Origin: Aquihabitans sp.
Lineage (GTDB): Bacteria; Actinomycetota; Acidimicrobiia; Acidimicrobiales; Iamiaceae
NCBI GenBank assembly: GCA_025353965.1
Contig: JANXNS010000032.1
Coordinates: 1 to 49,127, forward strand
DNA length: 49,127 bases
Direction of reading: 5' to 3'
In this document: positions 1 through 49,127 of the stretch, piece after piece
Numbering within the stretch: the first letter of the stretch is position 1
Layout: each line of letters opens with the position of its first letter
Made by a program: the position numbers and the translations under genes
Notes under the pieces: model-generated
Seen by the model: only the letters and a program-made list of their open reading frames with translations
Told to the model about the DNA's origin: nothing
Databases searched by the model: none

Positions 1-22
1 CCGAGGGCACCTGACCGTCACC

Positions 23-61
23 ATGGGTGGGTCTCTTCACATTATCGAGAGACCCACCCAT
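23..61. terminator. Perfect 14-bp stem-loop
   Basis: The arms atgggtgggtctct (23-36) and agagacccacccat (48-61) are exact reverse complements around an 11-base loop. Only three T residues follow on the plus strand, so it is a strong hairpin with a weak T tract. It sits just upstream of the first gene. It could terminate an upstream transcript or be a binding site or element-end structure. Confidence 0.5.
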
Positions 62-155
62 TTACCCTAAATACTGCCCTTTGGTCATCCCGGTCATGTT
101 TGACACGATGTTCGGAAAATTGGATAATTATAAATGCAAACGGAGAATTTGCCAT

Positions 156-500
156 ATGAACACTCAACAACATATTGAAGTAATAATTCCTTATCATCCA
201 GTCCGACATCAGCAGGTGGATCTCAGCCTGAACGGACCGGTAGCCATGTCGCGCACGGGGTATAACCCCTGGCAGGCCACAAGAAGTGGCAGATATCGTC
301 GTTCGAAGCCCGAGCTTTCCCCCGACGCGATAGCAGACCTCGAAGAGTATTTCACCCACCTTCGCAACTACTACGACATTCCTGATTCACAACCTGTCTT
401 CCCACCAATACCTAAGAGAGATAGAGCTAAACAGCTACCGAAGGAACAATGTATTGCGACTGGAAAGAACCGCAATGATCACCCCTGGAGGACGACATGA
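156..500 (+). CDS. Small unknown protein, first gene of the integrase operon
   Basis: I do not recognise this 114-residue protein. The ATG at 156 is chosen because a GGAGA ribosome site lies about 9 bases upstream; an in-frame GTG at 27 falls inside the upstream hairpin. The protein is hydrophilic, rich in Pro, Arg, His and Tyr, with an acidic helix-like stretch near residues 54-70 (SPDAIADLEEYFTHLRNYYD). No signal peptide or membrane segment is visible. Its stop overlaps the start of the ImmA/IrrE gene (ATGA at 497-500), so the two are probably translationally coupled. Regulators often precede ImmA-type proteases, but no helix-turn-helix is evident here, so a repressor role is only a guess. 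Confidence 0.5.
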   Translation: MNTQQHIEVIIPYHPVRHQQVDLSLNGPVAMSRTGYNPWQATRSGRYRRSKPELSPDAIADLEEYFTHLRNYYDIPDSQPVFPPIPKRDRAKQLPKEQCIATGKNRNDHPWRTT

Positions 501-1141
501 AGCGCTCGGTCCTCGCCCAGATCCGTGACATCGCCCCCATCCGACCCCTCACCAGACATGAGTCCATGGTCCTGGCCGAACAGCAAGCCCAGCGCCTCCT
601 CGAACTGCTTGGCATCACCGAGCCTCCCGTACTCGAAGAGGCAATCGCCCAGCTGGCTCGCATCGAGGTCGTCCACAAGAGCCCCTGGCCGGTCTCTGGC
701 GCCACTCAGTGGGTCAAGGGACGGTGGCTCGTAGTGCTCAACGGTTCCGAGCCCACCACCCGCCAACGATTCAGCCTCGCCCACGAACTCAAGCACATCA
801 TCGATCACCCCTTCATCGACACCCTGTACCACGGCATCGACTTCACGGATCGTCCCGAGTGGATCGAGCAAGTCTGCGACTACTTCGCCGGATGTCTTCT
901 GATGCCCCGCCCTTGGCTCAACCGGGCATGGACCAACTCCCGCCATGACCAACGCGCCATGGCCGACCTGTTCCATGTCTCCCCGGCTGCCATGACCACC
1001 CGGCTACGCCAGACCGGCCTGCTGCAGACCGTCACCCGACCCAGCCGTCACCGCTACGCGCTCGTCCCTCGCGGCAGCCACGGCTACGGCTACGGCAGCC
1101 GGTACCAGCGCGCTGCCAGCCCACCCATCCTCATCAACTAA
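497..1141 (+). CDS. ImmA/IrrE-family metallopeptidase
   Basis: This 214-residue protein has the zinc-protease motif HELKH at residues 96-100, preceded by RQRFSLA. It is followed by EQVCDYFAGCLLMP at 124-137, which supplies the third zinc ligand (probably E124) and the family's characteristic FA..LLMP segment. Known family members cleave phage or mobile-element repressors (ImmA) or stress regulators (IrrE). The gene overlaps the small upstream gene by ATGA, has a GGAGG site at 487-491, and lies 15 bases before the integrase gene. It plausibly controls element induction by cleaving a repressor, but no repressor is visible in the window. The C-terminal tail contains a GYGYG stretch of unknown role. 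Confidence 0.85.
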   Translation: MKRSVLAQIRDIAPIRPLTRHESMVLAEQQAQRLLELLGITEPPVLEEAIAQLARIEVVHKSPWPVSGATQWVKGRWLVVLNGSEPTTRQRFSLAHELKHIIDHPFIDTLYHGIDFTDRPEWIEQVCDYFAGCLLMPRPWLNRAWTNSRHDQRAMADLFHVSPAAMTTRLRQTGLLQTVTRPSRHRYALVPRGSHGYGYGSRYQRAASPPILIN

Positions 1142-1156
1142 CGCCAGGAGGCACCC

Positions 1157-2884
1157 ATGCCACAACCCCCACGCCCCACCGACAAGACCACGGTGGTCGC
1201 GCGCGGCATGGAACAACCAGCCACGGCCGAGCGGCTCTACCCCAGCAAGCGAGCCGTCATCTACCTGCGCGTGTCCACCGCCGCTCAGGCGACCACCAGC
1301 ACCGAAGGCGACGGGTATTCAATCACCGCCCAACGCAACGCCTGCCACCACAAGGCCGAGGCCATGGACGCGATGGTCATCGACGAGTACACCGACGCCG
1401 GGGAAAGCGCCCGCAGTAGTGACCGGCCACAACTCCAGGCCATGCTCAGTCGGCTCGTCAACGAACGTGACATCGACTACGTGATTGTCCACAAGGTCGA
1501 CCGCCTGGCCCGCAACCGGGCAGACGATGTCACCATCAACCTCATGATCACCAAGTCCGGTGCTCAGCTCGTCAGCGTCTCCGAGGCCATCGATGACTCG
1601 CCATCAGGGATGTTGCTCCACGGCATCATGAGCTCGATCGCGGAGTTCTACAGCCAGAACCTCGCAGGCGAGATCAAGAAGGGGATGCACCAGAAGGCCA
1701 AGGACGGCTGGTACCCCGGATCGGCACCGCTCGGCTACATCAACGTCCGCACGACGCGCAACGGCCAAGAAGTCCGATCCATCGAGATCGACCCCGAGCG
1801 CGGTCACCTGGTGCGCTGGGCCTTCGAGGCCTACGCCTCCGGCGAGTACAGCCTCAATCAACTTGCTGAAGCCCTCGCCGCCAAAGGACTCCGAAGCCGA
1901 TCGACCGCCACCCGGGCAGAGCAGTCGCTATCGGTTTCATCGCTCCAACGACTGCTGCGGAGCCGGAACTACATCGGCTTTCTCAAGTGGGGCGGCGTTG
2001 AATACAAGGGGCGCCACGAACCCCTCGTATCCATCGAGACCTTCGCCACCGTCCAAGCCATCATGAGCAGCCGCCTCCAGTCATCCGAGCGCTCACGCAC
2101 TCACCGCCACTACCTGAAGGGCTCGCTCTACTGCGCACGTTGTGGCTCGCGGATGTCGTTCACACGGGCGAGCGGACGCCACGGCGGCAAGTTCGACTAC
2201 TTCTACTGCCTCGGCCGACACAAGAACCGCAGCAGCTGCGACCTGCCCTACATGCCAGCAGCCAACCTCGAGGACCTCGTCATCGACCGGTACAGGTTCC
2301 TGCAGGTCAACGAGCTCACCGCTGAGCGGATCCGGGGCTACATGCTCGAAGCAATGCGCGCACGAAGCGCAGAGGCCAACAAGCACACCCAACGCGAACG
2401 ACGACGGATCCAACGACTTGAGGCCGAACGGCGAAAGCTCCTTCAAGCCCACCTCGCTGGGGCGATCCCTGTCGAACTCCTGAAGGAGGAACAGGAGCGC
2501 ATCATGTCCGAGTTGGCCAACGCCGGTGGGGCGCTCGCGGCCACCGAGATCAACTGGGAGCAGATCGAGAGCAACCTCGACCAGGCGCTGGCCCTGGCTT
2601 CGGTGTTCGCCAAGGCCTACGAAGACGCGACTCCGCAAATCCGACGTCGGATCAACCTGGCGGTGTTCACCAGGATCGACGTTGACGAAGACGGGACCGA
2701 AGTCACCTTGACGCCAGCCTTCGCCCACCTGCTCGCACAGGACCTCCTGGCCGAACTTTCAGAGAAAACAACGAACCCCGGCGCCGCTGTGCGGGACCGG
2801 GGTTCGAATAAGGGCCACTTGGTGGAGCTAAGGGGAATCGAACCCCTGACCTCTTCCATGCCATGGAAGCGCTCTACCAACTGA
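1157..2884 (+). CDS. Large serine recombinase (integrase)
   Basis: This 575-residue site-specific recombinase has an N-terminal resolvase domain with YLRVS and catalytic Ser40. Conserved arginines are at DRPQL (R90) and DRLARN (R116, R119). A Recombinase domain follows at about 185-300, then a zinc ribbon with C326, C329, C351 and C361, then a charged coiled coil at about 395-450. This is the layout of large serine integrases such as those of phiC31 type, which recombine attP and attB without host topology requirements. An AGGAGG site precedes the ATG. The last 20 residues (from about 556) are encoded by the antisense strand of tRNA-Ala, so this tail is probably set by the attachment site rather than by integrase function. 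No excisionase-like directionality factor is recognisable. Confidence 0.95.
   Translation: MPQPPRPTDKTTVVARGMEQPATAERLYPSKRAVIYLRVSTAAQATTSTEGDGYSITAQRNACHHKAEAMDAMVIDEYTDAGESARSSDRPQLQAMLSRLVNERDIDYVIVHKVDRLARNRADDVTINLMITKSGAQLVSVSEAIDDSPSGMLLHGIMSSIAEFYSQNLAGEIKKGMHQKAKDGWYPGSAPLGYINVRTTRNGQEVRSIEIDPERGHLVRWAFEAYASGEYSLNQLAEALAAKGLRSRSTATRAEQSLSVSSLQRLLRSRNYIGFLKWGGVEYKGRHEPLVSIETFATVQAIMSSRLQSSERSRTHRHYLKGSLYCARCGSRMSFTRASGRHGGKFDYFYCLGRHKNRSSCDLPYMPAANLEDLVIDRYRFLQVNELTAERIRGYMLEAMRARSAEANKHTQRERRRIQRLEAERRKLLQAHLAGAIPVELLKEEQERIMSELANAGGALAATEINWEQIESNLDQALALASVFAKAYEDATPQIRRRINLAVFTRIDVDEDGTEVTLTPAFAHLLAQDLLAELSEKTTNPGAAVRDRGSNKGHLVELRGIEPLTSSMPWKRSTN
2761..2806 (-). terminator. Rho-independent terminator of tRNA-Ala
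   Basis: On the minus strand, just downstream of the tRNA, arms cgaaccccgg and ccggggttcg (2772-2781 and 2797-2806) form a 10-bp GC-rich stem with a 15-base loop. The stem is followed by TTGTTTTCTCT. It lies inside the 3' part of the integrase reading frame on the other strand. Confidence 0.75.
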
Positions 2885-2895
2885 GCTATAGCCCC
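2823..2895 (-). tRNA. tRNA-Ala (anticodon GGC)
   Basis: The minus strand folds as a complete 73-base tRNA. The acceptor stem is GGGGCTA/TAGCTCC with discriminator A, the D arm is GCTC...GAGC, the anticodon stem is CTTCC/GGAAG and the loop is ATGGCAT, giving anticodon GGC for alanine. The T arm is AGGGG/CCCCT with loop TTCGATT. No CCA is encoded. The 3' half overlaps the end of the serine integrase gene on the opposite strand, so it is the likely insertion target of that element. Confidence 0.97.
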
Positions 2896-2907
2896 GTGGG
2901 ACTGATT

Positions 2908-2937
2908 ATCCTAGGGGTCGGTGCAAGCCGCGGCCAA
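2908..2937 (-). promoter_or_regulatory. Promoter of tRNA-Ala
   Basis: On the minus strand, TTGGCC (2932-2937) and TAGGAT (2908-2913) are separated by 18 bases. The -10 element ends 12 bases before the mature tRNA 5' end, which suits a short precursor leader. Confidence 0.6.
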
Positions 2938-2948
2938 GTTCGCTCCGG

Positions 2949-3362
2949 TCACGCGCCGGCAGTTGCCGCATTGCCAGCATTGGGCTGGTCAACGGGGGCG
3001 TCTGGGTCCTGCCAGGCCAGACGGGGCACGTCCGACCAGAGGCGTTCAAGGTCGTAATAGGCCCGGGCTTCGTCCAGGAACACGTGGACCACGAAGTCTC
3101 CGTAATCCATGAGTATCCAACGGGCGTCGCTCAGGCCTTCGACCCGGATTGGCTTGCCTCCGCCCGCGTCGCTCACCCGATATTCGATCTCCTCAGCGAT
3201 GCTCTTGACGAGCCGGGGGTTCGACGCTGAAGCGATGATGAAGTACTCACAAACCGCCAGGACCGGGCCGACCTCGAGCACCACCACATCTACCGCGGAC
3301 TTGGAGTCAGCGGCGCGTGCCGCTTCGACGGCCCAACGGGCTTCTGGGGTGGGTTGGCTCAT
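2949..3362 (-). CDS. rsfS: Ribosomal silencing factor RsfS
   Basis: This 137-residue protein matches the RsfS/Iojap family. It contains the core CEYFIIASASNPRLVKSIAEE, followed by GLSDARWILMDYGDFVVHVF and the typical AR.YYDLERLW ending. RsfS binds uL14 on the 50S subunit and blocks subunit joining when nutrients are scarce. The ATG at 3362 overlaps the stop of the upstream LCP-like gene (TGATG) and has a GGAGGA site. The order nadD, LCP, rsfS on one strand indicates a single operon and is common in actinobacteria. The C-terminal 20 residues are Ala/Pro/Asn-rich and probably disordered. Confidence 0.95.
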   Translation of the reverse strand: MSQPTPEARWAVEAARAADSKSAVDVVVLEVGPVLAVCEYFIIASASNPRLVKSIAEEIEYRVSDAGGGKPIRVEGLSDARWILMDYGDFVVHVFLDEARAYYDLERLWSDVPRLAWQDPDAPVDQPNAGNAATAGA

Positions 3363-4795
3363 CAGGGTCCTCCGGTGGGAATGGTGCTGGTTGTCGTGGC
3401 CTGTTGGTCGCCAAGAAGATCTCGGCCCAGCACCACCGTTACATCGACGTTGTCTGGCGCCTGTCGGTCCAGACGGATGGTGCCAGTGCCACCGAGCGCA
3501 GTCATGAGTATTTGGGCGTAGGTGCGCTGGACCGGGTTGGCATAAACAATCGTGGTCTTATCCCGCCCAAAGCTCGGGCCGTTGCCGACCACCGTAACGG
3601 TGCCCTTGTACGCAACCACTTTCCGAGTGATCTTGGTCGGTATGGGGGCAGCGGCCACGCCGTTGAGTAGCCGTACCGTCGTACGCGAGCCCGGGTAGGC
3701 GGCGTCTGGCGCCGGTACGGCTTCCGCTATGAGATCGGTGATGGCCGCGTTGTCTGGCGTGTAGCGCGCCTGGTTGCCGAAGGCCGTGTCGACAGTGAAC
3801 TTCCCGGGGAGGGTGTTGTAGGTGACATCACCAGCAGCGAGGGTGCGGATGAATCGTCCAAGACCGGTGGACGTCTCGCCCAGCACCGCGTCGGTCCGGC
3901 TGGACCCGGCCACCGCCGCCAACCAGGCCCGCAACAGTTCCTGCTGCCGGGGGAACCGGCTGAGGTCGTCCTCGCCATCGCGGGTGGCGGTCAGGTAGGG
4001 CCCAACGAGGTCCGCCGCTATTTGAATCTCTCCCGCAGGCATCGCCGTTCCGTTGAGATTAAGTGGGTCCGAGTTGAAAAGGCCGAAGGGAGCGACAGGC
4101 GCAACCAGTTGGCTCCAGCCACGGTCGTCGACCTCGAAAACGTCGTCTATACCCACGTTGAGGACGCTGGCCGCTTGGTACGCCACCTGTTGTGCCGACG
4201 CAGTGTGGTTACCCCCGGTCATGGTGAACGCTGTTCGGAGGCGGTCAATGCCAAACGCGGGCTTGGGGATTGTGGTGTCGAGGGGGAGGAAAATGACCGA
4301 CCCACCTTTGTCGCCCGCAAGCGAAAGGAAGGTGAGGTTCACGGGCACCCCCTTTGCGTCGTTCTGGATCAGCAAAGCGGTGGGCGTGGAAATGACGAGT
4401 TCCTCGAAGCCAGGATCCGCGGGGGCTGCCCCGGCGTCCCCCTGCTTTCCGTCGGTACTTTGCGACACGAGCCGGTAGCCGGCGTACCCCAGGCCGGGAA
4501 TGGAAGCCACCAGTGCGATCAGTAGGACGGCAAAGCCCACTCGCCGAAACCACGTTGGCCGAGGGGAGGCGGGCTGGGGCTTCTGCTCCAAAATGACGGC
4601 AGGAACCGCGGCCCGTTCAGCCTCCTCGCCAAGATCGGGGATCCGCGACAAAGACTGGCGAAGACTTTCCCGCAGCACGGGCGCCGGCTCGACTTCGGGC
4701 TGAATGACTGGTGCCGGGCCACCGAGAGCCTGCTGACGAAAGTTCCGATCAGGTCGATTCCGCCGGGTGGGGGGTGTCGGCGGCTCCGGGGTCAT
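3362..4795 (-). CDS. Membrane protein with degenerate LytR-CpsA-Psr domain and LytR C-terminal domain
   Basis: This protein is about 477 residues long. A Pro-rich cytosolic N-terminus leads to one membrane segment (VGFAVLLIALVASIPGLGYA). An extracytoplasmic LCP-like domain comes next, and then a LytR_C-like domain near the C-terminus (TTVRLLNGV...KVVAYKGTVTVVG). LCP enzymes attach glycopolymers to peptidoglycan and use an arginine in a PRD motif. Here the equivalent reads PLDT, and the usual downstream arginine pair is not evident, so transferase activity is doubtful. Translation could begin at ATG 4795, 4 bases after the nadD stop, or at GTG 4816 inside nadD; neither has a clear ribosome site. 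The tail ends in Thr/Ser/Pro. A binding or scaffolding role in the wall is possible. Confidence 0.75.
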   Translation of the reverse strand: MTPEPPTPPTRRNRPDRNFRQQALGGPAPVIQPEVEPAPVLRESLRQSLSRIPDLGEEAERAAVPAVILEQKPQPASPRPTWFRRVGFAVLLIALVASIPGLGYAGYRLVSQSTDGKQGDAGAAPADPGFEELVISTPTALLIQNDAKGVPVNLTFLSLAGDKGGSVIFLPLDTTIPKPAFGIDRLRTAFTMTGGNHTASAQQVAYQAASVLNVGIDDVFEVDDRGWSQLVAPVAPFGLFNSDPLNLNGTAMPAGEIQIAADLVGPYLTATRDGEDDLSRFPRQQELLRAWLAAVAGSSRTDAVLGETSTGLGRFIRTLAAGDVTYNTLPGKFTVDTAFGNQARYTPDNAAITDLIAEAVPAPDAAYPGSRTTVRLLNGVAAAPIPTKITRKVVAYKGTVTVVGNGPSFGRDKTTIVYANPVQRTYAQILMTALGGTGTIRLDRQAPDNVDVTVVLGRDLLGDQQATTTSTIPTGGP

Positions 4796-4799
4796 CTGG

Positions 4800-5396
4800 T
4801 CAACGATAGAGCGCACGCTCGGTAATGCAGGTCACCACGGCTGCGGGGGTGAGGTAGTCGATCGATCGGCCGTCGGCCACGCGATGGCGCAACTCAGTGC
4901 TGGAAATTTCCAGCGCCGGAATATCGATCCTGGTCCAGCTGAACCCGTCGTCAATCGGCGTAGGTGTTCCGGGGCGGTCGACCACCACCAGCGTGGTCAG
5001 TTGCGCTACCTCCTGATGACGGTCCCACGTGGCAAAGCCTGCGGCGGCGTCGTTGCCGAGGATGAGAAACAGTTCACTGTCCGGTTCGTCTTTGCCCACG
5101 GTGGCCAACGTGTCGGCGGTGAAGCTGAGCCCGCCACGCCGGATCTCAATGTCGCTGACCTGCAAACCAGCGCAACCAGCAACTGCCGCTTCCACCATGG
5201 CTAGGCGGTCGGTAGCGGGGCTCACAGGCCTGTTTCCGACCTTCTGCCACGGCGCATTGGCCACCACGAGCAGCACCACATCAAGTTTCAGCGCGTGGCG
5301 AGCATCAAGAGCAGCAACAAGGTGGCCGATATGAGGAGGATCAAAGGTCCCCCCAAAAATTCCAATCCGCCGAGGCGGTCCGCTCCGGATACTCAC
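4800..5396 (-). CDS. nadD: Nicotinate-nucleotide adenylyltransferase
   Basis: NadD converts nicotinate mononucleotide and ATP to deamido-NAD in NAD synthesis. The 198-residue sequence has the nucleotidyltransferase signature GIFGGTFDPPHIGH at 12-25 with the HxGH pair at H22 and H25. The ISSTELR motif near the C-terminus matches the second phosphate-binding signature. The start is a GTG at 5396. It is the first gene of the minus-strand nadD-LCP-rsfS unit and is divergent from the sigma-factor gene. The shared 184-base gap contains the small inverted repeat GTGAC-N4-GTCAC (5433-5446), otherwise nothing clear. Confidence 0.95.
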   Translation of the reverse strand: MSIRSGPPRRIGIFGGTFDPPHIGHLVAALDARHALKLDVVLLVVANAPWQKVGNRPVSPATDRLAMVEAAVAGCAGLQVSDIEIRRGGLSFTADTLATVGKDEPDSELFLILGNDAAAGFATWDRHQEVAQLTTLVVVDRPGTPTPIDDGFSWTRIDIPALEISSTELRHRVADGRSIDYLTPAAVVTCITERALYR

Positions 5397-5580
5397 CGGA
5401 GCCCTTTCACCATGTCAGCCACCCAAATGCGCCGAGTGACCCGTGTCACCGGCAAATCGGGAAGAAGGTTGGGGGTAGTCACGGTTTCAAATTACCTGGA
5501 AGCAACTTGCTGGTTCGGACTCTTAGCGAGACCGGGTCAACGGGAATGGTCAAAAGCCCCGACGTGTTGAAGAGGTAGTC

Positions 5581-6411
5581 ATGAGTGATTCGGTTGGTCA
5601 GTACCTCAACGAAATTGGCGCGGTGGCGTTGCTCACCGCTGAAGAAGAACGCGAGCTCTCCCAAATCATCGAACGGGGCGTAGCGGCCCGGGAGCGGCTG
5701 GCGGCAGGAGACGGGTCCCTGGAGGACCGCCGTCTAGACCGCTCGGCAGCTCGGGCCAAGGACCGGTTCATCCGAGCCAACCTGCGCCTCGTCGTGAGCA
5801 TCGCCCGGCGCTACCCCCTGCCTCCCGGCATGGAACTGCTGGACCTCATCCAGGAAGGCAACCTCGGCCTGGAGCATGCCGTCGACAAGTTCGATTGGCG
5901 TAAAGGGTTCAAGTTCTCCACCTACGCAACGTTCTGGATCCGTCAGGCCATCGGCCGGGCGCTTGACCAGAAGGCCAGCTTGGTGCGGTTGCCCGGAGAT
6001 CGCTCGGCCAGCCTGCGGGCTGCGCTTCGCCAGGTTTCTGGCGACGGAGACGAGCTGGATGACGAGCACGCTCGCCTGCACCGCCTAGCCACTCCCACCT
6101 CGCTAGATCGGGTGGTTGGCGATGATGATGGCTCAGAGTTGGTGGATCTCCTCGCCGACGACAACCCCGGCCCAGAAGATCTGGCCCTAGCCAACGAAGA
6201 AGACCGCATGGTCACCGGGCTGCTCGATGTGCTCGATGGTCGGGCTCGCTTCGCCGTCGAACAGCGCTTCGGCCTCCACGACGGGCGCAAGAAGTCCTAC
6301 CGGGAAGTGGGCGAGGAACTCGGTGTCACGGCCGAGGCTGCCCGCCGCATGGTCAAGCGGGCCGTCAACGCAGTCCGCACCGAAGCCGCATCCCGCATAG
6401 ACGCGGCCTAA
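5581..6411 (+). CDS. Sigma-70 family RNA polymerase sigma factor (group 2-like)
   Basis: This 276-residue sigma factor lacks region 1.1. Region 1.2 is at the N-terminus (VGQYLNEIGAVALLTAEEE). Region 2 follows with RANLRLVVSIARRY, DLIQEGNLGLEHAVDKFDW and GFKFSTYATFWIRQAI, which carry core-binding and -10 recognition residues. Region 3 is short. Region 4 is at the C-terminus with a helix-turn-helix (SYREVGEELGVTAEAARRMV) that would contact -35 elements. The strong region 2 match to primary sigma factors indicates a TANNNT-type -10 preference. A GAGGT site precedes the ATG. No anti-sigma gene is adjacent, so how it is controlled is unknown. Confidence 0.9.
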   Translation: MSDSVGQYLNEIGAVALLTAEEERELSQIIERGVAARERLAAGDGSLEDRRLDRSAARAKDRFIRANLRLVVSIARRYPLPPGMELLDLIQEGNLGLEHAVDKFDWRKGFKFSTYATFWIRQAIGRALDQKASLVRLPGDRSASLRAALRQVSGDGDELDDEHARLHRLATPTSLDRVVGDDDGSELVDLLADDNPGPEDLALANEEDRMVTGLLDVLDGRARFAVEQRFGLHDGRKKSYREVGEELGVTAEAARRMVKRAVNAVRTEAASRIDAA

Positions 6412-6422
6412 ACGAGCGCCGG

Positions 6423-6473
6423 CGCCAGACGACTGCGGAAACCCGCTTTGCGTCTGGCGTGCTCGTAGAGCAC
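6423..6473 (+). terminator. Two stem-loops between the sigma and aroG genes
   Basis: CGCCAGACG (6423-6431) pairs with CGTCTGGCG (6451-6459). Immediately after, GTGCTC-GTA-GAGCAC (6459-6473) forms a tight hairpin followed by CCTTTTC. The second hairpin resembles a short terminator for the sigma gene. Together they occupy the region of a possible GTG start for aroG at 6459, which argues that translation starts further down. Confidence 0.45.
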
Positions 6474-6482
6474 CCTTTTCAC

Positions 6483-7835
6483 GTGTCCTCTGCCTCCTCC
6501 ACTTGGTCGCCTGCTTCTTGGCGCGAAAAAAACGCCGCCCAGCAGCCAGATTGGCCAGACGAGGCGGCACTCGAGGCAGTCCTCACGCAGATGGCCACCA
6601 TGCCTCCGCTGGTGTTCGCCGGAGAAGCCCGAGCGCTTACGAGCCAGCTCGGTCACGTGGCCAACGGTGAGGCCTTCCTCCTGCAGGCCGGCGACTGCGC
6701 GGAGTCGTTCGATGCCTTCGGCGCCGACGCCATCCGGGACAAGCTCAAGGTCATTCTCCAGATGGCGGTGGTACTCACTTACTCCTCCGGTGTGCCCACG
6801 GTGAAGGTCGGCCGCATCGCCGGGCAGTTCGCCAAGCCCCGGTCCTCGCCCACCGAACTCATCGATGGCGTCGAGTTCCCCTCATTCCGCGGGCATTTGG
6901 TGAACGACATCACGCCGACCGAGGCCGCACGGATGCCGGATCCCAACCGGCTCCTGCAGGCATACCACCAGTCGTCGTCCACCCTGAACCTCCTCCGGGC
7001 GTTCACCAAGGGCGGCTACGCTGATCTCCGCCAGGTCCACACGTGGAATCAAGAATTTGTGGCCGCCAGCACCGAGGGCCGCCGCTACGAGCGGGTTGCC
7101 GACGAAATCGACCGCGCCCTGCGGTTCATGCAGGCTTGCGGTATCAACACCACTACCCAGCCCAACCTCCACCAAGTGGACTTTTACACCTCCCACGAGG
7201 CGCTGGTCTTGGGCTACGAAGAGGCGCTCACTCGGCAAGATTCCATCACCGGCGAGTGGTACGACTGCTCGGCTCACCTGGTCTGGATTGGTGAGCGCAC
7301 TCGACAGCTTGATGGCGCGCACGTGGAATTTTTCTCGGGGATCAACAACCCGATTGGCTGCAAGCTCGGCCCCACGGCCACGGCGGAAGAAGCCATCGCC
7401 CTCTGCGAGCGGCTCAATCCGGAGCGTATTCCCGGCCGCCTCACATTCATCACCCGCATGGGCGCCGACAAGATCGAGGCCGGCCTCCCGCCGCTCCTGG
7501 CCGCCGTCCGAGACGCCGGCCACCCGGTGGTGTGGACGTGTGACCCCATGCACGGCAACACGTTCTCTGCCCCCGATGGCCACAAGACCCGCCGCTTCGA
7601 CGACATTCTGGCCGAGATCGCTGGCTTCTTCGCTGCGCACAACAGCGAAGGAACTTGGCCAGGTGGCGTACATGTGGAGCTCACGGGGGACGACGTGACC
7701 GAGTGCCTCGGCGGATCCTTTGAGATTCTCGACACCGATCTCGGGTCCCGCTACGAGACTATGTGCGACCCGCGTCTCAATGGCCGCCAGTCGATCGACC
7801 TTGCCTTTGCAGTGGCAGAACTTCTCCGAGTCTGA
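6483..7835 (+). CDS. aroG: 3-deoxy-7-phosphoheptulonate synthase, class II
   Basis: This enzyme condenses phosphoenolpyruvate and erythrose 4-phosphate, the first step of the shikimate pathway. The sequence follows the mycobacterial class II (plant-like) enzyme throughout: AAQQPDWP near the start, FLLQAGDCAESF, VLTYSSGVPTVKVGRIAGQFAKPRSS, IWGERTR-like WIGERTRQLDGAH, NPIGCKLGP, WTCDPMHGN and a C-terminal ETMCDPRLN. The GTG at 6483 gives about 450 residues; a GTG at 6459 would add 8 but lies in a hairpin. The long N-terminal allosteric inserts of the mycobacterial enzyme appear only partly conserved, so feedback behaviour cannot be predicted. Confidence 0.93.
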   Translation: MSSASSTWSPASWREKNAAQQPDWPDEAALEAVLTQMATMPPLVFAGEARALTSQLGHVANGEAFLLQAGDCAESFDAFGADAIRDKLKVILQMAVVLTYSSGVPTVKVGRIAGQFAKPRSSPTELIDGVEFPSFRGHLVNDITPTEAARMPDPNRLLQAYHQSSSTLNLLRAFTKGGYADLRQVHTWNQEFVAASTEGRRYERVADEIDRALRFMQACGINTTTQPNLHQVDFYTSHEALVLGYEEALTRQDSITGEWYDCSAHLVWIGERTRQLDGAHVEFFSGINNPIGCKLGPTATAEEAIALCERLNPERIPGRLTFITRMGADKIEAGLPPLLAAVRDAGHPVVWTCDPMHGNTFSAPDGHKTRRFDDILAEIAGFFAAHNSEGTWPGGVHVELTGDDVTECLGGSFEILDTDLGSRYETMCDPRLNGRQSIDLAFAVAELLRV

Positions 7836-7859
7836 GTGCTCTGACCAGGCAATCCGCTC

Positions 7860-7929
7860 AATTGTTGACCTGGGCGCTCAAGATTTGAGAACGTGGAGGG
7901 AATTGTTGACTCGCTGGGTCGGTTATAGA
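7860..7929 (+). promoter_or_regulatory. Direct repeats and promoter candidate before sulfite reductase
   Basis: The 10-mer AATTGTTGAC occurs at 7860-7869 and again at 7901-7910, 41 bases apart (about four helical turns). The second copy overlaps a possible -35 (TTGTTG) with TATAGA at 7924-7929 after 15 bases. This looks like a tandem regulator site and promoter for the sir-cysH pair. Confidence 0.45.
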
Positions 7930-7963
7930 CCCTCGGAGTTCGCCGCTACCGGAAGGCATCCCC

Positions 7964-9733
7964 ATGCTCCAGCGAGAGATCGATCCAGGCCAAGCCGCCG
8001 ACATCGAGAAGTTTGAGCGTGTCCTAGCTGGCTACTTGGCCGGCGAGATCGAGGAAGATGTTTTCCGTGTCTTCCGTCTCACCAACGGGATCTACGGCCA
8101 GCGTCAAGGCGGCCACAACCAGATGCTGCGGGTGAAGATCCCCTACGGCGGCGTCACGCCCGATCAGATGGACCTCTTCGCCCACCTGGCCGACGAGTAC
8201 TCACGCGGTTGGGGTCACATCACCACCCGCCAGAACATCCAGGTGCATTTCGTCCCCCTCGAGCGCGTGCCCGACGCCCTGCGGGAACTGGCGTCGGTCG
8301 GCCTCACTACCCGTGAAGCCTGCGGCGACACGGTCCGCAACGTCATGGGCTGTCACTTCGCCGGCGCCTGCCCGCACGAACACCTCGACATCACTGCCTG
8401 GGCGGAAGCCACCTACCAACATTTCGTACGCAATCCCATCGGCCAACGTCTCCCCCGCAAGTTCAAGATCAACTTCTCCGGCTGTGAGACAGATTGCGGT
8501 CAAGCCATGTTCAACGATGTTGGTGTGGTCGCAGCGGTGCGAACACGCGAGGATGGCTCCACGGAATCTGGCTTCCGGGTCTTCGTGGCCGGCGGCCTTG
8601 GGGCCAACCCGTTCCCCGCTTTGGCGCTAGAAGATTTCACCGCCCGAGAAGACCTCCTCCCCACCATTGAGTCCGTCCTGCGGGTCTTCAACAGCACCGG
8701 CAACCGGGACAACAAACTGCGGGCCCGGATGAAGTGGGTCGTTCAGACCCTGGGCTGGGAAGAAACCCAGCGCCGAATCCTCAAGGAACGCAAGTTCCTG
8801 TTGGCCTCGTCATCGTGGCCCGGGGGCATCCCCGACGCCGTAGTCAAAGCGGGCGATTCCCCGGCCGGCGTGGCCGTCGGCATCACGCCCACCGTGCTCG
8901 GTCAGGGCACCCAGGTAAAGATCCGGTCCACCGATCCCTATGAGCGCTGGGACGAAGTCAACGTTGTCCGCGGTACAGCCAAGGGCACGGTGTCCGCTCT
9001 GGCTTGGGCCAAGTTGGGCGATATCACCTCTGCGCAGTTCCGGGCCTTGGCCTCGATCCAGCGGGAACTGGGCGCACAGGTGCGCCTCACCAACCGTCAG
9101 AACCTGGCGTTCCTCGGCCTCACCGAGGAGCAGTTGCCCAAGCTTCACGCCCGGCTCGACGCCATAGGGATGGCCCAGCCCGGGGCAGAACTTTCCCGCG
9201 ACGTGGTCGCCTGCCCCGGGGCCGACACGTGCAACCTGGCCGTCACCCAATCGCGGGGATTGGCCGACGCCATCAGCGCCCGCCTCGAAGAAGAAGGCCT
9301 CGCCGATGTGGGCGGCGTGCGCACCAACATCTCCGGCTGCACCAACTCCTGCGGCCAGCACCATATTGCCGACATTGGGTTCTCCGGTGCGGAGCGTCGC
9401 GCTCACGGCTCGTCGGCCCCCGGGTACACCATGCTGCTGGGCGGCTACGTGGGAGATACGCAGGTCCACTTCGGCGAGCGGGCCCTACGGCTGCCCGCCA
9501 AGAACGCCCCCGAAGCCGCCGTCCGGGTCATCCGGCGGTTCGCCGACGAGCGTGAAGCCGGCGAATCGTTTCGCGGCTGGATGGACCGCTCCGGTGGGGT
9601 CAAGGGCCTGGGCGAATCGCTCAAGGAGCTCGACGAATTCCCTACGCCGGAGCAAGCCCCAGAGTTCTACGTCGACTACGCCGAGACGGGCCCCTACGTG
9701 GCCGAGACCGGCGAGTCCGAATGTGCAACGTGA
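7964..9733 (+). CDS. sir: Ferredoxin-dependent sulfite (or nitrite) reductase
   Basis: This 589-residue enzyme has two pseudo-symmetric ferredoxin-like/4Fe-4S halves. The second half carries the siroheme-[4Fe-4S] cysteines as C417-x5-C423 (CPGADTC) and C459-x3-C463 (CTNSC). The first half keeps GCHFAGACPHEHLD and NFSGCETDCGQA. Family members reduce sulfite to sulfide or nitrite to ammonia with six electrons from ferredoxin. The following gene is an APS reductase, the same order as mycobacterial sirA-cysH, so sulfite is the likely substrate. A GGAAGG site lies before the ATG at 7964. Confidence 0.92.
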   Translation: MLQREIDPGQAADIEKFERVLAGYLAGEIEEDVFRVFRLTNGIYGQRQGGHNQMLRVKIPYGGVTPDQMDLFAHLADEYSRGWGHITTRQNIQVHFVPLERVPDALRELASVGLTTREACGDTVRNVMGCHFAGACPHEHLDITAWAEATYQHFVRNPIGQRLPRKFKINFSGCETDCGQAMFNDVGVVAAVRTREDGSTESGFRVFVAGGLGANPFPALALEDFTAREDLLPTIESVLRVFNSTGNRDNKLRARMKWVVQTLGWEETQRRILKERKFLLASSSWPGGIPDAVVKAGDSPAGVAVGITPTVLGQGTQVKIRSTDPYERWDEVNVVRGTAKGTVSALAWAKLGDITSAQFRALASIQRELGAQVRLTNRQNLAFLGLTEEQLPKLHARLDAIGMAQPGAELSRDVVACPGADTCNLAVTQSRGLADAISARLEEEGLADVGGVRTNISGCTNSCGQHHIADIGFSGAERRAHGSSAPGYTMLLGGYVGDTQVHFGERALRLPAKNAPEAAVRVIRRFADEREAGESFRGWMDRSGGVKGLGESLKELDEFPTPEQAPEFYVDYAETGPYVAETGESECAT

Positions 9734-9746
9734 GCGACCGGTGGCC

Positions 9747-10496
9747 ATGACCATTACCGCTCTCCCGCCCACCGAGACGCCGATCCGAGCGCTGACCCGC
9801 TCTTCTGGAGCCCGCATGAGCCTGGCCACCCACAAGGTCGACTACACCGATGCCGAGCTCGCTGCGCTCAACGATCAGTTCGAGACGATGTCCGCCACCA
9901 AGATCATCCGGTGGGCGGTCGACAACTTCGGTCCCCACCTGGCGATGAGCGCCTCGATGACCGATGCCGTACTCATCGATCTCGCCACCAAGGTTGAACC
10001 GGCCATAGAGGTGGTTTTCATCGACACCGGCTACCACTTCCCCGAGACGCTGGCCACGGTAGAAGAAGTGCGCCGCCATTACGGCCTGAACCTGCGCATG
10101 ATGACCGTCGCCCGCCAGAACGAAGAGCTGTGGCAGGCAGACCCAGAAAACTGCTGCTCAGCGGTAAAGGTCGGGCAGCTCGATCGGGCCCTGGCCGGGA
10201 AAGATGCGTGGATGAGCGGCCTGCGCCGCACCGAAGCGGCCACCCGGGAATCCGCCCCCATCGTGTCGCGAGATCTGCGGGGCTTGGTGAAACTGAACCC
10301 AATCGCAACCTGGACCGACACCGATGTCGACGCCTATATCGCTGAGCACAACATCATCGTGAACCCGCTCACCAACCAGGGCTACCCGTCCATTGGCTGC
10401 ATGCCGTGCACCACGCCCATCGCACCGGGAGAAGATCCCCGGGCTGGGCGCTGGCGAGACTCCTCCAAGACAGAGTGCGGGCTTCACGAGCAGTAG
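9747..10496 (+). CDS. cysH: APS/PAPS reductase, iron-sulfur type
   Basis: This enzyme reduces adenylylsulfate to sulfite with thioredoxin. It contains the PAPS-reductase fold motif DTGYHFPETL. The cysteine pair ENCCSAVKV and the later GCMPC together supply four [4Fe-4S] ligands, which marks APS reductases rather than cluster-free PAPS reductases. The C-terminal ECGLHEQ carries the catalytic cysteine. The start may be ATG 9747 (249 residues) or ATG 9816, which has the better ribosome site (GGAG, 5 bases) and still includes all known motifs. It lies 13 bases after the sulfite reductase gene, so the two steps from APS to sulfide are co-transcribed. Sulfate adenylyltransferase genes are not in the window. 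Confidence 0.93.
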   Translation: MTITALPPTETPIRALTRSSGARMSLATHKVDYTDAELAALNDQFETMSATKIIRWAVDNFGPHLAMSASMTDAVLIDLATKVEPAIEVVFIDTGYHFPETLATVEEVRRHYGLNLRMMTVARQNEELWQADPENCCSAVKVGQLDRALAGKDAWMSGLRRTEAATRESAPIVSRDLRGLVKLNPIATWTDTDVDAYIAEHNIIVNPLTNQGYPSIGCMPCTTPIAPGEDPRAGRWRDSSKTECGLHEQ

Positions 10497-10528
10497 TGTC
10501 CCCGCCGGTTCCACTCCGGAGGTAGGAC

Positions 10529-11671
10529 ATGACTGAGATCCACGGGTATTGCAAAGACGGCTTCGAGGGCTTGCAGGCCCAGTTCGCTGACAACTTCGAC
10601 AAAGGCCTGGAGCGAGGGGCCAGTGTCGCCGTCACGCTTCACGGCGAGCCCGTGGTGGATCTGTGGGCCGGAGACGCCGACGGCAGCGGTCGGCCCTGGG
10701 CAGAAGACACGATCGTCAACGTGTGGTCCACCACCAAGACCATGTCGGCCATCTGTGTGCTCATGCTCGCGGACCGAGGCGAGCTGGACCTTGACGCCCC
10801 CGTCGCCACCTACTGGCCGGAGTTTGGCGCCAACGGCAAAGACGCCATCACCACCGCCCAGATTCTGGGTCATACCGCCGGGCTTTCCGGGTGGGACCCC
10901 GCGATTACCCCCGCCGACCTCTACGACTGGGACAAGGCCGTCGGCGTGCTCGCCGCCCAGGCACCGATGTGGGAACCGGGCACGGCCTCGGGCTACCACG
11001 CCCTCACCCAGGGCTACCTCGAAGGCGAGATCGTCCGGCGCATCACCGGTAGAACCTTGGGGACCTTCTTCCAAGCGGAAGTGGCTCAGCCACTAGGTGC
11101 AGACTTCTTCATCGGTCTACCCGAATCAGAGGAAGCGCGGGTCGGTGAGATGGTGCCCCCCACCACCGGTCTCCGCGGCGGGGACACGGTCGACCTCGCC
11201 TCTATCGCCGGCCGCAGCCTGGCCAGCGCCCCCATCACCGGGGCGGAATGCAACACCCGGGAATGGCGTGCCTCGGAGATCCCCGCCGCGGGCGGAACCG
11301 GCAACGCCCGCTCCGTGGCCCGGGTTCACGCTGCCCTGGCCAACGGCGGCACGGTAGATGGCGTAACGCTCATGTCCCCGGCCGGCGTAGAACGGATTTT
11401 GGTCGAACAGTCCCACAACGAAGACCTCGTCCTGGGCATGAAGATGCGCATGGGTACGGGCTTTGGTCTCATGAATGACCTCATCCCGTTGAGCCCCAAT
11501 CCACGAGCTTTTTTCTGGGGCGGCTGGGGCGGCTCCATTGCCGTCACCGACCTCGACGCCGGGTTGTCGGTGGCCTACGTCATGAACAAGATGGCCGATG
11601 GGCTGGCTGGCGACCTTCGCGGGGCCATGCTCGTCTTTGCGGCCTACGCAGGCCTGGCCAACCAGGGTTGA
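10529..11671 (+). CDS. Serine hydrolase of the class C beta-lactamase/esterase family
   Basis: This 380-residue protein has the penicillin-recognising fold with S67-T-T-K70 (SxxK) and the Tyr motif at Y156-H157 (SGYHALT). A WGGWGGS near residue 333 takes the place of the KTG/HTG strand. There is no signal peptide, so it is probably a cytosolic esterase or peptidase (EstB/LACTB-like) rather than a secreted beta-lactamase. A strong GGAGGTAGGA site precedes the ATG. It lies 32 bases after cysH on the same strand, but no metabolic link to sulfur assimilation is apparent. The substrate cannot be inferred. Confidence 0.85.
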   Translation: MTEIHGYCKDGFEGLQAQFADNFDKGLERGASVAVTLHGEPVVDLWAGDADGSGRPWAEDTIVNVWSTTKTMSAICVLMLADRGELDLDAPVATYWPEFGANGKDAITTAQILGHTAGLSGWDPAITPADLYDWDKAVGVLAAQAPMWEPGTASGYHALTQGYLEGEIVRRITGRTLGTFFQAEVAQPLGADFFIGLPESEEARVGEMVPPTTGLRGGDTVDLASIAGRSLASAPITGAECNTREWRASEIPAAGGTGNARSVARVHAALANGGTVDGVTLMSPAGVERILVEQSHNEDLVLGMKMRMGTGFGLMNDLIPLSPNPRAFFWGGWGGSIAVTDLDAGLSVAYVMNKMADGLAGDLRGAMLVFAAYAGLANQG

Positions 11672-11686
11672 TCAGGCTTGCGCGGG

Positions 11687-13225
11687 TCAGATCGATCGGC
11701 CTGATGCCTCCCAATATTCGTCCTTGAGCAGGCGCTTGTAGAGCTTGCCGGTGGGGTGTCTTGGTAGTTCATCGCGGAAGTCGATGGTTCGCGGGCACTT
11801 CACGTCGGCCAAGTGTTCCCGGCAATGGGCAATGAGTTCGGCCGCCAGCTCAGGCCCTGCGGCCGCGGGGTCGACCGGCTGGACCACGGCCTTCACGGCC
11901 TCACCAAAGTCGTCGTCGGGCACCCCGAAGACGGCGGCATCGGCCACAGCGGGGTGCATCGCCAAGATGTTTTCCGCCTCCTGCGGGTACACGTTCACCC
12001 CGCCGGTGATGATCATGTAGGCCTGTCGATCGGTGAGATACAGGAAGCCGTCTTCATCCACTCGGCCTACGTCTCCGAGCGTGCTCCAGCCTTGGGGGTG
12101 GCGGGTCTCGGCCGTCTTCTCGGGATCGTTGTGGTACACGAACTGGGACGCACTTTCGAAGTAGATCGTGCCTGGAACACCCGTGGGAACTTCCTCCCCC
12201 TCGTCATCACAAATGTGCATCGGGCCGAGGATGCTTCTGCCCACTGTTCCTGGGTGCGCCAACCAATCCTCACTAGTGCAGTAGACGAACCCGTTGCCTT
12301 CTGTGCCGGCGTAGTACTCGTGGACGATCGGGCCGAACCACGCAATGATCTGCTCCTTGGCCGGGATCGGGCACGGCGCGGCGGCGTGCACGATCATCTC
12401 CATGGAGCTCACGTCGTAGCGGTCCCGCACCGCCTGCGGAAGCTTGAGCAGCCGGATGAACATGGTCGGAACCCACTGGCTGTGGGTGATCTTGTACTGC
12501 TCGATCAGGGCCAGCGCCTGTTCGGGGTCGAACCGTTCCATGACCACCACCGTCCCACCCGCCTGGTGCGCGGACATGGAGAATCGCAGCGGGGCGGCGT
12601 GATACATCGGGGCCGGCGACAGATAGCGAATGTGGTCATCGAAACCGAGGAGCCCCATGGCCAGCACCGTGACCGAGGTCGCTGCGTCCAGCGGAGCAGA
12701 CGCCAGGGCGGTGGCCACGCCTTTTGGCTTGCCGGTCGTACCTGAGCTGTAGAGCATGTCCGTGCCGGCCAGGCGATCCTCGAGGGCCGTCGCGGGCTGG
12801 GCGGCAACGGCATCTTCGTAGCGTTCGAACCCCGCAAGGTCACCGTCTAGAACGAAACGGGCCTCCACCTTGGGGGTGGCGGCAGTGATGGCCCCGGCTT
12901 GCTCGGCCGTGTAGGCCGAGGCAATGAACACGCGGGCATCGCAGTCATCGACGATGTACGCCAACTCCTCGGCCGTCAGCCGGGTGGAGGCGAAGGTGTA
13001 AATCAGCCCGGCATAGTGAGCACCCCACGCCAGTTCGAGAACGCGCGGGTTGTTCTCCACACACATGGCCACATGGTCGCCAGGCTGCAACCCAAGGGAG
13101 CGGAACAGGTGGGAGAGGCGGTTGGCCCTTTCGTCGAGCTGGGCGTAGGTGATGGTTTCGCCCGTTCCCCCCATCACGATGGCCGGGCGGTCAGGGGCGG
13201 TCGCGGCGTGTAGTCCGGGGTACAT
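11687..13225 (-). CDS. Acyl-CoA synthetase (AMP-forming, FadD-like)
   Basis: The protein is about 512 residues and belongs to the ANL superfamily. The AMP-binding loop YSSGTTGKPKG is at about 159-169. YYAGTEGNG is the A5 motif, TLGDVGRVDEDGFLYLTDR the adenylation hinge region, and PRHPTGKLYKR the catalytic lysine. It should activate a carboxylic acid, likely a fatty or aromatic acid, to its CoA thioester. ATG 13225 is preferred because TACGGT lies exactly 6 bases upstream, a pattern recurring in this window; TTG 13273 or GTG 13258 are longer options. The gene is divergent from a PaaX-like regulator, suggesting that its product or substrate controls local expression. Confidence 0.88.
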   Translation of the reverse strand: MYPGLHAATAPDRPAIVMGGTGETITYAQLDERANRLSHLFRSLGLQPGDHVAMCVENNPRVLELAWGAHYAGLIYTFASTRLTAEELAYIVDDCDARVFIASAYTAEQAGAITAATPKVEARFVLDGDLAGFERYEDAVAAQPATALEDRLAGTDMLYSSGTTGKPKGVATALASAPLDAATSVTVLAMGLLGFDDHIRYLSPAPMYHAAPLRFSMSAHQAGGTVVVMERFDPEQALALIEQYKITHSQWVPTMFIRLLKLPQAVRDRYDVSSMEMIVHAAAPCPIPAKEQIIAWFGPIVHEYYAGTEGNGFVYCTSEDWLAHPGTVGRSILGPMHICDDEGEEVPTGVPGTIYFESASQFVYHNDPEKTAETRHPQGWSTLGDVGRVDEDGFLYLTDRQAYMIITGGVNVYPQEAENILAMHPAVADAAVFGVPDDDFGEAVKAVVQPVDPAAAGPELAAELIAHCREHLADVKCPRTIDFRDELPRHPTGKLYKRLLKDEYWEASGRSI

Positions 13226-13231
13226 CCCCTG

Positions 13232-13237
13232 ACCGTA
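13232..13237 (-). promoter_or_regulatory. -10 element TACGGT of the acyl-CoA synthetase gene
   Basis: TACGGT on the minus strand is 6 bases before ATG 13225, as in other leaderless-type starts here. Upstream, TTGAC (13249-13253) and GTCAA (13269-13273) form an inverted repeat in the divergent region and could be an operator. Confidence 0.45.
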
Positions 13238-13284
13238 GCCATCCGCACTTGACCACACCCTGGAGGTCGTCAACGATAGCGGTC

Positions 13285-14157
13285 GTGCGAGTAACGGCCG
13301 TCGAAGTTCCGACCCGGGTGCTCGTGTTCGGCATGGCCCGCCCCGACGGAACCATCGACGGCGGCGAGCTCTACGACGTGGCCGCGGCGTGCGATCAGAC
13401 CCCTGAACAGATCCGCTCGTGTCTCCGGCGCCTCGTCACCGAAGGCCTGCTCGAGCGAGACGGCAGCGGCCGCACCGCAACGTTTCGGACCACCCCTGCG
13501 GGCGACGTCTTGCGGCTCGGCTCCATGCGTCGCCACGAGTTGGCCTACCGCCAGGACCGAAAGGGCCAGGGCTGGGATGGGCATTGGCATCTCGCCGCCT
13601 TCGCCATCCCCGAGAACCAACGCGCCTCACGGGATCGCCTCCGGGACCGTCTGCTCGACGCTGGCGCCGCGGCAGTGAACAACGGGTTATACGTCTCACC
13701 GCGCCCATGGGAAGACGAGGTCCGCGAGATCGCCGGGAATCTGGAAGTAGGTGACCGGCTCACCCTCGCCAGCACCGACGACCTCGAGGTTGGCGGGGTC
13801 CGGTCGTCGCGCCAACTGGCCCGGTCCCTCTGGCCGATCGACGAACTCGCCGGCTCCTACACGCGCTTCGTAGAGGACCACCAGCACATCGTTGCGGTCC
13901 TGGACGGGCTACGTCAGCGCCACACACGTATCTCCGACGCCGACTTCCTCCCGGGAGCCCTCCGCATGGTGATCGCCTTTCAGGAGGTATTCCTCCGCGA
14001 CCCACTTCTCCCGCCCGAATTACTCCCCCGACCCTGGCCCGGACGAGCGGCACGAGATCTGCTTCTCACCAGCCGCCGCAGGGCCCTGCGCCTCCGCGAG
14101 GCGCACGAGCGACCAGCCCTCTTCGCCGCCTTCGACGAATTCGTCGCCAAAACGTGA
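13285..14157 (+). CDS. PaaX-family transcriptional regulator
   Basis: The protein is about 290 residues. It has an N-terminal winged helix (VLVFGMARPDGTIDGGELYDVAAACDQTPEQIRSCLRRLVTEGLL split across the HTH), a central ferredoxin-like PaaX domain (WDGHWHLAAFAIPENQRASRDRLR...LYVSPRPW) and a PaaX C-terminal helical domain ending in RDPLLPPELLPRPWPG. PaaX repressors are released by aryl-CoA thioesters. Start is uncertain: GTG 13285 leaves the divergent gene free, TTG 13249 would overlap it. The stop overlaps the GH15 start as GTGA. Control of the divergent acyl-CoA synthetase is plausible; control of GH15 would be unusual. Confidence 0.87.
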   Translation: MRVTAVEVPTRVLVFGMARPDGTIDGGELYDVAAACDQTPEQIRSCLRRLVTEGLLERDGSGRTATFRTTPAGDVLRLGSMRRHELAYRQDRKGQGWDGHWHLAAFAIPENQRASRDRLRDRLLDAGAAAVNNGLYVSPRPWEDEVREIAGNLEVGDRLTLASTDDLEVGGVRSSRQLARSLWPIDELAGSYTRFVEDHQHIVAVLDGLRQRHTRISDADFLPGALRMVIAFQEVFLRDPLLPPELLPRPWPGRAARDLLLTSRRRALRLREAHERPALFAAFDEFVAKT

Positions 14158-15947
14158 CCAACCGCATCGAGGACTACGCCTTACTTTCCGACACCGAATC
14201 CGCGGCCTTGGTGGGGCGGGATGGGTCCATCGATTGGCTGACGTTTCCACGCTTCGATTCGGCCGCCTGTTTCGCCGCCTTGTTAGGGACACCAGACCAC
14301 GGCCGGTGGCTCCTCGCACCGGCCGGTCACATTCGCAACATCGAGCGGCACTACCGGCCCGGCACGCTGGTCCTCGAGACCCGCTTCACTACCGGCGACG
14401 GCGTCGTCGACCTCATCGACTGCATGCCGATCCGAGACGACGGTCGCCTGGACATCGTCCGCCTTGTCCGCGGGGTCAGCGGGACCGTAGCGATGCAGCT
14501 CCACCTGACCGTGCGCATGGACTACGGCTCGATCGTGCCCTGGGTGCGACGGGTCGACAATGGTCTGCGCATAGTGGCCGGACCAGACGCTCTCACCCTG
14601 ACCACACCGGTCGACCTCCGCCCTGAGGGTTGGTCGACGGTGGCCGAGTTCGCAGTCGGCGCTGGCGACGAAGTGCCGTTCGCCCTGGCCTGGAACCCGT
14701 CGCATCTGGACCCGCCGTCGCCCATGCCGGTAACCGAATCGATCGATCGAACGACGGCCTGGTGGGAGGAGTGGAGCAACCAATGCACCACCTTCGAGCC
14801 CTATGAGGAGCCAATTCGTAGCTCACTGACCGTGCTGAAGGGCCTTACCTACGCACCGACCGGCGGGATCGTCGCCGCGCCGACCACCTCACTCCCCGAG
14901 ATGATCGGAGGGTCCCGCAACTGGGACTACCGATTCTGCTGGCTGCGCGATGCGACCTTCACCCTCACGTCGCTGCTCGATGCCGGCTACACCCAAGAAG
15001 CGGCCGCCTGGCGAGAGTGGCTGCTCCGAGCGGTGGCGGGCCGGCCCGAAGACGTACAGATCATGTACGGCCCCGCCGGCGAGCACCGGCTCACCGAAAT
15101 CGAACTGCCTTGGCTGCCCGGCTTCGAGGAATCACGACCGGTCCGAACGGGCAACGACGCCCACAGCCAATTCCAGCTCGACGTCTACGGCGAAGTTGTC
15201 GACGCGTTCTTCGAGGGTGAACGGGTGACGATTGACGACCAGCCCGAACTCTGGAAGGTCGGCCGCACCTTGATCGACGTCGTGGAGCGGAGATGGCACG
15301 AACCCGACGACGGCATCTGGGAAGTCCGCGGCGGCCGTCGCCATTTCACTCATTCCAAAGTCATGGCCTGGGTGGCCATGGACCGGGCGGTCCGACTGGC
15401 CGGGGTCCTCGGCACCGATGCACCCATCGCCCGGTGGCAGGCAATCCGTGACGAGATCCGGGCCGAGATCTTGACCCGGGGCGTGAGCGACCGAGGGGTC
15501 TTCGTGCAGGAGTTGGACGGTCGCACCCTTGATGCCAGCCTGCTTCTCGTCTCCCTTGTGGGCTTTCTCCCCGCTACGGACCCGCGGGTGGCAAACACGG
15601 TCAAGGCCATCCAGCAAGAACTGACCCACGATGGCTTCGTGTATCGCTACGACACGTCCACGACCAACGACGGGGTGGGCGGCCGGGAAGGCACGTTCCT
15701 GATGTGCACGTTCTGGCTGGCTGACGTGTTACTCCAGCAGGGCAAGGTTGGCGAGGCTCGGGCCATCTTCGAACGACTGGTTGCCCTTCGCAACGATGTC
15801 GGCCTGCTGGCCGAAATGTATGACCCCGCGGCAAAACGGATGCTCGGCAACTTCCCCCAGGCGTTCTCCCACACCGCTCTGGTATCCACTGGCATCGCCC
15901 TCTCCCGGGCCGACACCGCCACCCCCACCTGGCAACGAGGTTGCTGA
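14154..15947 (+). CDS. Glycoside hydrolase family 15 (glucoamylase/trehalase-like)
   Basis: This 597-residue protein starts IEDYALLSDTESAALVGRDGSIDWL, typical of the bacterial GH15 group with an N-terminal beta domain followed by an alpha/alpha toroid. Conserved toroid segments are GGSRNWDYRFCWLRDATFTL (split), ELPWLPGFEESRPVRTGN and EGTFLMCTFWLADVL, which hold the acidic catalytic positions of the family. Actinobacterial relatives include trehalases and alpha-glucosidases, so hydrolysis of an alpha-glucoside such as trehalose is likely. No signal peptide is seen. It begins at GTG 14154 inside the PaaX stop codon and ends 15 bases from the convergent VWA gene. Confidence 0.9.
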   Translation: MTNRIEDYALLSDTESAALVGRDGSIDWLTFPRFDSAACFAALLGTPDHGRWLLAPAGHIRNIERHYRPGTLVLETRFTTGDGVVDLIDCMPIRDDGRLDIVRLVRGVSGTVAMQLHLTVRMDYGSIVPWVRRVDNGLRIVAGPDALTLTTPVDLRPEGWSTVAEFAVGAGDEVPFALAWNPSHLDPPSPMPVTESIDRTTAWWEEWSNQCTTFEPYEEPIRSSLTVLKGLTYAPTGGIVAAPTTSLPEMIGGSRNWDYRFCWLRDATFTLTSLLDAGYTQEAAAWREWLLRAVAGRPEDVQIMYGPAGEHRLTEIELPWLPGFEESRPVRTGNDAHSQFQLDVYGEVVDAFFEGERVTIDDQPELWKVGRTLIDVVERRWHEPDDGIWEVRGGRRHFTHSKVMAWVAMDRAVRLAGVLGTDAPIARWQAIRDEIRAEILTRGVSDRGVFVQELDGRTLDASLLLVSLVGFLPATDPRVANTVKAIQQELTHDGFVYRYDTSTTNDGVGGREGTFLMCTFWLADVLLQQGKVGEARAIFERLVALRNDVGLLAEMYDPAAKRMLGNFPQAFSHTALVSTGIALSRADTATPTWQRGC

Positions 15948-15962
15948 CCTGGCCCGGGAAAG

Positions 15963-17495
15963 CTAGGCGAGCTTTTCTACGAACTTTTCTAGTTGGCGGA
16001 GGTTGCGGCATTCGTAGGCGCCATCGGTGTAGGCGGCGTAGTCGCCAACGATGGAGTCTCCGGTGTCCCAGTAGCTCTTGGGCTCCGGGTTGAGCCAGTA
16101 CACGTGCCGGGCCCGGTGCTGCATTTCCTTGACGACCCAACTCTGGGAGGCGTGGTAGTTGTTCCGGGCATCACCGAGAATGATCACCGTGGTTTTGGGC
16201 CCGATGTCTTTGCCCCACTTGTTGTGGAACACCTCAAAGGCGTGGCCGTAGTCGGAGTGACCGTCTACCCACACCACGTCTGCCTCGGTGTTCACTCGGT
16301 GAACGGCCTCGGTGACATCCTCCACGCCCTCGAAGTACGAGGTGACCTCGTCTATGCCGTCGATGAAGACGAAGGCCCGCACCTTGGAGAACTGGCCGCT
16401 GATCGCATAGACGAGCATCAGGGTGAACCGGGCAAACGCCGCCACCGAGCCGGAGATATCGGCGATGACGAAAATCTCGGGCTTGTGTGGGCGCGGGTGG
16501 CGGAACTTGGGCTCGGCAGGCACACCGCCATAAGAGAGGGATGCCCGCACCGTCCGACGAAAATCCAGTGGGCCCCGACGGTTGTGGCGGCGCTTGCGGG
16601 CCAGGCGCACGGCGAGCCGCCGGGTGAGCGGGATGAGGGCTTTGCGCAGGCCCACCATTTCTTCCCGGCTGGCGTGCATGAAGTCGACGTCTTCTGGCAG
16701 GGGCTTACGCAGGGTCTTGGCCATGGCCTCGATACCCCGATCGGCCACCAGCCGACGACGGATCTCCGCCTCGATCTCCTTCTTCAACGCGTCTATGCGG
16801 TGTTCGTACTCGTCTTGCTCGAGGCGCTCTTCGAGCTTGGAAAGCTCGTGGCCATCTGCCTCCGCCTGCTCGCGGCGCTGCTCCATCATCTTCTCGAGCA
16901 GACCCTCGAGATCCAGATTCCGCAGGGTCCGGTACAGGTAATAGGTGCCGCCCACCGGCCGGCCCGGCTCCATGCCAGCAAAGCGCTTGACCGCTTGGCG
17001 GGCAATGGCCTTCATGAGCGACTCATTGCCCTTCATCATTGCTTGGTACAGCAGTTGCTGGAGTTCCTCCGGGGTGAGGCCATCGCCGCCGCCTTGGCCG
17101 CTCTGGCCGCTCCCCTCGTCTCCGGCGCCGTCTCGTTCGTCGTCATCGAGAAGGTCAGCTAGGTCCTGCTCTAAGGAGTCATCATCCAGCCCATATTTGG
17201 AGCCCCGAAGCGAGAAGTAGACCTCGAACACGGTTTCGAACGAGCGCCAGTGCGCGTTGTTCTTCACCAGCGTTGCCGCCAAGGCGTACTTGAATGCCTC
17301 GCGATCCTCCATGGGGATATGGCGAATGGCCGCCATGGCATCAAGGTTCTCGGTGAGGCTCACCGGCAAGCCGGCTTCGCGTAGTTCCCCGATGAACCCG
17401 TTGAGGAGGTCTAGTAAGGGCTCGCCGGCAACGCGGAGGTCCCCCAGGTTGTCATCGTCGCCGTTCACCAGGGCCGGGTCGGAGTGGTCGGTCAC
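15963..17495 (-). CDS. CoxE-type VWA domain protein
   Basis: This 510-residue cytosolic protein has a helical N-terminus (LLDLLNGFIGELREAGLPVSLTENLDAM split). An acidic linker rich in Asp, Glu and Gly follows at about 125-150, then a charged helical middle. The C-terminal VWA domain has the MIDAS motif D346-I-S348-G-S350. Such proteins work with MoxR-family AAA ATPases to insert metals into or mature partner enzymes, as CoxD/CoxE do for CO dehydrogenase. It is 11 bases downstream of a MoxR gene, so the two form an operon. No cox structural genes or other obvious client lie nearby, so the target is unknown. Confidence 0.88.
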   Translation of the reverse strand: MTDHSDPALVNGDDDNLGDLRVAGEPLLDLLNGFIGELREAGLPVSLTENLDAMAAIRHIPMEDREAFKYALAATLVKNNAHWRSFETVFEVYFSLRGSKYGLDDDSLEQDLADLLDDDERDGAGDEGSGQSGQGGGDGLTPEELQQLLYQAMMKGNESLMKAIARQAVKRFAGMEPGRPVGGTYYLYRTLRNLDLEGLLEKMMEQRREQAEADGHELSKLEERLEQDEYEHRIDALKKEIEAEIRRRLVADRGIEAMAKTLRKPLPEDVDFMHASREEMVGLRKALIPLTRRLAVRLARKRRHNRRGPLDFRRTVRASLSYGGVPAEPKFRHPRPHKPEIFVIADISGSVAAFARFTLMLVYAISGQFSKVRAFVFIDGIDEVTSYFEGVEDVTEAVHRVNTEADVVWVDGHSDYGHAFEVFHNKWGKDIGPKTTVIILGDARNNYHASQSWVVKEMQHRARHVYWLNPEPKSYWDTGDSIVGDYAAYTDGAYECRNLRQLEKFVEKLA

Positions 17496-17506
17496 GATGG
17501 CCAGGC

Positions 17507-18409
17507 CTACTTGGGGCCGGGAGCGAAGGCCTTCATGCCCTGCTTGTCAGCCGCAAACTCACGTACGGCCTTGGCGATATCTGACTGGTACTTGAGCAAG
17601 ATATTTGCCGTGCTGGAAGCAACCTCGGCATCTACCTGCTCGACGCCGAGCAGCATCAAGGTGTTGGCCCAGTCCAGCGTTTCGGATACCGAGGGGGACT
17701 TCTTGAGTTCCAACTGGCGCAAGGACCGCACAATGCGGGCCACCTGGTCGGCCAGGTTTTCGGTGATGTCCGGGACCTTAGTGAGAATGATTTCTTTCTC
17801 ACGCTCCATATCCGGATAGTCGATGTGGAGGAAGAGGCAGCGGCGCTTGAGGGCCTCCGAGAGCTCACGAGTGTTGTTCGAGGTGAGGAACACCAAGGGG
17901 ATCTGCTTGGCCTCAATGGTGCCAAGTTCCGGGATGGACACCTGATAGTCCGACAAGATCTCCAACAGGAGTGCCTCGGTCTCTACCTCAACTCGGTCCA
18001 CCTCGTCGATGAGCAGAACCACCGGTTCTGTGGCCCGGATGGCCTCCAGCAACGGCCGCTCGAGCAGGAACTCGTCCGAGAAGAGATCCTCTTCAACCTC
18101 GTCCCACGAGTCATTACCGCGTTGGGCCTGGATGCGCAGAAGCTGCTTCTTGTAGTTCCACTCGTAGAGCGCCTTGGCTTCGTCCAGTCCCTCGTAGCAC
18201 TGGAGGCGAATGAGCCGGGCACCGATCATCTCGGCCACCGACTTGGCCAGCTGGGTCTTGCCGGTTCCGGCCGGACCCTCAACCAGAATCGGCTTCTTGA
18301 GCCGGTCGGCGAGGTAAACGATCCCAGCGATGCCCTCGTCAGAGAGGTAATCGACCTTGCGGAGGCCATCGCGGACCTCAGGGACGGACTCGAAGCGGTA
18401 CTCGGTCAT
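17507..18409 (-). CDS. MoxR-family AAA+ ATPase
   Basis: This 300-residue ATPase has Walker A GPAGTGKT at 45-52, Walker B LLIDEVD with D135 and E136, and the MoxR helix-2 insert region (CYEGLDEAKALYEWNY). The sensor region is TSNNTRELSEALKRRC. MoxR ATPases act as chaperones with VWA partners; the partner gene follows immediately. TAACCT is exactly 6 bases before the ATG, suggesting a leaderless transcript, and a 16-base palindrome covers the -35 region. The sequence resembles CoxD-type ATPases more than stress-type RavA. Confidence 0.92.
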   Translation of the reverse strand: MTEYRFESVPEVRDGLRKVDYLSDEGIAGIVYLADRLKKPILVEGPAGTGKTQLAKSVAEMIGARLIRLQCYEGLDEAKALYEWNYKKQLLRIQAQRGNDSWDEVEEDLFSDEFLLERPLLEAIRATEPVVLLIDEVDRVEVETEALLLEILSDYQVSIPELGTIEAKQIPLVFLTSNNTRELSEALKRRCLFLHIDYPDMEREKEIILTKVPDITENLADQVARIVRSLRQLELKKSPSVSETLDWANTLMLLGVEQVDAEVASSTANILLKYQSDIAKAVREFAADKQGMKAFAPGPK

Positions 18410-18415
18410 TCGGGC

Positions 18416-18446
18416 AGGTTACTGCTCCACTTGACCGCCCGGTCAA
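18416..18446 (-). promoter_or_regulatory. Promoter with palindromic operator for moxR-VWA
   Basis: TTGACCG-GG-CGGTCAA (18431-18446, minus strand) is a perfect 7-bp inverted repeat with a 2-base centre. Its first half is a -35-like TTGACC, 19 bases before TAACCT (18416-18421), which is 6 bases before the ATG. The geometry fits repression by a dimeric regulator such as a TetR-type protein. Confidence 0.6.
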
Positions 18447-18461
18447 TCAGAAAACGCCGGG

Positions 18462-19712
18462 TCAAGCCCGGGTCTGGCCGTCACCCCGGACGAGGTACTT
18501 CGCGGTGGTCAGCTCCCGCAGACCCATCGGGCCCCGAGCATGAAGTTTTTGGGTGCTGATGCCAATCTCGGCGCCAAACCCGAACTCCTCACCATCCACA
18601 AACCTGGTCGATGCATTCACGACCACCGCAGCGGCATCGACCTCCTGGGTAAAGCGATCGGCCGCCGCCAGCGAACCGGTGATGATCGCCTCGCTATGGC
18701 CGGAGCTGTACCGCGCGATGTGGTCCATGGCTTCATCGATGTTTTGAACGACCTTTACGGCGAGCTTGAGGTCCAGGAATTCTTCGGCCCAATCAACCTC
18801 TGTCGCCTCCGTCGCTGAAGGCAGCAGGGCCATGGTCTTCGGGTCCGCCACCAAGGCCACGCCCGGAAGCGCCTCGGCCAAGCCCCCCAGGAACGTCTCG
18901 GCCACCGCCTGGTGCACCAGCAAGGTCTCAGCGGCATTGCACACCGAAGGCCGCTGCGTTTTGGCGTTGTGGATGATTCGTTCGGCCATCTCTAGATCTG
19001 CGGCCGCGTCCACATAGATATGGCAGTTCCCGGCCCCGTCGATCACATAGGGCACGGTCGCGTTGTCCAGAATCGACTGAATCAGCGATGGGCCGCCTCG
19101 AGGAATGAGGCAGTCGATCGAGCCACGCTGCTGCATGAATTCGATGGCACCAGCTCGGCTCGTGTCGTCCACCAGAACGAGAGCATCGGCGGGAAGATCG
19201 ACCTTCACGTAGGCCTCCCGCAAAACCGAAGCAATGGCCAGGTTCGACGTGATCGCGCCCGACGAGCCCCGCAAAAAGGCGGCATTGCCCGATTTCAGGC
19301 AGAGGCCCGCGGCGTCAGAGGTCACGTTCGGGCGGTTTTCATAGATGATCGCCACCACCCCGAGGGGGACCCGCACACGGCTGATGCGTAGGCCGTTGGG
19401 CCGAACCCAGCCATCAACCACCTCGCCGACGGGGTCGGCCAAGCCGGCAACTTGTCGCAGTCCCCCGGCCATGGCTGCCACTCGGCTGGCATCTAGGCGG
19501 AGTCGATCCACCACGGTGGCGGCCACCCCTGCCTCCTCGGCGCGAGCGACGTCCGCGGCGTTGGCCACGAGCAGATCTTCGGTCCGTTCGATCAACAGTT
19601 CAGCGGCCCCAACCAAGGCGCGGTCTTTCTGGGTGGTCGGCGCGGTGGCGAGCACCCGGGATGCGGCCTTGGCTCGTCGGCCAAGGTCAGGAATCGAAGC
19701 GGTCGCAGACAC
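18462..19712 (-). CDS. proA: Gamma-glutamyl phosphate reductase
   Basis: ProA reduces gamma-glutamyl phosphate to glutamate semialdehyde with NADPH in proline synthesis. The sequence of about 416 residues has VPLGVVAIIYENRPNVTSDA, the LKSGNAAFLRGSS nucleotide region and the catalytic cysteine in TQRPSVCNAAETLLVH. Further family blocks are VNASTRFVDGEEFGFGAEIGIS and HARGPMGLRELTT. GTG 19712 is preferred over TTG 19718 because TAACGT lies exactly 6 bases upstream, a repeated pattern here. Its partner proB is 8.5 kb away on the same strand, with an opposite-strand block between them. Confidence 0.96.
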   Translation of the reverse strand: MSATASIPDLGRRAKAASRVLATAPTTQKDRALVGAAELLIERTEDLLVANAADVARAEEAGVAATVVDRLRLDASRVAAMAGGLRQVAGLADPVGEVVDGWVRPNGLRISRVRVPLGVVAIIYENRPNVTSDAAGLCLKSGNAAFLRGSSGAITSNLAIASVLREAYVKVDLPADALVLVDDTSRAGAIEFMQQRGSIDCLIPRGGPSLIQSILDNATVPYVIDGAGNCHIYVDAAADLEMAERIIHNAKTQRPSVCNAAETLLVHQAVAETFLGGLAEALPGVALVADPKTMALLPSATEATEVDWAEEFLDLKLAVKVVQNIDEAMDHIARYSSGHSEAIITGSLAAADRFTQEVDAAAVVVNASTRFVDGEEFGFGAEIGISTQKLHARGPMGLRELTTAKYLVRGDGQTRA

Positions 19713-19718
19713 GGCCAA

Positions 19719-19724
19719 ACGTTA
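19719..19724 (-). promoter_or_regulatory. -10 element TAACGT of proA
   Basis: CCGGTAACGT on the minus strand ends 6 bases before GTG 19712. This gives proA its own, probably leaderless, promoter, as expected now that it is separated from proB. Confidence 0.5.
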
Positions 19725-19758
19725 CCGGGAGGCCGCCCGCCCACCGGCGGCTCGCCAG

Positions 19759-19764
19759 TAAGGT
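19759..19764 (+). promoter_or_regulatory. -10 element TAAGGT of the GNAT gene
   Basis: TAAGGT is followed by 6 bases and ATG 19771. No ribosome site is present, consistent with a leaderless transcript starting the plus-strand block. Confidence 0.45.
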
Positions 19765-19770
19765 TCGCCG

Positions 19771-20361
19771 ATGCCCCTGGTACGACCGGCCCTCGCCGAA
19801 GAACTCCAACAGGTCGGCACCACCTTGGCGGCCTCGTTTGATGGCGACCCGGTCTGGAGTTGGCTGGCGTCGCCACAAGCAGATTGGTCCCGTCGGGCCG
19901 CAGCGTGGTTTGCCACCGAGGCCCGCATTCAGATGGCAGGCGGCGGTGAGGTGTTGGTGGATGACCAGCTACGAGGCGCAGCCATCTGGGCACAACCGGA
20001 CCATTGGAAAACGTCGCCCAGGGAGTTGGTGTCGCTCGTACGGCCATCACTTCAGCTCTTCCGAGGCAATACCCTTCGCAGCCTTCGCACCATCAACACG
20101 ATGGAGAAGCTCCACCCGACACCTCCGCACTGGTACCTGGCCATCTTGGGCACCGATCCGAGCCATCAAGGCCATGGCATCGGCAGCGCGTTGATCGGGG
20201 CCATTACCGACCGGTGCGACGACCAGGGGCTGCCGGCCTACCTGGAGTCCTCGAAGGAACGAAACGTGGCCTTCTATGCTCGGCACGGGTTCGAAGTCAC
20301 GGGCCAGCCCCACCTTCCTGGCGGTCCGAAGATCTGGCTGATGTGGCGCGAGCCCCGGTGA
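19771..20361 (+). CDS. GNAT-family N-acetyltransferase
   Basis: This 196-residue protein has the GNAT acetyl-CoA motif as LAILGTDPSHQGHGIGSALI (Q/R-x-x-G-x-G/A form). The later AYLESSKERNVAFYARHGFEVTG is the typical B/C motif region of the fold. The substrate is unknown. It is the first gene of the plus-strand block between proA and proB and lies 13 bases before the AAA ATPase gene, so it may be co-transcribed. Relation to the envelope genes downstream is not established. Confidence 0.85.
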   Translation: MPLVRPALAEELQQVGTTLAASFDGDPVWSWLASPQADWSRRAAAWFATEARIQMAGGGEVLVDDQLRGAAIWAQPDHWKTSPRELVSLVRPSLQLFRGNTLRSLRTINTMEKLHPTPPHWYLAILGTDPSHQGHGIGSALIGAITDRCDDQGLPAYLESSKERNVAFYARHGFEVTGQPHLPGGPKIWLMWREPR

Positions 20362-20374
20362 ACCCCGTGACGAA

Positions 20375-21808
20375 ATGATTCCGCCCAAGCAGGTCCAGCG
20401 GGCCGTCGAGTCGTTCGTGGCCGACGTGGCCAGAGGTATGCGCGATGTGGTGTCGCGCCTGCCCAATCTCGATGGCCGTCGCCTCGAACAAGACGTGGCC
20501 AATGAGGCCTTCAACCTGGTCGCGGCCTTTGTGGATGTGGACCGCAGCCACACCGACGATGAGCTCTGGGGCGTGATCTTTGCGTTCGGCACGTGGATGC
20601 CGGATCAGTTGGGCCGGGCCAAGCCCGACGACCTACGCCGGTCCTCGCTGCTGGTGGGCCGGGCCGCCTGGTTGGATCAGGTCTCGCCCATGTTCGAGAT
20701 CCTGGTCACCGCCGATCAGCGGTTTGGCACGGGCCATAGCCGGGCTTATTACGACCGGGCCATCCACCTCGCGTTCACCGTCATTGCCTTGGATGCGGAG
20801 CCCGCTCGCGTTGAGCTCCAAGCCGTCGACGATCTTTGTTCCCGATTGCTCGCCGCCATGGGCGGTCTGCCCGTGTCTCCCCTTGCGGCCGTTGGACCGT
20901 CAGCGACGCCTCAGACCGTCACACCGGGCACCGCTGCGGTGGCCAAGCCATCAAAGGAGGAGCTTCCGCCGGCCCGCCCGCTAGAAGAACTTCTGGCCGA
21001 ACTCGATCGGCTGGTAGGGCTTGAAAGCGTCAAAACCGAGGTCCGCCTGGTCACCAACCTGCTGCGAGTCCAGCAACTGCGGGCCGAGCGCAAGCTGCCC
21101 ACCTCCGCCCAGAGCCGGCATCTGGTCTTCACCGGCAACCCCGGCACGGGCAAGACCACCGTGGCTCGCCTGCTGGCCAGTATTTACCGATCGCTGGGCG
21201 TCGTGGCCAAGGGCCAACTGATCGAGACCGATCGTTCGGGACTGGTGTCGGGCTTCGTCGGCCAGACCGCCCTGAAGGTCATGGAGGTGGCCGACAAGGC
21301 CGCCGACGGGGTACTCCTGATAGACGAGGCCTACGCCTTGGCCCGGGGCGGGGAGAACGACTTCGGCCGCGAAGCCATCGATACGCTAGTGAAGGTCATA
21401 GAAGACCGCCGAGACACCCTGGTGGTGATCGCCGCTGGCTACCCGGATGAAATGGCCGACTTCATCGGAGCTAATCCCGGCTTGGCCTCACGATTTCCCA
21501 AGACGATCTTCTTCCCCGACTACAGCGCCGACGAGCTTTGGAGCATCTTCGCCACCATCGGCGACGCAGCCGGCTACCACCCGGACCCCGCCGCCGAAGC
21601 CAAAGCTCGGATCTGGTTCGATTCCGTACCCCGAGATAAGGGTTTCGGCAATGGCCGACTGGCCCGAAACCTGTTCGAAGACGCCGTCGCCCGTCAAGCT
21701 GGCCGAGTGGTTGCCCTCACCGATCCGACCGACGAGCAGCTCACCACGCTCACCGACGCCGACATTGCCGGACCCGGCGAAGGCCCCCGCCACCGCGTCA
21801 GCCCCTGA
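20375..21808 (+). CDS. AAA ATPase of CbxX/CfqX type with TerB-like N-terminal region
   Basis: This 477-residue protein has an N-terminal helical region (about 1-165) with a segment AFNLVAAFVDVDRSHTDDELWGVI (split) reminiscent of TerB-type tellurite-resistance domains; this resemblance is tentative. A Pro/Thr-rich linker follows. The AAA domain has Walker A GNPGTGKTT at 254-262, Walker B LLIDEAYAL with D317 and E318, and the CbxX-style VIAAGYPDEM and NPGLASRFP segments. Relatives remodel protein complexes (rubisco activases, EccA of type VII secretion). It probably acts on a partner from the downstream membrane genes, but that is inference. Confidence 0.85.
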   Translation: MIPPKQVQRAVESFVADVARGMRDVVSRLPNLDGRRLEQDVANEAFNLVAAFVDVDRSHTDDELWGVIFAFGTWMPDQLGRAKPDDLRRSSLLVGRAAWLDQVSPMFEILVTADQRFGTGHSRAYYDRAIHLAFTVIALDAEPARVELQAVDDLCSRLLAAMGGLPVSPLAAVGPSATPQTVTPGTAAVAKPSKEELPPARPLEELLAELDRLVGLESVKTEVRLVTNLLRVQQLRAERKLPTSAQSRHLVFTGNPGTGKTTVARLLASIYRSLGVVAKGQLIETDRSGLVSGFVGQTALKVMEVADKAADGVLLIDEAYALARGGENDFGREAIDTLVKVIEDRRDTLVVIAAGYPDEMADFIGANPGLASRFPKTIFFPDYSADELWSIFATIGDAAGYHPDPAAEAKARIWFDSVPRDKGFGNGRLARNLFEDAVARQAGRVVALTDPTDEQLTTLTDADIAGPGEGPRHRVSP

Positions 21809-21840
21809 CCCATGACCAGGGCCGACCATCCAGCCAGCGG

Positions 21841-21846
21841 TAGCGT
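21841..21846 (+). promoter_or_regulatory. -10 element TAGCGT before the membrane-anchored protein gene
   Basis: GCGGTAGCGT ends 6 bases before ATG 21853. It suggests a second, leaderless promoter inside the plus-strand block. Confidence 0.45.
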
Positions 21847-21852
21847 TCAGCC

Positions 21853-22779
21853 ATGAGGCAGCGGATTCTGGCCATCGTTGGTGCGATTGCCCTTGTGGTG
21901 GTGGCGTTGGTTGTGCGCGGCATCGTGACCGGATCAGACGGCGCCAGCGGAACCAGTGACGCCAAGCCCATCGTGGCTTGCACCTCAGACCTCATGGCGG
22001 TCTGCCAAGCCCTGGCCGACAGTGGAGACATCGCAGCAAACCCGCCCACCCTTGACCTAGCCCGCGCCGCCATCGCCACCGTCGACAACCGACCGCTGGA
22101 CGGTTGGATCACCTGGGACCCCGCCCCGGGGATCGCCAACCTGGATGCCGAGGCTGGTGGGAAAACCCGCCCGTGGTCCACGGCGCAAGCACTGGGCACA
22201 TCCCCCCTTGGCATCGCCACCCTCATCGGCATACAACCGGTCCTGCCGAGTGGCTGCTCCTTGAGCCCGGTCGTCTGGGACTGCATTGCCCGCGCTGCGG
22301 TCGAGGAGCAGACGCCGGTTGGCATTGGCACGGGCACCACCGCCGGAAGCCTGGCCCGGCTCTATCCCCTAGCTCAGGCCCTGGTGCCTAAGGGCGGCGA
22401 TTTCCGCGACATTGCGGCCGCGGATCTGAAAGCAATCATCGACAGCCCCAATGTCGCCCAGGCCGATTTCCCAAACCAGGCCAAGACACTGGTGACCCAA
22501 CGGGGCGCTCTCGACATTTTGGTGGGCCCATCGGCCGGTCTCAATGCGCTCAGGGGCACCCGAACCGCAGTCGCCGGAGGAACCGCTGAAGCGGTCAATG
22601 CGACGGTGGTGCTCGTCAGCCGCGACGGGGCCAACATCGGGTCCGTGGCCAAGGCCGCCACCTCCGACACGACCGCCCAAGCGCTCCGCGGCACCGGCGT
22701 TGTCCCGGGCACGGGCAGACTGGCGCCCGAAGGCAGAGCCGGCGAGTTGTACGCCGTCCGAGACAAGGTGGATTCCTGA
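21853..22779 (+). CDS. Membrane-anchored periplasmic binding-protein-like protein
   Basis: This 308-residue protein begins with a short basic segment and one membrane helix (ILAIVGAIALVVVALVVRGI). The rest should be outside the membrane. The fold cannot be named with certainty, but segments such as PIVACTSDLMAVCQALAD, DGWITWDPAPGI and GTGTTAGSLARLYPLAQAL resemble type 2 periplasmic binding proteins. The stop overlaps the next start (TGATG), so it is coupled to the binding-protein/VWA lipoprotein and the two probably act together. Ligand and function are unknown. Confidence 0.7.
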   Translation: MRQRILAIVGAIALVVVALVVRGIVTGSDGASGTSDAKPIVACTSDLMAVCQALADSGDIAANPPTLDLARAAIATVDNRPLDGWITWDPAPGIANLDAEAGGKTRPWSTAQALGTSPLGIATLIGIQPVLPSGCSLSPVVWDCIARAAVEEQTPVGIGTGTTAGSLARLYPLAQALVPKGGDFRDIAAADLKAIIDSPNVAQADFPNQAKTLVTQRGALDILVGPSAGLNALRGTRTAVAGGTAEAVNATVVLVSRDGANIGSVAKAATSDTTAQALRGTGVVPGTGRLAPEGRAGELYAVRDKVDS

Positions 22780-24614
22780 TGCACATACGCACGACTGCAG
22801 TCCGGCTGACCGCCCTGGTCCTGGCCGCGGGCCTGGTTACCGCGAGTTGTGGGAGCGGAGGCGGTACGAATGCCAACCAAGATGGGCTTGGAGATCCTGG
22901 TGACTGCACGGTGATTGACATGGCCGTGTCATCGGAGAAGATCGACCTCATGACGGCCTTGGCCAAGTCGTTCAATGGTTCCGACGACGCCAAGCTCGGT
23001 GACGGCTGCGCCTTCGTCCGTCCGTTCTCCAAGGCTTCAGGCGGCGCAACTGAGCTATTGGCTACCGGCTGGCCCGAGACCGGCGAGGGCGAGCGCCCCG
23101 TGATCTGGTCGCCGGCCGCATCCAGCTGGGGGCAAATTCTCAACCAGCGTTTGGCTGACGACGGCCAAAGCGCGTTGGTGGGAGATGCCGTTTCCTTCCA
23201 GCTCACGCCGTTGGTCATTGCGATGCCCAAGCCCATGGCTGATGCCCTCGGGTATCCGGCCAAGCCCGTCGGCTGGGCCGACATCGCCAAGTTGTCCACT
23301 TCAAAGGAAGGCTGGGCCGCGTATGGCCACCCGGAGTGGGGGGCCTTCAAGCTTGGGAAGACCAACCCCAACTTCTCGACCAGCGGCCTATCGGCCCTGA
23401 TCGGACAGACCTACGCGGCGGCCGGCAAGACCCGCGGGCTCTCCCAAGAGGATCTGGACAACCCAAAGGTGACGGCCTTCGCCAAGAATGTCGAGTCGTC
23501 CGTCGTGCACTACGGCGACATCACCATGAACTTCCTCAACAACTGGTTCCGAACGGATCGAGACGGGACCTCCCTCCTCTATGCGTCAGCGGTCGCCGTC
23601 GAGGAGAAGTCGGTCATTGACTACAACAAGGGCAATCCAGACGGGATCCTGAAGCCAGGCGAGACCCCTCGCAAGCCCCGCGTTCCCTTGGTGGCGATCT
23701 ACCCAAAGGAGGGCACGCTCTATAGCGATAGCCCGCTCTACGTGCTCAACGCAGATTGGGTCACGGCAACAGAGGAGAAGGCGGCGAAGCAGTTCATCGA
23801 TTTCGTCCAGCGCCCCTCAGCTCAGAAAAAGGTGTTGGAGTACGGCTTCCGGCCCGGCAATCCGGACGTCACCATCGGCGCTCCAATCTCAAAGGCCAAC
23901 GGCGTCGATCCGGATCAGCCGTCCACGCTGCTCCAGGTGCCAGCCCCGCCGGTCCTGTTGTCGATGCTGCAGAAATGGCGGGAACAGCGCAAGGGGGCTC
24001 GCGTGCTGTTGGTGCTGGACGTGTCTGGTTCCATGAAGGAAGCGGCCGATCCCAAAAACCCCAGTGGTCCGACCAAGCTCGATCTCGCCAAGAAGGCCGC
24101 CATCGAGGCACTGGGTGAATTCAAGAGCGACGACCAAGTTGGCCTGCGGATCTTCACCACCGGGCTCGGGTCCAACCAAGACGCAGACTTCCAGGACCTC
24201 CTGAAGGTGCAGCCCATGTCCGCCAACCGAGAAGGGCTGGCCTCCAAGATTCGCGATCAGTTCCCGCAGAATGCCACCCCGCTCTATGCGGTGACGGGAG
24301 ATGCCTTCGGCGACATGGTCACCCAGTACGACCCCACCAAAATCAATGCCGTCGTCTTGCTCACCGATGGCAAGAACGACGATGGCGATAGCTCAGATGA
24401 TCGCCAGCAGCTCACCTCTCTGTTGGAGAAGCTCCGCAGGGGCACTGACGGAGAAAACGCCAAATCGGTCCGGGTCTTCCCGATCGCCTACGGCTCCGAC
24501 GCAGACCTCAACACCCTGACGGAGATCGCCGAAGCAACCAATGCCGCCGCCTACGACGCTTCCAACCCGGCCACCATCACCAAGGTGTTCACCGCGGTGG
24601 TGTCGAACTTCTGA
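22779..24614 (+). CDS. Lipoprotein with binding-protein domain fused to VWA domain
   Basis: This 611-residue protein has a lipoprotein signal peptide with lipobox VTASC and lipidated C24. Residues about 40-390 resemble an extracellular solute-binding domain (PLVIAMPKPMADALG, WADIAKL, PLVAIYPKEGTLYSDSPLY, AAKQFIDFVQ). Residues about 408-605 form a VWA domain with MIDAS D414-V-S416-G-S418, NATPLY and D530 in LTDGKND, so metal-dependent ligand binding is likely intact. Proteins with this domain pair are known in actinobacteria but have no established role. Its neighbours include MurJ and PspA, which points to the cell envelope. Confidence 0.88.
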   Translation: MHIRTTAVRLTALVLAAGLVTASCGSGGGTNANQDGLGDPGDCTVIDMAVSSEKIDLMTALAKSFNGSDDAKLGDGCAFVRPFSKASGGATELLATGWPETGEGERPVIWSPAASSWGQILNQRLADDGQSALVGDAVSFQLTPLVIAMPKPMADALGYPAKPVGWADIAKLSTSKEGWAAYGHPEWGAFKLGKTNPNFSTSGLSALIGQTYAAAGKTRGLSQEDLDNPKVTAFAKNVESSVVHYGDITMNFLNNWFRTDRDGTSLLYASAVAVEEKSVIDYNKGNPDGILKPGETPRKPRVPLVAIYPKEGTLYSDSPLYVLNADWVTATEEKAAKQFIDFVQRPSAQKKVLEYGFRPGNPDVTIGAPISKANGVDPDQPSTLLQVPAPPVLLSMLQKWREQRKGARVLLVLDVSGSMKEAADPKNPSGPTKLDLAKKAAIEALGEFKSDDQVGLRIFTTGLGSNQDADFQDLLKVQPMSANREGLASKIRDQFPQNATPLYAVTGDAFGDMVTQYDPTKINAVVLLTDGKNDDGDSSDDRQQLTSLLEKLRRGTDGENAKSVRVFPIAYGSDADLNTLTEIAEATNAAAYDASNPATITKVFTAVVSNF

Positions 24615-24628
24615 CCGGATACCCGTAG

Positions 24629-25438
24629 ATGACGACGCTCAGCCTTCGCGACCGGTTCTATTCCCCGTCGGTCTCACGGGCCCTGACTTCCCCAAGCGGC
24701 ATCCTGGCCCTAGGCGGTGGGGTGGCTGCGGGCATCATGCTTGCCGCAATAGCCGCGGCGGCGGCGCCCGTCACTGTTGTGGCCGCCGTCGTCGGTGGCG
24801 CGCTGGGCTACGGCGGCCGGATCGCACTCGCCCTTCCCCGCACCGGCGGAACGAGCACCAGAATTGATCCGTCGAGCGTCAAGGAGCCTTGGCGCCGTGC
24901 CGTCCAGGAAGCGCAGCGGGCCCAGAGCCGGTTCCGCGACGCGGTGAAGTCGTTCCAGCCCGGCCCGCTCCGAGACTCGCTGACCGCGGTTTCCGGACAG
25001 ATCGACGATGCAATCGCAGAATGTTGGCGCGTCGCCAAGCAAGGCCAAATCGTGGCCGATGCCCGCACCCGCATCAACGACCGCGAAGCCCGGTGGGAGC
25101 TACAACAGATTCAGCAGGCCGCCAACCCGGGCACCGCGCCAAACGAAACCCAGGCGCGCACCATTGCGGCGCTCCAGGCCCAGATGGCCACAGCAGACCG
25201 TATGGATGCATTGGTGAGCCGGGCCAGGGACCAACTCGGCCTGCTCAATGCACGGCTGGACGAGAGTGTGACCCGAGCCATCGAGCTGTCCGTCTCCAAT
25301 CGCCTGAGCGATGCCAACACGCTCGGTGACGATGTCGGAGACATCGTCACCGATCTTGAGTCCCTACGGATGGCGATCGAGGACGTGGATCACGCCGACG
25401 ACGCCGGGGGCCACAGCCAGACCTCCCCCTCCTCGTGA
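24629..25438 (+). CDS. Unknown membrane protein with long coiled coil
   Basis: I do not recognise this 269-residue family. An N-terminal hydrophobic region (about 22-70) rich in Ala, Gly and Val can form one or two membrane helices. After a short basic loop, residues about 85-250 are charged and helical with coiled-coil character (VQEAQRAQSRFRDAVKSF, ALQAQMATADRMDALVSRAR). The tail is acidic with His and Ser. The gene follows the VWA lipoprotein by 14 bases, and its stop overlaps the MurJ start as GTGA. A scaffold linking the membrane to PspA or the AAA ATPase is conceivable but unproven. Confidence 0.7.
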   Translation: MTTLSLRDRFYSPSVSRALTSPSGILALGGGVAAGIMLAAIAAAAAPVTVVAAVVGGALGYGGRIALALPRTGGTSTRIDPSSVKEPWRRAVQEAQRAQSRFRDAVKSFQPGPLRDSLTAVSGQIDDAIAECWRVAKQGQIVADARTRINDREARWELQQIQQAANPGTAPNETQARTIAALQAQMATADRMDALVSRARDQLGLLNARLDESVTRAIELSVSNRLSDANTLGDDVGDIVTDLESLRMAIEDVDHADDAGGHSQTSPSS

Positions 25439-27309
25439 ACCCACCGGCCACGCCTCCAGCGGGCCGGCCCCGCCGAAGCGAACCAACAGGGGGCACGGTC
25501 CACCGGCCCCGCACCGTGAAACCTGGATTCGACGGCCAGCCGATCATCGTTGTCCGCCCTCGGACCATTGCTGCGCTGGGAAGACCAGATCCCATTGCGA
25601 TCCCGCCCGCCCCCTTGCTCGATGATCCCGTCGGGCTTCTCGTCGACGACCTTTGGGTTGAGAAGCTGGACACCGGTCAGGTCTCCCCTACCGACACAGA
25701 ATCGGCGGAACTCGCCCGGGCGCCGGAACCAAGCCGGATGCTCCGCAACAACTTATTTGTGGCTAGCGGCACTGCGGTGTCCCGCCTCACCGGGCTCATC
25801 CGGTCCGGCTTGATCTTTGCGTTGCTCATCAAAGGCTTGGGCGATGCCTATCTGGGCGCCAACAACACCCCGAACATGATCTACGAGCTCATCCTCGGTG
25901 GGGTGCTGGCCGCAACGTTGGTCCCCCTTTTCACCGATGATGTAGAAAAAGGCGGCACCGATGGGGCCACCTCCGCCATCATCTCGTTCGCGTTGGTTGC
26001 CCTAGCCGCAGTGACAGTGATCGCTGCGGTGGTCGCCCCGCTCATCGTGTGGTTGCTCAGCACCGGATCGCCAGCGGCCACCCGCAACAACTATTTGGCG
26101 GCGGCCATCCCGCTCTCGCTCCTGTTCACCCCGCAGGTCTTTTTCTACGGGCTCATGGCCGTGTGGTCGGCCGTTCTCAATTCCCGGCACCGCTTCTTGG
26201 CCGCGGCCTGGGCGCCGGTGCTCAACAACCTCATCGCCATCGTCACCCTGGTGGTCGTCTGGCAGATGGTCGACGGCTACCCGACACTCCAAGATGCCCT
26301 CACCGACAAATCCATCCTGCTGGTGCTCGGGCTTGGGACGACCGCAGGAATTGCCACCATGGCGTTGGCCCTCTACCCATCGGTTCGACGGGCTGGCGTA
26401 CGCCTCAAGTTCAAGTTCGACTTGAAACACCCGGCAGTTCAACGCACCCTTCGGCTATCGGGGTGGACCTTCGGCTACGTGGTCGCCAACATGATGGCGG
26501 TCCTGATCATCGGCATCTTGTCCAAGCCTGGCTCTGACGGCACCAAGGATTACCAAACCGCTTACCAGTTCTTCCAACTCCCCCACGGGCTCCTCGCCGT
26601 CTCCATCATGGTCACATTCGAGCCACTACTCGGCCGGGCCGACGCCCGGGGTGACCGGTCCGACTTCAACCGGCAACTCCTGCTCGGGTTCCGGCTCATC
26701 AGCCTCCTTATGATCCCGGCCGCGGTGGGCTACGTCGCCCTCCCCAAGGGCCTGGACTACCGAACGTTCCAGGCGACGGGCCAGTTGGGCCAGGCGCTCC
26801 ACCTCACCAGCATCATTGCTGCCTTCGCCGTGGGCCTACCGGGGTTCTCGGCCTACCTCTACGCCATGCGGGCCTTCTACGCCATGAAGAACACCCGAAC
26901 GCCGTTCCTCATCAACTGTTTCGAGAACGCCGTGAACGTGGTGGCCGCCGTGGTGTTCGTGCGTTGGTGGGGTATTGCGGGGTTGGCCCTCTCGTTCGGT
27001 CTCGCCTACACCTTGGCGGCGATCATGGCCATCTCCGTTCTCACCCGCCACAGCCCCGGTTTCGATTGGCGGGGGCTGGCGCGCACGGCCGCTCAACTTC
27101 TCTTGGCCGCCGCGATCATGGGCGGCGTGGTCTTTGGCCTCCTGGTGGCGATCTCCCCCAGTTCAGCGCTCGTGATGATCCCCACCGTGATCGGTGCAAC
27201 CGCGCTGGGCATCGTCGTGTACTTCGCCGCCATATGGGCGGCCCAGGTCGATGGGATCAGCCAGCTCATGGCTCGCCTCCCGATCCTCAGGCGCTTCTCC
27301 TCACCATGA
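25435..27309 (+). CDS. murJ: Lipid II flippase MurJ (MviN) with N-terminal extension
   Basis: This 624-residue MATE/MVF-fold transporter moves lipid II across the membrane for peptidoglycan synthesis. The core starts near residue 100 with RMLRNNLFVASGTAVSRLTGLIR, and continues with ANNTPNMIYELILGGVLAATLVPLF and about 14 membrane segments, including the conserved FYAMKNTRTPF region. The first 100 residues are Pro-rich, cytosolic and not part of the usual flippase. GTG 25435 overlaps the preceding stop; a later start near the core would remove the extension. There is no C-terminal kinase-like domain as in mycobacterial MviN. The location in a stress-type cluster is unusual. Confidence 0.92.
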   Translation: MNPPATPPAGRPRRSEPTGGTVHRPRTVKPGFDGQPIIVVRPRTIAALGRPDPIAIPPAPLLDDPVGLLVDDLWVEKLDTGQVSPTDTESAELARAPEPSRMLRNNLFVASGTAVSRLTGLIRSGLIFALLIKGLGDAYLGANNTPNMIYELILGGVLAATLVPLFTDDVEKGGTDGATSAIISFALVALAAVTVIAAVVAPLIVWLLSTGSPAATRNNYLAAAIPLSLLFTPQVFFYGLMAVWSAVLNSRHRFLAAAWAPVLNNLIAIVTLVVVWQMVDGYPTLQDALTDKSILLVLGLGTTAGIATMALALYPSVRRAGVRLKFKFDLKHPAVQRTLRLSGWTFGYVVANMMAVLIIGILSKPGSDGTKDYQTAYQFFQLPHGLLAVSIMVTFEPLLGRADARGDRSDFNRQLLLGFRLISLLMIPAAVGYVALPKGLDYRTFQATGQLGQALHLTSIIAAFAVGLPGFSAYLYAMRAFYAMKNTRTPFLINCFENAVNVVAAVVFVRWWGIAGLALSFGLAYTLAAIMAISVLTRHSPGFDWRGLARTAAQLLLAAAIMGGVVFGLLVAISPSSALVMIPTVIGATALGIVVYFAAIWAAQVDGISQLMARLPILRRFSSP

Positions 27310-27340
27310 CACTGCGGGTCCTGGTTCCCGTTCAGTGGCT

Positions 27341-27346
27341 TAGGCT
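27341..27346 (+). promoter_or_regulatory. -10 element TAGGCT of the pspA-like gene
   Basis: TTAGGCT ends 6 bases before ATG 27353 with no ribosome site, suggesting a separate leaderless transcript for the PspA-like gene. Confidence 0.45.
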
Positions 27347-27352
27347 CTGGCC

Positions 27353-28183
27353 ATGATCAAGTTCTTCAAACGCTTTTGGAACTACGTAACGGCCGGAGCC
27401 AACCAGAAATTCAACGAAAAGGCCGACCCCAAGATTCAGTTGGAACAGGCCATTACCGAGGCGCAGGATCAGCATCGGCGGCTCAAAGAACACGCCGCCA
27501 ATGTGATCGCTCAGGCCAAGCAGACGGAAATGCAGCTGAACCGGGCCATGGAGCAGCTCGAGAAGCTCAACGCCAATGCCCGCCAGGCGGTCACCATGGC
27601 AGATACCGCCGCCAAGGGTGGCGACGCAACCAAGGCAACCGAGTACACCCGGGCGGCAGAAACCATCGCTACCCAGCTCATCTCGGTCGAGGGCCAGGTA
27701 GAAGAACTCAAGACCATGCATTACGGCGCCACGCAGGCGGCAGACCAAGCCAAAGCGGCCGTCGGCCAAAATGGTCAGCTACTGCAGAAGAAGCTCACCG
27801 AACGCAACCAACTCTTGGGCCAGCTCGAGCAGGCCAAGATGCAAGAGCAGATGAACAAAGCCATGTCTTCGCTCTCGGAGACGGTCGGCCAAGAGGTCCC
27901 CACCCTCAACGAGGTCCGGGACAAGATCGAGCAGCGTTACGCCCGGGCCAAGGGCATGAGCGAACTCAGCGAGGCCTCCACCGAGAGCCGCATGATCGAA
28001 ATCGAAACGGCCGCAGCAAACTTCGAGGCCCAAGATCGCCTGGCCTCTATTCGTGCCTCGCTCGGCCTGGAGGCCGCAACCGCTCCTGCTGCACCCGCGG
28101 CTGTTCCCGCCGTGGCAGAGGCTGTTGCCTTGGCCACCGAACCGCCAGCTGAGCCCACCCCGCAGCCGTCGACCGGGGCCTAG
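27353..28183 (+). CDS. pspA: PspA/IM30 family phage-shock protein
   Basis: This 276-residue protein begins with an amphipathic helix (IKFFKRFWNYVTAGANQKFN), then the PspA segment ADPKIQLEQAITEAQDQHRRLKEHAANV (split) and long coiled-coil hairpins to about residue 225. PspA proteins polymerise on damaged membranes and limit proton leakage. The Ala/Pro-rich C-terminal tail of about 40 residues is an addition to the family core. No PspB/PspC or PspF is present. It is the last gene of the plus-strand block after MurJ, and it faces the convergent proB 28 bases away. Confidence 0.92.
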   Translation: MIKFFKRFWNYVTAGANQKFNEKADPKIQLEQAITEAQDQHRRLKEHAANVIAQAKQTEMQLNRAMEQLEKLNANARQAVTMADTAAKGGDATKATEYTRAAETIATQLISVEGQVEELKTMHYGATQAADQAKAAVGQNGQLLQKKLTERNQLLGQLEQAKMQEQMNKAMSSLSETVGQEVPTLNEVRDKIEQRYARAKGMSELSEASTESRMIEIETAAANFEAQDRLASIRASLGLEAATAPAAPAAVPAVAEAVALATEPPAEPTPQPSTGA

Positions 28184-28211
28184 CCCGGCCGCCGTCGCCC
28201 TGGCTGATTGA

Positions 28212-29312
28212 TCAGGGGACGATCACAAGATCGTCGCGGTGGACCACAACATGCGATACGCCTTCGGGCAGATCCACGGTGCGCCGTCCAGCCGTCTGCC
28301 GCAGGTCAGCCGCGGCAACGCGGGCCAAGCCCTTGGCAAAGGTGACTCCGTCCGGGCCCGCGATTTCTACGGCCTCGTCCACGACAAAGGTTCCTTCTAC
28401 CTCCAGCACTCCCGCAGGTAAGAGCGAGACACCCCGCTCCAGCAGGGCCCGCCGGGCACCTTCGTCCACCATGACCCGGCCGGTGGTATCGACCGCAAAG
28501 GCAATCCAGAGCTTGCGGGCTGCCATCCGCTGGGGGCGCGGATGGATCACCGTGCCCACTCCAGGGGTGGACGCCACCGCGTCGGCCAGCACACCCTCGC
28601 GGTGCGCGGCGGCGATGACCGCCCGCACACCAGACCAGGAGGCCATCTTGGCCGCCGCCACCTTGGAGGCCATGCCCCCACTCCCGCGGACGGTGCCCGT
28701 ACCTCCGGCTAGGGCCTCGAGCTCGGCGTCGAACTCCACGATCTCCTCGATCAACGAAGCCCGCTCATCGAGGCGCGGGTCCGCCGTGAGCAATCCGGCC
28801 GCGTCGGTGAGAAGCACCAAGACGTCTGCCCCGATCAGGTGGGCAACCAACACACTCAATCGGTCATTGTCGCCGAAGCGGATCTCGTCGTCGGCTATCG
28901 CGTCGTTTTCGTTGACGACCGGTACGACCCCAAGGTCCAACAGGCGGAGCAACGTCCCACGGGCATGGAGATATTGCCGACGAATACCAAAGTCCAGCGG
29001 GGCCAGCATGACCTGGCCCGCCACCACTCCGTGGGCGGCGAAGCAATCGTCGTACACCCGCATGAGGCGGCTCTGACCAATGGCCGAGGCGGCCTGGAGA
29101 GTCACGGAATCGGTGGGTCGCCGGTTCCCGCCGAGACCGATGGCCGGCAGTCCAGCAGCGATAGCGCCCGATGTCACCACCACCACGCGGTGGCCCGATG
29201 CTCGCAGCGCCGCCACCTCCGCGCAGAACTTGGCGATGGCGACAATGTCTATCTCGCCCTGGTCGTCGGTGATCGACGACGTCCCGATTTTGGCTACCAC
29301 CACCTGCGTCAC
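28212..29312 (-). CDS. proB: Glutamate 5-kinase
   Basis: ProB phosphorylates glutamate as the first step of proline synthesis. The 366-residue protein starts VVVAKIGTSSIT, the amino-acid kinase nucleotide loop, and has VVVVTSGAIAAG, VVPVVNENDAIADDEIRFGDNDRLS and GSGGMASKVAAAKMAS. A C-terminal PUA domain is at about 275-366. The start is GTG 29312. It follows obgE by 67 bases in the same direction, the usual order, but proA does not follow; a convergent plus-strand block comes first. Feedback inhibition by proline is known for the family. Confidence 0.96.
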   Translation of the reverse strand: MTQVVVAKIGTSSITDDQGEIDIVAIAKFCAEVAALRASGHRVVVVTSGAIAAGLPAIGLGGNRRPTDSVTLQAASAIGQSRLMRVYDDCFAAHGVVAGQVMLAPLDFGIRRQYLHARGTLLRLLDLGVVPVVNENDAIADDEIRFGDNDRLSVLVAHLIGADVLVLLTDAAGLLTADPRLDERASLIEEIVEFDAELEALAGGTGTVRGSGGMASKVAAAKMASWSGVRAVIAAAHREGVLADAVASTPGVGTVIHPRPQRMAARKLWIAFAVDTTGRVMVDEGARRALLERGVSLLPAGVLEVEGTFVVDEAVEIAGPDGVTFAKGLARVAAADLRQTAGRRTVDLPEGVSHVVVHRDDLVIVP

Positions 29313-29379
29313 GCCCCGAAGGTTGCCCGCTGGCCGTTAGCTGATGCGAACTGAATCTCTAGGACATGGGGTGACGAGG

Positions 29380-30624
29380 TCAGTCAGCAATGAAGTCGAA
29401 GCTGAACTTGCCGATGTGGACGGTGTCGCCGTCCTTGGCCCCAGCCTTGGCCAGGGCTTTATCTACCCCGAGCCGCTTGAGCCGTTCTTGCACGTACGCA
29501 AGCGCTTCGAGGTTGGTGATATCGGACAAGGCAACGGCGCGTTCGACGGCCCGACCGGCAACCACGTAGGCGCCGGTGTCTATCCGGCTCACCACGAGGC
29601 CCTCCGGCTGAGGTCTATGGACCACAAACGGTTCAGGTTCTGGTTCGGCCGAACGGGCGAGGCGGACGGCCTCAGCCATCGATCCAACGAGCTGTGGGAT
29701 TCCAGCACCAGTGACGGCCGAGAACGTCGCACCCTTCCATGCCGCCAACCGATCCGGGTCGGCAATGTCGGTTCGACTTCCGACCACAACGCGCGGCCGC
29801 TCCACCAGCTCCGGGCGGTACCCCTCCAGCTCGGCCAACAGAATGCGCTCCTGCTCGGCTGGCTCATGTTCGGTCGAGCTGGCCAGGTCGATCAGGATCA
29901 CCAAAGCTCGAGCCCGTTCGATGTGACGCAGAAATTGATGCCCAAGCCCCCGGCCCTCGCTGGCCCCCTCGATGAGCCCGGGAATGTCGGCCACCACAAT
30001 CTCGTCGCCCTCATCCATGAGCACCACCCCAAGATTGGGTTCGAGCGTGGTGAAGGGGTAGTCCGCGATCTTTGGCTTGGCCGCGGAGATCCGCGAGATG
30101 AGCGTGCTCTTGCCCACGTTGGGAAAGCCCACCAACGCCACATCGGCCAGCAGCTTCAGCTCGAGGCGGAGCCAGCGTTCTTCACCGTTCTCGCCCTGCT
30201 CCGCAAAGGATGGGGCCCGGCGCCGGTTTGAGAGGAACCGGGCGTTTCCACGACCGCCACGACCGCCAGCTGCGGCCAACCACCTATCACCCGCAGTAGA
30301 AAGATCGGCGAGTAGGAGCCCTTCCGCGTCGAACACGGTGGTCCCCTCGGGCACCGCGACCACGAGATCAATGCCGCCGTGGCCGTGCTTTCGCTTGCCT
30401 TGGCCGTGGGCGCCGCTGGTGGCCTTGCGGTGCGGGTGGTCACGGAAGGCCAGGAGTGAGGAGACATTCCGGTCGGCGACCAACCAGATATCTCCGCCCT
30501 TGCCGCCGTCGCCACCATCGGGACCCCCCAGCGGCACATGGGCTTCACGACGAACGGAGACTGCCCCGGCGCCGCCGTCTCCGCCCCGGACGTTGAGTTG
30601 GGCTTCGTCGACGAATCCTGACAT
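29380..30624 (-). CDS. obgE: Obg-family GTPase
   Basis: Obg is a ribosome-associated GTPase needed for 50S assembly and growth control. The 414-residue protein has the Gly-rich Obg fold (FVDEAQLNVRGGDGGAG and later glycine strings to about 155). The G domain has the P-loop GFPNVGKST at 166-174 and G3 DIPGLIEGA. The C-terminal OCT domain includes the ALAYVQERLKRLGVDKALAKAGAKDGD segment. Family G4 is altered to SRTD (usually NKxD), a common Obg-subgroup variation to check. TAGCGT lies 8 bases before the ATG. It leads the obgE-proB unit and is divergent from the dGTPase-like gene. Confidence 0.96.
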   Translation of the reverse strand: MSGFVDEAQLNVRGGDGGAGAVSVRREAHVPLGGPDGGDGGKGGDIWLVADRNVSSLLAFRDHPHRKATSGAHGQGKRKHGHGGIDLVVAVPEGTTVFDAEGLLLADLSTAGDRWLAAAGGRGGRGNARFLSNRRRAPSFAEQGENGEERWLRLELKLLADVALVGFPNVGKSTLISRISAAKPKIADYPFTTLEPNLGVVLMDEGDEIVVADIPGLIEGASEGRGLGHQFLRHIERARALVILIDLASSTEHEPAEQERILLAELEGYRPELVERPRVVVGSRTDIADPDRLAAWKGATFSAVTGAGIPQLVGSMAEAVRLARSAEPEPEPFVVHRPQPEGLVVSRIDTGAYVVAGRAVERAVALSDITNLEALAYVQERLKRLGVDKALAKAGAKDGDTVHIGKFSFDFIAD

Positions 30625-30632
30625 GGGTTCCC

Positions 30633-30638
30633 ACGCTA
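30633..30638 (-). promoter_or_regulatory. -10 element TAGCGT of obgE
   Basis: CCGGTAGCGTGGG on the minus strand places TAGCGT 8 bases before ATG 30624. The same CCGGTAGCGTGGG string precedes folC. Confidence 0.55.
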
Positions 30639-30746
30639 CCGGTCAGCCACCCGCGTCCACCTTGTTGGCATCGTTGCCGCCATCGTCGAGCCCATCGCCC
30701 GAATCGGTCATTTAGGCAAGTCCGCGCTGGTGCCAAGAGTCCTCCG

Positions 30747-30752
30747 TAGGGT
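30747..30752 (+). promoter_or_regulatory. -10 element TAGGGT of the dGTPase-like gene
   Basis: CCGTAGGGT ends 8 bases before ATG 30761, supporting that ATG over a TTG at 30752. Confidence 0.45.
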
Positions 30753-30760
30753 TGACACCG

Positions 30761-31837
30761 ATGGATTCGCCTCTTCAGCCTTCCGATCGCCTCGCGGTGG
30801 CCCACGGCCCGGTAGCCGTCGACGTTGCCGGTCGGCTGCTACCGGCACGGGGGGCGCGAGAAGAACGCGAAGACGAGGTCTTGGCCAAACACGCCACCCG
30901 GGCAGAGGGAGCCGGCCAGCGTTCCCTTCAGGAAGAGCCCGACCCTTTCCGCACCTGCTTCGAACGAGATTTGGACCGCATCCACCATTCCCGGGCCTTC
31001 CGGCGCCTGGCCGGCAAATGCCAGGTCTACGTTGCCCCCGAGGATGACCACCTCCGCACCCGGCTCACCCACGCCATAGAGGTATGCCAGGTTGCCGTCT
31101 CCATTGCCCGACCCGTCGGGCTCAATGTTTCGCTCACCGCCGCGGCCGCCACCGGGCATGACTGCGGCCACGGTCCCGCTGGACATGCCTCAGAAGGCGC
31201 CCTTTCCCCCTTTGTCGATGGTGGCTATCACCACGCCGTCTACGGGGCAGATGTGGTGCTCGCTCCGCTGAATCTGTGTGCGGAGACACTCGATGCCATC
31301 CGCAATCACTCCTGGAACCGGCCCATACCGGCCACACCAGAGGGCGAGGTGGTGGCCTGGGCAGACCGCATTGCCTATGTCTGCCACGATTTCGAAGATG
31401 CCATCGACGCCGGCATTGTTGCTGCCTCGGAGCTGCCTCGTTCGGTCACCGACATAGTCGGTGGAGACCGTCGCTCCCAGCTCCATGGGTTCATCACGGC
31501 GATGGTGGAAACCATTGCCGAGACGGGCGTGGTCGGTCTGCGCCAACCCGAAGCTCGGGCGCTGGAGGCCTTCCGCGAGTTCAACTACGAGCGCATCTAC
31601 CTTCGGCCGGCGGCGTTGGAGCAGGCAGACCGGGCGGCCCGGCTCATTGGCGGCCTGGCCGAGTACTACCTCACCCATCCCGCATTGCTGCCAGACGGGG
31701 CACAGCTCTCACCTGGGTCCGCCGAGGCCACCGCTGCGGCGGTGCAGTACGTATCCGGAATGACCGATCGTTTTGCCCAGCGAGCGGCGCAGGATCTGCT
31801 GGGGTGGGACCAATCCTCGCTCCCCCAGCCCGCCTGA
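30761..31837 (+). CDS. dgt: dGTPase-like HD-domain triphosphohydrolase
   Basis: The 358-residue protein carries the HD-domain motifs of deoxynucleoside triphosphate triphosphohydrolases: DRIHHSRAFRRLAGKCQV, RTRLTHAIEV (H104), TGHDCGHGPAGH (H133, D134) and the late DRIAYVCHDFED. These enzymes split dGTP or other dNTPs to nucleoside and triphosphate, affecting dNTP pools and replication fidelity. In actinobacteria it is often near dnaG; here it sits alone, divergent from obgE and convergent with rpmA. Substrate preference cannot be read from sequence. Confidence 0.9.
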   Translation: MDSPLQPSDRLAVAHGPVAVDVAGRLLPARGAREEREDEVLAKHATRAEGAGQRSLQEEPDPFRTCFERDLDRIHHSRAFRRLAGKCQVYVAPEDDHLRTRLTHAIEVCQVAVSIARPVGLNVSLTAAAATGHDCGHGPAGHASEGALSPFVDGGYHHAVYGADVVLAPLNLCAETLDAIRNHSWNRPIPATPEGEVVAWADRIAYVCHDFEDAIDAGIVAASELPRSVTDIVGGDRRSQLHGFITAMVETIAETGVVGLRQPEARALEAFREFNYERIYLRPAALEQADRAARLIGGLAEYYLTHPALLPDGAQLSPGSAEATAAAVQYVSGMTDRFAQRAAQDLLGWDQSSLPQPA

Positions 31838-31847
31838 GCCACAACGA

Positions 31848-31877
31848 CAAAGGCCCCCGCCGAAGCGAGGGCCTTTG
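31848..31877. terminator. Bidirectional terminator between dgt and rpmA
   Basis: CAAAGGCCC (31848-31856) and GGGCCTTTG (31869-31877) form a perfect 9-bp stem, extended inside to a CGAA tetraloop. It lies 10 bases after the dgt stop and 18 before the rpmA stop, so it can end both convergent transcripts. Confidence 0.75.
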
Positions 31878-31895
31878 ATCAGATCTCTGGGAGAG

Positions 31896-32153
31896 CTACT
31901 CGACGTCGGTGAGAATATCGACCAACTTGCGGCCACCGCGGCGGCCGAACTTGACCCGACCGTCTGCCGTAGCAAAAAGTGTGTCGTCGCCGCCACGGCC
32001 CACATTTTCACCGGGGTGAAAGCGGGTACCGCGCTGGCGCACGATGATAGATCCGGCGGAAACGGCGGTGCCATCGTAGGCCTTTACGCCCAGGCGCTGT
32101 GCATTTGAGTCACGGCCGTTCCGGGTGGAACCGCCGCCCTTGGTCTTTGACAT
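31896..32153 (-). CDS. rpmA: 50S ribosomal protein bL27
   Basis: The 85-residue bL27 has the family start [22 protein letters not shown] and [23 protein letters not shown]. It lies near the peptidyl-transferase centre. There is no cleavable N-terminal extension of the Firmicutes type. An AGAAGGG ribosome site overlaps the rplU stop, so rplU and rpmA are coupled. Confidence 0.98.
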
Positions 32154-32157
32154 GGGT

Positions 32158-32466
32158 TCAGCCCTTCTTTATGCCGGTGATCTCGATGGTGGCGTAGTGC
32201 TGGCGGTGGCCCCACCGCTTGCTGCTGTTGGTCTTGTTCTTGTAGGTGAAGCCGGTGATCTTGGGGCCCTTGGAGGCCCCGATCACGTTGGCGGTCACCG
32301 AAACCGCGGCGAGCGCGTCTGGCGTGGAGACAACGGTGTCCCCGTCTACGAAGAGCACGGGGGTGAGGTTGACCTCGCCCTCGGTGACACCGAGCTTTTC
32401 GACCTGGAGCTGGTCGCCCTCGGCCACCCGGTATTGCTTCCCACCGGTCTTGATGACTGCGTACAT
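32158..32466 (-). CDS. rplU: 50S ribosomal protein bL21
   Basis: The 102-residue bL21 begins [18 protein letters not shown] and ends with [25 protein letters not shown], the conserved 23S-binding tail. It lies 91 bases downstream of the RNase E gene and 4 bases before rpmA on the same strand. A GAAGGCAGA site precedes the ATG. The short upstream gap holds GC-rich potential hairpins but no L21-leader structure that I can assign. Confidence 0.98.
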
Positions 32467-32557
32467 CGTTCTGCCTTCGGAGATCGTTCAGGGGCCCAGG
32501 GGCCGGACAGCAATGGTAGGTGCCCGAGCGCCTCCGGACCAACCTGGGCGGGTTCGG

Positions 32558-34591
32558 TCAGCTCCCGATGAGGGCCCTGTCGAACACCATGCCCCGCCCA
32601 TCGCAGGTGGGGCAGCCCTCAGAAAGCGATTCGATGAGGCCTTCCCCGATGCGTTTGCGGGTCATCTCCACCAGGCCCAGCTCGGAAATGTCGAACACCT
32701 GGGTGCGGGTCTTGTCCCTGGCTAGCGCTTGGCGGAAGGTGGAGATCACCGATTCGCGGTTGGCCCGGATTTCCATGTCGATGAAGTCGATCACGATGAT
32801 CCCACCAATGTCTCGGAGCCGCAGCTGGCGGGCCGTTTCCTCGGCCGCCTCCAAGTTGTTCTTGAAGACGGTTTCTTCCAGGCTCGACTTGCCAACGTTT
32901 TTGCCGGTGTTCACGTCGATGACGGTCAGGGCTTCGGTGCGCTCGATGATCAGCGAACCGCCCGAGGGGAGCCACACCTTGCGGTCAAGGGCTTTGTGGA
33001 GCTGCTCGTGGACATGATGGTGCTCGTAGATGGGCAGGCCACCATGATCGGCCGGGTCATAGAGCTCAACCCGTTCCACCAGGGCCGGCGAGATGGAGCG
33101 GACGTAGTCCCGGACCTGCTCGTAGACCGCGGCATCGTCGATCACGACCTGGCGGTAATCGGTATTGAATTCTTCTCGGATGACCCGAATCGATAGGTCC
33201 GGATCCCGGTAGAGCAGGGTGGGCGCCTGCGACTTGGCCGCCAGGGCCTCTATCTGGGCCCATTGTCCGGCCAAACGGGCCACATCGTGTTGGAGTTCTT
33301 CCGCCGAAATGCCCTCCGCCGCGGTTCGCACGATCAAGCCATGGCCCTCGGGCTTCACGCGGTCCAGGACTTGGCGGAGACGCTTCCGTTCGTTGTCGGG
33401 CAAGCGCTTGGAAATGCCGTAGGTCGTGCTGTTGGGCACCAGGACCACGAACCGACCAGGGAGCGAAATCTCCTGGGTCAGGCGGGCACCCTTGGCCCCG
33501 ATGGGGTTCTTGGTGACCTGGCACAGAATGGTTTGGCGGGCTTTCAGCATCTGCTCGATGCGCAGATCCCCACCCTTCTGATCAAGATCCTCGGGGTCGT
33601 TACGGGTGTCACCGCGATAGAGCACGGCATTTTTGGGCGTGCCGATATCGACGAAGGCGGCCTCCATACCCGGAAGCACGTTCTGGACCTTGCCCAGGTA
33701 GATGTTGCCGTGGATCTGCGTAACTTCGTCGGCCGGTCGGGAGACGTAGTGCTCGATCAGGGACCGCCCTTCGAGCACCGCAATCTGGGTGGCGGCGGGC
33801 TGCACGTGAACGGCCATGAGGTAACGCCCCACGGGACGACCCTTGCGTTCCTTGCCGCGCCGCTTGCTCAGGGTTTTTTCGTCGAGGTCGACCGGAGCAT
33901 CGTCGGTGGTTGCGGTTACTGGTGTCACTGCCTGCTTGGGACCCCGACCACCTTGGGTCTGGCCCTTGCGCTGACCGCCGCTGCGATTACCACCACCGCC
34001 TTGGTTGCCGCCGCCCTGGCCCCCGTTGCCGCTGTTGCGGCCCTCCCTCGACGCGCCGCCGGGGGCGGGCTCGTCGGACTGGCCAGGCTCGCCGCCACCG
34101 CCAGCGCGCTCACCGCCACCGCCGGAACCACCGCGACCGCGACCGCCACGACGACGACGACGTTTGCTCGACGAACTGGTGCCATCGCCTTGGCCATCGC
34201 CAACAGCGACCACCGGTACAGCCCCATCGTCGGATTCACTGGTGGCGCTGTTGGCGGGCTCCTCGGCTGGAGCAGGGCGCGTGTCACCAATACGGGGCTT
34301 GGGCGCCGGATTCCCTTCGGGCACTTCGCCGGAAGGCTCGGCCGGCTCATACACCGCTTCCGAGCCGTCATCTTCGTCATCCTCGTCGTCGGTCTCGGTG
34401 GACCCGTCGGCGCTGGGCCGGTTGCGACTTCGTCCACCGCGGGACCCGCGGCGGCGCGGGCGAGGACCCTCGTCGGTATCGGAAGCGTTGTCCGACCCGG
34501 TGTCCCCCTCAGCGTCCGGCAGCGCCGCTGGCTCCTGGCTGGCCAGGTCGGTGGGCTCGTCGGGGCGTTCCCCGGCGTCGGTATTGGTCAT
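32558..34591 (-). CDS. rne: Ribonuclease E/G
   Basis: This 677-residue endoribonuclease processes rRNA, tRNA and mRNA. About 255 N-terminal residues are disordered: acidic repeats, then Arg/Gly-rich and Gly/Asn-rich stretches. The catalytic part starts near GRYLMAVHVQ, with an S1 domain from about residue 290, the catalytic acid motif VIDVNTG, the second acid in IIVIDFIDM, and the zinc-link CPTCDGRG (C660, C663). The protein ends just after the zinc-link, so the E. coli C-terminal degradosome scaffold is absent and the N-terminal arm may serve that role, as proposed for actinobacteria. It sits in the conserved rne-rplU-rpmA order. Confidence 0.95.
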   Translation of the reverse strand: MTNTDAGERPDEPTDLASQEPAALPDAEGDTGSDNASDTDEGPRPRRRGSRGGRSRNRPSADGSTETDDEDDEDDGSEAVYEPAEPSGEVPEGNPAPKPRIGDTRPAPAEEPANSATSESDDGAVPVVAVGDGQGDGTSSSSKRRRRRGGRGRGGSGGGGERAGGGGEPGQSDEPAPGGASREGRNSGNGGQGGGNQGGGGNRSGGQRKGQTQGGRGPKQAVTPVTATTDDAPVDLDEKTLSKRRGKERKGRPVGRYLMAVHVQPAATQIAVLEGRSLIEHYVSRPADEVTQIHGNIYLGKVQNVLPGMEAAFVDIGTPKNAVLYRGDTRNDPEDLDQKGGDLRIEQMLKARQTILCQVTKNPIGAKGARLTQEISLPGRFVVLVPNSTTYGISKRLPDNERKRLRQVLDRVKPEGHGLIVRTAAEGISAEELQHDVARLAGQWAQIEALAAKSQAPTLLYRDPDLSIRVIREEFNTDYRQVVIDDAAVYEQVRDYVRSISPALVERVELYDPADHGGLPIYEHHHVHEQLHKALDRKVWLPSGGSLIIERTEALTVIDVNTGKNVGKSSLEETVFKNNLEAAEETARQLRLRDIGGIIVIDFIDMEIRANRESVISTFRQALARDKTRTQVFDISELGLVEMTRKRIGEGLIESLSEGCPTCDGRGMVFDRALIGS

Positions 34592-34606
34592 GTAAGCGAT
34601 CCCTTC

Positions 34607-35338
34607 TCATGACGCACGCGCTGACGCGTGCGGCGCCGACGTCGCTCCGGGCGGTCCCGCAAGGGGTTCGCACCGGGCGCCGTCGAGCAGCATCCATTGG
34701 TTGAGTCGCCGCACTCGGCCTTCTTCCCAGCCGGCACCGAGCATCGCAATGAGTTCGCTGATGCGCAGGCCGCGCGGCTGGGTGGCCAAATGGGCGTCGA
34801 TTTCGGTGCCGTCGCCGGTAAAACCGACGACGGCAAGTTCGAGTAGATACGGGCGAACGTCGTCGGTGACGTCTTTGCCCTTGCGTTGCCGAGTGACCAT
34901 GAGTTCCGGGACTGCGAGCAGCCCCGCAATGGCCTCGGCCACCTCCGCCGGCTGTACGCCCCTGATTTCTATCCGCCATTCGCAGCTTTCTACCGCCTGC
35001 TGGAGCGACGTTGCATTGCTCTCTATGACACTGATGGCCGTGACCTCCAGCCCCACGGGCAAGGCGCTCGTGAGCTGCGGTACCAACGCAACAAGATCGG
35101 CACTCTTGGGCAATACCTCTGAGGCCTCGTCCAGATCGAGGTCGAGAAATTCCGCCACCGATTCGTGGCCAGTGGAAAGGGCCAGCCCGAAATGCATTTT
35201 TGGGTGAGGCGAGAAACCCTGCGAATAGGCAATGGGGAGCCGCACCCGCCGGATGGTTCGCTCCCAAATGCGCGCCACATCGCGGTGGCTCGTCCAGCGG
35301 ATCTTGCCCGTCTTGGTGAACCGAACCCGGATGCGCAT
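34607..35338 (-). CDS. DUF2344 protein associated with radical SAM partner
   Basis: The 243-residue protein begins MRIRVRFTKTGKIRWTSHRD and has PIAYSQGFSPHPKMHFGLAL, hallmarks of the DUF2344/TIGR03936 family. Its function is not known. It is coupled to the upstream radical SAM gene (TGATG overlap at 35336-35340) and lies 15 bases before rne. In many bacteria the two are separate as here or fused, and are kept next to RNase E, which suggests a joint RNA-related job. That is inference. Confidence 0.9.
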   Translation of the reverse strand: MRIRVRFTKTGKIRWTSHRDVARIWERTIRRVRLPIAYSQGFSPHPKMHFGLALSTGHESVAEFLDLDLDEASEVLPKSADLVALVPQLTSALPVGLEVTAISVIESNATSLQQAVESCEWRIEIRGVQPAEVAEAIAGLLAVPELMVTRQRKGKDVTDDVRPYLLELAVVGFTGDGTEIDAHLATQPRGLRISELIAMLGAGWEEGRVRRLNQWMLLDGARCEPLAGPPGATSAPHASARAS

Positions 35339-37287
35339 CAGACGCCGACCCGAACCGGTTTGCCGGGTAGCAGGACCACCGGTACTTCTCCGCCGGCAGC
35401 CAAGTTTTGGCCTGTGCCCTGTGAGCCCCCCGCCGGTGGAACGGCGGAAGCAACCACATGCTCGATGCCATACCCCGTGCAGGCACCGCAGTCATAGCAA
35501 GGGGTCCATCGGCAGTCTTCCAAGCCGACCTCAGCGAGCGCGTCCCGCCAGTCTTGCCAGAGGAAGTCCTTGTGCAGGCCGGCAGAAAGGTGATCCCACG
35601 GGAGAGTCTCGTTTTCCGTGCGGTGGCGGTAGACGAAGTCTTCTTCCCTCAAGCCGGCCCGTTCGATGGCGTCGGTCCAAAGGTCCAGATTGAAATGCTC
35701 GGACCATTCCTGGAACGTGCCGCCGTGGCGCCAGACATCCTCTAGGACGACGCCCAGCCGGCGATCGCCCCGGCTCATGAAACCCTCCGCCATGGTGGCT
35801 TTGGGGTCGTGCCATTTGAGCTTTATGCCGTGGTCTCGGCGCAGCTCATCTCGCAGGAGATAGATCTTGCGCTGAAGCTCTTCGCGCGTGTTCTGGCCAA
35901 ACCATTGGAACGGCGTAAACGGCTTGGGCACGAACCCGCCAAGCGAAACTGTGACCGACGGATTCTGGTGATATTCCTTGCCAATGGCCACGCAGTTGCG
36001 GGCCAACTTGGCAATGCCAAGCGTGTCTTCGTCTGTCTCCGTGGGGAGGCCGGTCAGGAAGTACAGCTTCATCCGGCGCCACCCCTGCGAATACGCGGAG
36101 CGAACGGCGGCGTAGAGGTCTTCTTCGGTGATCAGCTTGTTGATGACTTGGCGCATCCGCCAGGTTCCGGCCTCAGGGGCAAAGGTGAGCCCCGTCCGTC
36201 GGGCTTTTTGGATCTCGCCAGCAATGCCCACCGTGAACGCATCTACCCGCAGAGACGGAAGCGAGACCGAGATCTGGCCGCCGCAATCCGGGTCGTTCAC
36301 CGTGTCTCGGACTACCTGGTCGATGCCGGAGAAATCTGCCGTGGACAGCGAAGTGAGAGCGACCTCGTCGTAGCCCGTTCGCTTGAGGCCTTCGGCCACC
36401 ATGGTCCGTACTTGGTCCGCTGGGCGCTCCCGAACCGGGCGGGTGATCATCCCGGCCTGGCAGAACCGGCACCCGCGGGTGCAGCCTCGGAAGACCTCAA
36501 CGTTGAGGCGGTCGTGGACCACCTCGGTGAGGGGCACCAGCTGGTTCTTGGGGTACGGCCATTCCCCGAGATCGGCAATGGTTCGCTTTTCGACCACGGC
36601 CGGAGCCGCGGGATCATTGGGCACGATCTCCACGAGCATGCCGTCGTTGAAGATTGCGTCGTAGAGCGACGGCACATAGACGCCGGTAATGCCGGCCAAC
36701 GCCCGGTGGATCTCCAGGCGATCCTGCTTGCCGCTGACCTTCCAGTGGGCAACAACCGCGGTGATCTCGCCAACCACTTCCTCCCCATCGCCCAGGACCA
36801 CGAAGTCCACGAAATCAGCGATTGGCTCGGGGTTGTAGGTGCAGTGACCACCCACGCCGATCAGCAAATCTGTGGCCGAACGATCGGCGGTACGCACGGG
36901 GCACCCGGCCAGATCCACCATGTTGAGCACGTTGGTATAGGTGAGTTCAGCGGAAAGGTTGAAGGCCAAAATGTCGAAATCGGCCGCCGCCCGATGGCTA
37001 TCCACGGAAAACAGCGGGATCCCATTGGCCCGAAGCTGTTCTTCCATGTCGGTCCACGGCGCGTAGGTGCGCTCGGCCACCCCATCGGAGCGCTCGTTCA
37101 CAATTTCGTAGAGGATCTGCAAGCCCTGGTTCGGCAAACCGATCTCATAGGTATCGGGGTAGCCCAGTAGCCAAGCCGCCGCCTCCGGGATGTGAACCGG
37201 GGTCTGAGCCCCGTCCTCGCAGCCGATGTAGCGGGCTGGCTTCTGGACCTTGCCGAGCAGGGGCTCGAGCTGGGGCCAGACAGTCAT
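35338..37287 (-). CDS. B12-binding-domain radical SAM protein (TIGR03960 type)
   Basis: The 649-residue protein has an N-terminal cobalamin-binding-like domain (about 35-180; no obvious DxHxxG motif) and a radical SAM core with C269-x3-C273-x2-C276 (RGCTRGCRFCQAG) that binds a [4Fe-4S] cluster. The C-terminal region carries a cysteine-rich CRWTPCYDCGACTGYG motif. The family has no proven reaction; methylthiolation or methyl transfer on RNA or protein is often suggested. It leads the operon with DUF2344 and rne. TAGCAT 9 bases before the ATG supports the start. Confidence 0.92.
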   Translation of the reverse strand: MTVWPQLEPLLGKVQKPARYIGCEDGAQTPVHIPEAAAWLLGYPDTYEIGLPNQGLQILYEIVNERSDGVAERTYAPWTDMEEQLRANGIPLFSVDSHRAAADFDILAFNLSAELTYTNVLNMVDLAGCPVRTADRSATDLLIGVGGHCTYNPEPIADFVDFVVLGDGEEVVGEITAVVAHWKVSGKQDRLEIHRALAGITGVYVPSLYDAIFNDGMLVEIVPNDPAAPAVVEKRTIADLGEWPYPKNQLVPLTEVVHDRLNVEVFRGCTRGCRFCQAGMITRPVRERPADQVRTMVAEGLKRTGYDEVALTSLSTADFSGIDQVVRDTVNDPDCGGQISVSLPSLRVDAFTVGIAGEIQKARRTGLTFAPEAGTWRMRQVINKLITEEDLYAAVRSAYSQGWRRMKLYFLTGLPTETDEDTLGIAKLARNCVAIGKEYHQNPSVTVSLGGFVPKPFTPFQWFGQNTREELQRKIYLLRDELRRDHGIKLKWHDPKATMAEGFMSRGDRRLGVVLEDVWRHGGTFQEWSEHFNLDLWTDAIERAGLREEDFVYRHRTENETLPWDHLSAGLHKDFLWQDWRDALAEVGLEDCRWTPCYDCGACTGYGIEHVVASAVPPAGGSQGTGQNLAAGGEVPVVLLPGKPVRVGV

Positions 37288-37296
37288 AACGGACAG

Positions 37297-37302
37297 ATGC
37301 TA
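37297..37302 (-). promoter_or_regulatory. -10 element TAGCAT of the radical SAM gene
   Basis: GCCGGTAGCAT on the minus strand ends 9 bases before ATG 37287, giving a probable very short leader for the radical SAM-DUF2344-rne-rplU-rpmA unit. Confidence 0.5.
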
Positions 37303-37342
37303 CCGGCAAGGGCGTACCGGCCCGGTATCACCAGGGTCTGCT

Positions 37343-38536
37343 TCAGGAGAATCGTCGCATATGCACGCTCAGGACCAGACCCATGGAGATGAGCGTGGTG
37401 AGCAGCGCGGAGCCGCCATAGGACAGGAACGGCAGCGGGATACCTGTGATCGGCATGATGCCCATAGTCATGCCGATGTTTTCGAAGATCTGGATCACGA
37501 GCATGACCATGATCCCCGTGCAGATGAGCATGCCGAAGTCGTCACGGGCTAGCTGCGCGGTGCGCCACACCCGCCAGACAATGGCCGCCAACACGGCCAG
37601 GAGGGCGCCGGAGCCAACGAATCCAAGCTGCTCCCCCACCGCCGTGAAGATGAAGTCGGTCCGCTGCTCGGGCACGTTCCTGAGCCGGGTCTGCGGCCCA
37701 TTGAAGAGGCCCTTGCCCCACAGCCCACCGGACCCGATAGCCCGCTTGGCCTGTGTCAAGTTGTAGGCGCTGCCCTGCTGGGACTTCAGCGTCGACGAAT
37801 TTCCTTGCTCGAGGAATGTGCCGAGGCGGTCGCGTTGGTATTGCTTGAGCACCCCAGAGGTGAGGACCATGGTGGTGCCGAGAATGGCCACCACCGCAAG
37901 AACGCCGAGAATGCGGGGTCGAACGCCGGCCACCAGCAGCAGGGCGAAAGCCACGGCCACCGATACCAACGTGGTCCCCAGGTCTGGTTGCAGCAGCACC
38001 AACAGCATCGGTGCGCCGCACACCCCCAACAGCAGGGCGACCCGTGCGTTGTCCAGGTCCCCTCGGAACTGCGACGCCAGACCGGCGAAGCCAACGATCA
38101 TGCCCAGCTTGGCGAGCTCAGACGGCTGGAGTTGGAACGGGCCGATCTGAAACCAGCCCTGGGTGCCCTTGGACCGCGAGCCAATGCCGGGGACCAAGAC
38201 CAGGGCCAGCAGCAGCACGCTGCCGCCGTAGATGAACGGCCAGTAGTCCCGCAGCTTGCGGTAGTCGAACAGGGCGATGCCGCCCATGACCACAGCACCG
38301 ATGATCATGAACATGATCACGCGCTTCACATAGGACGTGTCATAGGGAGCGGTTGCTCCCCGGGTAGTGCTGTAAACCATCAGCGCGCCGAACAAGGTGA
38401 CTACCGCCACGCACGCCACCAGCACAATGTCGACGTGACGAAAGGGCGAAGCCGGATTGCGCCTGAAGTTGGCCATCGGCCGACGCACGGTGTGCCGGGT
38501 CGCCGGCTGCAGACCGGGTCGATAGGAGGTGGCCAC
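37343..38536 (-). CDS. rodA: Rod-shape peptidoglycan polymerase RodA
   Basis: RodA is the SEDS glycosyltransferase that polymerises lipid II for cell elongation with PBP2. The sequence has about ten membrane helices and the SEDS blocks GTQGWFQIGPFQLQPSELAKL, LQPDLGTTLV, DFIFTAVGEQLGFVGS and GIPLPFLSYGGSALL. GTG 38536 overlaps the mrdA stop (TAGTG) with a GGAG site upstream, giving 397 residues; ATG 38476 is a shorter option. It is the last gene of mreBCD-mrdA-rodA. Confidence 0.95.
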   Translation of the reverse strand: MATSYRPGLQPATRHTVRRPMANFRRNPASPFRHVDIVLVACVAVVTLFGALMVYSTTRGATAPYDTSYVKRVIMFMIIGAVVMGGIALFDYRKLRDYWPFIYGGSVLLLALVLVPGIGSRSKGTQGWFQIGPFQLQPSELAKLGMIVGFAGLASQFRGDLDNARVALLLGVCGAPMLLVLLQPDLGTTLVSVAVAFALLLVAGVRPRILGVLAVVAILGTTMVLTSGVLKQYQRDRLGTFLEQGNSSTLKSQQGSAYNLTQAKRAIGSGGLWGKGLFNGPQTRLRNVPEQRTDFIFTAVGEQLGFVGSGALLAVLAAIVWRVWRTAQLARDDFGMLICTGIMVMLVIQIFENIGMTMGIMPITGIPLPFLSYGGSALLTTLISMGLVLSVHMRRFS

Positions 38537-40671
38537 TAGTTTCCGGCTCCGGCCGCAGGGGTGGTCGTGCTGGTGAAGACGACCGAGTTGGGGTCCAGCA
38601 GGGCCCGGAGGTCCACGGCCCCCAGGCCGTTCGTAGCGATGGTTTGGAAGATCCGACGCACCGCAGGGGCAGAGGCGGAGCCGCCAGCGCCGCTGTGTTC
38701 CATGATCACAGCCGCGGAGTAGCGGGCCGGTGCGGTGTCCGACGCAGGGCCAAAACCAACGAACCAGGAATGGTCTTCCCGACGGTTCGTTTTGGTACCG
38801 CTCTGCGCCGTGCCTGTCTTGCCCGCCGCGGGCCATACGTCCTGCGGGAAATCGGCAAACGCCGCCTTGCCAGTTGCCCCAACCCGGTTCTGCGTGACGC
38901 CCTCAAACCCGTCCTTCATGGCCGCGTAGGCATCCGGCTGGAAGTCGAGCTTGCGAATCACCTTGGGGGCGAAGGCCTTGGTGATAGATCCGGGTTCGTT
39001 GAACGGCGTGATGTGGTCGATCACGCCCGGCTGGTACAGCGTCCCGCCGTTGGCAAAGGCTGCGTAGGCATTGGCCATTTGGAGGGGGGTGACCAACACG
39101 TCGCCCTGCCCGATGGCCAGGTTGATGCTGGCGCCTGATTGCCAATTGCCCGCCTCGGTGGCCTTGCCATTCAGTTCTTTGTCGAAGTTCTTGAGCCATG
39201 CCGGATCTGGCAGTCGGCCTGCCTTCTCACCGGCGACATCGATCCCGGTCTTCTTCCCGATGCCGAACTTGGCGATCTCATCTTGAAGTGCGGTGGGCCC
39301 GGCCTTGCGCTGCTGTTTGTACAGCGCCCAGGAGTCATTCCCGAGTTTGTAAAAATACGTATCGCTGGATTGCGTGATGGCCGAGTTCAGGTTCACATTT
39401 CCGATACCACCCGTGTCTGAACTTGGGCTACTCACGCGGCACGACTGGGCGGAGCCCTTGCAGCCGGGGATCACGAAATAGCCCGGGTCATAGAGGGTGG
39501 TCTCGGGCGTGATCAGGCCGAGGTTGAGCGATGCGTAGGCGGTGGCCAGCTTGAACGTCGATCCGGGGGGATAGAGCCCGGCGATGGCCCGGTTGACGAG
39601 CTTCGACGGCGGCCGATCGGCCGCCGGAATAGCGGCGATTTCATTGCCGAGGGTATCGCAGGAGCCCTGAGCCGGGAGGCCTTGCAGGTCTCGCCATACC
39701 GAGCAACTAAAGCCGCCCACCAAGGTCGAAGGGTCATACGTGGGGTAGGACGCCATGGCCATGACCTGGCCGTTGGCCGGGTCTACCACCGCCGCGGCGC
39801 CGCTCTCCGCGGGGTAGTTGCCAAGATCGCCTTTCACGCCACGCCGCTGCTCGAGGCCCTGGCGCAAGGAGATTTCCGTCTCGGCCTGCACCCGAACATC
39901 AATGGCGAGGTAGAGGTCGTCGCCCTGCTTTGGTGTCCGTCGCTGGGATCCAATCTCGCGAACCACCCGATTGGTGCGATCCACCTCGTACACCCGCTTG
40001 CCCGGCGTGCCGCGCAGGTACTTCTCGTACGACGATTCCACGCCGGACCTGCCGATCTCGTCGGACTGCACGTAGGGCTTTGAACCACCGAGTGCCTTCA
40101 GCCCTGCATATTCCGCCTCGCTTATCGATCCCACGTAGCCCAACAGGTGGGCGGCAAGGGACCCATAGGGGTACTGCCGAAGGGACTGGCGCTCGACCAC
40201 AACCGACGGGAACCGATCGGCCTGTTCACGGAAATAGATCTCCTGATCAACCATGAGATCCTCGGCCACCGGCACCGGGCGGAACCGACTGAACCGGCCA
40301 TCGTTCAGGCGGTTCCGGATGGCCTGCACGGTGAGCGGCTCATTCGGGGGGCGTCCACGATTGAGATACGTGCTCAACCGCTCCAGGACTCGAGCTTGCT
40401 CGTCCTTCTTCAAGTCGCCAAAGACCTGGGTATCGATGGCCACCACAATTGATTGGCGGTTATCCACCAGGACCACACCGTTGCGGTCCAAAATCCGGCC
40501 CCGCGGTGCGGGCACCACCACTACCCGCTGAGCATTGCTATTTACCTGCTGCTCGAGGGTCTCACCCTCGACGATCTGCAGAAACCACAAGCGAGCGAAC
40601 AGCGCACCAAAGAGCGACAGGGCCGTGATGGCGACCAGGCCCAGGCGATGGCGAGAGTTGTCGGAGCTCAT
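38536..40671 (-). CDS. mrdA: Penicillin-binding protein 2
   Basis: This 711-residue transpeptidase cross-links peptidoglycan during elongation. After a short cytosolic start and one membrane helix (LVAITALSLFGALFARLWFL) come the PBP dimerisation domain and the transpeptidase domain with S371-TF-K374, S435-SD and K618-TG. All three motifs are intact. It overlaps mreD by ATGA and rodA by TAGTG. The Ser/Thr/Ala-rich C-terminus is short. It is the expected partner of RodA. Confidence 0.95.
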   Translation of the reverse strand: MSSDNSRHRLGLVAITALSLFGALFARLWFLQIVEGETLEQQVNSNAQRVVVVPAPRGRILDRNGVVLVDNRQSIVVAIDTQVFGDLKKDEQARVLERLSTYLNRGRPPNEPLTVQAIRNRLNDGRFSRFRPVPVAEDLMVDQEIYFREQADRFPSVVVERQSLRQYPYGSLAAHLLGYVGSISEAEYAGLKALGGSKPYVQSDEIGRSGVESSYEKYLRGTPGKRVYEVDRTNRVVREIGSQRRTPKQGDDLYLAIDVRVQAETEISLRQGLEQRRGVKGDLGNYPAESGAAAVVDPANGQVMAMASYPTYDPSTLVGGFSCSVWRDLQGLPAQGSCDTLGNEIAAIPAADRPPSKLVNRAIAGLYPPGSTFKLATAYASLNLGLITPETTLYDPGYFVIPGCKGSAQSCRVSSPSSDTGGIGNVNLNSAITQSSDTYFYKLGNDSWALYKQQRKAGPTALQDEIAKFGIGKKTGIDVAGEKAGRLPDPAWLKNFDKELNGKATEAGNWQSGASINLAIGQGDVLVTPLQMANAYAAFANGGTLYQPGVIDHITPFNEPGSITKAFAPKVIRKLDFQPDAYAAMKDGFEGVTQNRVGATGKAAFADFPQDVWPAAGKTGTAQSGTKTNRREDHSWFVGFGPASDTAPARYSAAVIMEHSGAGGSASAPAVRRIFQTIATNGLGAVDLRALLDPNSVVFTSTTTPAAGAGN

Positions 40672-41180
40672 CGGGCCAGGAACGTGTGGCGGCGATGATC
40701 AACATCGGAGGTCCGAGCCGAACGCAGGGCCCGCACGGCCAGCGGGGCGAAAAGTGCATTTACAACGGCGACGACGACGACGATAGCGCCGAGGGGTGGG
40801 CCGTCGAGGGTCGGCTGCCCCAGTACGGCGCCGACCAGCGCATACAGGACCACCCCGGCGGCCGAGGCCACCGCAACCAGTGCCGGCGTGATCCACCAGG
40901 CCGAACGAACCACGTTGGCCCCAAGGGAGCCGACCACGTAGCCCACCAACGTGTACACAAACGCGGAGAGGCCGAAAGGCGTGCCGAGCACCACATCGAA
41001 GGCCAGGCCGGCCGAGAAGCCCACGATGGCTCCCTTCTCCGGACCAGCAAGGGAGCCGGCCACGATGGCCAGCAGCAACAACACGTCGGGGCGGGCACCA
41101 TCCAAAGAGAAGCGAGCCAGGAAACTGACCTGAAAAATCAGCGTGGCCAGAACCACAACGGCAACCTTGACCGGGTTCAC
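40668..41180 (-). CDS. mreD: Rod-shape determining protein MreD
   Basis: This 170-residue integral membrane protein has about five hydrophobic helices. The family pattern GARPDVLLLLAIVAGSLAGPEKGAIVGFSAGLAFDV (split) matches MreD, which links MreC and the elongation machinery. It overlaps mreC (41177-41180) and mrdA (40668-40671) by four bases each. Confidence 0.92.
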   Translation of the reverse strand: MNPVKVAVVVLATLIFQVSFLARFSLDGARPDVLLLLAIVAGSLAGPEKGAIVGFSAGLAFDVVLGTPFGLSAFVYTLVGYVVGSLGANVVRSAWWITPALVAVASAAGVVLYALVGAVLGQPTLDGPPLGAIVVVVAVVNALFAPLAVRALRSARTSDVDHRRHTFLAR

Positions 41181-42022
41181 TTCGGTGGATCCTTGAGCAC
41201 GACCTTCACGTACACCGAGGCCAAATCCGCCAGCGGGGTGACCTCAACGGTCTGGTACTGGCCGTCGGCAGACATCTTGATGGACGTGACCCGGCCGACC
41301 TTCAGGTCCGCCGGAAACGCGGTGTCCTCAATGCCGCTCGTATAGACGTAGTCACCTCTTTCCAGCTTGGCCGTGCTCGGGACCTGCTCAATCAGCAACG
41401 TCCGGTTACGGCCTTGGCCTCGGAGCACGCCCCGCTCCCCGCCCACCGTCACCCCGGCAACAAATGACGGCGACGTGATGAGCTCCACCTTGGACCGACC
41501 CCCGCGCACTTCCTGGATGCGCCCGAGGATCCCGCCGCCAGAACCGCTGCTGAGGCCCGTGATCACGGCCATCCCCTTCTTGATGCCGTCACCAGAGCCC
41601 TGGTTAATCTCGACCGATTGGTCGAAACTCGAAAGCTGGGTGGTCACCACCCGGGCCGAGCGAGTCTTGAGGGTCCCAGCCGAAACACCATTGAGTTTCT
41701 GAAGGTCCCGAACCTCCACTTGGAGCCGAGCGAGCTCCGCCGCATTGCCTTTGGCATCCTCGAGCTTGGCTCGGAGCCGGTCGTTTTCTTTCTTCACGTC
41801 GCCGTAGCCAAATGCCCCCCTCCAGCCATTGCTGATGGGGGCAAACACCGCATCCCCGGCTGAACGAATGGGGCTGAGGACGGTGGCCAGGGCGTTGCGC
41901 ACAGGCTGCAGCGGCCCGGTGCCTGGCAAGTCCAAGACGAGCAGGGTGACCGCCGTAAGCAGCAGCAGACCGAGCGTGTACCTAGACCGGGGTGAGCGAG
42001 AAGAGCTTTTGGAAAAGGCCAC
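41177..42022 (-). CDS. mreC: Rod-shape determining protein MreC
   Basis: This 281-residue bitopic protein has an N-terminal membrane helix (YTLGLLLLTAVTLLVLDL), a coiled coil (VKKENDRLRAKLEDAKGNAAELARLQVEV, split) and two beta-rich domains with VVTTQLSSFDQSVEINQGSGDGI and GDYVYTSGIE. MreC activates RodA-PBP2. The start is GTG 42022, 18 bases after mreB. It overlaps mreD. Confidence 0.95.
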   Translation of the reverse strand: MAFSKSSSRSPRSRYTLGLLLLTAVTLLVLDLPGTGPLQPVRNALATVLSPIRSAGDAVFAPISNGWRGAFGYGDVKKENDRLRAKLEDAKGNAAELARLQVEVRDLQKLNGVSAGTLKTRSARVVTTQLSSFDQSVEINQGSGDGIKKGMAVITGLSSGSGGGILGRIQEVRGGRSKVELITSPSFVAGVTVGGERGVLRGQGRNRTLLIEQVPSTAKLERGDYVYTSGIEDTAFPADLKVGRVTSIKMSADGQYQTVEVTPLADLASVYVKVVLKDPPK

Positions 42023-42040
42023 GGGTCCTGGAGGCGGGGT

Positions 42041-43084
42041 TTAGTTCTGCGAGTTGGTGGAGAAGAGCACGCCCTTGAGCGCGTCGAACTCCTCCAACGA
42101 TTGGCCCGAGCCGATGGCAACGCAATCGAGCGGGTTCTGGGCGATCACGATGGGCATGCCCGTCTCGTGCTGCAGCCGAGCATCTATCCCATGCAGCAGG
42201 GCGCCGCCACCGGCCAGCACAATGCCAGTCTCCATGATGTCTGCGGCCAGTTCCGGCGGGGTCTTGTCCAGGGTGACCTTGACGGCATCGACCACCGCAG
42301 AGACAGGCTCCTCAATGGCCTCGCGGATTTCTTCAGTGGTAGTGACGATCGTCTTGGGAAGCCCCGTCACCAAGTCCCGGCCCCGAATCTCTGCGTGGAG
42401 TTCTTCTTGCAGGGGCCACGCCGAGCCAAGGGCGATCTTGATTTCCTCGGCCGTGCGCTCGCCGAGGGCGAGGCTGTATTCCTTCTTGATGTACTGGATG
42501 ATTGCTTCGTCCAGTTCATCGCCGCCAACCCGGACGGACTGGCTGGCCACGATGCCGCCCAGCGAAATGACCGCAACCTCTGTGGTGCCACCGCCGATGT
42601 CGACGATCATGTTGCCGGTTGGTTCTTGGACCGGAAGGCCAGCGCCGATTGCCGCAGCCATGGGCTCTTCGATGATGTAGGCGGGCTTGCGAGCCCCGGC
42701 ATACTCGGCTGCTTCCTGCACGGCACGCTGCTCTACGCCCGTGATGCCCGATGGCACACAGATGACCATGCGGGGCTTGACCCAGCGACGCTGGTGCACC
42801 TTGTGAATGAAATAGCGGAGCATCTTTTCGCAGATCTCAAAGTCCGCAATCACGCCGTCCTTCAACGGGCGGATGGCCTGGATGTGCGCCGGGGTCCGCC
42901 CGATCATCCGCTTGGCCTCGAGTCCGACCGCGAGCGGCCGGCCGTCTTTGACGTTGATTGCCACTACCGACGGCTCGTTCAGGACGATGCCACGGCCCCG
43001 CACATACACCAGGGTATTGGCGGTCCCGAGGTCGACCGCCATGTCGCGGCCCATGATCGAAGAGAACACACTGTCAGAAGGCAT
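42041..43084 (-). CDS. mreB: Actin-like cell shape protein MreB
   Basis: MreB polymerises under the membrane and guides elongation. The 347-residue protein has [22 protein letters not shown] at the N-terminus (phosphate 1), the conserved [46 protein letters not shown] (phosphate 2), GGDELDEAI and [14 protein letters not shown] 43084 with GGAGGG upstream is chosen over a longer in-frame start. It leads the mre-mrd operon. The upstream 190 bases hold a weak promoter candidate (TTGTTG-18-TACTGT near 43180-43210). Confidence 0.97.
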
Positions 43085-43276
43085 GGACCCTCCGCGGGCC
43101 GATCGTGGGCGGTCGTCGGAGCGTACGGGACATCGCCAGCACCAACAAGGCACTTTCGCTGCCGACTCCACCACGCACAGTAGCGGTTGTCATCGAATTG
43201 CAACAATTTGCCTAGCAGACACCGCTAAGCAGCTGGTGGATCCCCGCCCAGGACCTTGGCTTCGAGACTGGATTGG

Positions 43277-43690
43277 TCAGGCGCCAGGGAACCAGAGGGC
43301 GATTTCCCGCTCGGCAGACTCGGGGCCGTCGGAGCCATGCACCAGGTTTTCATTGGTGGTCGTGGCGAAATCGCCACGAATGGAGCCGGGGGCTGCGTCG
43401 GCCACCTGCGTCTTGCCGACGAGGATGCGGCCGAGCTCCCAGGTGTTGTCGGCCGGGCCTTCGACGATCATCGCCACCACTGGCGAACGGGTGAGGAACG
43501 TGACCAGTTCACCGAAGAACGGCTTGTCGGAATGCTCCTCGTAGTGAGCCTCCGCCAGTGCGACATCCGCGGTGCGCAGCTGAACCGCCGCCAAGGTGAG
43601 CCCCTTGCGCTCGATGCGAGCGATGACCTCGCCCACCAGGCCCCGCTCTACCGCGTCGGGCTTGCACATAATGAAGGTCCGGTTCGTCAT
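43277..43690 (-). CDS. ndk: Nucleoside-diphosphate kinase
   Basis: Ndk transfers phosphate between nucleoside triphosphates and diphosphates. The 137-residue protein has [19 protein letters not shown] at the start and the active-site [10 protein letters not shown] with H118. ATG 43690 gives the normal family length; TAAGTT 11 bases upstream (43701-43706) may be its -10. It follows map by 76 bases in the same direction. Confidence 0.97.
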
Positions 43691-43766
43691 AAGGCGCTCG
43701 AACTTAGCGACCAGCGCCTCTGACCGACGAACCGCCGGACGGCCACGGATCCACGGCGTGAGCGGC

Positions 43767-44753
43767 CTAACCCGGGATCGGAGCGCCATCCCCGGACCAG
43801 TGCCCGTCGGCTCGGAGCGTGAGAATGTCGCAGCCACCGTCGGTCACCAACAGGGTGTGCTCGAACTGCGCGGTGCGCTTGTTGTCGACGGTGGAGGCCG
43901 TCCAGTCGTCGTCCCACAACCGGTGGCGCCAGTCCCCCACCGTGATCATCGGCTCAATGGTGAAGACCATGCCCGGGACCAGTTTCTTGACCGCGCGAGG
44001 GTCGAAGTAGTGCGGGATAGCCAGATCCGTGTGGAAGGTCTCGCCAATGCCATGGCCGATAAACGAACGCACGACACCCAGGCCCGAGCCCTCGGCATGA
44101 TCTTGGATGGCTCGACCAATGACATTGATCGGCTGCCCCGGGCGGACCTGAGCAATGGCCAGCTCGAGACATTCACGAGTGACACGGACGAGCCGCTGGG
44201 ATTCCGGATCCACCGAGCCGACGAAGAAGGTGGCATTGGTGTCGCCGTTGACGCCCTCACGAAAGCAGGTGACATCGAGGTTGACGATGTCTCCATCGCG
44301 CAGCGCACGGCTATCGGGGATCCCGTGGCAAATGACCTCGTTGACCGACGTGCACAACGACTTCTTGTAGCCGTTGTAGTTGAGCGGGCTGGGGTAGGCA
44401 CCCGCATCCAAGGTGATCTGGTGGCAGAGCGCGTCCAGCTCATCGGTGGTTACGCCGGGCGCAACGGCCGCGCCGACCTGCGCCAGTACGTCTCCCGCTA
44501 AGCGACCCGTGCGCCGCATGCGGTCGATCACATCGGCCGACTTCACATCTGATTCTCCGCGATTACTCCCCTGCCCAGTAGCTGCCCATGGCGGCGAGGC
44601 GATGGAATCGGGCACGGGACGACGCGGGGTGAGGGTGCCGGCACCAACCCGATCGGTGGTGGGTTTGTGGCAGCGCTTAAACTTCAGGCCGCTCCCACAC
44701 CAACAGGGATCGTTGGGCTTCACCTTGGACAACGCGGTCAGGGGGGCGGTCAT
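43767..44753 (-). CDS. map: Methionine aminopeptidase with SEC-C zinc motif
   Basis: This 328-residue type I enzyme removes initiator methionine. The N-terminal SEC-C motif [14 protein letters not shown] (C17, C19, C28, H29) probably binds zinc and the ribosome or other partners. A 40-residue linker leads to the pita-bread fold with metal ligands D160, D171, H234, E267 and E298. This is the MetAP type 1c layout known in actinobacteria. The start overlaps the folC stop by ATGA, so folC-map are co-translated. Confidence 0.95.
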
Positions 44754-46048
44754 GCGTCTACCTCGGTTCGAATCAGGGTGCGGGCCGGGCCGACCACATA
44801 CAGCGATCCCGTGATGAGGACGAGATCGTCCGGGCTGGCCAAGCCCAACGCCCGATGGACGGCTTGGTCAACCGATGAGATGGCCTCGGCCACGATGCCC
44901 AGCCCGTCGGCAGCAGCGGCCACGACCGGAGCAGGTATGGCCCGTGGCGAGTCTGGTGTGCAGGCAATGAGGAAGCCAGCATCGGCCGCTCCGATGGCCT
45001 CAAGCATCTCGCGAGGATCCCGCCCGTTGAGAAAACCAGCGACCACGATGACCGTGCCAGCGAGCGTGAACTCTTCTCGCAACGTGATGGCGCAGGCTCG
45101 TGCGCCATCGAGGTTGTGGGCTGCGTCCAACACCACGGTGGGCTCGCGGCTCACGATCTCGAAGCGGCCGGGCACCCGCACCTTGGCGAAGGCTTCCTCC
45201 ACCACCTCGTCGTCGAGGCGGCGGGTAAAGAATGCCTCCACCGCGGCTAGGGCCACTGCGGCATTGTCTGCCTGGTACTCACCATGGAGCGGGAGGAACA
45301 CATCTTCGATGGTGCCCGACGGCGTCCGAAGCGAAATGGTGCGGCCACCGAGCGCCAGCAACGACTGGTCGCAATCGAACTGCTCGCCACGCCACCAGAT
45401 GGCCTCGGCCTCGTTCTCGGACAGGATCTGACGCAAGGCGGGATTCGTCTCACCGCATACAAACGTGCAGCCGGGCTTCACGATGCCCACCTTCTCTGAC
45501 GCAATTGCTTCCCGCCAGTTCCCCACCCCATCGGTGTGGTCGCGGCCCACGTTGGTGAGCACGGCCACCGTTGCCTCGGCCACGTTGGTGGCATCGAAGC
45601 GGCCGAGCATGCCGACCTCGACGACGGCAACGTCTACCGCGATATCGGCGAACCAGTTGAAAGCCGCCGCAGTCAAGATCTCGAAGTAGCTGGGCGTGAT
45701 GCCTGCCACCTCCTCCGCCGAGGCGACCGTGCCAATGGTGAGGCCCAAGTCCTCGTCGCTGATCGGCTCGCCGTTCCAGGAGATCCGCTCGTTGATCATC
45801 TCGAGATGCGGGCTGGTGTACGTGCCGACAGAGAGCCCTGATGCCTCCAGTAACTCGGTGACCATCCGGGCGACCGAACCCTTGCCATTGGTACCGGTGA
45901 TGTGGATCACGGGGTACGCCCGCTGGGGGTCCCCGAGAACGCCAACGAGCCGGCTCATTGGCGCGAGCGACAGCCCCTCGGTCTTCCCGCCGGTGGCCTC
46001 AAGGTTGATGTGTTGGTTGAGATAGCGAAGCGCAGCGGAAAGGATCAC
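44750..46048 (-). CDS. folC: Folylpolyglutamate/dihydrofolate synthase
   Basis: This Mur-ligase family enzyme adds glutamate to dihydropteroate or folates using ATP. The 432-residue protein has the P-loop HITGTNGKGSVARMV at 49-63, TSPHLEMINERI, VEVGMLGRFDATN, NVGRDHTDGVG and LDAAHNLDGA. Start is GTG 46048, with TAGCGT 9 bases upstream. It leads the folC-map-ndk group. Confidence 0.95.
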   Translation of the reverse strand: MILSAALRYLNQHINLEATGGKTEGLSLAPMSRLVGVLGDPQRAYPVIHITGTNGKGSVARMVTELLEASGLSVGTYTSPHLEMINERISWNGEPISDEDLGLTIGTVASAEEVAGITPSYFEILTAAAFNWFADIAVDVAVVEVGMLGRFDATNVAEATVAVLTNVGRDHTDGVGNWREAIASEKVGIVKPGCTFVCGETNPALRQILSENEAEAIWWRGEQFDCDQSLLALGGRTISLRTPSGTIEDVFLPLHGEYQADNAAVALAAVEAFFTRRLDDEVVEEAFAKVRVPGRFEIVSREPTVVLDAAHNLDGARACAITLREEFTLAGTVIVVAGFLNGRDPREMLEAIGAADAGFLIACTPDSPRAIPAPVVAAAADGLGIVAEAISSVDQAVHRALGLASPDDLVLITGSLYVVGPARTLIRTEVDA

Positions 46049-46057
46049 GGTGATCCC

Positions 46058-46063
46058 ACGCTA
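46058..46063 (-). promoter_or_regulatory. -10 element TAGCGT of folC
   Basis: CCGGTAGCGTGGGAT precedes GTG 46048 with 9 bases between the -10 and the start; its first 13 bases match the obgE promoter exactly. Confidence 0.55.
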
Positions 46064-46094
46064 CCGGCGGGTTGGTCCGAGCAGAGAGCCGCAG

Positions 46095-46547
46095 TCAGGC
46101 GGCCATTGACGTGGCCCGGGCACGAGCGGCGTCGACCGCGGACTCGAACGTGGGCCATGCCGCCTCAGCGGCCCGCTCGGCTGCGGCCACGATGGTCGGG
46201 ACGAACGCGGTGGCCATGAGGTGCGAGGCATCCTGGATCTGGTCAGCGACGGCGTCGTAAGCGGACTCCAGCACTGGCCGAGCCTCATGGGCGAAACGAC
46301 GGCCCCGAGCGAGGCCCTCGTCGGTCAACTCGATCGCTAGTACCCGAGCCCGGCTCCGCGCCCGCCGATCCAGCACGAACCCAACGGCGGTGCCGGCCAG
46401 AACTCCCTCGACTACGCCCTTGGCCACCGAAGGCAGCGCCGGAGGCTTGGCACCCGAGGTCGCATTCGCTTGGCGAGAGGCTTGGAGACGAGCGATCCCG
46501 GCGCCGACCGCACCACCGATAAGAGCACCCTTCACGAGTGAGTTCAT
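46095..46547 (-). CDS. Small Gly/Ala-rich unknown protein
   Basis: I cannot assign this 150-residue protein. It has two hydrophobic Gly-rich segments (KGALIGGAVGAGIARL and GVLAGTAVGFVLDRRARSR) that resemble glycine-zipper or membrane helices, and then a helical Ala/Glu-rich region to the end. A GGAGGA site precedes the ATG. The gene lies between clpX and folC on the same strand with its own -10 candidate, so it may be independent of both. A membrane-associated role is plausible. Confidence 0.7.
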   Translation of the reverse strand: MNSLVKGALIGGAVGAGIARLQASRQANATSGAKPPALPSVAKGVVEGVLAGTAVGFVLDRRARSRARVLAIELTDEGLARGRRFAHEARPVLESAYDAVADQIQDASHLMATAFVPTIVAAAERAAEAAWPTFESAVDAARARATSMAA

Positions 46548-46580
46548 GGTTTCCTCCGAAACTCAAGTCCGACGAGACGC

Positions 46581-46586
46581 ACCCTA
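46581..46586 (-). promoter_or_regulatory. -10 element TAGGGT before the small Gly/Ala-rich gene
   Basis: CTCGGTAGGGT on the minus strand lies 33 bases before ATG 46547, which here has a ribosome site, so this transcript has a normal leader. Confidence 0.45.
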
Positions 46587-46695
46587 CCGAGACCCAGACG
46601 AATTGGCCCCGGCGGTTCCGCTCAGCAGCCGTCGGGCAGGCTCACGTCGAACTGATGCTGGAGCAACCCAAGGTCTTGGGTGTCCATCATGGCGA

Positions 46696-47973
46696 TTAGC
46701 TGGCAGCGCGGCGGGGGCGGGCTGCCCGAGGGGTGCTCGCTCGAGGCACCAGCGTGGGGTTGACTTTTTCCAACACGACGTCGGCGTCGATGACGCACTT
46801 CTCGACGTCGGTTCGGCTCGGGAGGTCGTACATCACGTTGAGGAGCACTTCCTCCAGGATGGCCCGCAACCCGCGTGCGCCGGTTTGACGCAGGATTGCC
46901 TGAGCGGCAATGGCCTGCAGTGCATCATCGGTGAACTCGAGCTCCACGTTTTCCAGCTCAAAGAACTTCTGGTACTGCTTGACCAAAGCATTGCGGGGCT
47001 CAACCAGGATTTTGACGAGCGCATCTTGATCAAGTTGGTCCACGACACCAATCACCGGCAGGCGGCCAATGAACTCCGGGATCAGCCCGAACTTGTGCAG
47101 ATCCTCCGGCATGAGTTTGCCGAGCAAATTGCCGAGGTCCTTGTCCTCCACCCGGCGGATATCAGCTCCGAACCCCACGCCCTTGGCCCCGGCTCGCCGC
47201 TCGATGATTTTCTCGATCCCGGCGAACGCCCCACCACAGATGAACAAAATGTTGGTGGTGTCTATCTGGATGAACTCTTGATGCGGGTGCTTACGGCCGC
47301 CCTGGGGCGGGACCGAAGCAGTGGTGCCCTCGAGAATTTTCAGCAGGGCCTGCTGAACGCCTTCTCCCGAGACGTCCCGGGTGATCGAGGGGTTCTCCGC
47401 CTTGCGGGCCACCTTGTCGATCTCATCGATGTAGATGATCCCGGTCTCCGCCTTCTTGACGTCGTAATCCGCGGCCTGAATGAGCTTGAGGAGGATGTTC
47501 TCCACATCTTCGCCCACGTAGCCAGCCTCGGTGAGCGCCGTTGCGTCGGCAATGGCAAACGGCACGTTCAGCATGCGGGCCAGTGTCTGAGCGAGGAACG
47601 TCTTGCCACAGCCGGTGGGGCCAATCAGCAAGATGTTGGACTTGGACAGCTCAACATCGTCATGGCTAGCGGCTGCGCCGATTTGGACACGCTTGTAGTG
47701 GTTGTAGACCGCAACAGCCAGGATCCGCTTGGCGAGGTCCTGGCCAACAATGAAGTCGTTCAGGAAGTCGAAGATCTCACGCGGCTTGGGCAGTTCGTCG
47801 AACTGCAACTCGGAGGTCTCGGAAAGCTCCTCCTCGATGATCTCGTTGCAGAGATCAATGCACTCGTCGCAGATGTAGACCCCTGGGCCTGCGATGAGCT
47901 TCTTGACCTGCTTCTGCGACTTGCCGCAGAACGAGCACTTCAGCAGTTCCCCACCGTCTCCGAACTTGGCCAC
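46696..47973 (-). CDS. clpX: ATP-dependent Clp protease ATPase subunit ClpX
   Basis: ClpX unfolds substrates and feeds them to ClpP. The 425-residue protein has the N-terminal zinc domain with C13, C16, C35 and C38, Walker A GPTGCGKT at 118-125, Walker [10 protein letters not shown], the GYVG pore loop and the ClpP-docking loop as VGFGADI. Start is GTG 47973 with AAGGGGAACGA upstream, 23 bases after clpP. The C-terminal Arg/Ala-rich tail is unusual but short. Confidence 0.97.
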
Positions 47974-47996
47974 GGTCTCGTTCCCCTTGCGATCAG

Positions 47997-48638
47997 TCAG
48001 GTGGCGGCCGTGATCGGGCCGCTCTGGTCGGCGAACTCCCGAGTGGAGATCACCTCGTCGATGATGCCGTACGCCAGCGCCTCAGTGGCGGACAGGACGA
48101 AATCTCGATCCGTGTCCTTGGCGATTTTCTCCTGCGGCTGGCCCGTGTGCTCCGAGAGGATCCCCTCGAGAAGCTCGCGCATGCGCAGAATTTCCTTGGC
48201 TTGAATTTCGATGTCGGTGGCTTGACCACCGCCGCTGGCGTAGGGCTGATGCAGCAAAACCCGCGAGTGAGGGAGCGCTAGGCGCTTGCCCTTGGTGCCG
48301 GCGGCGAGCAGCACTGCGGCCGCAGAAGCGGCCTGGCCGAAACAGATCGTGGTGATCTCGGGCTTGATGTATTGCATGGTGTCGTAGATGGCAAACAGCG
48401 CCGTGATGTCTCCACCGGGGCTGTTGATGTAGATGTTGATGTCCTTGTCCGGGTTTTCCGACTCAAGGTGCAACAACTGGGCGCACACCAGGTTGGCGAT
48501 CGTGTCATCGATCGGAGTGCCAAGGAAAATGATGTGTTCCTTGAGCAGGCGCGAGTACAGGTCAAACGCCCGCTCGCCGCGGTTGGTCTGCTCGACCACC
48601 GTGGGCACCAGGTAGTTGTAAGCGGGCTGGATGGTCAT
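47997..48638 (-). CDS. clpP: ATP-dependent Clp protease proteolytic subunit ClpP
   Basis: The 213-residue peptidase has the Ser-His-Asp triad S105 (FGQAASAAA), H130 (SRVLLHQP) and D179 (DRDF). The YINSPGGDI strand forms the substrate groove. Its ATG overlaps the trigger factor stop (ATGA) and clpX follows, the widespread tig-clpP-clpX order. Actinobacteria often have two clpP genes; only one is in this window. Confidence 0.97.
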
Positions 48639-49127
48639 TCGTCGTCCTCCGTGGGGGCCTCTTCGGCGGAATCTTCGCCAGCACCGATGCTCGGTTCGGG
48701 CTCCACCTCAAGGCTGGCACGATCGATCGTCTTGCCCCCCTCATCGACCAGTTCGACCTGTTCGATGAGCCATTCGAGGGCCTTGCGCTTGCGCAGGTCG
48801 GAGCGTACCGCCGGGACCTGACCGTTGCGTTCGAGTTGTTTGCGAACCTGAGCGATCTTCTGCCCAACGCGCTCGGCAACCGAGGCGTACTCAGCCTCGA
48901 GGTCCTCTTCGGAAATATCGATGGCCTCGGCCTCGACCACCGCACGCAGAGCGAGGTCAATCCGGACGCCCTGGGTTGCGGTCTCGCGCAGCTCGGCGAT
49001 GAACTCGCCTTGGTCCTGGCCGGTGGTGGCCAGGTATTGGTCGACACCCATGCCCTGAGCCTGAAGCCGCATGGCCAGGTCTTCAAGGCGCTGCTGCATA
49101 TCGCTGTTGACCAAGGCCTCTGGGATT
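48635..49127 (-). CDS. tig: Trigger factor, C-terminal part (cut by window edge)
   Basis: The 164 residues seen, ending at 48635, match the C-terminal chaperone domain of trigger factor: [17 protein letters not shown], then the helical arms [17 protein letters not shown] and [18 protein letters not shown] (split), then an acidic tail. The ribosome-binding and PPIase domains lie beyond the right edge. Trigger factor binds nascent chains at the ribosome exit. It is coupled to clpP. Confidence 0.93.

Follow-up and report, generated by a model that had tools for sequence, protein, structure and literature searches.

Do the genes lying side by side in part of a 49,127-nucleotide stretch of Aquihabitans sp. 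DNA (the window) work together, and if so, at what task? A first-pass annotation had read them as six plus-strand genes following a GNAT gene and had proposed a candidate module of envelope maintenance. Open frames are confirmed for all six and for GNAT at the positions in Table 1. Both of the overlaps it described are real: at TGATG (22779) the genes of the small binding protein (SBP) and of the binding protein fused to a VWA domain (SBP-VWA) have one base in common, and the gene of the coiled-coil protein (CC) overlaps MurJ by 4 bases (GTGA, 25435-25438). No stress regulator of the PspF, ClgR or LiaRS type was found by Pfam and NCBIfam among the six genes or GNAT, and a scan for promoters and terminators gave counts no different from shuffled sequence.

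Table 1. Genes of the row and the evidence for their assignment.
Feature	Coordinates	Strand	Evidence
GNAT acetyltransferase	19771..20361	+	Pfam Acetyltransf_1
AAA, CbbX/SpoVK-type AAA+ ATPase	20375..21808	+	Pfam AAA + AAA_lid_6
Small exported binding protein (SBP)	21853..22779	+	diverged type II SBP; hhalign
SBP-VWA lipoprotein	22779..24614	+	Pfam SBP_bac_11 + VWA
Coiled-coil protein (CC), two-TM hairpin	24629..25438	+	no Pfam/NCBIfam family
MurJ-family lipid II flippase	25435..27309	+	Pfam MurJ 215 bits
PspA (ESCRT-III superfamily)	27353..28183	+	Pfam PspA_IM30 119 bits

Conservation of the gene row

Conservation was studied in 80 other Actinomycetota loci, and each denominator below counts the loci whose flanks permit testing. 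The genes of these relatives were called with a simple home-made caller, not taken from reference annotation, and the caller failed at one locus (L210). The small SBP lies upstream of SBP-VWA in 73/77 loci and CC lies downstream of it in 72/74. AAA is present in 55 of 69 loci and absent before SBP-VWA in the other 14, and PspA is present in 42 of 53. Further, an overlap of 1 or 4 bases is seen at 14 of 23 SBP/SBP-VWA joints, and one of 4 bases at 12 of 19 CC-MurJ joints. GNAT precedes AAA in many relatives; it is a frequent first gene within the family and optional elsewhere.

Gene order and spacing are kept across dozens of species, and in a draw of 396 genomes PspA lies within about 2.3 kb of CC for all 19 strong CC matches. 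The row is therefore not due to chance, and the proposed module of envelope type is borne out as conserved and tightly spaced. The scattering of the genes among close relatives, which would have spoken against it, was not seen. The core consists of SBP, SBP-VWA, CC, AAA and PspA, and the unit is kept together by Acidimicrobiia and some of their relatives.

MurJ is an optional, lineage-limited partner. The first-pass annotation had placed a flippase in the row, and a real flippase-family gene is found there (PF03023 215 bits, cut-off 27.4; TIGR01695 230.6 bits, just below the cut-off of 235.55). Its place in the core did not stand: MurJ is in the unit at 35 of 61 testable loci, missing at 26, and absent from the versions of the unit examined in other classes. 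A tree, with 8 changes of the label, was a second ground for rejecting it as a core member; the slot is filled by two distant MurJ lineages. A second MurJ gene lies elsewhere in the same genome.

Could the row have grown neutrally at a permissive proA / proB-obg site, from genes of unrelated function? What lies between proA and proB-obg does vary between genomes: PspA alone, MurJ-PspA, CC-MurJ-PspA or the full unit. However, also elsewhere in the chromosome and in other classes (L074, L075, L081, L124, L170-L174) the order of the unit is retained, without MurJ, and overlaps of 1 and 4 bases recur. We consider neutral growth quite improbable, and treat the row as a conserved unit.

Outer and inner parts of the unit

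The unit splits in two: an outer part with SBP, SBP-VWA and CC, and an inner part with AAA, MurJ, PspA and often CC. In three genomes the parts occupy two separate sites: the trio of SBP, SBP-VWA and CC lies inside a glmU-prs-rplY-pth-mfd cluster, and PspA is found elsewhere, as AAA-MurJ-PspA in two genomes and as MurJ-PspA at a contig end in one. AAA-CC-MurJ-PspA without both binding proteins is seen in three related genomes (L199-L201), and SBP-VWA has no match anywhere in these whole genomes. Since CC is found with either half, this protein, to which no role had been given before, looks like the hinge between the halves.

Such a split might also mean that two independent systems share one site, the trio being a surface machine (for instance for adhesion or polymer binding) that PspA, AAA and MurJ merely adjoin. 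The trio in the glmU cluster, which has no adjacent PspA or AAA, fits this idea. So do solitary SBP-VWA relatives in Streptomyces-size genomes, which lie without adjacent PspA or CC and mean that the SBP-VWA family overall is not tied to PspA. However, each of the 19 strong CC matches in the drawn genomes has PspA or MurJ-PspA as its neighbour, and CC remains with AAA-MurJ-PspA where the SBPs are missing. Further, a distant lineage (L180) has a minimal SBPVWA-CC-PspA operon, and PspA is kept elsewhere in 7 of the 8 genomes that lack it beside the trio. Two independent systems are thus unlikely in our judgement, and in what follows the two parts are treated as one unit.

Proteins on either side of the membrane

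That two exported binding-protein-like proteins are encoded, one of them fused to VWA, is confirmed. SBP-VWA matches SBP_bac_11 with 56.5 bits (cut-off 25) and VWA also above its cut-off. In 21 sequences its lipobox cysteine C24 is invariant and its MIDAS is intact (D414-x-S416-x-S418, T500 and D530 invariant); the SBP domain carries the motif LGKTNPNxSTSGL. The small SBP has no Pfam family of its own in the window; two members of its family match SBP_bac_11. It is still a diverged SBP paralogue: aligned with the SBP portion of SBP-VWA, it reaches an hhalign probability of 91% (E 1e-6). Its hydrophobic residues 1-31 form one N-terminal TM anchor, C43 and C51 are invariant, and C135 and C144 nearly so.

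Membership in the SBP_bac_11 family would suit ordinary uptake proteins of an ABC transporter encoded elsewhere. However, neither a permease nor an ABC ATPase is found in the unit or among its conserved neighbours, and one of the proteins is fused to VWA, the other highly diverged and TM-anchored. We hold a role in uptake to be very unlikely, and a role in sensing is preferred. The PDB sequence relatives of both binding proteins are VWA domains only, so structures do not indicate the ligand. Lipid II is just one candidate, since the unit is without MurJ in lineages outside Acidimicrobiales.

The AAA protein is of CbbX/SpoVK type, with a single AAA domain; its Pfam matches to AAA and AAA_lid_6 exceed the cut-offs. 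Its best NCBIfam matches are spore_V_K (278 bits, equivalog cut-off 423) and CbbX (217 bits, cut-off 459), both below the equivalog cut-offs. AAA_lid_6, the CbbX fold and Walker A/B are all present in the core, and the predicted model (pLDDT 87) matches CbbX with Z 26.8 (270 aligned, 4.2 A, 42% identity). In agreement with the cytosolic location assigned at first, it has no hydrophobic segment and no export signal or TM segment.

From family knowledge, an AAA protein and a VWA-MIDAS in one operon recall MoxR-VWA pairs and chelatases, and the two might then serve in metal insertion or protein maturation. But the AAA is CbbX-type, not MoxR, and since the VWA sits on an exported lipoprotein, the membrane lies between the two. 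Such a pair is extremely unlikely here.

The N-domain of the AAA protein (about residues 1-162) is all-helical. The first label of TerB-like gained no support: PF05099 has no match in it at E<=1 in a search of the own genome, a PDB profile search was unsupportive, and hhalign against a narrow TerB set gives 3.7%, with one common stretch of 34 residues; a TerB-like motif spacing is seen by eye only. Pfam gives no match in this domain, and an MIT domain, which Vps4 has at its N-terminus, was not detected.

For CC, no Pfam or NCBIfam family is matched, as its earlier description as an unknown family implied. It is predicted to be a two-TM hairpin with a cytosolic helical coiled coil (model pLDDT 80; hydrophobic residues 22-61). 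A fold search with the model gave nothing with E below 0.001, and the top Z of a second structure comparison, 13.7, is within the range of any helical bundle. Compared with mycobacterial PspM, hhalign gives a probability of 41% (E 2.8e-4), a weak match covering 78 C-terminal residues only; its score of 35.6 beats 200/200 shuffles, the best of which reached 25.6. Sequence searches did not reveal CC as a plain PspM homologue: a genome search with the PspM profile gave no credible match in Acidimicrobiia and did not retrieve CC. CC shares the layout of PspM (Rv2743c), with two TM segments, a C-terminal helical region and a gene beside pspA. By this analogy we propose that CC may be a membrane adaptor resembling PspM.

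PspA, a bacterial ESCRT-III protein (PMC8281802), matches PF04012 with 119.3 bits (cut-off 33.9), and its amphipathic N-terminal segment MIKFFKRFWNYV is conserved. No second PspA was found in the genome, and PspA tails carry no conserved motif for recruitment through an AAA N-domain.

A candidate PspA module with an outside sensor

What is observed is which genes the unit holds, their conserved order and outer/inner split, the domain families and topology signals of the proteins, and the intact MIDAS. On this basis we find it somewhat probable that the unit is a PspA-based envelope-maintenance module with a sensor on the outside. The SBP-VWA lipoprotein and the anchored small SBP would form a sensor pair outside the membrane that depends on metal and on a putative ligand. 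CC may connect the two with the inner face and recruit PspA, as PspM might suggest, and PspA would polymerise on stressed or remodelled membrane. Vps4 pulls ESCRT-III assemblies apart, and in a similar way the CbbX-type AAA+ may disassemble or turn over assemblies of PspA (or CC), its presumed substrate. Where MurJ has been added, in Acidimicrobiales, PspA/AAA activity could be placed or adjusted at the site of lipid II flipping. The protein contacts and the direction of signalling are those that we infer. That the SBP/VWA sensor controls the PspA/AAA+ machine across the membrane via a PspM-like adaptor, and that in Acidimicrobiales MurJ links this machine to the flipping of lipid II, is a tentative and rather doubtful extension. 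The proposed module is testable with purified proteins.

According to a 2024 survey (PMC11237479), the way in which PspA regulates assembly when no AAA ATPase is associated with it is unknown. How PspA polymers are disassembled where Vps4 is absent is an open question, as is the means by which PspA systems detect envelope trouble on the outside. The unit is a compact candidate for both: across the class and beyond, PspA is accompanied by a CbbX-type AAA+ and a putative SBP/VWA sensor. The conserved CC, as a proposed adaptor, also suggests that PspM-like partners may extend past Mycobacteriales. If the reading is right, no earlier PSP system in the accessible literature would have both a defined SBP/VWA sensor outside the cytoplasm and an ATPase of CbbX type for disassembly. 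An outside SBP/VWA sensor is described in none of the accessible surveys of the PspA stress response, and the largest PSP survey (PMC11237479) mentions neither VWA nor MurJ in its main text.

That survey reports gene pairs in which bacterial PspA has an AAA+ partner, and also longer PspA/AAA operons that encode an ABC transporter and a PBPB-OmpA protein (PMC11237479). As in those pairs and in ESCRT-III/Vps4, PspA is here encoded with an AAA+ ATPase. In contrast to what is described there, the AAA is a single-domain CbbX/SpoVK protein with a helical N-domain and not a twin-AAA protein, there is no ABC transporter, and an SBP is fused to VWA.

Ter-type clusters (TerB, VWA, AAA) likewise mix AAA and VWA, and a TerB-like N-domain might be a further likeness, but here the VWA is exported and no TerC, TerD or TelA was found in the unit. 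In the mycobacterial ClgR-PspA-PspM-PspN operon, too, PspA lies beside a protein of about 250-270 aa that has two TM segments and is helical in its cytosolic portion; it is to this protein, PspM, that CC has its weak C-terminal profile similarity. However, the unit lacks ClgR and PspN, and the mycobacterial operon lacks AAA, SBP, SBP-VWA and MurJ. In B. subtilis Lia and E. coli Psp, an effector of the PspA family likewise goes with membrane partners under envelope stress; unlike them, the unit has no PspB/PspC, LiaI/LiaF, Toastrack or two-component genes by Pfam. Among the features of PSP systems a classical encoded regulator is absent, and a PspA/IM30 domain and a gene for a dedicated membrane partner are both present.

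Gene content of the site

The GNAT gene and six plus-strand genes sit between proA and proB-obg in the window (see table), and both their content and their places are exactly those described in the first-pass annotation. The six encode an AAA ATPase (AAA), a small SBP, an SBP-VWA protein, a two-TM coiled-coil protein (CC), MurJ and PspA. The two proteins encoded after AAA are exported: the small one has a single N-terminal membrane anchor, while the next is an SBP_bac_11 plus VWA lipoprotein. The closest finished relative of this draft genome is Aquihabitans sp. G128 (Acidimicrobiia, Acidimicrobiales, Iamiaceae).

Genes of the unit and its surroundings in the window
Feature	Position	Strand
MadC-like VWA protein	15963-17495	minus
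MadB-like MoxR ATPase	17507-18409	minus
proA	18462-19718	minus
GNAT	19771-20361	plus
AAA	20375-21808	plus
Small SBP	21853-22779	plus
SBP-VWA	22779-24614	plus
CC	24629-25438	plus
MurJ	25435-27309	plus
PspA	27353-28183	plus
proB-obg	28212-30624	minus

A second AAA and VWA pair in the window, MadB-like and MadC-like (15963-18409, minus strand), shares the direction of proA and lies downstream of it; most relatives keep the pair at this place.

Conservation and composition of the unit

The unit is real and strongly conserved, and the idea that these genes form an envelope-type module holds. SBP-VWA is present in 30 of 61 relatives, and in 26 neighbourhoods the order AAA, SBP, SBP-VWA, CC, (MurJ), PspA is near-constant, with the proA/proB-obg site in most. 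Of the 212 relatives obtained from a scan of named genomes, 80 were retained; neighbours were counted over these 80 loci, using as denominators only loci with sufficient flank. The small SBP lies before SBP-VWA at 73/77 loci and CC after it at 72/74. Upstream there is also AAA at 55/69, and downstream there are PspA at 42/53 and MurJ at 35/61. Genes overlap by 1 or 4 bases at 14 of 23 SBP/SBP-VWA joints and by 4 bases at 12 of 19 CC-MurJ joints. The order without MurJ also occurs in other classes of the phylum (L170-L174), and among 396 genomes drawn from the phylum PspA lies at most about 2.3 kb from CC in all 19 strong CC matches. Two records carry an Acidimicrobiia-type unit under titles that look wrong: Bifidobacterium breve (L094, CAMDLX010000070.1) and Acidobacteria (L071, QEUP01000004.1).

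MurJ is an optional member. Five loci (L074, L075, L081, L124, L127) have AAA-SBP-SBPVWA-CC-PspA and lack MurJ, with no proA/proB within the flanks fetched; the unit does not need MurJ, and the MurJ-centred part of the module idea is weaker than was first stated. Each of the 61 relatives has at least one MurJ, and the window's genome has a second on contig 183, clustered with recN, SteA/SteB-like, pyrG-like and xerD-like genes (named from sequence, no family scan). When membership of the unit is mapped on a tree of 61 MurJ rows, it changes 8 times, against 18.8 in shuffles, and the slot is held by two very distant MurJ lineages in different families. MurJ thus either arrived at the unit repeatedly or was replaced in place, which suggests that it is linked to the unit in Acidimicrobiales.

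Gene context points to a unit made of an outer and an inner part, with CC occurring with either, the behaviour expected of a membrane adaptor. In three genomes (L129, L133, L115) the trio SBP-SBPVWA-CC lies within a glmU, prs, rplY, pth, mfd cluster (genes named from sequence) and PspA is at a separate site, preceded by AAA-MurJ in two and, in the third, with MurJ at a contig end. In the two genomes whose contigs are long enough, this site is followed by proB-obg. AAA-CC-MurJ-PspA is the arrangement in three other, related genomes (L199-L201), two of which carry one additional gene there; a search of all three entire genomes for SBP-VWA gave no match. Shorter forms, all at or by the proB-obg site, are CC-MurJ-PspA (L202), MurJ-PspA (L211) and PspA alone (L212). 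In two lineages more distant than the other classes above we find minimal forms: an operon SBPVWA-CC-PspA (L180), and two SBP-VWA genes with two CC-like genes and PspA (L175). L175 has a CC that is clearly related (probability 99.7%); that of L180 resembles CC in layout only (probability 20.6%).

Some further arrangements were seen. In Desertimonas flava (L131, 7990-16246) CC flanks the SBP pair on both sides and MurJ comes next; PspA is encoded on the opposite strand. In another actinobacterial lineage (L176, 8910-11776) CC and PspA are replaced after SBP-VWA by a protein of 334 aa that combines a membrane segment with a helical tail and is possibly an analogous adaptor. At L182 (8894-12172) an SBP-VWA relative adjoins a gene that resembles those of Ser/Thr protein kinases and whose product is hydrophobic in its C-terminal part, possibly a different kind of sensor coupling.

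Properties of the proteins

SBP-VWA shows the highest conservation of the four proteins aligned, with a mean column identity of 66% in 21 relatives. Its lipobox cysteine and full MIDAS set (D414, S416, S418, T500, D530) are invariant there, and the SBP motif LGKTNPN(F/Y)STSGL is almost unchanging; distant relatives keep the variants LGHTNPD, LGKTNPK and FGKDNPH. In Aquihabitans sp. G128 the gene is in two frames, broken between the SBP and VWA halves (L052, 9077-10800; L119, 9905-12050), either naturally or through an error in sequencing or assembly. The small SBP has four conserved cysteines and no Pfam family of its own. Profile comparison aligns it with the SBP half of SBP-VWA (probability 91%, E 1e-6) and two family members weakly match SBP_bac_11; it is a fast-evolving, probably degenerate SBP.

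AAA consists of an all-helical N-domain and a CbbX/SpoVK-type core with AAA_lid_6. The core matches CbbX with Z 26.8 (4.2 A and 42% identity over 270 residues); the proteasomal, p97 and Vps4 ATPases rank lower, at Z near 17-18. It scores below the equivalog cut-offs of both CbbX and SpoVK, and thus shares their type without being either protein. N-domain motifs are TerB-like in appearance (D-x-D-G-x-H-T-D-x-E and a weaker second copy); TerB searches on this domain gave no supporting match.

CC has no family in Pfam or NCBIfam. In its model (pLDDT 80) a hydrophobic hairpin leads into long helices, and no solved structure stands out in a fold comparison with this model.

Proposed function and relation to PspA systems

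The unit is best filed as a variant of PspA-type envelope systems. VWA, TerB and MurJ are all unmentioned in the main text of the largest PSP survey, which does describe PspA alongside AAA+ proteins and alongside a PBPB-OmpA protein (PMC11237479). Other open-licence literature holds no description of the unit's composition; within these sources the unit is undescribed.

PspA is a member of the ESCRT-III superfamily (PMC8281802), and the PspA of the unit retains the amphipathic N-terminal segment. In the simplest mechanism, which we propose here, the outside SBP pair would bind a ligand, assisted by metal, CC would pass the state of this pair across the membrane and hold PspA, and the AAA+ protein would turn over the PspA polymer. 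The ligand, the protein contacts and the direction of the signal are inferred. The wall-precursor sensing first suggested is also less firm than it was stated. There are no transporter genes beside the small SBP and SBP-VWA, which makes sensing or binding likelier than uptake. Pairing of AAA with VWA in the MoxR-VWA manner is hardly possible, because the membrane separates the two proteins.

CC may act in the way that PspM does. A profile of 35 PspM sequences aligns with one of 106 CC sequences (probability 41%, E 2.8e-4) over 78 residues only, at the C-terminus of both; the score is 35.6, and 200 block shuffles scored no higher than 25.6. A PspM profile search across the phylum gave no credible Acidimicrobiia protein. 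Mycobacterial loci among the 396 genomes read clgR-pspA-pspM (named from sequence and gene order), and the PSP survey describes PspM as confined to mycobacteria and corynebacteria (PMC11237479). In the family of genome G208, PspM was seen in 17 of 31 sampled genera and 64 of 121 genomes (loci L221-L250), so there it is not confined to a few species.
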